From: Candidatus Kaiserbacteria bacterium
GTDB lineage: Bacteria; Patescibacteriota; Minisyncoccia; Phycocordibacterales; Phycocordibacteraceae
Length of the DNA stretch: 40,539 nucleotides
NCBI GenBank assembly: GCA_016194455.1
Contig: JACQBN010000023.1
Location: 1-40,539 of the forward strand
Direction: 5' to 3'
Shown: piece by piece, positions 1-40,539 of the stretch
Layout: every line of letters starts with the position of its first letter
Numbering within the stretch: position 1 is the stretch's first letter
Translations under genes and position numbers: made by a program
Notes under the pieces: generated by a model
Seen by the model: only the letters and a program-made list of their open reading frames with translations
Databases searched by the model: none
Told to the model about the DNA's origin: nothing

Positions 1-9
1 AATATACAT

Positions 10-504
10 ATGTACCACAATCGTTCACGCGGCTTCACGCTCATAGAATTACTCGTCGTTATCGCCATCATCGGCATCCTCTCGGCGGTGGTGCTTGCTT
101 CGCTTAATACCGCACGCTCCAAGGGCAATGACGCGGCGGTGCAGTCCGACCTCTCGACCATCCAGACAGAGGCCGAAATATCCTACGCCAACCTCGGCAA
201 TTCTTACAATTCAACGGGCACGACGATTAACAGCACCACGTGCGTCGCGTCGCTGCCAGCCGCCGGCACCAATTCTATTCTCGGGGACGCGGTAATTCAG
301 AACGCCATTAAAGGTGCAAAGAACGCACAGAATGCCGACGGTTCTTGCGTGGTGAGCGCCACCGGTTACATGGTCGCGATGCCGCTGTCGAGCGGCGCGT
401 GGTGCGTCGACTCCACCGGCGTCGCGCGCAAGACGACTTCGGGCGGCACGGCCTATGCGAACGTCGCTGCGGCTTACACGAGTGCACAGGCTTCTTGCAA
501 CTAG
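10..504 (+). CDS. Type IV pilin-like prepilin (class III signal GFTLIELLVVIAIIGILSAVVLASLNTAR)
   Basis: ORF track translation; canonical G|FTLIE cleavage motif with hydrophobic alpha1. Confidence 0.93.
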   Translation: MYHNRSRGFTLIELLVVIAIIGILSAVVLASLNTARSKGNDAAVQSDLSTIQTEAEISYANLGNSYNSTGTTINSTTCVASLPAAGTNSILGDAVIQNAIKGAKNAQNADGSCVVSATGYMVAMPLSSGAWCVDSTGVARKTTSGGTAYANVAAAYTSAQASCN

Positions 505-507
505 TTC

Positions 508-1029
508 ATGAAGGCTCGTAAGGGGTTCACCCTCATAGAACTCCTCGTCGTCATTGCAATTATCGGCATTCTCTCCGCGGTGGTGCTCGCCTCGCTTAAT
601 ACCGCGCGGACGAAAGGCAGTGACGCGGGCGTGAAGGCGAATCTGGATACGGTCGCGACCCAGGCCGCTCTTTTCCTCACGAACAACAACAACTCCTACG
701 GCGTCTTCAACGACGGCAGTGGTGCTCCGACAACGTGCCCAGCGCCCAACGCCGCGGGCGCTGCCGTCTTCCACGATACGACTATTGAGAACGCGATAGC
801 AGCCGCTGCGCTTGACGCCGCTGCGACCATCTCCACCTACTGCGTCTCGACCGCCACCGCCTATGCGGCGGCGACCAAGCGCCCGGTGCCAGCCTCCGGC
901 GCGCCCACGACGTCCACCTTCTGGTGCGTGGACTCGACGGGCGTTAAATGCGGCAACGACGGCAGCGGTGGCGACAACGCCACACCTATCGTAAGTAACG
1001 CCTGCGTCGCCTGCACAACGACGAATTGA
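508..1029 (+). CDS. Second type IV pilin-like prepilin, tandem paralog of the preceding gene
   Basis: GFTLIELLVVIAIIGILSAVVLASLNTAR N-terminus almost identical to 10..504; different C-terminal domain. Confidence 0.93.
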   Translation: MKARKGFTLIELLVVIAIIGILSAVVLASLNTARTKGSDAGVKANLDTVATQAALFLTNNNNSYGVFNDGSGAPTTCPAPNAAGAAVFHDTTIENAIAAAALDAAATISTYCVSTATAYAAATKRPVPASGAPTTSTFWCVDSTGVKCGNDGSGGDNATPIVSNACVACTTTN

Positions 1030-1040
1030 TGTAGCGATTG

Positions 1041-1073
1041 AAACACGCGCGCCCCCTCGGGGCGCGCGTGTTT
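1041..1073 (+). terminator. Perfect 15-bp GC-rich hairpin ending in TTT, terminator-like, after the pilin pair
   Basis: aaacacgcgcgcccc / ctc / ggggcgcgcgtgttt. Confidence 0.8.
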
Positions 1074-1079
1074 GCTATC

Positions 1080-1847
1080 ATGGCTTCCATGCATGCGCTC
1101 GCACTCGTCGTTTTTTTTGGGTTGGGCGCGATTCTCGCGAGCTTCGTCGGCGTGGTGGCTGCGCGTCTCAACACCGGAATGCCTATCCTTTCCGGTCGTT
1201 CGCGCTGTGATGCTTGCGACAAAGTGCTCGAACCTCGCGCGCTGATGCCGATTTTTTCCTATTTCCTCTCGGGTGGCCGCGCCTTCTGCTGCGGGGCGCG
1301 CCTCTCGCCCCTTGCCCCGTTCTCGGAGCTACTGCTCGGCGCCCTCTTCGCACTCTCGTACAACAATCTTGGCCTCAAGTGGCCGCTACTTTTTTTCCTA
1401 ATCGCGCTCGCTCTCCTCGTGGCGCTCGTCCTGTACGATCTTGCGCACCAGATACTCCCGACCTCGCTGCTCTCTGCCTTCGTGCTTACTACGATCGCAT
1501 TCGCCCTCGTCAACACCTCAACTTCTGCACCTCTTAGCGCCTCACTCATGTTGGCAGGCTCGCTTGCGCTCCTGCTCGCTCTTATCCATCTGTTCTCCCG
1601 CGGCCGCTTTATGGGACTCGCGGACGCCCCCTTCGTCTTCGGCCTCGCGCTTCTTGCCGGGCCGCTCGCGTTCTCTGGTTTCCTCTATTCTTTCTGGATT
1701 GGCGCGATTATCGGCCTCGTCATCTTGGCGAAGAGGCCCGCCGGACATAGAATGGGAGTTGAGGTGCCGTTCGCTCCGTACTTGGCGGCCGGCTTCCTCC
1801 TCGCTATCTTCACCGGATGGAATCTTTTCACTCTCATCGGGCCCTGA
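1080..1847 (+). CDS. pilD: Prepilin peptidase (PilD/GspO-like aspartic protease)
   Basis: GxILASFVGVVAARL, CDAC motif, YDLAHQILP and MGLADAPF aspartates, multiple TM helices. The track ORF start at 1038 lies in the terminator hairpin, so ATG 1080 is preferred. Confidence 0.88.
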   Translation: MASMHALALVVFFGLGAILASFVGVVAARLNTGMPILSGRSRCDACDKVLEPRALMPIFSYFLSGGRAFCCGARLSPLAPFSELLLGALFALSYNNLGLKWPLLFFLIALALLVALVLYDLAHQILPTSLLSAFVLTTIAFALVNTSTSAPLSASLMLAGSLALLLALIHLFSRGRFMGLADAPFVFGLALLAGPLAFSGFLYSFWIGAIIGLVILAKRPAGHRMGVEVPFAPYLAAGFLLAIFTGWNLFTLIGP

Positions 1848-2491
1848 CTGCGCAGGCAGGCTTTACCCTGATCGAACTTTTGGTCGTCCTTGCGATCATT
1901 GCGGTCGTGACCGGGATCGTACTCACGAGCCAGAGCAGCTTCAATCGCACGCTCGTTGTAGCGAACACCGCCTACGATGTTGCGCTTACCCTGCGGAGCG
2001 CCGAGACTTACGGGCTGGGGAGTCGCGGCGTAGGCGCGCTCACCAACGCCGGCTACGGTATCGACTTCGAGAAGGCGACACCGAGCTCCTTCACTCTTTT
2101 TCTAGACAAATATCCGAGTGCGGGAGCCGCTTTCAGTTGCCACCCCGCTGCCGACCCGAGCGCACCCTCCGCCGAGCCGGGCGATTGCGTCTATGAGGCA
2201 GCCCAGGGCGAGAAAGTAAGTCTCTATACGCTCGGCAACGGCATCACCCTTTCCAACTTCTGCGCCTACGCAGGCGGTGCGTGGTCCTGTGCGGCCGACA
2301 CCCTCACTTCACTTGCGATCGTCTTCGCGCGGCCAAACCCGGTTGCCTTCATCAGTGCGAACGGCTCCTACTCGCTCACGACGCCCGCCTCCGCGGCCTG
2401 TCTCACGCTCTCCTCACCCGCGGGCGGCTCGCGCTACGTCTCCGTCAACTCCGTGGGTCGCATCACCGCGGGCGCCACCTCCTGCCCATGA
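1817..2491 (+). CDS. Pseudopilin, GspH/FimT-like (set A)
   Basis: AGFTLIELLVVLAIIAVVTGIVLTSQSSFNR prepilin motif; overlaps the next gene by ATGA. Confidence 0.85.
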   Translation: MESFHSHRALTAQAGFTLIELLVVLAIIAVVTGIVLTSQSSFNRTLVVANTAYDVALTLRSAETYGLGSRGVGALTNAGYGIDFEKATPSSFTLFLDKYPSAGAAFSCHPAADPSAPSAEPGDCVYEAAQGEKVSLYTLGNGITLSNFCAYAGGAWSCAADTLTSLAIVFARPNPVAFISANGSYSLTTPASAACLTLSSPAGGSRYVSVNSVGRITAGATSCP

Positions 2492-3030
2492 AAAACAAAA
2501 ACGGCTATACGCTCGTGGAACTCATCGTCGCGGTTGGGATGTTCGCGCTCATTATGACACTCGCCGCGGGCGCCTACCTCATCATGATCGGGGCGAGCCG
2601 CTCTGCACAGGCGACCGCGACCGGCATCAACTCGCTCTCCTTCGCGCTCGAGGACATGGTGCGTTCGGTGCGCACCGGGATCGGCTACAACTGTAACGCC
2701 CCTGGCGGCGGCGATTGTGCAAATGGCGGCAGCGCACTCTACTTCACCAATTCAAGCGGACAATCCACGACCTACGCCTTCCTAGGCGGAGCGCTCACCA
2801 AGAACGGCGTCGCCCTCACCGATTCAAGCGTCACCGTCAATGCTTCCAAGTCGCGCTTCTATGTGAGCGGCACCTTACCCTCCTGCGCGACGCATCCGCC
2901 GCCCCAGTCCTGCGACAACAACCAGCCCAACATCACCTTCCTCATCTCGGGCACCGTCTCGCCCGGACCGGGGAAGACGACCTCCTTCTCGATAGAGACG
3001 GGCGCCACGATGCGCGGCGACGATTTATAA
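2488..3030 (+). CDS. Pseudopilin, GspJ/PilW-like (set A)
   Basis: MKNKNGYTLVELIVAVGMFALIMTLAAGAYLIMI; start trimmed from ORF 2281..3030. Confidence 0.83.
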   Translation: MKNKNGYTLVELIVAVGMFALIMTLAAGAYLIMIGASRSAQATATGINSLSFALEDMVRSVRTGIGYNCNAPGGGDCANGGSALYFTNSSGQSTTYAFLGGALTKNGVALTDSSVTVNASKSRFYVSGTLPSCATHPPPQSCDNNQPNITFLISGTVSPGPGKTTSFSIETGATMRGDDL

Positions 3031-3032
3031 AT

Positions 3033-3590
3033 ATGAGAGGCTTCACCCTTCTTGAAACTCTGGTCGCGGTCACCATCCTCACGCTCGCGGTGGCGGGTCC
3101 CTTGACCTCCGCGAGCCGCGCGGTCATCGCGGCGCAGACCGCAAGTCAGCAGCTCACCGCCTCCTATCTCGCACAGGAGGGGATTGAATACGTGCGACTG
3201 ATGCGCGATGATGAGTCGCTCGCATTCTACTCCGGCGGCGGCCCCGCGTCCGCGTGGACCGACTTCATCACCGGTTCGTCTGCCTCTTCCATTACGGGCT
3301 GCCGCTCCTCCGCTTGCACGCTTGACCCCCTGAGCTCGATGGGCACGGGAAGCGGGCACTCACTCTCTCCCTGTTCGGGCAATTCCTGCGGGTCGCTCTA
3401 TCTGCGCCCCGACGGCATCTACACCGAGCAGTCGGGAGCCGCGGGCGCGGTCAAAACTCCCTACACGCGGACCCTCCAAGCGGTTGATATCTCCGCCTCG
3501 GACGAGCGCATCACTTCTAAAGTGCAATGGGTCTCGCGTGGCACGACCTACACCGTGTCCGTCACCGACCACCTCACGCCATGGGAATAA
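3033..3590 (+). CDS. Pseudopilin, GspI/PilV-like (set A)
   Basis: MRGFTLLETLVAVTILTLAVAGPLTSASRAVIAAQTA; start trimmed from ORF 2715..3590. Confidence 0.85.
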   Translation: MRGFTLLETLVAVTILTLAVAGPLTSASRAVIAAQTASQQLTASYLAQEGIEYVRLMRDDESLAFYSGGGPASAWTDFITGSSASSITGCRSSACTLDPLSSMGTGSGHSLSPCSGNSCGSLYLRPDGIYTEQSGAAGAVKTPYTRTLQAVDISASDERITSKVQWVSRGTTYTVSVTDHLTPWE

Positions 3591-4069
3591 AAACTTCACG
3601 CAGGGGATTCACTTTATTGATCGCCGTCATCTTCATGTCGGTGATGCTCTCGCTTGGGCTTGCACTCTCTTCGCTCGGCTACAAGCAGGAGGTGCTCGCC
3701 TCCTCCGCGATAGAGTCGCAGTACGCTTTCTACGCCGCCGACGCCGCGCTTGAGTGTGCGCTCTACGCCGACCAGCAGCAGAATCTCTTCGCCTACGATG
3801 AAAATCTTTCTGCCGCAACCCCGACGATGACCTGCGACGGCTCCATACCAATTTCTGCGACAACCCTCTCCCACACTCTAAGCCAGTGGGTAACGACCTC
3901 TCGCCTCTCCTTAGACTCGGGCAAGCGCTGCGCGGACGTAACGATCTATAAGCCAAACGGAGCGGGAACGAACTACCTCTTCTCGCAGGGCTACGACGTC
4001 GCCTGCAGCGTGGTCGCCTCTCCGGGCGCCGCGCGCTATGTCGCCCGCGGCCTTGAAGCGCAGTACTAG
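3581..4069 (+). CDS. PilX/GspK-like minor pilin without Glu5 (set A)
   Basis: MGIKTSRRGFTLLIAVIFMSVMLSLGLAL...ESQYAFYAADAALECALYAD; overlaps the previous gene by 10 nt. Confidence 0.8.
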   Translation: MGIKTSRRGFTLLIAVIFMSVMLSLGLALSSLGYKQEVLASSAIESQYAFYAADAALECALYADQQQNLFAYDENLSAATPTMTCDGSIPISATTLSHTLSQWVTTSRLSLDSGKRCADVTIYKPNGAGTNYLFSQGYDVACSVVASPGAARYVARGLEAQY

Positions 4070-6087
<2,018 letters not shown>

Positions 6088-6088
<1 letters not shown>

Positions 6089-6125
6089 AAAGAAACCGCC
6101 CGACCTACACGGCCGTAGCGGTTCT
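6088..6125. terminator. Hairpin between convergent ligA and the minus-strand hypothetical gene
   Basis: aaagaaaccgc ... gcggttcttt, one-nt bulge, A/T flanks on both sides. Confidence 0.6.
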
Positions 6126-6145
6126 TTGATAGTTCTGGCGATAGA

Positions 6146-6475
6146 TTACGTTGCCTCAGCAGCTCGGCGTTTCCTGATGACACGGCGCCACTCGGTGCTG
6201 AGAGCGCGGGCTTCTGCAATGTCCCCTGTTTCCCCCGTAAAGCTGTTTTCGCACCAGAAGCCACAAGTTTTGTCGCCAATCCCGACCGTGAGGTTGAGCT
6301 TATAACAGCCGCTGATGTGGTCGTCGTAAATTTGTCCCAGCACAGAAGAAGGACTATTGGTCATTTTCAGCCCGCTGAGAGAAATCGAAAAAGTTGCGTT
6401 CTTTCTCCACCAACTCGGCTTTTTCTTGTCGAGCAGTTTTACGCCCCTCGCGACGCGTTTTTGAATCGAAGCCAT
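6146..6475 (-). CDS. Hypothetical protein
   Basis: Intact ORF (track 6146..6538); AAGGAGG 5 nt upstream of ATG at 6475 (MASIQKRVARG...) supports the shorter start. Confidence 0.7.
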   Translation of the reverse strand: MASIQKRVARGVKLLDKKKPSWWRKNATFSISLSGLKMTNSPSSVLGQIYDDHISGCYKLNLTVGIGDKTCGFWCENSFTGETGDIAEARALSTEWRRVIRKRRAAEAT

Positions 6476-6579
6476 CGCTTCCTCCTTGGTTAGGTTGAAA
6501 TGGGCGGACTTACATCCGTGCCCAGTATATACATACATTACTTTTTGTCAAGCATTCGGGTACGTGATATATTTTATTT

Positions 6580-6873
6580 ATGGCGACGAGGGAGGAGGTG
6601 AAGAAGTTGGCGGCGCTGGCGCGGATCAGCGTGCCGGAAGGGCAGCTCGAGAAGTTTACGAAGGAATTCGACGCGATACTCGCGTACGTAAGCCAGCTTG
6701 AGGAGTTGAAGCTACCGAAGGGGCTCAAGGAAGAAAAGCCGATGCTACGAAATGTCTTTCGGGCAGATGAGAACCCCACGGCGCCAGGCGCGTGGACGAA
6801 AAAGCTGGTCGACGCGTTTCCTGAAAAGGAGAACGACTATTTGGTCGTGAAGCAGATCATCACGCATGAGTAA
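6580..6873 (+). CDS. gatC: Asp-tRNA(Asn)/Glu-tRNA(Gln) amidotransferase subunit C
   Basis: MATREEVKKLAALARISVPEGQLEKFTKEFDAILAYVSQLEEL. Confidence 0.93.
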   Translation: MATREEVKKLAALARISVPEGQLEKFTKEFDAILAYVSQLEELKLPKGLKEEKPMLRNVFRADENPTAPGAWTKKLVDAFPEKENDYLVVKQIITHE

Positions 6874-6877
6874 TCAC

Positions 6878-6947
6878 GCCGCCGTGCACAAAAAAGTGAG
6901 CGCTCCGGCCGCTAGGCCAATTCTACTCACTTTTTTTGCACGGCGGC
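6878..6947 (+). promoter_or_regulatory. Long near-perfect hairpin in the gatC-gatA intergenic region
   Basis: gccgccgtgcacaaaaaagtgag (6878-6900) pairs with ctcactttttttgcacggcggc with a one-nt bulge; loop contains a second small inverted repeat ggcc..ggcc. Confidence 0.75.
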
Positions 6948-6953
6948 TTTGAT

Positions 6954-8387
6954 ATGAAAAAGCCGAACGAAATGACGATTGTAGAAGCGGCGAAAAAGCT
7001 CCGCGCCAAAGAGTTTTCTGTTCGCGAGCTCTGGGACGCGTGCGCCGCGGCGGCGCACGCGCAGAATCCGGAGTTAAACGCATTCCTTGAGATTTTTGAC
7101 GCGGAGCAAGCGGACATTGAGGCCGCGCAGCGACGTATCGACCGTGAGGGAGATACGGCCCCGCCACTCTGCGGTATCCCGCTCGCGATTAAAGACAACA
7201 TTTTGATAGAAGGGAAGGTGGCAAGCGCCGCGTCGAAGATTTTAGAAAACTATCGTGCGCCCTACAGCGCGACCGTGATCGAGAAGCTGAAAGCGCAGAA
7301 TGCGCTCTTCGTCGGCCGGACCAACATGGACGAGTTCGGGATGGGCGCTTCGACCGAGAACTCCGCATTCGGCCCCACCAAGAACCCCCGCGATACCTCG
7401 CGCGTCCCGGGCGGCTCCTCCGGCGGCTCCGCCGCCTCCGTCGCCGCGCATCTCGCGCTTGGCGGCTACGGCACCGATACGGGCGGCTCCTGCCGACAGC
7501 CATCCGCCTACTGCGGCGTCGTCGGCTTCAAGCCCACCTACGGCGCCGTCTCGCGCTACGGCATTATCGCGCTCGGCTCGTCGCTCGATCAGGTGGGCGA
7601 GCTCGCCAACTCTGTCGCGGACGCCCGCATTCTTTTCGACGCGATACAAGGTCATGACCCACTTGATGCGACGACGCTTCCCGACAAGCTCTACGAGGTA
7701 TCGCAGACTCCAAAGCGTTTTCGCGTGGGAGTCCCGCAACATTTGCTCGAAGGGGTAGAACCCGACGTGCGCGCCGCTTTTGATACCACTCTCAATCGGC
7801 TGAGGGACGCTGGCCACGAGGTCGTAGACATAACACTTCCGACCAGCAAATATGCACTGCCGGTGTATTACATCGTTCTCCCCGCCGAAGCATCCACCAA
7901 TCTCGCCCGCTACGACGGCATGCGCTACGGCCTCGCGAAGCGCCTGCCCGCGCAGGCAGGAGGCAAGACTCTACTCGATGATTACGTGGAGACAAGAGCC
8001 GCGGGATTCGGCGATGAGCCAAAGCGCCGCATCTTGATCGGCACCTTCGTGCTCTCCGCGGGATACGTTGACGCGTACTACCGGAAGGCCGAGGCGGCCC
8101 GCGTTCTCTTGCGCAGAGAATATGATGAGGCGTTCAAGAAAGCGGACGTTATCGCGTTCCCTACGACGCCCTCTCCCGCATTCAAGTTTGGCGCGAAGTC
8201 CGACCCGGTCGCGATGTATCTCGAAGACGTCTTCACCGTGACCGCGAACCTCACCGGCATGCCCGCCATCTCGGTGCCCATGGGCGAGGTGGAGAGAGAA
8301 GGGAAGAAGCTGCCGGTTGGAATTCACTTCACCGCGCCGCATCAGGCAGAGGAGCGGCTCTTCAGGATTGCGAGTGCCGTATACTAG
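6954..8387 (+). CDS. gatA: Asp-tRNA(Asn)/Glu-tRNA(Gln) amidotransferase subunit A
   Basis: Amidase signature: LAIKDNILIEG, PGGSSGGSAASVAA, GTDTGGSCRQPSAYCGVVGFKPTYGAVSRYG; start after the hairpin at ATG 6954. Confidence 0.96.
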   Translation: MKKPNEMTIVEAAKKLRAKEFSVRELWDACAAAAHAQNPELNAFLEIFDAEQADIEAAQRRIDREGDTAPPLCGIPLAIKDNILIEGKVASAASKILENYRAPYSATVIEKLKAQNALFVGRTNMDEFGMGASTENSAFGPTKNPRDTSRVPGGSSGGSAASVAAHLALGGYGTDTGGSCRQPSAYCGVVGFKPTYGAVSRYGIIALGSSLDQVGELANSVADARILFDAIQGHDPLDATTLPDKLYEVSQTPKRFRVGVPQHLLEGVEPDVRAAFDTTLNRLRDAGHEVVDITLPTSKYALPVYYIVLPAEASTNLARYDGMRYGLAKRLPAQAGGKTLLDDYVETRAAGFGDEPKRRILIGTFVLSAGYVDAYYRKAEAARVLLRREYDEAFKKADVIAFPTTPSPAFKFGAKSDPVAMYLEDVFTVTANLTGMPAISVPMGEVEREGKKLPVGIHFTAPHQAEERLFRIASAVY

Positions 8388-8391
8388 GGGA

Positions 8392-9060
8392 ATGGATAAG
8401 GAGAAGGAGACTGCACCGGTGCACTGGCTCGCGCTTGCGGGCGTCGCCGTTGTCGTCGGGTTCGTCTTTGTCGTCGCATCCGGCGCCGGCGGCTCGCAGA
8501 TCAATCTCGAATATTTCTACCGCCTCCTCTATGATTGCATCTTCGGCTCCTGCTACGGCTCCATCGGGTTCGCAGGCTTCAGCGCCTGGCTCGCGCATCT
8601 CTGGGTTTCTATAACCATCATCGGCTATATCCTCGCGGCACTCGCGCTCGTCGTGATCGTCTATGCGACAGTCCGCCTTTTTGATTTGCGAGAGAAGGAG
8701 GAAAAGGAATACGGCACGCTCATCCTCGCGCCCGCAGAGGCCGAGGAGAACAAACGCTGGCTCCATATCGAATCGCTGATGGGGAGCACGAGCGCCTCCG
8801 ACTGGCGCCAGGCGATTATCGAGGCCGACATCATGCTGGACGATATGCTGGGGCGGCAGGGTTACACGGGCGCGGGTGTGGGCGAGAAGCTCCAGCAGGC
8901 GAACGCCGCGGACTTCGATACGCTCCAGGACGCCTGGGAGGCGCACAAGGTGAGGAACCAGATCGCGCACGAGGGATCCGCCTTTGCCCTCTCCGAAACG
9001 CTCGCACGCCGCACAATCGCGCGCTTCGAGGCCGTCTTCCGCGAGTTTGACGTGCTTTAG
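8392..9060 (+). CDS. Hypothetical membrane protein with TM helices and a cytoplasmic helical domain
   Basis: MDKEKETAPVHWLALAGVAVVVGFVFVVASG...; start trimmed from ORF 8317..9060. Confidence 0.8.
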   Translation: MDKEKETAPVHWLALAGVAVVVGFVFVVASGAGGSQINLEYFYRLLYDCIFGSCYGSIGFAGFSAWLAHLWVSITIIGYILAALALVVIVYATVRLFDLREKEEKEYGTLILAPAEAEENKRWLHIESLMGSTSASDWRQAIIEADIMLDDMLGRQGYTGAGVGEKLQQANAADFDTLQDAWEAHKVRNQIAHEGSAFALSETLARRTIARFEAVFREFDVL

Positions 9061-9083
9061 GTTGCCGCCTATACTAGGTCGAT

Positions 9084-9154
9084 AGCGGGGTAGAGTAACA
9101 GTAATTCGCGAGGCTCATAACCTCGAGATGCGGGTGCAATTCCCGCCCCCGCAA
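9084..9154 (+). tRNA. tRNA-fMet (CAU), initiator
   Basis: Hand-folded cloverleaf; anticodon loop CTCATAA; mismatched 1-72 (A.A), A11:U24 D-stem pair; 6 further acceptor pairs GCGGGG/CCCCGC; no encoded CCA. Confidence 0.85.
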
Positions 9155-9182
9155 CACGGTTGTGACGCCAGGAACTAGTACC
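9130..9182 (+). repeat. Direct repeat, copy 1 (T-arm/acceptor 3' end of tRNA-fMet plus flank)
   Basis: Ungapped hand alignment to 10061-10113: 39/53 identical, including 15-nt gcaacacggttgtga. Confidence 0.7.
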
Positions 9183-9197
9183 GTCCCCCATTGGGAT

Positions 9198-9211
9198 CAG
9201 TACAGTACCGC
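9198..9211 (+). repeat. cagtacagtaccgc motif copy
   Basis: Identical 14-mer also at 9923-9936; 12-nt core also at 10065-10076. Confidence 0.75.
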
Positions 9212-9285
9212 TCGGCATCACGTAAGCAAAAGCCGCCCGAAAGAACAGCTTTTGCGCTATTTGAATCGAGGCATATACTTCTTTT

Positions 9286-9915
9286 ATGTGGAATTGCAGA
9301 CGACTTAGAAAGTTTATTTTCAATGCGGTCATTTTCATTGCGGCTGTAGCAACCATCATCGGAGTCTATATTGGGGTGCAACAATTGAGATTGGCAGTCA
9401 TTCAGCTCAACGAATTGAATGCCAAAGCGCAGATTAGCATCACATGGGATTCTTTAACCCCCACTCTCACATTAAATCCCACGATTTCAAATCCTCTATC
9501 TTTTGCAATGATACCGCGCAATATTGGCGCGAATGACACGAACCATTGGGAGGTCGTTACCATTTTCTGTAATGGAGTAAATGTTTTGAAGCATGATTCT
9601 ACATGGACTTCGTCTCCACCAGGTTCAGGATACTTGTATTTTGTTTCTAGCACCCCGCTTCTGCACGACCAAGCAATATTCGACAACAAGGCAGATTCAA
9701 TTGGTCAGTTTCAGATTACGTTCTCAGTTAAGCCCTCCGCTCTGCCGATTTCAATTCCTCTGGCTGCAATTCAGACATCTGGACAACAAACTCTGCCAAC
9801 TGGCGAACTGGTTTCTTTTGCGATTGATAGTACAGCGTCATCTTCGTTCGAGTATTCGAACTTTTCAGATATCTTTAAGACTGGGTGTGTTGAAAACTCA
9901 ACGTCTCGCCAATAG
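9286..9915 (+). CDS. Hypothetical protein with N-terminal TM anchor
   Basis: FNAVIFIAAVATIIGVYIGV helix; AT-richer composition than flanks; plausible -10 TATACT at 9274-9279. Confidence 0.75.
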   Translation: MWNCRRLRKFIFNAVIFIAAVATIIGVYIGVQQLRLAVIQLNELNAKAQISITWDSLTPTLTLNPTISNPLSFAMIPRNIGANDTNHWEVVTIFCNGVNVLKHDSTWTSSPPGSGYLYFVSSTPLLHDQAIFDNKADSIGQFQITFSVKPSALPISIPLAAIQTSGQQTLPTGELVSFAIDSTASSSFEYSNFSDIFKTGCVENSTSRQ

Positions 9916-9922
9916 TCACGGT

Positions 9923-9936
9923 CAGTACAGTACCGC
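9923..9936 (+). repeat. cagtacagtaccgc motif copy
   Basis: Exact 14-mer match to 9198-9211. Confidence 0.75.
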
Positions 9937-10060
9937 CCCGCCTGTTCGCCCGTCAAAACTCACTGAAAACTCTCTAACTATCTCAAGGTCGACCCATACC
10001 GGCCCCCATCGACTGAGAGGGAAGAAAGGTGGCGAAAGAATCTTTGGATTGCTTGCAGTG

Positions 10061-10113
10061 GCGGGTACAGTACCGCTTCTGGCAACACGGTTGTGAGACA
10101 AGGAACCAGCACC
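10061..10113 (+). repeat. Direct repeat, copy 2 (degenerate tRNA-fMet 3' end plus flank)
   Basis: gcgggtacagtaccgcttctggcaacacggttgtgagacaaggaaccagcacc versus 9130-9182. Confidence 0.7.
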
Positions 10114-10159
10114 AGCCGCGGTTCTAGGGCAGCTGGGGATACAGCTCTTGACGTTGTGG

Positions 10160-10165
10160 TATAAT
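10160..10165 (+). promoter_or_regulatory. Consensus -10 box TATAAT upstream of the peptidase gene
   Basis: tgtggTATAATg; overlaps the annotated ATG at 10164, implying the real start is ATG 10194. Confidence 0.55.
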
Positions 10166-10193
10166 GTCCCTCGTTATCAGCCATACCCCTCTT

Positions 10194-11480
10194 ATGATTA
10201 CTCGCACCCCATTCTTCGCGGCAGCGCTTGCTTTCGTCTTTCTTCTCGGTGGTTCCCTCGCGTATGCCGAGCAGGGTCCCCCCGAAGACGGCGTCTCCGC
10301 GGCCGACCGCGCGAACTACCAGGCGCTCAATATCGAAGGACGGTTCGGCGTGCATTTCAAGGCGCATAAGAGCGTCTGCGCGGAAGCTGGCGCGGGCACC
10401 GCTCGCTGCGCGGCGCGTGTCATTACCGATGCTGCCGGCCGCCCCGCGGCGACCCTGAAGGCCGTGAGCGGCTTCAGTCCTAGCCAGATTCTCGGCGCGT
10501 ACGGTCTTAGCGGCACGGTCTCCGGGCTACCGATCATCGGCATCGTGGACGCCTATGACGACCCGACGATCGTAAGCGATCTCGCGACATACAATGCGAG
10601 CTCCAGCATTCCCGCCCTCCCGACCTGCACCACGAGCACAATCGCCTCTTCGCCCACCGCCTGCTTCCTCAAGGTGAATCAGCTTGGTGCTACGACCTCG
10701 CCTCCGACGGTCGACGCCGGCTGGGCGCTCGAGACCTCGCTTGATGTGGAAATTGCGCACGGGCTCTGCCAGAACTGCAAAGTCCTCTTGGTTGAGGCCA
10801 GCTCCGCAAGCTACAGCGATCTCCTCACTGCGGTCGATAAGGCGGTCGCGCTTGGCGCGAAGATCGTTTCCAATTCTTGGGCTAGCGGGGAGTTCCGCGG
10901 CGAGACGACGTACGACACCCACTTCAGTCATCCAGGCATCGCCTTCCTCTTCGCTTCAGGCGACAGCGGTTATGGCACCGCGTACCCGGCGGCTTCACGC
11001 TACGTGACTTCGGTGGGCGGCACGAGCCTCTTCCTAAATGGGAATGGCTCCTACAACCAAGAGCTCGCCTGGAGCGGGACAGGGAGCGGCTGCAGTTCTT
11101 TTGAAGGGAAACCCTCCTGGCAACACGATGCGAAATGCGCGCGCCGCACGCTCAATGACGTTGCCGCGGTCGCGGACCCCAACACCGGCGCGGCTATCTA
11201 CGACTCAACACCCTTTGGCAGCGCCTCCGGCTGGTTCGAGATCGGCGGTACCTCGCTCGCGACTCCGGTGCTCGCGGCGGTCTACGCGCTTGCGAGCCCT
11301 CTGCCCACCGGCACCCAAGAGAATTCTCTGCCCTACTTCGCGAATCTCTCCACGACGCTCCATGACATCATGAGCGGCGCGAACGGCAGGTGCGGCAGCG
11401 CCTCATATCTCTGCACCGCAGTTACGGGCTACGACGGCCCCACCGGCCTCGGAACGCCGAAAGGCACCGGCGCTTTCTAG
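10194..11480 (+). CDS. Secreted sedolisin-like (S53) serine-carboxyl peptidase
   Basis: Signal peptide ITRTPFFAAALAFVFLLGGSLAYA; ETSLD (E/D), FASGDSG (oxyanion Asp), GGTSLATP (Ser); FSPSQILGAYGL...IGIVDAYDDP. Confidence 0.88.
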   Translation: MITRTPFFAAALAFVFLLGGSLAYAEQGPPEDGVSAADRANYQALNIEGRFGVHFKAHKSVCAEAGAGTARCAARVITDAAGRPAATLKAVSGFSPSQILGAYGLSGTVSGLPIIGIVDAYDDPTIVSDLATYNASSSIPALPTCTTSTIASSPTACFLKVNQLGATTSPPTVDAGWALETSLDVEIAHGLCQNCKVLLVEASSASYSDLLTAVDKAVALGAKIVSNSWASGEFRGETTYDTHFSHPGIAFLFASGDSGYGTAYPAASRYVTSVGGTSLFLNGNGSYNQELAWSGTGSGCSSFEGKPSWQHDAKCARRTLNDVAAVADPNTGAAIYDSTPFGSASGWFEIGGTSLATPVLAAVYALASPLPTGTQENSLPYFANLSTTLHDIMSGANGRCGSASYLCTAVTGYDGPTGLGTPKGTGAF

Positions 11481-11507
11481 GAATTACTTGGCTCGTCATT
11501 CTCTACT

Positions 11508-12869
11508 ATGCGCACCGCTCGCCGTGTCTTCCCAGGAATGCTCTTCGTGTGCGCGGCGCTGCTCGTTCCTCTGGTGGCGTTGGCTAGCAGCAATGCGCTG
11601 CGGATCACCGGATACTCGAACATCATGTCCGACGGCACGGGCGACACAGTCGTGCTCTTCCCCACGCCGAAGGCAACTGACAAGTTCGACGCTCCCGTGC
11701 CCGTCTTCTGCGACCACAGCTCCGGCGACACTTACCCTCTCGGCCGAACGGCCGTAATCTGCACCGCGACCGACACATTCGGCAATTCCTCCACCATCCA
11801 CTTCGTCATCAACGTGCGCAATGTGAATAATCCAACCATTACCGTCACCTTCACCGATACGGGCGGCCATGATGTTTTTGCGACCACGACGGTGAACGGC
11901 GCGGACACGGGGCCGGTCCTCTACACGGTCGTCGCACAGGACGGCGCACAAGGGAGAATCTTCAATCAGAACCAGATTTCGTGCATACCGCCTTCAGGCG
12001 CGATCTTCCATCGCGATACGGACGGTACCACCATCACGCCCCTAATTTGCAGCGTCTCCGTATCCGGCCACGCGGTCTTCCAGGAAACCCCCGCCGTCAT
12101 CAGCGTTGAAAATACCAGCGTGCACGGCCTCTCTTCCTGCACGCTCGACGGCCTCACCCTCGATGACGGGCAGTCGACCACGTTCTACTCCTCGAAAATC
12201 GTTACTTCAGTCACCTGCAGTGCCGTTGCGCAGGGCCGCACCTGCACGGACGGGGTGCTCTCTGGCAGTGATTCATATCGCTATTCGTCATGCTCGGGCC
12301 CCGGCTCCCTCATCTCTTCTGGTTCTGGCGGCGGCGGGGGCTGGTTCTTCAATCCCTTCGGCCCGTACCCACATCCGAACGCCGGCAACGGCCTGGGGAA
12401 CGGGAATACTTCGCCCTTCACTAATCTGCTTGGTCTCGGCTCGGGCAATGGGAACACAAGTTGCCTCTCTTATGAGGTGAAGCAGCTGCAGATATTCCTC
12501 AACGCGCACGGCTTCTTAATTGCAAAAACAGGCCCGGGCTCTCCAGGGCAGGAGACCGGCGTCTTCGGCCCGGCGACCGTGGCCGCACTGATCAAATTCC
12601 AGGAGGCGAACGCTAAGTACATCCTTAAACCACTCCACCTCAAAAAGGGCACCGGTAAGCTCGGCCCCGGGACCATAAAGTTCATCAACAAGCTGCTCGG
12701 TATCACTACCGCCGGGACTCCGCTCCCCGCAAGCTGCGCCCCGGGCAACTCTCCCGGTTCTTCCGGTACGCACAAAAATGTGGCGACCACGACGCCTCAG
12801 CCCCCGGCTGCCACACCTCCTGCCCCGAAGAAGAACGGCTGCCCCAAGTGGCTTTGTTTCTGGCGATAG
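11508..12869 (+). CDS. Secreted protein with HYR-like domain and C-terminal peptidoglycan-binding-like domain
   Basis: Signal peptide; PLGRTAVICTATDTFGNSSTIHFVINV (HYR); EVKQLQIFLNAHGF...GVFGPATVAALIKFQEAN (PG_binding_1-like). Confidence 0.8.
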   Translation: MRTARRVFPGMLFVCAALLVPLVALASSNALRITGYSNIMSDGTGDTVVLFPTPKATDKFDAPVPVFCDHSSGDTYPLGRTAVICTATDTFGNSSTIHFVINVRNVNNPTITVTFTDTGGHDVFATTTVNGADTGPVLYTVVAQDGAQGRIFNQNQISCIPPSGAIFHRDTDGTTITPLICSVSVSGHAVFQETPAVISVENTSVHGLSSCTLDGLTLDDGQSTTFYSSKIVTSVTCSAVAQGRTCTDGVLSGSDSYRYSSCSGPGSLISSGSGGGGGWFFNPFGPYPHPNAGNGLGNGNTSPFTNLLGLGSGNGNTSCLSYEVKQLQIFLNAHGFLIAKTGPGSPGQETGVFGPATVAALIKFQEANAKYILKPLHLKKGTGKLGPGTIKFINKLLGITTAGTPLPASCAPGNSPGSSGTHKNVATTTPQPPAATPPAPKKNGCPKWLCFWR

Positions 12870-12916
12870 AGATCAAGTGAGCAGAAAAATCCGAGACACT
12901 ATATACTAGCGGACAT

Positions 12917-14131
12917 ATGCCTGGCGACGCTGTTGAGCGCGAGCTTGTGCGTGGCCGCGGATTGTCCGTCATCACACTCGTCGACCATCTGATAGAGGCG
13001 GCACAGGAGAAGCGCGCATCCGACATCCATCTTGACCCGCTCTTCGAGGGCGTGCGGGTTCGTTTCCGTATCGACGGCGTGCTCCAAGATGTGTACCGCC
13101 TGCCGAGGGAGGTGCGCTCGGAGATCGTCTCGCGCATCAAGGTACTCGCGAGTCTGCGCACGGACGAGCACCAGACGGCGCAGGACGGGCGCTTCCGGCA
13201 TTCCTTCGGTGGCAATGCATTCGTGGACATCCGCGTTTCCATCGCGCCCACCTATCACGGCGAGAACGTCGTCTTACGCCTTCTCTCTGATGTCGCGCAG
13301 GAATTTACACTTCAAGCGCTCGGCTTCGGCGAGAGCGATCGACGGAAGATTATCGAAGCGATCAGGAGGCCGAGCGGCATGATCCTCGTCACGGGTCCGA
13401 CCGGGAGCGGGAAGACGACCACCCTCTACACTCTCATCAAGATGCTGAACGCCCCGGATATTTCGGTTATCACGATTGAAGACCCGATTGAGTACGGCGT
13501 CGCGGGTGTTGAGCAGATGCAGGTCAACACGCGCGCCGGCCTCACGTTCGCCACCGGGCTGCGCACCATCCTTCGGCAGGACCCGAACATCATTATGGTC
13601 GGCGAGATCCGCGACGCCGAGACGGCCTCCATCGCCGTCAATACCGCGCTCACCGGGCACCTCCTCCTCTCCACGCTCCACACCAACGACGCGGCAACAA
13701 CGCTCCCGCGCCTCCTCGACCTCAGGGTGGAGTCCTTCCTGGTCGCCTCCACCATCAGCCTCGCGATAGGGCAGCGGCTAGTCAGGAAGCTCTGCCCCGC
13801 CTGCAAGCAGGAGTTCAAGGCGAGCAGGGAGCTCGCGAAGAGCCTCGCCGCAGTGTCGCTCAACAAACCAATCGCCGCCGGAGAGAGGCTCCAGCGCCCG
13901 AAGGGGTGTAAGAAATGTGGCGGCACTGGCTATCACGGCCGTATCTCCATTAATGAAGTGCTCATCGCCGATGCCAAGATCCGCGAGGCGATCCTCGCGC
14001 GCGCGCCTTCCAGCGAACTGAAAAGAATTGCCATCAAAGGCGGCATGACCACCATGCTTGAGGACGGCCTCACCAAAGTGCGCGCAGGAGTCACCAGCGT
14101 GGAGGAGGTGCTCCGCGTCATTCATGAATAA
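12917..14131 (+). CDS. pilB: Type IV pilus assembly ATPase PilB/GspE
   Basis: GPTGSGKTTTLYTLI Walker A, IMVGEIRDAETASIA Walker B, CPAC...CKKC zinc motif; no long N-terminal MshEN domain. Confidence 0.95.
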   Translation: MPGDAVERELVRGRGLSVITLVDHLIEAAQEKRASDIHLDPLFEGVRVRFRIDGVLQDVYRLPREVRSEIVSRIKVLASLRTDEHQTAQDGRFRHSFGGNAFVDIRVSIAPTYHGENVVLRLLSDVAQEFTLQALGFGESDRRKIIEAIRRPSGMILVTGPTGSGKTTTLYTLIKMLNAPDISVITIEDPIEYGVAGVEQMQVNTRAGLTFATGLRTILRQDPNIIMVGEIRDAETASIAVNTALTGHLLLSTLHTNDAATTLPRLLDLRVESFLVASTISLAIGQRLVRKLCPACKQEFKASRELAKSLAAVSLNKPIAAGERLQRPKGCKKCGGTGYHGRISINEVLIADAKIREAILARAPSSELKRIAIKGGMTTMLEDGLTKVRAGVTSVEEVLRVIHE

Positions 14132-15299
14132 ACCAGATTGGCAGAAGCTGCGGGCGGAAGTCGGGAAACACGCGAAGCGCGCTCTCAAAGAGGCGCGTCG
14201 ATGGAAGAAGCACGCGCACACGCTCTCCGGGCATCTGAAGCAACTCTCCTCCCGGCGCCTTTCCATTAAGGATCAAGCTTTTTTCGCCAAGAGGCTCGCC
14301 TTCCTCATCACGGCAGGCGTACCGATCATGGAGAGCCTCATCATGATCCACGAGCAGGCGCGCTCGCGCGCTTTCTCGCGCGTGATCGATGTCGTCATTG
14401 ATGACGTCGCGAACGGTCAATACCTCTCGAAGAGCCTCGAGCGCTTTCCCGAAATGTTCGGCCAGTTTGCGGTCAATCTCATCAAGGTGGGAGAGACGAG
14501 CGGGACATTGAGCCAGAACCTGGACTATCTCGCCGACGAACTCAAGAAGAAACAGATGCTGCGGCGCAAGATCATCGGCGCCCTCATCTACCCGGCGGTG
14601 ATTACGTTCGCGACGTTAGGCATCACCGCATTCCTGATGGTTTACCTCTTCCCCAAGATCATACCGGTCTTCTTGAGTTTGCGGACGAAGCTGCCGCTCT
14701 CCACCCGCATCGTGATCGCGATCAGCAGCTTCTTGCGGCACTGGGGGCTCCTGCTCATCTTCTTGATCGTCGCCGGGGTCGCGGCGTTTATGGTCGCGCG
14801 CAAGCGAAGCGGACGCCTGCGCACGCTCGTCGACCGTTTCATTCTTAAAGTGCCGGTCTTGGGCACGATGACCCGCTACTACAATCTTGCGAATATCACC
14901 CGTACGCTCGGCCTCCTTCTCAAGACCGGCACCACGCTCTCCGCCGCGCTCGCAATCACCGCCGATACGAGCATGAACATTATCTATCAGCAGCATCTCG
15001 CAGCGCTCGGGCAGTCGGTGATCCGCGGCAAGACGCTTTCGGTCTATCTGGACCAGCAGCGCGAGATCTTCGGCGATATCCTCTGCCAGATGGTCGCGGT
15101 GGGGGAGCGGAGCGGCACGCTCTCGAGTACGCTTATCTATCTCTCGGAGTTCTACGAGCACGAGCTCGATGATTACGCCCGGGGGCTCTCGAGCCTGATT
15201 GAGCCCGCGCTCATGATCTGCATGGGGCTCCTGATCGGCTTCGTCGCCATTTCCATCATCACGCCCATCTATGCCATTACGCAAAACCTCCATCCCTAA
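14124..15299 (+). CDS. pilC: Type IV pilus inner-membrane platform protein PilC/GspF
   Basis: FFAKRLAFLITAGVPIMESL, VGETSGTLSQNLDYLADELKK, VAVGERSGTLSSTLIYLSEFYE; start trimmed to ATG overlapping the pilB end. Confidence 0.95.
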   Translation: MNKPDWQKLRAEVGKHAKRALKEARRWKKHAHTLSGHLKQLSSRRLSIKDQAFFAKRLAFLITAGVPIMESLIMIHEQARSRAFSRVIDVVIDDVANGQYLSKSLERFPEMFGQFAVNLIKVGETSGTLSQNLDYLADELKKKQMLRRKIIGALIYPAVITFATLGITAFLMVYLFPKIIPVFLSLRTKLPLSTRIVIAISSFLRHWGLLLIFLIVAGVAAFMVARKRSGRLRTLVDRFILKVPVLGTMTRYYNLANITRTLGLLLKTGTTLSAALAITADTSMNIIYQQHLAALGQSVIRGKTLSVYLDQQREIFGDILCQMVAVGERSGTLSSTLIYLSEFYEHELDDYARGLSSLIEPALMICMGLLIGFVAISIITPIYAITQNLHP

Positions 15300-15735
15300 G
15301 GACGGGTTCACGCTCGTTGAGATCTTGGTCGTCGTCGGTATGCTCGCGATTGTGGCGGGGACCGTCGCCTTCTTCGACCTCGCGAGCTATGAGGGCGAGG
15401 CGTTTCGGGGCGAGCGGACCACACTTGTGACCCTGCTCGAGACCGCGCGCGCCGACGCGCTCAATAATGTCGATGAGTCACAGCACGGAGTCCACGTCGC
15501 GACCGGGCAGTACACGCTTTTTGAAGGCGAGAGCTACAGCGACCCTTCACGCGACACCTCGCGCGACGTGGTGATCGCTGCCTCGTACGTTGTTACGATA
15601 AGCCCCTCTGGCAGCGACATCGTCTTCGCGCAGCTCTCCGCCGAGACCTCGGATGCTACCATCACGCTCACCGACCCGGCGCGCAAGGTAGCAGCAACGA
15701 TTACTATCAACCGCGAGGGCGGCATCAGCTGGTGA
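15271..15735 (+). CDS. Pseudopilin, GspH/FimT-like (set B)
   Basis: KDGFTLVEILVVVGMLAIVAGTVAFFDL; overlaps the pilC end. Confidence 0.85.
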   Translation: MPLRKTSIPKDGFTLVEILVVVGMLAIVAGTVAFFDLASYEGEAFRGERTTLVTLLETARADALNNVDESQHGVHVATGQYTLFEGESYSDPSRDTSRDVVIAASYVVTISPSGSDIVFAQLSAETSDATITLTDPARKVAATITINREGGISW

Positions 15736-15736
15736 T

Positions 15737-17254
15737 ATGCGGCGCGGCTTTTCGACGCTTGAAATAATGCTCGCACTCGCGATTTTTTCCATCGTGCTTG
15801 CGGGCGCTATCATCGCGCACTTCAGCGCGCAGTACTGGACCATCGTCTCGCAGACTTCCGGCGAGGCATTTTCGCTCGCGCACCAGCAGATCGAGGATGT
15901 ACGGGCAGAGGCGCGGCACGACTTCGTCTCGGCCGTTTCGACCACCTCCACGTCCTGCTTGGGCGCGCTCTGCTATTCGGTCTCGACCAGCGTGAGCGAT
16001 ATCTCGCCGTGCGCCAAGAACGTTACCTCGAGCGTCTCCTGGCAGGTCGCGCATTATCCGAGCGCGAGCATCTCACTCCCAACGATCTTTACCAGCACCT
16101 CGAGCGCGATTGCACTCGGCGGCGACTGCTCTCTTTCGTATCCGGGCGACTGGACCACCCCCTCTACTCCTGTTGCAACGACCACGGTGAACACGCCCAC
16201 CGGAATAGATGCACTGAACGGCACGATATATAGCAGCGAAAGTAGTTCTCCGTATCTCGAAGCGATCACGCCGTCGGGCGTCCACTATGCATATACGGCT
16301 CCCGACAACACGAAACTGCTGGAACCGGCGTACGCGATTGATGTTGCGCGCGACCTCACTACGGGAAAGGTTTACGCTTACCTCGCGACGGGACCAACCA
16401 ACATCTCCATCGTCGACGTGACAAATCCATCCGCCATGGCTTTTGTGGCTTCAACGACATTTAGCAGCACAAGCGGCACAAATACGTCCGGCAGAAGCAT
16501 CGCTTATTTTAAAGGTAACGTGTATGTCACAACGGACGCTCGTAATAATCGAATAGGCCGCGATCCTGTTTTGTATGTGTTTGACGTAACGAATCCCGCG
16601 TCACCCCAGGAAGTTGGCTCAATCAGTGGCGCGAATCTGAATACGAGCATTTATGGCCTTGCTATACAAAAGAAGTTCGTTGGCGGTGCGCCGACGACTC
16701 TCGCGTTCCTCGCGACGACGCTCGGGACTGGTCAACTGCAAGTATTCGACGTGACAAGTCCACAGAGCATCGGAACGCCACTTGCTAGATGCTCGGTTTC
16801 CGGCGGACTTCCTTCCACGTCGCTCTCATTGCTCGGCAACGACGTCTTTATTGGACTGCAGACGCAAACCACCGATAGCTCGCCAGCGATAGCAGTCTTT
16901 GATGTAAACAATGTGTTGCCGCCGATTTCTTCGTGCGCGCCAATTGCAGCAGCAAGTGCCAAGGCCGTAAGTTGTGACAAGAGCAATTCGCAAAAAACGC
17001 GGTATCCGTACGCGCTGTTCGCCACAGGATCATATCTTTTTGCCCTTACCGACAACACGACCCCGAATCTGGGAGAGTTGCAGGTCTGGCGGACGGATGT
17101 GTCCAATGCCGATGCGAGCAAACGGCTTTCATTCCAGAAAGAATATCCCGATAGCTGTGCAGGACCAGCGATGAGCGCAATCGACTTCGACAGTGACGCC
17201 AATTCGCTGTACATTATGGCGCCGACAGGCGCACAAATATTCACCGGCAACTAA
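15737..17254 (+). CDS. Prepilin N-terminus (GspI/PilV-like) fused to an LVIVD-like beta-propeller domain (set B)
   Basis: MRRGFSTLEIMLALAIFSIVLAGAIIAHF pilin helix; repeats VYAYLATGPTNISIVDVTNPSAMAFVAST, VYVTTDARNNRIGRDPVLYVFDVTNPASPQEVGSIS, LAFLATTLGTGQLQVFDVTSPQSIGTPLA. Confidence 0.85.
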   Translation: MRRGFSTLEIMLALAIFSIVLAGAIIAHFSAQYWTIVSQTSGEAFSLAHQQIEDVRAEARHDFVSAVSTTSTSCLGALCYSVSTSVSDISPCAKNVTSSVSWQVAHYPSASISLPTIFTSTSSAIALGGDCSLSYPGDWTTPSTPVATTTVNTPTGIDALNGTIYSSESSSPYLEAITPSGVHYAYTAPDNTKLLEPAYAIDVARDLTTGKVYAYLATGPTNISIVDVTNPSAMAFVASTTFSSTSGTNTSGRSIAYFKGNVYVTTDARNNRIGRDPVLYVFDVTNPASPQEVGSISGANLNTSIYGLAIQKKFVGGAPTTLAFLATTLGTGQLQVFDVTSPQSIGTPLARCSVSGGLPSTSLSLLGNDVFIGLQTQTTDSSPAIAVFDVNNVLPPISSCAPIAAASAKAVSCDKSNSQKTRYPYALFATGSYLFALTDNTTPNLGELQVWRTDVSNADASKRLSFQKEYPDSCAGPAMSAIDFDSDANSLYIMAPTGAQIFTGN

Positions 17255-17255
17255 T

Positions 17256-17729
17256 ATGCGCGGGTTCACCCTCATCGAGACCATCGTCTACATCGGCCTG
17301 CTCGCCGTGCTGATGAGCGCGGCCATCGTCGCGACCTTCCAGTTGATTGATAGCGGCGCGCACAACGAGACCGCGGTCGCCATTCAGGAGGAGGGAACGT
17401 TTCTCGAGCGCAAGATCGGCTGGGCGCTCACCGGTGCGACCAGTGTGAGTGCTCTAAGCAATACGCTCACGATCACCCGGTTGGCGAGCAGCAGCTTCCC
17501 CGATACCGACAATCCGCTCACCATCTCCGTAAACGGCACATCCCTGATCCTTCAGCGCTCGGTCTATACGCCAGTCGCGCTCAATAGCGCGGCCTTTGCC
17601 GTAACGTCCTTTACTGCCACGGTCGACACGTCCCAGATGCCCGCTAAGGTTGATGTCAGCTTTAGCGTCCAGACCATAGGCACGCCCACACAAAGCGCCG
17701 CGTTTACATACCGCAGCTATCTGCGATAA
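17256..17729 (+). CDS. Pseudopilin, GspJ/PilW-like (set B)
   Basis: MRGFTLIETIVYIGLLAVLMSAAIVATFQLIDSG; start trimmed from ORF 17193..17729. Confidence 0.85.
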   Translation: MRGFTLIETIVYIGLLAVLMSAAIVATFQLIDSGAHNETAVAIQEEGTFLERKIGWALTGATSVSALSNTLTITRLASSSFPDTDNPLTISVNGTSLILQRSVYTPVALNSAAFAVTSFTATVDTSQMPAKVDVSFSVQTIGTPTQSAAFTYRSYLR

Positions 17730-17736
17730 TAAGGAG

Positions 17737-19473
17737 ATGGGCAACGTGCGGCGCAAACGCGAAGGCGGATATATCGCGCTGATGGCGACGATCGTCATCG
17801 GTCTTGTGCTGCTGGTGATGACTGCCGAGGAGGGCTTCGCCGGCATGCACGCCCGCTTCAATGTGCTCGGCACCGAGCGCAAGGAGCAGGCGACGACGCT
17901 CGCCGAGGGGTGCCTGAATCAGGGCATGGCGAAGCTCTTGGTCGATCCCTCTGCCGCGAGCCGTATCGACGCAGTCAATGGCTACGACTCGGGTGATCAA
18001 TCCCGCACCTATTCTTATCAGATCGGGGCCTTGAACAACGCTCTCAACGATGCATCCACTGCATTCAGCACCAGCACCGTGCTCTTCTATCCGACAGGAA
18101 CCGTGCGCGACGAGACGGGCGCCTCCACCAACGCGAATCTGCAAGCCATCGTAGATTTTTCTGGCGTCAACCTGAACTTCTCTAGTGACAAGGGCGTTTT
18201 GGTTGTGCAAGCTGTCGTGGGCGGCAACAATGACGCGAAGGATCAGCCAGAAGACTTCCAGATCCAAGTCGCGGGGCAAGGTCCCGTACCGCTCGTACAA
18301 GGCATCGGAGTCGCCAGCTCGACTGACGACACGGGGGTCGCGACCTCTACCTTCCGCGGCTCGGCCTACGGCGTCGCGGTCTATCTTCCCCCCAACACCG
18401 ATTACCATGTGTACGGGGTGCCGAAGAACGGCTATTTGCCGCACTTTGTGTACGCCAATGGCCAGGACAACTGCACCACCGCGCGCTTCACCGGCGCCGA
18501 CATCGGCAATTACACGATAGGCCATGGCATCAAGGTATGCACGATTCGTTTTGAAGGCCCCCACCAAACGACGCTGACGCTCGCGGCAAACGTCATAAAT
18601 CAATACAAAGGCAAAGCCGCGCCGGCTGATTTTACCTACCTTATTGATGGCGCTGCGGCCGGTCTTGCGCGGACCGTGAAGGTCGCTGACGGCCCGCACA
18701 CCATCTCAATCGGGCTCGCGAACGCGCCAAACGGCAAGTATTCACGGCCGATAGTGCAAAAAACGGGCTTGCCGGCCGTATGGCGCTGCTTTTCAGGCGG
18801 GACCACGACACTCGTGACGATGGTGGGCGCGGGTGACGTCTACAACACTCAAGCGACCGTCAACGCACAAAGCGGAACGGACACCGTCTGCACCCTCACG
18901 CTTGCCGACCCGCAGGTCAGTGCGGCGTGCGCCGACACGGCGGTCATGCTTGCGCAGAATGTCAGCAATGGCGGCGGCAACAACGATATCCCCAACCAAA
19001 AAACAGCCGCAAATCAATTACTGGGACTCTTTAACGACAACGGAAAGAAGAGCGGCATTTTCCCGCGCGTTGCGATCGGCAGTTACGGCGACCCGACGGG
19101 CATCACGACCGCCGGACAGGCGACGAGCACCTACGGCACGCAAGCAACGGAGACGTTTACTTTTGGAACTCCAACGCCCGGTACTCCCGTCTCGGTGACG
19201 GTTTTCGCTATAGCGGAAGGAAACGGGGCAGGACTTCAATTGGTGGAAGAGGACGGAAGCGCAATGCAAGTGGGCAATGCGCAGACGCTTACAGACACAT
19301 ACGCCGCGTATTCATACGAATTCAAAACAAAACCCGATAGTTCGACGTGGAGCGCGAGCGACCTCACCGGTGGGCTCTTTGGGAATTGGCAACGCTACAA
19401 ATTCGGCGTCCGTTCAACGAGCTCGGGCGCTCCGCGGGTGACGCAAGTCTACGTGCAGGTGAACTACCAATAG
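17737..19473 (+). CDS. PilX/GspK-like minor pilin with very large extracellular domain (set B)
   Basis: EGGYIALMATIVIGLVLLVMTAEEGFAGMHARFN...ATTLAEGCLNQGMAKL, no Glu5; ~530-aa C-terminal extension. Confidence 0.75.
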   Translation: MGNVRRKREGGYIALMATIVIGLVLLVMTAEEGFAGMHARFNVLGTERKEQATTLAEGCLNQGMAKLLVDPSAASRIDAVNGYDSGDQSRTYSYQIGALNNALNDASTAFSTSTVLFYPTGTVRDETGASTNANLQAIVDFSGVNLNFSSDKGVLVVQAVVGGNNDAKDQPEDFQIQVAGQGPVPLVQGIGVASSTDDTGVATSTFRGSAYGVAVYLPPNTDYHVYGVPKNGYLPHFVYANGQDNCTTARFTGADIGNYTIGHGIKVCTIRFEGPHQTTLTLAANVINQYKGKAAPADFTYLIDGAAAGLARTVKVADGPHTISIGLANAPNGKYSRPIVQKTGLPAVWRCFSGGTTTLVTMVGAGDVYNTQATVNAQSGTDTVCTLTLADPQVSAACADTAVMLAQNVSNGGGNNDIPNQKTAANQLLGLFNDNGKKSGIFPRVAIGSYGDPTGITTAGQATSTYGTQATETFTFGTPTPGTPVSVTVFAIAEGNGAGLQLVEEDGSAMQVGNAQTLTDTYAAYSYEFKTKPDSSTWSASDLTGGLFGNWQRYKFGVRSTSSGAPRVTQVYVQVNYQ

Positions 19474-19474
19474 T

Positions 19475-22400
19475 ATGAAATTCCCTCGCACCATCATTGT
19501 TTACTCCGCCATCGCATTTGCACTAGCCTTCTTTGCAGGAGCGCCAAGCGCGTTTGCTAAATCCACTCAAGCCATCCTCACCGTTACCGGCTTGCCCCCC
19601 AGCGCTGTATACCAACAGTTAGGAATTACCGCCGGTACCTCAGGCGGCAGTGGCACCGGTGCAGTCTCTTACAACGCCGGTAACTCGACCGCTTGCTCAA
19701 TTAACTCTTCAACCGGCGCGGTGACCATCACCAGTGGTACCGGTACGTGTTCTATCACTGCAACCAAAGCAGCTGATACGAATTACAATTCTGCGACGAG
19801 CGCTGCGGTTTCAATTACAATCGGCAAAGCAAATCAAGCCACCCTCACCGTTAGCGGCCTACCATCCAGCGCCGTGTACCAGCAGTCGGGGGTCATCGCC
19901 GGCACTTCAGGCGGCAGCGGCACTGGCTCGGTCACCTACAGCGCTAACAGTTCAACCGCCTGTTCGGTGGGATCTTCGAGCGGTACGGTCACCATCACGA
20001 GCGGTAGTGGCACCTGTTCTATCACGGCGACCAAGGCGTCCGACACCAACTACAATTCTGCGACGAGCGTTGCGGTTTCAATTACGGTCAGCTATATAGA
20101 TCTCACAGCCGGAACCATCACCACTTCACCAACGTCCGTAGCCGTCGGTTCCTCGGTTACTCTCACCGCACCTGTCACGAATTCCGGAACGGCATCGACA
20201 GGAGGAAGCTTCACTGACCTCTTTGAGATAAACCAGAACCAAAATCCCGCCGATTTTGCAAGCATCTACGCAACACAGCCATATACTTCGGCAACGCTCG
20301 CTGCGAACGGCGACACCAACACCGCGAGCGCGTCGTACACCTTTGCTTCCAATGGCACCTGGTATGTACGAGCATGCGCTGATATGGGAACGAGCGGCAC
20401 CGGGAGTATCAATGAATGGAACTCAGGCGGCACAGGCGAGCTGAACAACTGCGGCGGATGGACTACATTCACCGTCAACAACCCCGTCCCAACTACGACT
20501 TCAATTTCACCCACCTCAAAAACGGCGGGCAGTTCCGGGTTCACGCTCACGGTCAATGGAACCAATTTTAACTCGTCTTCCGTCGTCAACTTTGCAGGAT
20601 CTCCGAGAGCAACGACGTACGTGAGCGCGACCCAACTCACCGCGAGCATCTCGTCATCCGACATCGCTACAGCTGATACGTTCAATGTTACGGTTACCAA
20701 TCCGAGTCCGGGAGGGGGAACGTCCGGTTCACAGACGTTCACCGTTAACAACCCGGCCCCGACCACGAGCTCAATTTCGCCAACTTCGAAGGTGGCGGGC
20801 AGTTCCGGGTTCACACTCACGGTCAATGGCACCAACTTCAACTCATCTTCCGTCGTCAACTTTACAGGTTCTGCCAGAACAACAACGTACGTGAGCGCGA
20901 CGCAGCTCACTGCCGCCATTTCAAGCTCTGATGCAACGACAGCAGGTACCTTTGCCATCACCGTCACCAACCCGACTCCCGGGGGAGGAACGTCCCTGTC
21001 GCAGACATTCACCGTGACAGCACCCGACCTCATCATCACCGGCACCATTACCCCCACGGGCGCGACGGCCGGAACGAGCGTCACGTTGACCGCGACAATC
21101 ACCAATCAAGGCAATGTCTCGACCGGTGCAAGCTTCAATACGTTGTTCCAGCAGGCGACCGATGCAAACGGCGCCGGAGCGACCAAACTCGGCACTAGCA
21201 CAGGCTCGACTCTTTCATCGACGGCGGGATCAAATACTGAATCAACAACGCTCCCATACACCTTCACGACCGCCGGCACCACCTACGTCCGCGCTTGTGC
21301 CAACACCACAGACAATGTGACCTTCGGTGTCGCTGAGTCCAACTACGGCAACAACTGCGGTGCGTGGACGCCTATAACGGTGAATCCCGGGGCGCTCGAT
21401 CATTTCGGTATCGGCGCCATTAGCGTCCAAGTCGCGGGTACGCCATTCAGTATCACGATCACTGCGCAGGACGCGAACAATAATACCGTTACGAGCTCCG
21501 CGAGCACGGTTGCTCTCACGTCGAATGCCGGCACAGTTTCTCCGGCGACCACGGGTACATTCACTTCCGGAAAATGGACCGGAACGGTAAGTCTGACGCA
21601 AGCGAACAATGCCGCGATCATCACTGCTACCAACGGCAAAATTGGTACATCGAATGCGTTTATAATAAGCGCAAGTCCCGTTTCCACCGTTACCATCTCG
21701 CCCGCGACGCTTTCTGTCGCACTTGGCTCATCTGCACAATTCACCGCGACAGCGAAAGACCAATACGGCAATACGCGTACGGGGGACTCCTTCTCTTGGT
21801 CTGTGAGTTCCGGTGGCGGCTCTGTGAGTTCCTCAGGGCTCTACGCACCCGACGGCCAGGTCGGTACGTTCACCGTGACGGCGACTGACGGAGCGATTTC
21901 CGGCACAGCAACCGTCACCGTCACCGCGCCGGATCTGACTGCGAGCGGGGTAACTCCTACTACCGTCGCCGCTGGCACGGCGCAATTGTATTCAACGACC
22001 GTGTCGAACATCGGCAATGCCTCGACTGGTGCGAACTTCAACACGCTCTTTCAAACAGCTGCAAATGCAAACGGCACTGGTTCCGCAGACATCGGCAGTG
22101 TCTCTTCGACCGCACTTGCCGGAGGCGCGACGAAGACAGTATCATTTTCGTACACGACTACGAAAGCTGGCACATTCTATATTCGCGCCTGCGCCGATAA
22201 AAGTTCAGCGAGCGACACCGGCCTCATCACCGAGAGCAATGAGAACAACAATTGCGGTGTGTGGACCACGATAACGGTGAGTGCCGGAGCCCTCGACCAT
22301 TTCGGGATCGGAGCAATTGGGACTCAATATGTGAATATACCGTTTCCGATTTCGGTTACTGCACAAGATGCATACAACAACACGATTTTGAATTATGCGG

Positions 22401-23530
22401 GCACGCTCAACTATACGACAAGCGTATGCAACAAGTGTATCTCGCCGACCTCATCGGGATCGTTTACCAACGGTGTGCGTACCGAGACCGTCACCATTTC
22501 TCAAGCAAGTGCCGGCGCCACCATCACTGCGACCGAAAGCGGCGGCGGCAACAACCATCCGGCCAGCACATCAAATAACTTTCCGGTCTTGGCTGTGCTT
22601 TTCCCAACGGGGACAGGCAACTATCAGCAGTGGGTGACGAATACCGACGGTGCGGTGAATGCCGTCGCGGGCAATGATGGCGACACTACCTATGTGTATC
22701 CTCAAAGTCTGTACTCGGTCATCGATCAGTTGAGCCTATCGGGAACAAACGGCAAGGATGTGAGTGGTGCGATTGCCGCCTCGCAGACAGAATTCCAGCG
22801 GATATGGCAAGTTGATAAGTCCATTCTGGCCGGCGCATCGCCGAAACAGCGCACTCTCGTGCTCGTCACGCCGCGCGGTAACCTCTCCGGTAATTCGAAC
22901 TCGCAGGCAATTGTTGACGCGGCGACCTGCGTGAAAACGCTCGACCCCGGCGCATGCTCGCGCGCTGGCATAACGCTCGACTCATCAAATGCGACGACTA
23001 CTATATACGTCATGTCTTGGGGTGCTACCGGCGGACAGAGTTTCAACGATTCGCTTTCGAGCGGACCAGGATATTCTTTTTACGCTCCGAATTCCGACGA
23101 TGTCATTTCGGTATTCAATCAAATCGGACAGGCAATATGCCCCGCGACCGTGGCTTCGGATTCGGGGGCGGCGGGAGGGCCGACCGGCGCCTCACTCCAA
23201 GTTTTCACCCACGTCGTCAACAACGATGGCGGGAAATTGAGCGCGTCCAATTTCCCCTTTACCGTGAATAGCGGAGCACCCACTCCGGGAGCGGAGCCGC
23301 CCACCGGAGTGACTCTCGCCTGGAGCGATCTAACAGCGCCGTATGCGGTTGCGCAATCGCAGGTTGCCGGATACGGCGCGCCGGACATCGGCCCGGGCTG
23401 CACTTCAAGCGACGCGGGTATGCTTATCCTGGGCGAGACGCGCATGTGCGTTCTCACCAACGACGATACCGCCGTGGCGCCAACTATCACGGTAGGCAAC
23501 GGTACTTGGCAGGAAGTCCCCACGTATTAA
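19475..23530 (+). CDS. 1351-aa secreted multidomain adhesin-like protein (MBG/Ig-like, CARDB-like, IPT/TIG-like repeats; VWA-like C-terminal region)
   Basis: Signal peptide; repeats QATLTVSGLPSSAVYQQSG.., PTTTSISPTSKTAGSSGFTLTVNGTNFNSSSVVNF..; RTLVLVTPRG...TIYVMSWGA...SFYAPNSDDVISVFNQIGQAIC. Confidence 0.85.
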   Translation: MKFPRTIIVYSAIAFALAFFAGAPSAFAKSTQAILTVTGLPPSAVYQQLGITAGTSGGSGTGAVSYNAGNSTACSINSSTGAVTITSGTGTCSITATKAADTNYNSATSAAVSITIGKANQATLTVSGLPSSAVYQQSGVIAGTSGGSGTGSVTYSANSSTACSVGSSSGTVTITSGSGTCSITATKASDTNYNSATSVAVSITVSYIDLTAGTITTSPTSVAVGSSVTLTAPVTNSGTASTGGSFTDLFEINQNQNPADFASIYATQPYTSATLAANGDTNTASASYTFASNGTWYVRACADMGTSGTGSINEWNSGGTGELNNCGGWTTFTVNNPVPTTTSISPTSKTAGSSGFTLTVNGTNFNSSSVVNFAGSPRATTYVSATQLTASISSSDIATADTFNVTVTNPSPGGGTSGSQTFTVNNPAPTTSSISPTSKVAGSSGFTLTVNGTNFNSSSVVNFTGSARTTTYVSATQLTAAISSSDATTAGTFAITVTNPTPGGGTSLSQTFTVTAPDLIITGTITPTGATAGTSVTLTATITNQGNVSTGASFNTLFQQATDANGAGATKLGTSTGSTLSSTAGSNTESTTLPYTFTTAGTTYVRACANTTDNVTFGVAESNYGNNCGAWTPITVNPGALDHFGIGAISVQVAGTPFSITITAQDANNNTVTSSASTVALTSNAGTVSPATTGTFTSGKWTGTVSLTQANNAAIITATNGKIGTSNAFIISASPVSTVTISPATLSVALGSSAQFTATAKDQYGNTRTGDSFSWSVSSGGGSVSSSGLYAPDGQVGTFTVTATDGAISGTATVTVTAPDLTASGVTPTTVAAGTAQLYSTTVSNIGNASTGANFNTLFQTAANANGTGSADIGSVSSTALAGGATKTVSFSYTTTKAGTFYIRACADKSSASDTGLITESNENNNCGVWTTITVSAGALDHFGIGAIGTQYVNIPFPISVTAQDAYNNTILNYAGTLNYTTSVCNKCISPTSSGSFTNGVRTETVTISQASAGATITATESGGGNNHPASTSNNFPVLAVLFPTGTGNYQQWVTNTDGAVNAVAGNDGDTTYVYPQSLYSVIDQLSLSGTNGKDVSGAIAASQTEFQRIWQVDKSILAGASPKQRTLVLVTPRGNLSGNSNSQAIVDAATCVKTLDPGACSRAGITLDSSNATTTIYVMSWGATGGQSFNDSLSSGPGYSFYAPNSDDVISVFNQIGQAICPATVASDSGAAGGPTGASLQVFTHVVNNDGGKLSASNFPFTVNSGAPTPGAEPPTGVTLAWSDLTAPYAVAQSQVAGYGAPDIGPGCTSSDAGMLILGETRMCVLTNDDTAVAPTITVGNGTWQEVPTY
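19568..20090 (+). repeat. Two tandem coding repeats (~265 bp units) in the adhesin
   Basis: tacaattctgcgacgagcg.tgcggtttcaattac near the end of both units; protein repeats AILTVTGLPPSAVYQQ.. / ATLTVSGLPSSAVYQQ.. Confidence 0.8.
20490..21020 (+). repeat. Two tandem IPT/TIG-like coding repeats (~265 bp units) in the adhesin
   Basis: ggcgggcagttccgggttcac.ctcacggtcaatgg in both units. Confidence 0.8.
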
Positions 23531-23547
23531 CCCCGGGCGTGGAGGAA

Positions 23548-23584
23548 AGCACAAGCGCCCCGCCGAGGGCGGGGCGCTTGTGCT
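23548..23584. terminator. Perfect 17-bp GC-rich hairpin between convergent adhesin and small ORF
   Basis: agcacaagcgccccgcc / gag / ggcggggcgcttgtgct. Confidence 0.8.
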
Positions 23585-23602
23585 GCGAAAACGAATGTCG
23601 CT

Positions 23603-23788
23603 TTAGCAGTGAATCCAAGCATACCAAACGGCTGAGTTGCCGTTGGAGCTCAGACCGTTCCCGTATGCGGCGCTCTGCTGATTTATTCCGTCGCAACCGC
23701 TTCCCTGGTGCGACGCAAACGCCGCCGCCGGCGCCATGAGGATCGCGACCGTTGCGGCTGCAACCGCGTAGGTAACCAATTTATGCAT
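23603..23788 (-). CDS. Small secreted peptide, 61 aa with signal peptide and two cysteines in the mature part
   Basis: MHKLVTYAVAAATVAILMAPAAAFA|SHQGSGCDGINQQSAAYGNGLSSNGNSAVWYAWIHC; no larger ORF competes on the opposite strand. Confidence 0.6.
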   Translation of the reverse strand: MHKLVTYAVAAATVAILMAPAAAFASHQGSGCDGINQQSAAYGNGLSSNGNSAVWYAWIHC

Positions 23789-23913
23789 GCTTCATGAGTT
23801 ACTCGTAAGCGCCCAAATACAAGAATAGCCCGATAGTGTGACCGGCCTGTCAGGGGCGTGTCTATCCTGTGGATAACTTTTGTTGTGTACTGATGAAGCG
23901 GTAAAATGAGCAT

Positions 23914-25395
23914 ATGAAAAAATACATTGTAGGTATCGGTATCGCTGTTGCAGCACTCGGCCTCGGGGCTACCGTGGCCTTCGCTACGGTTAATCCTGTT
24001 ACCGCAGCGACCGGGGGCGAGGCCATATCTATCGATACGACATCCGCGTCTGGCGGCAGTAATACCTTTACCACCCCCATTACCGGCCCAGTTATTACGG
24101 AAGCTTCCGTGGGCGATATTGGGGCCGGTACTTATGTGTTGACTCTTCCCGCCGGCTGGGTGTTTGATACCGGCGCGACGGTAACAATCGGCCTGAATGG
24201 GGGAACCGATATCGATGCCAGCTCTACTGCGACTGTTGGCAGCAATACGCTCACCTTCGGGGTGCTGACACCCTCTAGTGGGGCCTCGGCCGTGCTTACC
24301 TTCAACGGTATTGCGGTGAAGCCGACGGGGACCGCCACCAGCACCGGTAATATGCTCATCTCTTCCGATGATGGCGGTAGCATCGTGGGAGTAGATGGCA
24401 GCACCAACTTCGGCACGTTCGGCACCGTGCCGGGCGCGCTTACAAGCATCACCGTCTCTCCCGACGGAAACACCATTACTGCAGACCAAACGCAGCTATT
24501 CGCCGCCGAAGGCTTTGACCAGTTCGCGAACAGCAGAGGCGACGTGACCGGGGGCACCACCTTTACCGTGAGCTCCGGCAGCATGTTCGGGTCCTTCACC
24601 GGCGCAACCTTCCAGCCGGCTTCGACGAGCCCATCAATCACGGTGCACGGAGCGCATGCCGACACGGCCGGCGATGACGCGGCAATCACGGTAACGCCCG
24701 GCGTGGCGACAACGGTTGCCATTACCACGCAGCCGGCAAACACGAACGGCACGGTAGACAATCCGCTCCAGCAACAGCCGATAATTCATGTGACCGACCA
24801 ATTCAACAATGACGTTGCCGATGGCACCGCGGTTACCGCCTCGGTGGTGAGCGGCACGGGCCCCGCGCTCCGCAATACCGCAACGACGACCTTGGGCGCG
24901 GGCGTCGCGACCTTTACCACTCTCGGCACGACCTTGGGCGCGGGCGTCGCGACCTTTACCACTCTCGGCTACAACAAAGCCGCGGAACCCTTTACGCTCA
25001 AGTTTTCCTCAAACAGCAATGATAGCGACACCTCAGATACGGTGTCAGCCCTTATTTACGGAGTGCCGCACCATCTGGCATACGACGTCCAGCCGTCAAA
25101 CGTGAGGGTGAACACAGCCATCACACCCGCGGTCAAGGTGAGCATCCGCGACCAGTACGACAATACGCGGACAGGGCAGAACGGCACCGGAGTCTCCGTC
25201 TACGCCGTTACGCCGCAAGGGAAAAAGATCTCAGTTTCAGGCGGCGGAAGCACTACAATCTCCGGCGTCGCCACCTTCTCGTCGATCATGCTTAATCAGC
25301 CCGGCGGCTACGTGCTTGGCGCACACACGTTTGGACTCTCTGACATTCTGTCCGTACCGTTCAACGTTGCTCCCGCAACGAAGGGTAAGAAATAA
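23914..25395 (+). CDS. Secreted Ig-like (Big/invasin-type) surface protein
   Basis: Signal peptide MKKYIVGIGIAVAALGLGATVAFA; IHVTDQFNNDVADGTAVTASV, VSIRDQYDNTRTGQNGTGVSVYA. Confidence 0.8.
   Translation: MKKYIVGIGIAVAALGLGATVAFATVNPVTAATGGEAISIDTTSASGGSNTFTTPITGPVITEASVGDIGAGTYVLTLPAGWVFDTGATVTIGLNGGTDIDASSTATVGSNTLTFGVLTPSSGASAVLTFNGIAVKPTGTATSTGNMLISSDDGGSIVGVDGSTNFGTFGTVPGALTSITVSPDGNTITADQTQLFAAEGFDQFANSRGDVTGGTTFTVSSGSMFGSFTGATFQPASTSPSITVHGAHADTAGDDAAITVTPGVATTVAITTQPANTNGTVDNPLQQQPIIHVTDQFNNDVADGTAVTASVVSGTGPALRNTATTTLGAGVATFTTLGTTLGAGVATFTTLGYNKAAEPFTLKFSSNSNDSDTSDTVSALIYGVPHHLAYDVQPSNVRVNTAITPAVKVSIRDQYDNTRTGQNGTGVSVYAVTPQGKKISVSGGGSTTISGVATFSSIMLNQPGGYVLGAHTFGLSDILSVPFNVAPATKGKK
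24886..24969 (+). repeat. Perfect 42-bp x2 in-frame tandem duplication
   Basis: acgaccttgggcgcgggcgtcgcgacctttaccactctcggc at 24886-24927 and 24928-24969. Confidence 0.95.
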
Positions 25396-25461
25396 AGATA
25401 TACACAAGGAGGCACTTACCTCTTGCACAATATCCTGTTTGCCTCTACGATAGAGGCCATT

Positions 25462-26016
25462 ATGACTCTCTGGCCTCCTGGGGGTGTATTATCCAGCCTT
25501 CGGCGCTCTATACGCGGCCGCGCCTGCCAGGAAGCAGGCTTCACGCTGATTGAAATCCTCATCGTGATCGGCATTATCGCGGTCTTGGCGGGTATCGTCA
25601 TCGTCGCGATCAACCCCGCGAAGCAGTTCGCCCAGGCACGCAACACCCAGCGTCAGGCGAACGTCAACACGATATTGAACGCCATCGGCCAGCGTCTCTC
25701 GGACAATAAGGGGACGTTCGAAGGAACATTTGCCGTGGGGAGTCCTTCAGTATCCTATACATGTGGGCCAATACCTTCCGCGACGACAACCATCACTACG
25801 ACGATGGCCGCAGATACAACCTCGCCGACAGGTAGTATGGGATGCCTGGTCCCGACATATATAGCCACGATGCCGTTTGACCCTGCCGCAAGTTCAACGA
25901 GTAACACAGCCTATTCCGTTTTAGCAGATTCCACCGGCAGAATAACCGTTTGTTCGGGAATGGCCGCGACCGAAACATCGATCCCGGGGGCCGCAGCAAT
26001 TTGCGTCAAGCGCTAA
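25462..26016 (+). CDS. Type IV pilin-like prepilin
   Basis: EAGFTLIEILIVIGIIAVLAGIVIVAINPAKQFAQARNTQRQANVNTILNAIGQ; exact start uncertain (track start 25423). Confidence 0.88.
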   Translation: MTLWPPGGVLSSLRRSIRGRACQEAGFTLIEILIVIGIIAVLAGIVIVAINPAKQFAQARNTQRQANVNTILNAIGQRLSDNKGTFEGTFAVGSPSVSYTCGPIPSATTTITTTMAADTTSPTGSMGCLVPTYIATMPFDPAASSTSNTAYSVLADSTGRITVCSGMAATETSIPGAAAICVKR

Positions 26017-26125
26017 GCTACTACCCGCCGCTTGATTTCTTCTATAATCCGACTACAAAATTCTCAAGTAGCGCACGTTTCATTCCCTAAAAACGGAGTT
26101 TATGCTATAGTGCAGCGACGTTTTC

Positions 26126-27586
26126 ATGACCCCAGAACCCAGCCTAAAGCCTTTGCAAGTTCTTGAAGGCAGGAGCCCCCTTGTGCTCTTCAAGCGCATG
26201 GCAAAAGAGGTCCCCGCCTACCGTCGCTTCCTTCGCGCCCACGGCGTGAAGCCGGAGAAGATAACGACCACTGAACACCTCGCAGCAGTACCGATAATGA
26301 GCAAGGCAAACTATTTGAACAAGAGCGCCTTCAGCGATCTCTTTTGGGACGGGTCGTTGAAAGCGCCGCACGCACTTACCTCCACCTCCGGCTCCACCGG
26401 CAAGCCAACTTATTTTGCGCGCTCACACGCGGTGGATCAGCAGTCCTCGACCATACACGAGCTTATCTTCAGAGCGAGCTCGCTTGAGCCCACCGAGTCC
26501 ACTCTGGTTATCATCTGTTTTGGCATGGGCGTGTGGATTGGCGGCCTCATCACCTATCAGGCCTTCGAGCTTATGGGTCGTCGTGGCTACCCGATCTCAA
26601 TTCTGACGCCCGGCATCAACAAAGCGGAGATCCTCAAGGCGCTCCGGGATCTGGCGCCGCAGTATCGTCAACTCATACTCGCGGGTTACCCCCCGTTTCT
26701 CAAAGACGTTATCGACGAGGCGGTCGCCGCCGGTATCACCTTCAAGAAACACCGCGTTACATTATTGTTCGCCGCAGAGGCGTTCACCGAAACCTTCCGC
26801 GATCACGTCGCCAAGAAGGTCGGACTCAAGAATCCTCTGACCGACACCGTCAATATCTATGGCAGCGCGGATCTCGGCACCATGGCATTCGAAACCCCGC
26901 TCTCCATTCTTGCTCGTCGTCTTGCGGTCAAGAACAGAAAACTCTTCGCCGACTTGTTCCGGGGCGCCGCGAAGACCCCAACGCTGGCTCAGTACCTTCC
27001 GCAGTTCGTCTCGTTTGAGGCTCCGGACGGAGAGATTCTCATTTCAGGCGACAGCGCCGTGCCGCTGCTGCGCTACGCAATCGGAGACCACGGCGGCGTC
27101 TATACGTTTCACGGACTCCTGGAGCGCTTCAGAGCCAACAAAATCGATCTTTTAAAAGAGGCGCGCAAAGCGGGCATCGGAAAAAACGTGCTCGAGCTAC
27201 CGTTCGTCTATGTCTATGAACGCGTCGATCTCTCGACCACGCTCTACGGGCTCCAGGTCTATCCGGAAACCATTAAAGAAGTACTGCTTGATCGGCGATT
27301 CCAAAAATTCTTGACGGGGAAGCTCACTCTCGTTACCAAGTTCGACCACGAACAAAACCAGTATCTAGAGATCAATCTCGAACAAAAACCAAAGAGGGAA
27401 GCCAGCAAAGTCGTACGCGCCGAGCTCCTGGCGGAAATTATGAAGAATTTGCGGGAGAAAAACTCTGAGTTTCGCGAACTCTCGGACTTCCTCGGTTCGC
27501 GCTCCGAACCAAAGCTCGTTTTCTGGCCCTACGAGGACCCACTGTATTTTAAACCCGGCATGAAGCAGCCCTGGGTCGTGCGATAG
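26126..27586 (+). CDS. PaaK/CapK-like adenylate-forming enzyme (phenylacetate-CoA ligase family)
   Basis: TSTSGSTGKPTYFARSH P-loop, NIYGSADLGTMAFE, PLLRYAIGDHGGV. Confidence 0.8.
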   Translation: MTPEPSLKPLQVLEGRSPLVLFKRMAKEVPAYRRFLRAHGVKPEKITTTEHLAAVPIMSKANYLNKSAFSDLFWDGSLKAPHALTSTSGSTGKPTYFARSHAVDQQSSTIHELIFRASSLEPTESTLVIICFGMGVWIGGLITYQAFELMGRRGYPISILTPGINKAEILKALRDLAPQYRQLILAGYPPFLKDVIDEAVAAGITFKKHRVTLLFAAEAFTETFRDHVAKKVGLKNPLTDTVNIYGSADLGTMAFETPLSILARRLAVKNRKLFADLFRGAAKTPTLAQYLPQFVSFEAPDGEILISGDSAVPLLRYAIGDHGGVYTFHGLLERFRANKIDLLKEARKAGIGKNVLELPFVYVYERVDLSTTLYGLQVYPETIKEVLLDRRFQKFLTGKLTLVTKFDHEQNQYLEINLEQKPKREASKVVRAELLAEIMKNLREKNSEFRELSDFLGSRSEPKLVFWPYEDPLYFKPGMKQPWVVR

Positions 27587-27615
27587 ACGTCAACGGCGCG
27601 TGCTAAACTCCTAGC

Positions 27616-28659
27616 ATGGCGGCTAGGTCTCTAGCGGTATTTGAGAAACAATTTCCCTTTGACGCAGACTCCCGTCAGCGTATACTGGCGTTGCTTGAAG
27701 CCGCCACCCGGGCGCCCTCCACCCACAACAGCCAGCCGTGGATGTTCCGTGTTGTAGGCGATGCAGTTGAAATCTTTCGGGACACGAACGTCAAACTCCC
27801 GCAGTCCGATGCCCATACTCGCTATGCGCACATCAGCATCGGATTCTTGCTCCACCACATCCTCGTGCTCGGGCGCTTTGTGGGGATGCACCCAGAAGTA
27901 AGCATTCTAGTTTCGGGCGTTTCGATCGCGAGGGTCCGCTTCTCTCCGGCGGGAACACGAGAGGAGGACATACTCCCCCTCGCACAAGCGATTTTCGCTC
28001 GGCGCAATCAGCGCGGCACTTTCCAGAGCGGCAAAAAAATTCCAGAGATGCTTCTGGAACAACTCGCGCAGCGTGCGCCAGAAATGCCTGCAGAATTTCC
28101 GCGTGTCGAGCTCTCCATCGTTACTAGTCCCGCGTCGGCTGCGCGGATAGGGAAGCTCACCAAGGAGACGATGATTCGTTTGTACAGTCGCCCAGAATTC
28201 CGGCGCGAGATGTCCAGTTGGATTACGCCGACAGGTTCGGGGCGTAGGGACGGCATTCCCGGCTTCTCGCTCAACCAACCGCTCCTTCTTTCCTGGATTC
28301 TCCCGTCGCTTATTCGGAGATTCAACATCGGGAAGATACCTGGGAAGTTGAGCGCCGCCGCACTTGCCTCTGCGCCCGCGATATTCGGCTTCGGATCGGA
28401 TCAGGACCCCGCTTCGTGGCTCTCGATCGGCTTCCAAGCATCGCACGATATACTCACTCTCGTCGCAAACGGATTTGATGCATCGATCTATGTCGCTTCT
28501 GTCGAGCTTCCCGAGATTCAACGTGAGGCGACGGGGCTGTGCGGGCTCAAGAAATCGCTTCAATTTTTGTTTGCAGCAGGGAAGCTTGAGAGTTCGGCGT
28601 CGTGGTACACGCCGCGAGTTCCGCTCGCGACAAGATTGTCTCCTCAGCTGCCTCCATGA
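27616..28659 (+). CDS. Nitroreductase-family FMN protein
   Basis: LEAATRAPSTHNSQPWMFRVVGDAVEIF motif; HISIGFLLHHILV. Confidence 0.8.
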   Translation: MAARSLAVFEKQFPFDADSRQRILALLEAATRAPSTHNSQPWMFRVVGDAVEIFRDTNVKLPQSDAHTRYAHISIGFLLHHILVLGRFVGMHPEVSILVSGVSIARVRFSPAGTREEDILPLAQAIFARRNQRGTFQSGKKIPEMLLEQLAQRAPEMPAEFPRVELSIVTSPASAARIGKLTKETMIRLYSRPEFRREMSSWITPTGSGRRDGIPGFSLNQPLLLSWILPSLIRRFNIGKIPGKLSAAALASAPAIFGFGSDQDPASWLSIGFQASHDILTLVANGFDASIYVASVELPEIQREATGLCGLKKSLQFLFAAGKLESSASWYTPRVPLATRLSPQLPP

Positions 28660-29699
28660 TCGAAATTCTTGATCCGACACAGTCCGCAGACGTCAAACGC
28701 CTGACTGCGCTCCGGGCGGAAGGGATCCCAGTCGTAGATACGTATGCCGAACAATGCGCTGAGCTCGCTCAGATCCGCGATCCGCAGTCGCTTGGCGGGA
28801 CCCCAACGCTGCTCGCGGAGAGTCCGGGCGAGCGTTTTGTCTACTACCCCTGGCGCCGAGCGCTTGTGCGCATCGTAGGCGCGCGCGCCTATGCCGAGCT
28901 CCGGACCAATCGTAATCGCGAACTGCTCACACCAGATGAGCAGGAGCGCTTTGCGAAAGCGCGCATCGGGTTCGCGGGGCTTAACGTCGGTAATCCGGGT
29001 GCCGTCTGCATTGCGCTTGAGGGCGGCGCGCGCGCCATGAAGCTTGCGGACTTTGATCCGCTCTCGCTCACGAATCTGAACCGCTTCCGCTCCGGTATCC
29101 CCGACCTGGGGGTCAACAAAGCGACGCTCACGGCCCGCCAAATTCTTGAAATAGATCCTTATTATGACCTTGAACTGTACGACAAAGGTCTCGCGCCAAG
29201 CAATGTCGAGCAGTTCATGACGAGCCCACAACTCAGTCTGTTAGTAGAAGAAACAGATGCGCTTCCTCTGAAGATTAGTGTCCGTGAGTCGGCGAAGCGC
29301 GCGCGGATCCCGGTCATCATGGTTACCGGTAACGGGGAGGGGGTGATCTTGGATGTTGAGCGATACGACCTTGAGCCCGAACTACCCATCCTGAACGGTC
29401 TTCTTTCTGAACGAGTCGCTCGTGCAGCCGTCTCGCCTGCGACCAAGGCGCTCCCGCCGCGCGAGAAGGCACATCTCGCACGCGACTTCATGGGCTCGCG
29501 CTATCTCGATCAGCGACTGCTGAATTCCTTTAACGCCTTCGGCACCACCCTGGTCGGTATCCCGCAACTCGCCGAATCCTCTTTTATGCGCGGGGCTGCG
29601 CTCTGCTACGCCGCAAAAGCGATTATCCTTGGCCGGCTCCTGTCATCGGGCCGCTATTCGTTTTCGTTTTCTGAGCAATTGAAAACAGCCAACGCTTGA
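28656..29699 (+). CDS. ThiF/E1-like Rossmann adenylyltransferase family protein
   Basis: IGFAGLNVGNPGAVCIALEGGARAMKLADFDPLSLTNLNRFRSGIPDLGVNKATLTARQILEIDPYYDLELYDKGL; 4-nt ATGA overlap with upstream gene. Confidence 0.82.
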   Translation: MIEILDPTQSADVKRLTALRAEGIPVVDTYAEQCAELAQIRDPQSLGGTPTLLAESPGERFVYYPWRRALVRIVGARAYAELRTNRNRELLTPDEQERFAKARIGFAGLNVGNPGAVCIALEGGARAMKLADFDPLSLTNLNRFRSGIPDLGVNKATLTARQILEIDPYYDLELYDKGLAPSNVEQFMTSPQLSLLVEETDALPLKISVRESAKRARIPVIMVTGNGEGVILDVERYDLEPELPILNGLLSERVARAAVSPATKALPPREKAHLARDFMGSRYLDQRLLNSFNAFGTTLVGIPQLAESSFMRGAALCYAAKAIILGRLLSSGRYSFSFSEQLKTANA

Positions 29700-29706
29700 T
29701 ATCTCT

Positions 29707-31281
29707 ATGGTTTCAATTTTCAATCTTGATTTGCTCTGGGTGGGTCTCGCAGTGGCGGGCGCCGGCACACTCGGATTTTCGATCTATTTCTCCGATCCAA
29801 AGAACCCAACGTCTCGCGCGTTTCTTTTTTTCGCGTTTCTGAGTATTTTCTGGAGCATCGCGAATTTTGCAAGCGCTCGCGCGACTGACCCAACCACCGT
29901 TCTCTGGTTTATCCGCGCCGTCTTATTCTTTGCGACGTGGCATGCATTCTCTTTTTTTGTACTTGCGCACCAGTTCCTCGAGCGGCAACCAGTATTTACC
30001 ACGCGCGTCTTTGCCGGCTTCTTATCGTGGACAGCCGCGGTCTCCATCGTGGTGTTGACTCCGGTTGTGTATGAGGCGGTGACCGCAGTCTCTCCTTCGG
30101 TGGAGACGAGAACCGGCCCCGGCATCACGTTGTTTGCCCTCACAGTGTTTGGATTCGTGGGAATAGCCATCTGGACACTCACGCGGAAGTTCTTACGCTC
30201 TTCCGGGGCCGAACGGCGCCAGATGGAGTTCGTGCTCGCCGGCGTGCTGACGACATTCTTTTTCCTAGTCGTATTTGATTTCATATTTCCAGCCTTCTTC
30301 AACAACCCAACACTTGTTCCCTATGGCGGCCTCTTTCTCTTACCCCTCATTTTCGGTACGGCCTACGCGATACTCGCGCATCGGCTCTTCGACGTGCGTG
30401 TCGCCATCTTCGGGCTCCTTACCTTCCTGCTCGCAACTGCAACATTCTTCGATATTCTTCTCTCAGATTCGGTCGGCCTCGTGCTCTATCGTACCGGTGA
30501 ACTCGCGTTGGTACTCGTCGCGGGCATCTGGCTCATCAAGAGCATGGTGCGTGAGTTTGAGCTCGAACAAGAACTCTCGGAGACCAACACGCGCCAAGAA
30601 GGCCTGCTGCGCTTCATCAGTCATGAGGTCAAAGGATTCTTGACCAAGGACGCGGCAGCATTCGCGGCCCTCGCCGAGGGCGATTTCGGCGCCCTGCCGC
30701 AGCAGCCACAGGAATTTATCGTAAACGCGCTCGCGCAAACGCGCGGCGGCGTCTCCTCGGTCATGGACATCCTCAAGGCCTCGAATCAGAAGAAGGGCAC
30801 GACCGAATATAAAAAAGAGCCTTTTGATCTTGCAGTCCTCGCGAAGGAGGCGGTGGAGAACGCGCAGCCTGCAGCTAAAAGCAAGGGCCTCGCGCTCACG
30901 TTCACTGCGGATCCGGCGGACGCACAGTATACCGTTATCGGCGACAAAGCGGAGATCGGGGAGCACGTGCTGCGCAACCTCGTCGAGAACGCGCTTACCT
31001 ACACGCCGACAGGCCGGATTGATGTTTCGCTCACAAAGGGAGGAAATGGCCGCTTCATTTTCACCGTCGCGGATACCGGTATCGGGATTAGCAACGAGGA
31101 CAAGTCGCGGCTCTTCACCGAAGGCGGGCACGGCAAAGATTCACAGAAGGTGAACGTCCACTCCACCGGCTACGGTCTCTTCATCGCGAAGAACATCGTG
31201 AAGGCGCATGGCGGCATCATCCGCGCGGAATCCGCAGGGCCCAGCAAGGGTTCGCGCTTCGTCGTTGAGTTGCCGGCTTAA
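29707..31281 (+). CDS. Membrane histidine kinase with N-terminal 7TM-type sensor region
   Basis: Multiple TM helices; H-box RFISHEVKGFLTKD; NLVENALTYTPTG N-box; DTGIGIS and STGYGLFIAKNIVKAHGG. Confidence 0.88.
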   Translation: MVSIFNLDLLWVGLAVAGAGTLGFSIYFSDPKNPTSRAFLFFAFLSIFWSIANFASARATDPTTVLWFIRAVLFFATWHAFSFFVLAHQFLERQPVFTTRVFAGFLSWTAAVSIVVLTPVVYEAVTAVSPSVETRTGPGITLFALTVFGFVGIAIWTLTRKFLRSSGAERRQMEFVLAGVLTTFFFLVVFDFIFPAFFNNPTLVPYGGLFLLPLIFGTAYAILAHRLFDVRVAIFGLLTFLLATATFFDILLSDSVGLVLYRTGELALVLVAGIWLIKSMVREFELEQELSETNTRQEGLLRFISHEVKGFLTKDAAAFAALAEGDFGALPQQPQEFIVNALAQTRGGVSSVMDILKASNQKKGTTEYKKEPFDLAVLAKEAVENAQPAAKSKGLALTFTADPADAQYTVIGDKAEIGEHVLRNLVENALTYTPTGRIDVSLTKGGNGRFIFTVADTGIGISNEDKSRLFTEGGHGKDSQKVNVHSTGYGLFIAKNIVKAHGGIIRAESAGPSKGSRFVVELPA

Positions 31282-32624
31282 CCGAGCAATTTTTGAATAG
31301 TTTGGAGAAGATCGGGCGCAGCGATCTCTATTTTTTGACCGGTGGCAAAAGTGTGGATTGTGAAGCTGGAAACGTCTTTTGGAGAGATTGTCAGCATGAA
31401 ACCCCGCTTCTCGGCGTATTGGAGCTGATTGCCGAGCGGCTTGCTGCCAAGATAGACCTCGCAGGCGATGGCCGCCCCGCGGAGCGCCGCGGCCGCTCGC
31501 AGGGCTTCTGTCCGGTTTTCGGCCGTACTCGCGATAAGTACGCGCGCGACCGTCGTTGTTGCGGCGGGGAAGAGCCCGGCCTTCAGGAGCCGCAGCAGCA
31601 GGCGCGTCACCCCGATTGAGATGCCGACCCCGGGGAGCTTCCGGCTCGTGAACGCGCTCGCGAGATCCTCATAACGGCCGCCGGAAGCGATGCTACCCAG
31701 ATCTCCGTGCGCATCGAGGCGGGTCTCATAGACGGTACCGGTGTAATAGTCGAGCCCGCGCGCGATCGACAGATCGACCGTGAAGCGCTCCTCGGGAACG
31801 CCAAGCGCGCGCACTCCCGCGACAACCTCGGCAAGCTCCCGCACTCCTTCCTCAAACAATTCGTCAATCTTCTGCGCGCCAAGGAAAGCAAGCGCATCAC
31901 TCGTGGAACGCTGCAGCAGAAGAACCTCCACGAGTTCCCGCGCCTTCGTTTCCGCCATGCCGTTCTCGCCGAGCGCGGCGACGACCGAGTCGCGCCCGAT
32001 CTTCTCCATCCGATCGATGATCTTGAGCGCGTCCGCCACTAGTGCATCGTTCGTGAGCCCTGCCCAGCGCAGCAATCCCTGGAGAACCTTGCGGTTCCCG
32101 ATCCGCACCGTGAATGCACCGATTGCAAGCTCGTTGAAGATGCCGGCGATCACGCTCACCATCTCCGCATCGTGAAGCGTTGTAAGCGAGCCGTCTCCGA
32201 TGGCGTCTATATCCGCTTGTATAAATTGCCGATAGCGTCCCTCCTGCGGGCGCTCTCCGCGGACGACCGGGCCGATCACCGAGCGGCGGAAGGGGAACAA
32301 AAGTTCCGCGTAGTGTGCAGCGACGAAACGCGCGAGCGGGACCGTGTGGTCAAAGCGCAGCGCAAGATCCTTCTCGTCGCTCGTAGCGCCCTTCGCGGGG
32401 TGGAGGAGCCGAAGGCCGTAGATCTGCGCGGCAATCTCTCCGCCAGCCTTTGCCGCGAGCACCTCGGTGCGCTCCACAAGGGGCGTTTCTATTGGCGAAT
32501 AGCCGGAGAGCTCGAAGTGCTTGCGGATAACGTCAATCATCCGCGCGAGCGCAATCGCCTCTGCGGGCCCCAGATCGGGGAACCCGCTCGGATTCGTCAG
32601 CAGCTGTTTGGGAAAGGCGGTCAT
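31278..32624 (-). CDS. hisS: Histidine--tRNA ligase
   Basis: LALRFDHTVPLARFVA, QEGRYRQFIQADIDAIG, IARGLDYYTGTVYE, SGGRYEDL; start trimmed from 32672. Confidence 0.95.
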   Translation of the reverse strand: MTAFPKQLLTNPSGFPDLGPAEAIALARMIDVIRKHFELSGYSPIETPLVERTEVLAAKAGGEIAAQIYGLRLLHPAKGATSDEKDLALRFDHTVPLARFVAAHYAELLFPFRRSVIGPVVRGERPQEGRYRQFIQADIDAIGDGSLTTLHDAEMVSVIAGIFNELAIGAFTVRIGNRKVLQGLLRWAGLTNDALVADALKIIDRMEKIGRDSVVAALGENGMAETKARELVEVLLLQRSTSDALAFLGAQKIDELFEEGVRELAEVVAGVRALGVPEERFTVDLSIARGLDYYTGTVYETRLDAHGDLGSIASGGRYEDLASAFTSRKLPGVGISIGVTRLLLRLLKAGLFPAATTTVARVLIASTAENRTEALRAAAALRGAAIACEVYLGSKPLGNQLQYAEKRGFMLTISPKDVSSFTIHTFATGQKIEIAAPDLLQTIQKLLG

Positions 32625-32678
32625 TGCAATACTCCCTACTATACAATAGAAAGAGTAGCGGGCTTGGTACACGCGCCA

Positions 32679-32752
32679 GCCGGGGTAGCTCAGGTAGTTA
32701 GAGCATGGGATTCATAAACCCAAGGTCAGAGGTGCAAGTCCTCTCCCCGGCA
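32679..32752 (+). tRNA. tRNA-Met (CAU), elongator type
   Basis: GCCGGGG/CCCCGGC acceptor, anticodon at 32713-32715, C11:G24 and paired 1-72; A31.A39 mismatch at base of anticodon loop. Confidence 0.88.
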
Positions 32753-32790
32753 CACGACATTTCAAAGCATTTTTGGTAGGATGGGAAAAC

Positions 32791-32870
32791 TGCGGGAGTA
32801 AGTAGGCTTGCTCCCGCTGCGCTCGGAGAAAATGCAAGCGAGCTTGCATTTTTCTCCTCGCTTGCGGGAG
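32791..32870 (+). promoter_or_regulatory. Competing inverted repeats upstream of and overlapping tRNA-Asp
   Basis: GCGGGAG 32792-32798; CTCCCGC 32811-32817; hairpin GGAGAAAATGCAAGC/GCTTGCATTTTTCTCC 32825-32857; GCGGGAG 32864-32870 (tRNA 5' strand). Confidence 0.6.
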
Positions 32871-32937
32871 TAGCTCAATTGGTTAGAGCGCGTCCCTGTC
32901 ACGGACGAGGTTGCGGGTTCAAGTCCCGTCTCTCGCG
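32864..32937 (+). tRNA. tRNA-Asp (GUC)
   Basis: GCGGGAG/CTCTCGC acceptor, anticodon loop CTGTCAC, GGTTCAAGTCC T-arm. Confidence 0.95.
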
Positions 32938-32939
32938 CA

Positions 32940-34766
<1,827 letters not shown>

Positions 34767-34829
34767 ATTTATTGGATAGAACAACGCTACCACGCCAATA
34801 GTTTCAAGTTATACTTTATACTCGTCCTT

Positions 34830-35162
34830 ATGAGCCTTGGACAACAGCATCTCCACGCGCGCTGGCGCCTCTTCTCTCGACTCGAGCCCTTCCCGGCGCT
34901 CGGCGCCTTCAAGCGTTTCCTTGATTACCTCATGTATGGCGTCGGGATCGTGGCGCCTATCGCGCTTGTCCCGCAGATCTGGCAAATTTATTCTACAAGA
35001 AGTGCGGCGGGCGTCTCGCTCTTCACCTGGTCTCTGCTCACCGTCCTCAACGTTCTCTGGGCGATCTATGCCGCCGTGCATAAGGACAAGCAACTCTTCT
35101 TCGCGAACGCCTTCATCGTCCTCTTCGATCTCGCGATCGTGATCGGGATCCTGCGGTATTGA
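34830..35162 (+). CDS. SemiSWEET/PQ-loop-like small membrane transporter
   Basis: VGIVAPIALVPQIWQIYSTRSAAGVSLFTWSLLTVLNVLWAIYAAVHKDKQLFFANAFIV. Confidence 0.82.
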   Translation: MSLGQQHLHARWRLFSRLEPFPALGAFKRFLDYLMYGVGIVAPIALVPQIWQIYSTRSAAGVSLFTWSLLTVLNVLWAIYAAVHKDKQLFFANAFIVLFDLAIVIGILRY

Positions 35163-35213
35163 AAGCTGGGGCGAAATGCCGTAGGCTCGAGAATGCTGGA
35201 CGGTCGCCTTTGT

Positions 35214-35241
35214 AAGCGTGGCTCGCAGACTCGCCACGCTT
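35214..35241 (+). terminator. Hairpin between the SemiSWEET-like gene and tRNA-Thr, possible terminator
   Basis: aagcgtggc ... gccacgctt, 9 bp, short T tract. Confidence 0.45.
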
Positions 35242-35297
35242 TCGTCGGCTCGTTCGGCGCTTGGAAACATGCAGACACGTTTCCAAGGCCCCACTTC

Positions 35298-35370
35298 GCC
35301 GACGTAGCTCAGTTGGTAGAGCAACTCCATGGTAAGGAGTAGGTCCCCAGTTCAACTCTGGGCGTCGGCT
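35298..35370 (+). tRNA. tRNA-Thr (GGU)
   Basis: GCCGACG/CGTCGGC acceptor; anticodon loop ATGGTAA. Confidence 0.95.
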
Positions 35371-35401
35371 CAAAAGCGTTTTTGTGTTATAAAAAGGCGA
35401 A

Positions 35402-35474
35402 GCCGCCTTAGTTCAGCTGGTAGAGCAACGGTATCGTAAACCGTAGGTCCCCAGTTCGATCCTGGGAGGCGGCT
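35402..35474 (+). tRNA. tRNA-Thr (CGU)
   Basis: GCCGCCT/AGGCGGC acceptor; anticodon loop ATCGTAA. Confidence 0.95.
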
Positions 35475-35576
35475 CAAGTATCAAACTCAAATCCGATTTT
35501 TCGGAGTTCGCCCGCGCCGCATGCAATTCCTGCCAAGGATTTTCTGTGCCGCCCTTCCCCTCGCAGTCTCAGCTTG

Positions 35577-37424
35577 TTAGCCGAGAGCTCGGGGTCGGCT
35601 CTTGTTTGGGGGTAGTGGTGGTGGTATATCCTCATCTTCTTCATTGGTTTGTTTTTCGGGTGCAGGCATATTCTGGTATCTTTCCTCTATTATGCTCCGT
35701 GCTAAAGTTTCAAAACGCGCCGCTCGTTCTTTGATCGAACTCACTTCTGCTTCCGCCGTTGTTGCCTTGCGCTCTTCAAATCCAACACTCGTATCTCCCG
35801 ACTGTTTATTAAGTCCGTTAGCGCGTCTCCATTCATACATCGCTTTTGTAGGGTCGCCACCAGAATAAAAAACTACCTTTGATGGTTTCTTGTCCGGGTG
35901 AGTAGCAAAATATGAATTCCAATATTCTTCGGAGGAAATAGTATTTTTTGCCTCTGCAAAACGAGTGCCAGATTCCTCTAATATCCCATCTATGGCACGA
36001 CCAAGGTCGCCTTCCCGTTCCCTTTCGTCACGACGCGAACTCGCACCTTCGAGTCCCCGAGCAGTGCTGTATCTAAACAACTGTTGCAATATACGGTCAT
36101 CATTAACACCAGTTACTTCTTTGATTTTGTCACGTATCGGTATGAGCGCCTTCAAAACATCCGGGTTTGCATATTTTTCTTGCGGCCACTGTTTTTCAAG
36201 TTCACTCTCCCATGCAGAGGGCGGTGGCAATCTATCTGAACTCGGAAGACTGCCCAGCTGATGTTGAATTTCTTCCGTGTATTTTGATAATTCCGGAGAA
36301 GCCGTGAGTTGTTTTAGGCTCTCGAATACAGCCATGTTTTTAATCGGCTTATTATCTGGACCAATTTCATAACGAGAACCATTTTTCGGATCAACCTGTG
36401 CGTCCTGTGGAATAAAAACGAGTCCGGCATCCAGTTTTATTCCGTGATCTTCTTGAGAAAGAACCCAAGCATCGTTATGTTGGTCACCAATTTTTTCAGG
36501 GGCAATATCTCCGTGGCTAAAGTGATATTGCGAGCCAATGAATGCAGATGGGTATGCAATAAAAATCTCATTCCCTTTTTCTGAGCCATAGAAACGATCC
36601 GCAACTTCTTCGGCTGCAAAGTGAATTGCTGCCCGATCCGCATAACTTCCTTGCCCGCCACTCATAAATGACTCCAATCTTGCGAGTGCTTCTTCACGAG
36701 TTGCTGGCAGTTCTCCTTTTCGGGAGTTTAAAAGTCCAAGAATCGCTTCCTCCTTTCCACTTTCCGCTATTTTTATGGCAAGAGGAGATTTTAGGGAACC
36801 ATCATCAAGCATTTTCTCAAAACCATTATGAAATGCTCCAGTGCCCGCTGTATGCTCCCACATTCCAGTGTGGTCGCGAATACCTTGTCGCGTAACGTGC
36901 GTAACCATTTCGGAAGGGAAACGCTTCATGAGGAGTGCGTAATCCTCAACCGATAGCGAAGCTAGATGCTCCTCGGTAAACATCTGTGCGATATCTTCTT
37001 TGCCATACTCCGCATTTGCCCAACGTTCTTTTTCTTTTTCATAGAGCGCACTGACAGCTTCTTGCCCAGAGCGATTTGGGTTACGCGCAGCAACCGTTGT
37101 GTCGATTTCGGCCTTACGCTCCTGTACCATACCAAGTGATGCCCGTACTTTTTTAACTTCAAAGTAGCTCCGTACTTTGGTCAAAAATGAACTGCTATTG
37201 TAGTCGTCCAACTTTGTTTCAAGCTCATTGATTTCTTTTTCGAGTTCGCTTTGTTCTCGACGTTCTTGGGAATGCTCGCCTCTCTCTGCTCGAATCTTTT
37301 CTGCAAGGGCATTGCGTTCGTCAATGTTACTTTCGCGAGAAAAATCCTTTACAAACTCCGGAGTATCAGTTTCCGGGCCTTTTTCTTGTTTTGGTTTTGA
37401 TGCGCTTGGCGTTCCTTCACTCAT
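35577..37424 (-). CDS. Large hypothetical protein, 615 aa, apparently cytosolic, with N-terminal coiled-coil-like region
   Basis: Long intact ORF, AT-richer than flanks; no recognised catalytic motif; no signal peptide. Confidence 0.8.
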   Translation of the reverse strand: MSEGTPSASKPKQEKGPETDTPEFVKDFSRESNIDERNALAEKIRAERGEHSQERREQSELEKEINELETKLDDYNSSSFLTKVRSYFEVKKVRASLGMVQERKAEIDTTVAARNPNRSGQEAVSALYEKEKERWANAEYGKEDIAQMFTEEHLASLSVEDYALLMKRFPSEMVTHVTRQGIRDHTGMWEHTAGTGAFHNGFEKMLDDGSLKSPLAIKIAESGKEEAILGLLNSRKGELPATREEALARLESFMSGGQGSYADRAAIHFAAEEVADRFYGSEKGNEIFIAYPSAFIGSQYHFSHGDIAPEKIGDQHNDAWVLSQEDHGIKLDAGLVFIPQDAQVDPKNGSRYEIGPDNKPIKNMAVFESLKQLTASPELSKYTEEIQHQLGSLPSSDRLPPPSAWESELEKQWPQEKYANPDVLKALIPIRDKIKEVTGVNDDRILQQLFRYSTARGLEGASSRRDEREREGDLGRAIDGILEESGTRFAEAKNTISSEEYWNSYFATHPDKKPSKVVFYSGGDPTKAMYEWRRANGLNKQSGDTSVGFEERKATTAEAEVSSIKERAARFETLARSIIEERYQNMPAPEKQTNEEDEDIPPPLPPNKSRPRALG

Positions 37425-37626
37425 TACTGATTCAGTATACCTCGATCATTCTTCGTCAAGCCGGACTCACAAAACCCTCCCCCTGCCGACTATTCCTTTT
37501 CAAAAATCCTCCCCCGCGAAAAAAGAAAGGATGAAAGAGGCGGCGGGGCGAGGGTCGAGCGCGCGTCCTTGCGCGCGACTATCGGTGCTCGCTAAAATAG
37601 GTTCTAGCGGAGTACAATAGGGACTC

Positions 37627-38538
37627 ATGGAGAAAGAGAAACGGCTCGAAGAACTGGAGGCGCTGATGGCGGCGCCGGAGTTTTGGAACAATAAGGAAGC
37701 GGCGCAGGCGCTGGTGCGCGAGTACCAGATGCTGAAAGAGGGCGGCGGGGGAAAAGGGCACGACAGTGGCGACGCCACCCTCGCCATCCTCGCCGGGGCG
37801 GGCGGGGACGATGCCGAAGACTTCGCGGCAATGCTACTCGCAATGTATCGCAGCTACGCGGCCAAGCGCGGCTGGGGCGCAAAGGTGCTCGACGAGACCA
37901 AGAACGATCACGGCGGCTACCGCAGCGTGCTCATGGAAGTCTCGACCCCCTCGACTAAGCTCAGGGCAAACGGCCCTTACGGCCGTTTAAAGCACGAGGC
38001 GGGCGTGCACCGCCTCGTGCGGCTCTCGCCCTTCAACGCGCAATCAAAGCGCCAGACCAGCTTCGCGCTCGTCGAGGTGCTCCCGAAGCTCACCGCGGGC
38101 GAGAAGGTCGCGCTCAAGCCCGAGGAGATAGAAATCCAGTTCGCGCGCTCGGGAGGAGCGGGCGGACAGAACGTGAATAAGCGCGAGACCGCAGTGCGTA
38201 TTTTGCATAAGCCCACCAACCTTTCAGTACATATTTCAAGTGAGCGATCGCAGGCGGCCAATAAGGAGAAGGCGCTCGAGCTCCTTGCCGCCAAACTTTT
38301 TGCAAAACAAGAAGCAGAGACGAAGGCAGAAGCGGAAGGGCGTAGCATCGCGAAGACCACCGCGAACGAATGGGGTTCGCAGATTCGCTCCTACGTCCTC
38401 CACCCCTACAAGCTGGTGAAGGACCACCGCACGAATTTTGAGTCCTCCAACCCTGACAAAGTTCTCTCCGGCGACCTTGATGGTTTCATCGACGCCGCAG
38501 AAAGGTATACTGGGAGCGATGGAAACACGAATCGTTAA
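37627..38538 (+). CDS. prfB: Peptide chain release factor 2, N-terminally short
   Basis: SPF motif in [49 protein letters not shown] motif; no internal frameshift. Confidence 0.93.
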
Positions 38539-38866
38539 AGAAGGAATACGCCGTAATGAATTGCGCACGCTCGCACACGAGCAGTACGGCGATATCATCA
38601 AGGCAGTCGTCGACATCGAACGGGGCATCATGGGGGTGGGCGGGGAACTCCATGTAGACATCCAATCGTTTCTCATTGAGAAGGAGCACTCTCGCGGGGA
38701 CATGACCTGGGGCATCAACTTGTATTTGGAAAAAACGGGCGATGAGTTCATCGAATTCGATTCCATGATCAACCTTAAGCCTGCGGCCGGTAACCGGACC
38801 CGCGGCGTGGAGAGCGAGAAGATACAGGCGAAGATACGAGAAGTCGTGAGCGCGCTCGTTCAGTAA
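38519..38866 (+). CDS. DUF5674 family protein
   Basis: [33 protein letters not shown]...[35 protein letters not shown]; overlaps prfB by 20 nt. Confidence 0.8.
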
Positions 38867-38867
38867 T

Positions 38868-39194
38868 ATGGCGGTCTCAAGGGAACGATGGTTCGTACTC
38901 TCGCTTCCCGAACAGCTCGGCAACATCGGGAGCGAGGTCGGGCGAGCCGCAAAGTGGCAGGGCAAAGATAGCGCGTCCTTCTGGGGCGCGACCGCCCGAG
39001 CACTCGAACTCTTCAATCTCACGCAGGAAGATCCGCGCTGGAGGCGGCAACGCCCTGAGCTCGATCGGGCTCGCGAGAGCTTCGCCGATGCAGTCTTGGG
39101 CGGCAAAGAATATCAAAGCACCCTGCCTGATCTCGAGCGATATTTTATGCGCTTCGCCCTCCTTGCGCGCGGAGCGTCGATGTTAAAATCTTAG
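38868..39194 (+). CDS. Hypothetical protein
   Basis: Intact co-directional ORF immediately after the DUF5674 gene. Confidence 0.75.
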   Translation: MAVSRERWFVLSLPEQLGNIGSEVGRAAKWQGKDSASFWGATARALELFNLTQEDPRWRRQRPELDRARESFADAVLGGKEYQSTLPDLERYFMRFALLARGASMLKS

Positions 39195-39196
39195 CT

Positions 39197-39736
39197 ATGA
39201 AAGAAGGGGAGCCGTCCAAGTCCGAAGCGCCAATTCAACTTCCGGAAGTCTCAGCGGAGATCGACGCGATGGCCGCTGCCGATCAGGAGATGCGGCAGAA
39301 GGCGATCAAAGAAAATTCTTGGGACGCGACTATTGACGCGAGGAATACCGCGCGCATGAAAGAAATCATTGGCAAAATCGGGTGGCCGACGGCTGCAAAA
39401 GTTGGTAGAGACTCGTCCTCAAATGCATGGCTACTTGTCCAGCACGCGGATCGCGATGTCCAATTTCAAGAGCAGTGCTTAGTGCTTATGAAACAAGAAC
39501 CCATGAGCGAGGTCGACCCTCGCAACATCGCGATGCTCGAAGATCGCGTGCGCGTAAACAGCAACCAGTCGCAGCTCTATGGGACACAATATCGCGCAGT
39601 GAATGGCGAACACAAACCACTGCCGATTGAAGACGAAACAAATGTAGACAAACGTCGCAAACAAATGGGCCTCGATACCTTGGAGGAAAATATCGCCGCA
39701 ATGTATAAAGCCTACGGCCCTCCCAAGCAGAGCTAG
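39197..39736 (+). CDS. DUF6624-like protein
   Basis: IGWPTAAKVGRDSSSNAWLLVQHADRDVQFQEQCL...LEDRVRVNSNQSQLYGTQYR...PLPIEDETNVDKRRKQMGL. Confidence 0.78.
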   Translation: MKEGEPSKSEAPIQLPEVSAEIDAMAAADQEMRQKAIKENSWDATIDARNTARMKEIIGKIGWPTAAKVGRDSSSNAWLLVQHADRDVQFQEQCLVLMKQEPMSEVDPRNIAMLEDRVRVNSNQSQLYGTQYRAVNGEHKPLPIEDETNVDKRRKQMGLDTLEENIAAMYKAYGPPKQS

Positions 39737-39757
39737 TATATCTTCGGTAAATAAAAA

Positions 39758-39777
39758 CGCGGCGGTACTCCGCCGCG
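39758..39777. terminator. Hairpin between convergent genes
   Basis: cgcggcgg tact ccgccgcg, with A-tract 5' of the stem. Confidence 0.65.
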
Positions 39778-39793
39778 CTTACAGTCTCGCGTT

Positions 39794-40330
39794 TTATTCA
39801 TCGAATTGGAACAAACGCATGCCTTGGTATCGGCCCGAGCCGAGCGGCGTCCTGTATTCACCACTCGCAAATCGGCCCTGGTCATCGTGTCGTAGATGCG
39901 TGACAGTTTCTTCGCCGCGGAAGTTATCGAAGAGCGTGAGGTCTTCGCGCTTCTGACCAATGTCGTTAATGTTCTGGTAGAGCATCGTCCCGTCCGCGAC
40001 CCGTTGCTCGAAGCGTCCAGGTCCGCGGCCGCCGCGGAAAATTCGTTGCTGGTAGTTTTTGAGGAGCGCTTTGCTCAAGATCGGCAAAGCCTGGTCCTCC
40101 CAATAACCCTGACAATGCATCTGCCAGAACGGTCGGCCATTGCGGAACATTGCTACGAAGGCGGCACTGTGGCCGTAGGTGCCAAAGACGAGGTTTTTGA
40201 CCACCCGCCAGACGTCGTCCTTGCTCCCCCAATGCCGATCGTCAGTCAGCATCGCCTCGAAGAAAATCTGCTCGGCCTCTTCGATCACCTCGCGGGGCGA
40301 GGGGCCGGCCTTATTCAACAAGTTTCCCAT
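39794..40330 (-). CDS. Hypothetical protein (DUF-like)
   Basis: Intact ORF, 178 aa; LVFGTYGHSAAFVAMFRNGRPFWQMHCQGYW.. Confidence 0.7.
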   Translation of the reverse strand: MGNLLNKAGPSPREVIEEAEQIFFEAMLTDDRHWGSKDDVWRVVKNLVFGTYGHSAAFVAMFRNGRPFWQMHCQGYWEDQALPILSKALLKNYQQRIFRGGRGPGRFEQRVADGTMLYQNINDIGQKREDLTLFDNFRGEETVTHLRHDDQGRFASGEYRTPLGSGRYQGMRLFQFDE

Positions 40331-40451
40331 TTTTTCTCCCTTACAAAGCGCGGGATTGCGCTTGCATCTAGTGCGACTATACGCGATTCTTTATCCTTGT
40401 CAACTTTCGTAGACGGCGCTGGCGAGCATGGGGTACAATGGGCTTCGACGC

Positions 40452-40539
40452 ATGATTTATTTTGACAAGGTGACGAAGCGCTACGGCGAGACAGCAGCTC
40501 TTGAAGACGTGACGCTCTCGGTGGCGCCCAAGGAGTTCG
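40452..40539 (+). CDS. ftsE: Cell division ABC transporter ATP-binding protein FtsE, 5' end only (runs off window)
   Basis: MIYFDKVTKRYGETAALEDVTLSVAPKEF; truncated by window edge. Confidence 0.75.
   Translation, partial: MIYFDKVTKRYGETAALEDVTLSVAPKEF

Follow-up and report, generated by a model that had tools for sequence, protein, structure and literature searches.

The operon described here lies on a contig from the genome of an ultra-small Candidatus Kaiserbacteria bacterium (JACQBN010000023.1; assembly GCA_016194455.1), of which a stretch of 40,539 nucleotides, hereafter the window, was analysed. Four open reading frames, all on the plus strand, encode a 486-residue PaaK-like ligase (ANL; 26126-27586), a 347-residue FMN enzyme of the nitroreductase superfamily (FDO; 27616-28659), an E1/ThiF-like protein of TrzS/Rv1355c cyclase type (28656-29699), and a 524-residue histidine kinase (29707-31281); as set out below, we propose that the first activates an acid and serves as N-acylating enzyme, that the second is a desaturase, and that the last is a receptor kinase. 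The ligase and nitroreductase genes are separated by 29 nt, and the E1-like and kinase genes by 7 nt. Because the stop codon of the FDO gene forms an ATGA overlap at 28656-28659 (plus strand), the E1-like protein likely starts at 28656, which gives a product of 347 residues; with the alternative start, GTG at 28602, the product would have 365 residues and the first 58 nt of the frame would lie within the nitroreductase gene. The initial annotation, made from the sequence alone, had described four genes in one direction, with a 4-nt ATGA overlap between the nitroreductase and E1-like genes and at most 8 bp before the kinase, and this layout is confirmed throughout. Its family calls also hold, with Pfam matches to ThiF (PF00899) for the E1-like protein, to nitroreductase PF00881/PF14512 for the FDO, and to HisKA_7TM and HATPase_c for the kinase, while the ligase is recognized through a PaaK-like structural model.

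The grouping of these genes is far from chance, and the operon is widely conserved. Among 108 distinct Patescibacteria loci with the PaaK-like ligase, the E1-like gene lies close by at 104, the kinase at 88, and the FDO at 79, the FDO being absent nearby at about a quarter of loci. Ligase and E1-like protein were found together in 43 of 379 genomes and alone in 11 and 3, respectively (p 1.2e-42). The profile used to find the ligase on genome contigs was built from a 12-sequence subset of the alignment. The initial annotation had proposed a neighbourhood analysis across Patescibacteria as its check and had held that chance-level co-occurrence would refute its reading; the co-occurrence found lies far above that level. 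Its remark that a response regulator is missing applies to the window, which has none, but not to the relatives, about a third of which (33/108) carry REC-only response regulators near the cassette.

The E1-like protein scores 42 bits against ThiF and 305 bits against the NCBIfam Rv1355c family (NF005901), below a curated cut-off of 476 that was set for the whole fusion protein. All 43 of its homologues match this family, and the window protein is 37-41% identical to members from Rhodococcus and Mycolicibacterium, in alignments that cover 78-98% of the length. These comparisons make it a homologue, at about 38% identity, of that half of mycobacterial TrzS/Rv1355c which acts as the cyclase. Residues R104, N105, N160, R161, K173, and D219 of the ATP site are invariant in the 43 homologues. 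In the alignment, Asp219 (numbered from GTG 28602; codon at 29256-29258, plus strand) falls on the adenylation-motif Asp that is conserved in Rv1355c proteins, and it is taken to be equivalent to TrzS Asp217, whose exchange in the D217A variant abolished cyclisation (PMC12856293). An E1 that instead activates a protein or peptide, such as a ubiquitin-like carrier or a RiPP precursor, in the manner of ThiF/MoeB or MccB, would have the same fold and adenylation residues; we nevertheless consider it very improbable, given that the 305 bits for the TrzS family compare with at most 47 bits for ThiF/MoeB models, and that the CxxC zinc motif of MoeB/ThiF is absent from the protein, which contains three cysteines in total. 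The substrates of the oxazolone cyclases TrzS, TyzB, and OxzB are free N-acyl amino acids, so that neither a MoaD/ThiS protein nor a precursor peptide is necessary. Clustering of the neighbouring ORFs of at least 60 aa yielded no conserved small ORF, and 320 operon gaps in the relatives measure 135 nt or less (median 4), a spacing tight enough to leave scant room for a carrier or precursor gene; the carrier-protein and precursor-peptide ideas are supported by neither analysis. The initial suggestion of an activation-transfer-redox pathway for small-molecule or peptide modification is corrected on this point: the E1 is placed with the oxazolone cyclases TrzS/TyzB/OxzB rather than with enzymes of carrier-protein or peptide transfer.

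The FDO scores 46 bits against the C-terminal half of the Rv1355c family, and is homologous to the other, non-cyclase half of TrzS. Its closest family profile is that of the Acg FMN oxidoreductases (NF047509; 160.8 bits, below the curated cut-off of 199), and its closest solved relative is likewise Acg (2ymv). The FMN motif RAPSTHNSQPW is partly invariant among homologues. The window FDO is divergent, with 16-31% identity to the FDOs of the other cassettes compared, and it lacks the QP motif of TrzS-type FDOs. Known FDOs consume O2, whereas a fermentative metabolism is assumed for many Patescibacteria, which counts against the proposed role. Acg genes have not been reported beside oxazolone genes (PMC10404671), whereas in the window the FDO and cyclase genes share 4 nt. 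Cyclisation and desaturation of N-acyl amino acids are carried out by TrzS and by TyzB/TyzC (PMC12856293, PMC10404671).

TrzAS (Rv1356c/Rv1355c), TyzABC, and OxzAB make N-acyl oxazolones and depend on an acyltransferase of the FeeM/LuxI fold. The window operon shares with them a ThiF-type cyclase of one family and an adjoining FMN oxidase of the nitroreductase superfamily, encoded separately as in TyzB/TyzC (a TrzS-like E1-FDO fusion occurs in the relative L066), but it has a PaaK-like ligase in place of the FeeM-fold N-acyltransferase, many relatives add an exchangeable deaminating enzyme, and the operon includes a 7TM histidine kinase.

The ligase has no Pfam match and reaches 54 bits against NCBIfam PaaK, far below the equivalog cut-off of 646. 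Its AlphaFold2 model (pLDDT 89.9) is closest to PaaK1 (Z 29.3) and also near the PaaK-like NatL2, AjiA1, and ClxA, with GH3 next; the protein models as a PaaK-like fold of the ANL superfamily, having the fold and adenylation motifs in common with these PaaK-like ligases at about 20% identity or less. In 40 homologues, S88, G89, and G92 of the P-loop TSGSTGKP (residues 87-94; 26384-26407, plus strand) are invariant, as are other adenylation-motif residues and the C-terminal Lys480 (27563-27565, plus strand), which is expected to be the A10 catalytic lysine. Nucleotide-binding residues, the loss of which in both adenylating proteins had been named as a further refutation of the pathway, are kept in ligase and E1 alike.

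FeeM acyltransferases are rare among the cassette genomes. No match was found in the window genome (83% complete), and only one of 47 cassette genomes, that of G185 from the same genus, has a FeeM gene above the cut-off, where it is unlinked to the cassette; other FeeM matches in the 47 fall below the cut-off and resemble weak matches in control genomes. No conserved acyltransferase was found in the cassette neighbourhoods. A sister family of loci encodes E1 and kinase without the ligase, and at 9 of 19 such ligase-free loci a FeeM acyltransferase adjoins the E1. Most likely, the ligase substitutes for the acyltransferase in an N-acyl oxazolone-type pathway. The same type of pathway could run with a ligase that makes only acyl-CoA and leaves N-acylation to an unlinked or unrecognised acyltransferase, as the closest structure, PaaK, being a CoA ligase, and the unlinked gene of G185 would allow; the 46 genomes in which FeeM is absent above the cut-off, together with the want of any conserved acyltransferase nearby, make this arrangement unlikely.

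Many ligase loci also encode an amino-acid-deaminating enzyme, for which three alternatives occur but no two at the same locus: an amino-acid dehydrogenase (best match ScyB, of scytonemin biosynthesis), an aminotransferase, or an ammonia-lyase (best match FlxA, of flexirubin biosynthesis). The window cassette has none beside it; in the window genome, at 83% completeness, no ELFV dehydrogenase was found, the aminotransferase of the same-genus relative is absent, and only a partial aminotransferase match was seen. We propose that the ligase would convert a carboxylic acid, in most relatives an aryl-pyruvate or aryl-acrylate supplied by the neighbouring deaminating enzyme, into an acyl-adenylate and would couple the acyl group, directly or via CoA, to an amino acid at its amino group. 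The E1 would then adenylate the carboxylate of the N-acyl amino acid and close the ring to an oxazolone (azlactone), which the FMN enzyme would desaturate. The neighbouring kinase would sense the product with its 7TM domain and would signal via a response regulator such as those of the relatives.

The kinase matches HisKA_7TM (PF16927) with 52.4 bits (cut-off 28.6) and HATPase_c with 78.5 bits, and its phosphoacceptor His306 and its N and G boxes are invariant in 39 homologues. The best structural matches of its modelled 7TM sensor domain (residues 1-290; 29707-30576, plus strand; AlphaFold2 pLDDT 89.5) are GPCRs, with mGlu2 at Z 17.6; the resemblance is no demonstration of homology and may stem from what AlphaFold has learned. 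A literature search on GPCR-like histidine kinases returned nothing relevant. In 12 of 12 other cassette genomes tested, the sensor had one match per genome, inside the cassette. The sensor profile was derived from cassette kinases, so that the ranking it gives is in part built in. The sensor family is associated with small-molecule genes: at loci picked solely by the sensor, the gene directly upstream is often a small-molecule enzyme, as against 0 of 20 for control kinases, and related sensors adjoin many unrelated enzymes of this sort, often with no other biosynthetic gene present. Of the pathway with its own sensor that had been suggested earlier, the activation and redox operon with its kinase stands and is conserved, but the kinase resembles a receptor for the operon product more than a general sensor.

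Sensor-regulator genes commonly adjoin biosynthesis genes, and the literature examined gives no ligand for HisKA_7TM domains, so that an ordinary environmental sensor which merely controls a small-molecule operon deserves consideration. We regard it as rather doubtful: the regulators nearby are REC-only and hence without DNA binding, the enzyme beside the sensor is often the sole biosynthetic gene, and other kinases of similar genomes lack small-molecule enzyme neighbours. A pigment or chromophore carried by the kinase as a light sensor would accord with the ScyB and FlxA matches and with the absorption of aromatic amino-acid oxazolones near 360-400 nm (PMC12856293), but is highly improbable; the sensor domain has no invariant Cys, its nearly invariant Lys (position 231) is located past the seventh helix, and related sensors adjoin quite different enzymes. 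Our leading reading, to which we assign a probability of roughly 45%, is that the quartet forms a signal-synthase and receptor module in which an N-acyl oxazolone-type product is sensed by the kinase.

In CPR genomes, a LuxI, CqsA, or PpyS homologue beside a sensory kinase has been proposed to form a complete quorum-sensing system (Bernard et al., 2020; PMC7567580), in a study that does not mention ThiF. The window operon resembles these pairs in that a small-molecule synthase gene adjoins a membrane kinase, also in Patescibacteria, and such co-encoding, one feature of a quorum-sensing pair, is found at 88 of the 108 ligase loci; it differs in that the synthase is the set of ligase, E1, and FDO, and in that synthases of several types are linked through a single 7TM family. 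A broader and more tentative possibility, with the odds against it, is that Patescibacteria use modular signalling, in which GPCR-like 7TM kinases each stand beside an exchangeable synthase, the window operon making a new oxazolone-type chemotype by way of a ligase. The synthases exchanged on this reading comprise FeeM/LuxI-type acyltransferases, ketosynthases, UbiA-type enzymes, aminotransferases, and methyltransferases.

Patescibacteria are numerous, mostly uncultured, and host-dependent, and to our knowledge almost nothing is known of how they sense one another or their hosts. If the signalling reading is correct, the operon represents a new kind of self-made chemical signalling in a bacterial branch that is poorly understood; with a probable receptor in hand, such sensing becomes testable, and ligase, cyclase, desaturase, and kinase can be reconstituted separately. 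Those who discovered oxazolones in mycobacteria called the role of these compounds unresolved (PMC12856293); if an oxazolone pathway is naturally paired with a receptor kinase, signalling would be one candidate role. The neighbourhood rule of a 7TM sensor beside a synthase could locate more signal pathways in uncultured genomes. A literature search on the combination of ligase, E1, FDO, and kinase returned only the papers on oxazolones and on CPR quorum sensing, and no E1 relatives were found in viral contigs. A generic ThiF identity was set aside for the weak E1 matches, many of which adjoin kinases of the same family as those of the cassettes.

The four genes of the operon all run in the same direction and encode a PaaK-like ANL ligase (26126-27586), a nitroreductase-superfamily FMN enzyme (FDO; 27616-28659), an E1/ThiF-like protein (28656-29699, with the ATG within the ATGA overlap taken as the start) and a histidine kinase (29707-31281). 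The initial annotation treated them as one pathway with its own sensor, and a grouping beyond chance is borne out by a survey of 379 sampled Patescibacteria genomes, in which a strong E1 match (defined as E 1e-28 or better) occurs in 46 and the ANL in 54, with both present in 43 and neither in 322 (Fisher p = 1.2e-42, uncorrected for ancestry). Scanning a 12-sequence ANL alignment against ~85,000 species genomes yielded 80 best loci, all from Patescibacteria groups or bacteria without a group name, with an E1 (77 loci), a kinase (64) and an FDO (61) within six genes of the ANL. After removal of duplicates, 108 ANL loci were available, with an E1 at 104, a kinase at 88 and an FDO at 79; none of the 320 gaps between operon genes exceeds 135 nt, and the median gap is 4 nt. 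The quartet is almost certainly conserved as a functional unit.

The proposal considered here is that the operon makes an N-acyl oxazolone-type signal, for which the adjacent kinase would be the receptor. The E1 scores 305 bits against the N-terminal half of NCBIfam NF005901 (Rv1355c family) and at most 47 bits against ThiF and MoeB models, and shares 37-41% identity with Rhodococcus and Mycolicibacterium proteins of the Rv1355c family; its adenylation residues are invariant across 43 homologues, and its sequence contains no CxxC zinc motif. Rv1355c is TrzS, whose ThiF domain uses ATP to cyclise N-acyl-tryptophan, a reaction abolished in D217A, and whose FDO domain then desaturates the cyclised product (PMC12856293); N-acyl-tyrosine is handled alike by two separate proteins, TyzB and TyzC (PMC10404671). 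For the window nitroreductase, Acg gives the stronger profile match and the C-terminal half of NF005901 a weaker one; comparison with homologues identifies it as a divergent version of the FDO. The E1 and FDO of one relative (L066) are fused, as in TrzS. We put at roughly 65% the probability that E1 and FDO work in the manner of the two TrzS halves, with an N-acyl amino acid as substrate. The window ANL shares >70% identity with its counterparts in many relatives, but for the window E1 and FDO the only close counterparts are those of loci L164 and L127 (~66% and 47%); comparison of window 26126-31281 with L164, L127, L151 and L034 suggests that E1 and FDO were exchanged together as one unit.

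The known oxazolone pathways TrzAS, TyzABC and OxzAB all need an N-acyltransferase of the FeeM/AHL-synthase fold. A search of 47 cassette genomes for a FeeM-type acyltransferase gave a match above the cut-off in only one, unlinked to the cassette there. This lone gene (L167:9007-9702), in a genome of the same genus as the window, is flanked by ftsH- and recG-like genes. Because the acyltransferase was tested for and is missing, the cassette, which would work like a known oxazolone cluster, is not counted as a member. A GNAT or ketosynthase gene adjoins some actinobacterial E1 relatives. A second, shorter Patescibacteria E1 type (mostly ~265 aa), beside the same 7TM kinase family, is partnered by a FeeM/LuxI-type acyltransferase at 9 of 19 loci (L173-L191; e.g., L175:7532-10680, with 48.7 bits to PF21926 and 40.6 bits to Autoind_synth), and by a methyltransferase or GNAT in the ANL's place at others. 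The acyltransferase is thus found next to an E1 at loci that lack an ANL, and from this pattern we infer that the ANL stands in for the acyltransferase. One short E1-like gene lies near a radical-SAM/SPASM-like protein (L188:1422-2723), an arrangement that may be a peptide-modifying variant.

The ANL retains the P-loop, the RYxxGDxGG motif and the invariant C-terminal Lys, and its AlphaFold2 model (pLDDT 89.9) is structurally closest to PaaK1 (Z 29.3), followed by the PaaK-like NatL2, AjiA1 and ClxA (Z ~25), with Z ~15 to 17 for amide-forming GH3 enzymes. Some ligases of this group couple acids independently of CoA. It is somewhat likely that the ANL catalyses the acylation step. Among the 108 ANL loci, the slot adjoining the ANL can hold one of three unrelated enzymes able to remove an amino group, namely an ELFV dehydrogenase (43 loci; best NCBIfam match, tryptophan dehydrogenase ScyB), a PLP aminotransferase (17) or a member of the aromatic-amino-acid-lyase family (8; scoring best against FlxA tyrosine ammonia-lyase or tyrosine aminomutase); these matches lie mostly under curated cut-offs and do not fix the amino acid. 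No such enzyme is present at 40 loci, and none carries two at once, against ~10 expected under independent placement. Their common reaction would fit the supply of an aryl-pyruvate or aryl-acrylate. No deaminating enzyme adjoins the ANL in the window, and the Patescibacteria assembly to which it belongs (604 kb, 83% complete) gave no ELFV dehydrogenase and one partial aminotransferase match.

The N-terminal domain of the kinase is HisKA_7TM. As a query, this sensor domain found a single match, within the cassette, in each of 12 other cassette genomes tested, and weak matches in three close relatives that have no cassette; the best 24 matches of a cassette-kinase profile all came from ANL genomes, partly by construction. 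GPCRs are the best structural matches of the sensor model (pLDDT 89.5), led by mGlu2 (Z 17.6 and 3.1 A for 217 residues), with the match at rank 50 still reaching Z 14.7, and a beta-hairpin takes the place that extracellular loop 2 has in many GPCRs; the modelled likeness exceeds the usual level for helical bundles, which is no proof of homology or function. Twenty loci were picked solely by sensor similarity (L193-L212); their kinases have the same 7TM sensor, with no ANL or TrzS-type E1. Among the 18 with a readable neighbour, 17 have a co-directional gene <=110 nt upstream. Eight upstream genes could be firmly named (two UbiA-type, one ketosynthase III, one class I/II aminotransferase, two methyltransferases, one NAD-binding reductase-like protein and one FeeM-type acyltransferase), the remainder being unassigned or resembling these types by eye only. 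For 20 control kinases taken from comparable genomes, inspection of the upstream genes by eye found no such small-molecule enzyme, the genes there being regulators, cell-wall, pilus and others. The comparison supports the kinase as a receptor for a locally made compound; that it senses the product of this pathway is somewhat likely.

In the literature searched, we found no report of the ANL-E1-FDO cassette, of its exchangeable deaminating enzymes or of a single 7TM family across synthase types. Homologues of LuxI, CqsA and PpyS adjoin sensory kinases in CPR genomes, and quorum sensing was proposed for these synthase-kinase pairs (Bernard et al. 2020, PMC7567580); that study makes no mention of ThiF, whereas the window cassette has a ThiF-like E1.

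Beyond the cassette, a 615-aa ORF on the minus strand (35577-37424), with neither a Pfam nor an NCBIfam match, sits where the GC content of the window is lowest (~49%). The hisS gene is convergent with the kinase gene, their ends overlapping by 4 nt (31278-31281). A pilin-like gene and a gene for a large surface protein lie 5' of the operon; the latter product (23914-25395), rich in Gly/Thr/Ser and without a family match, contains an in-frame internal duplication in which TTLGAGVATFTTLG is repeated.
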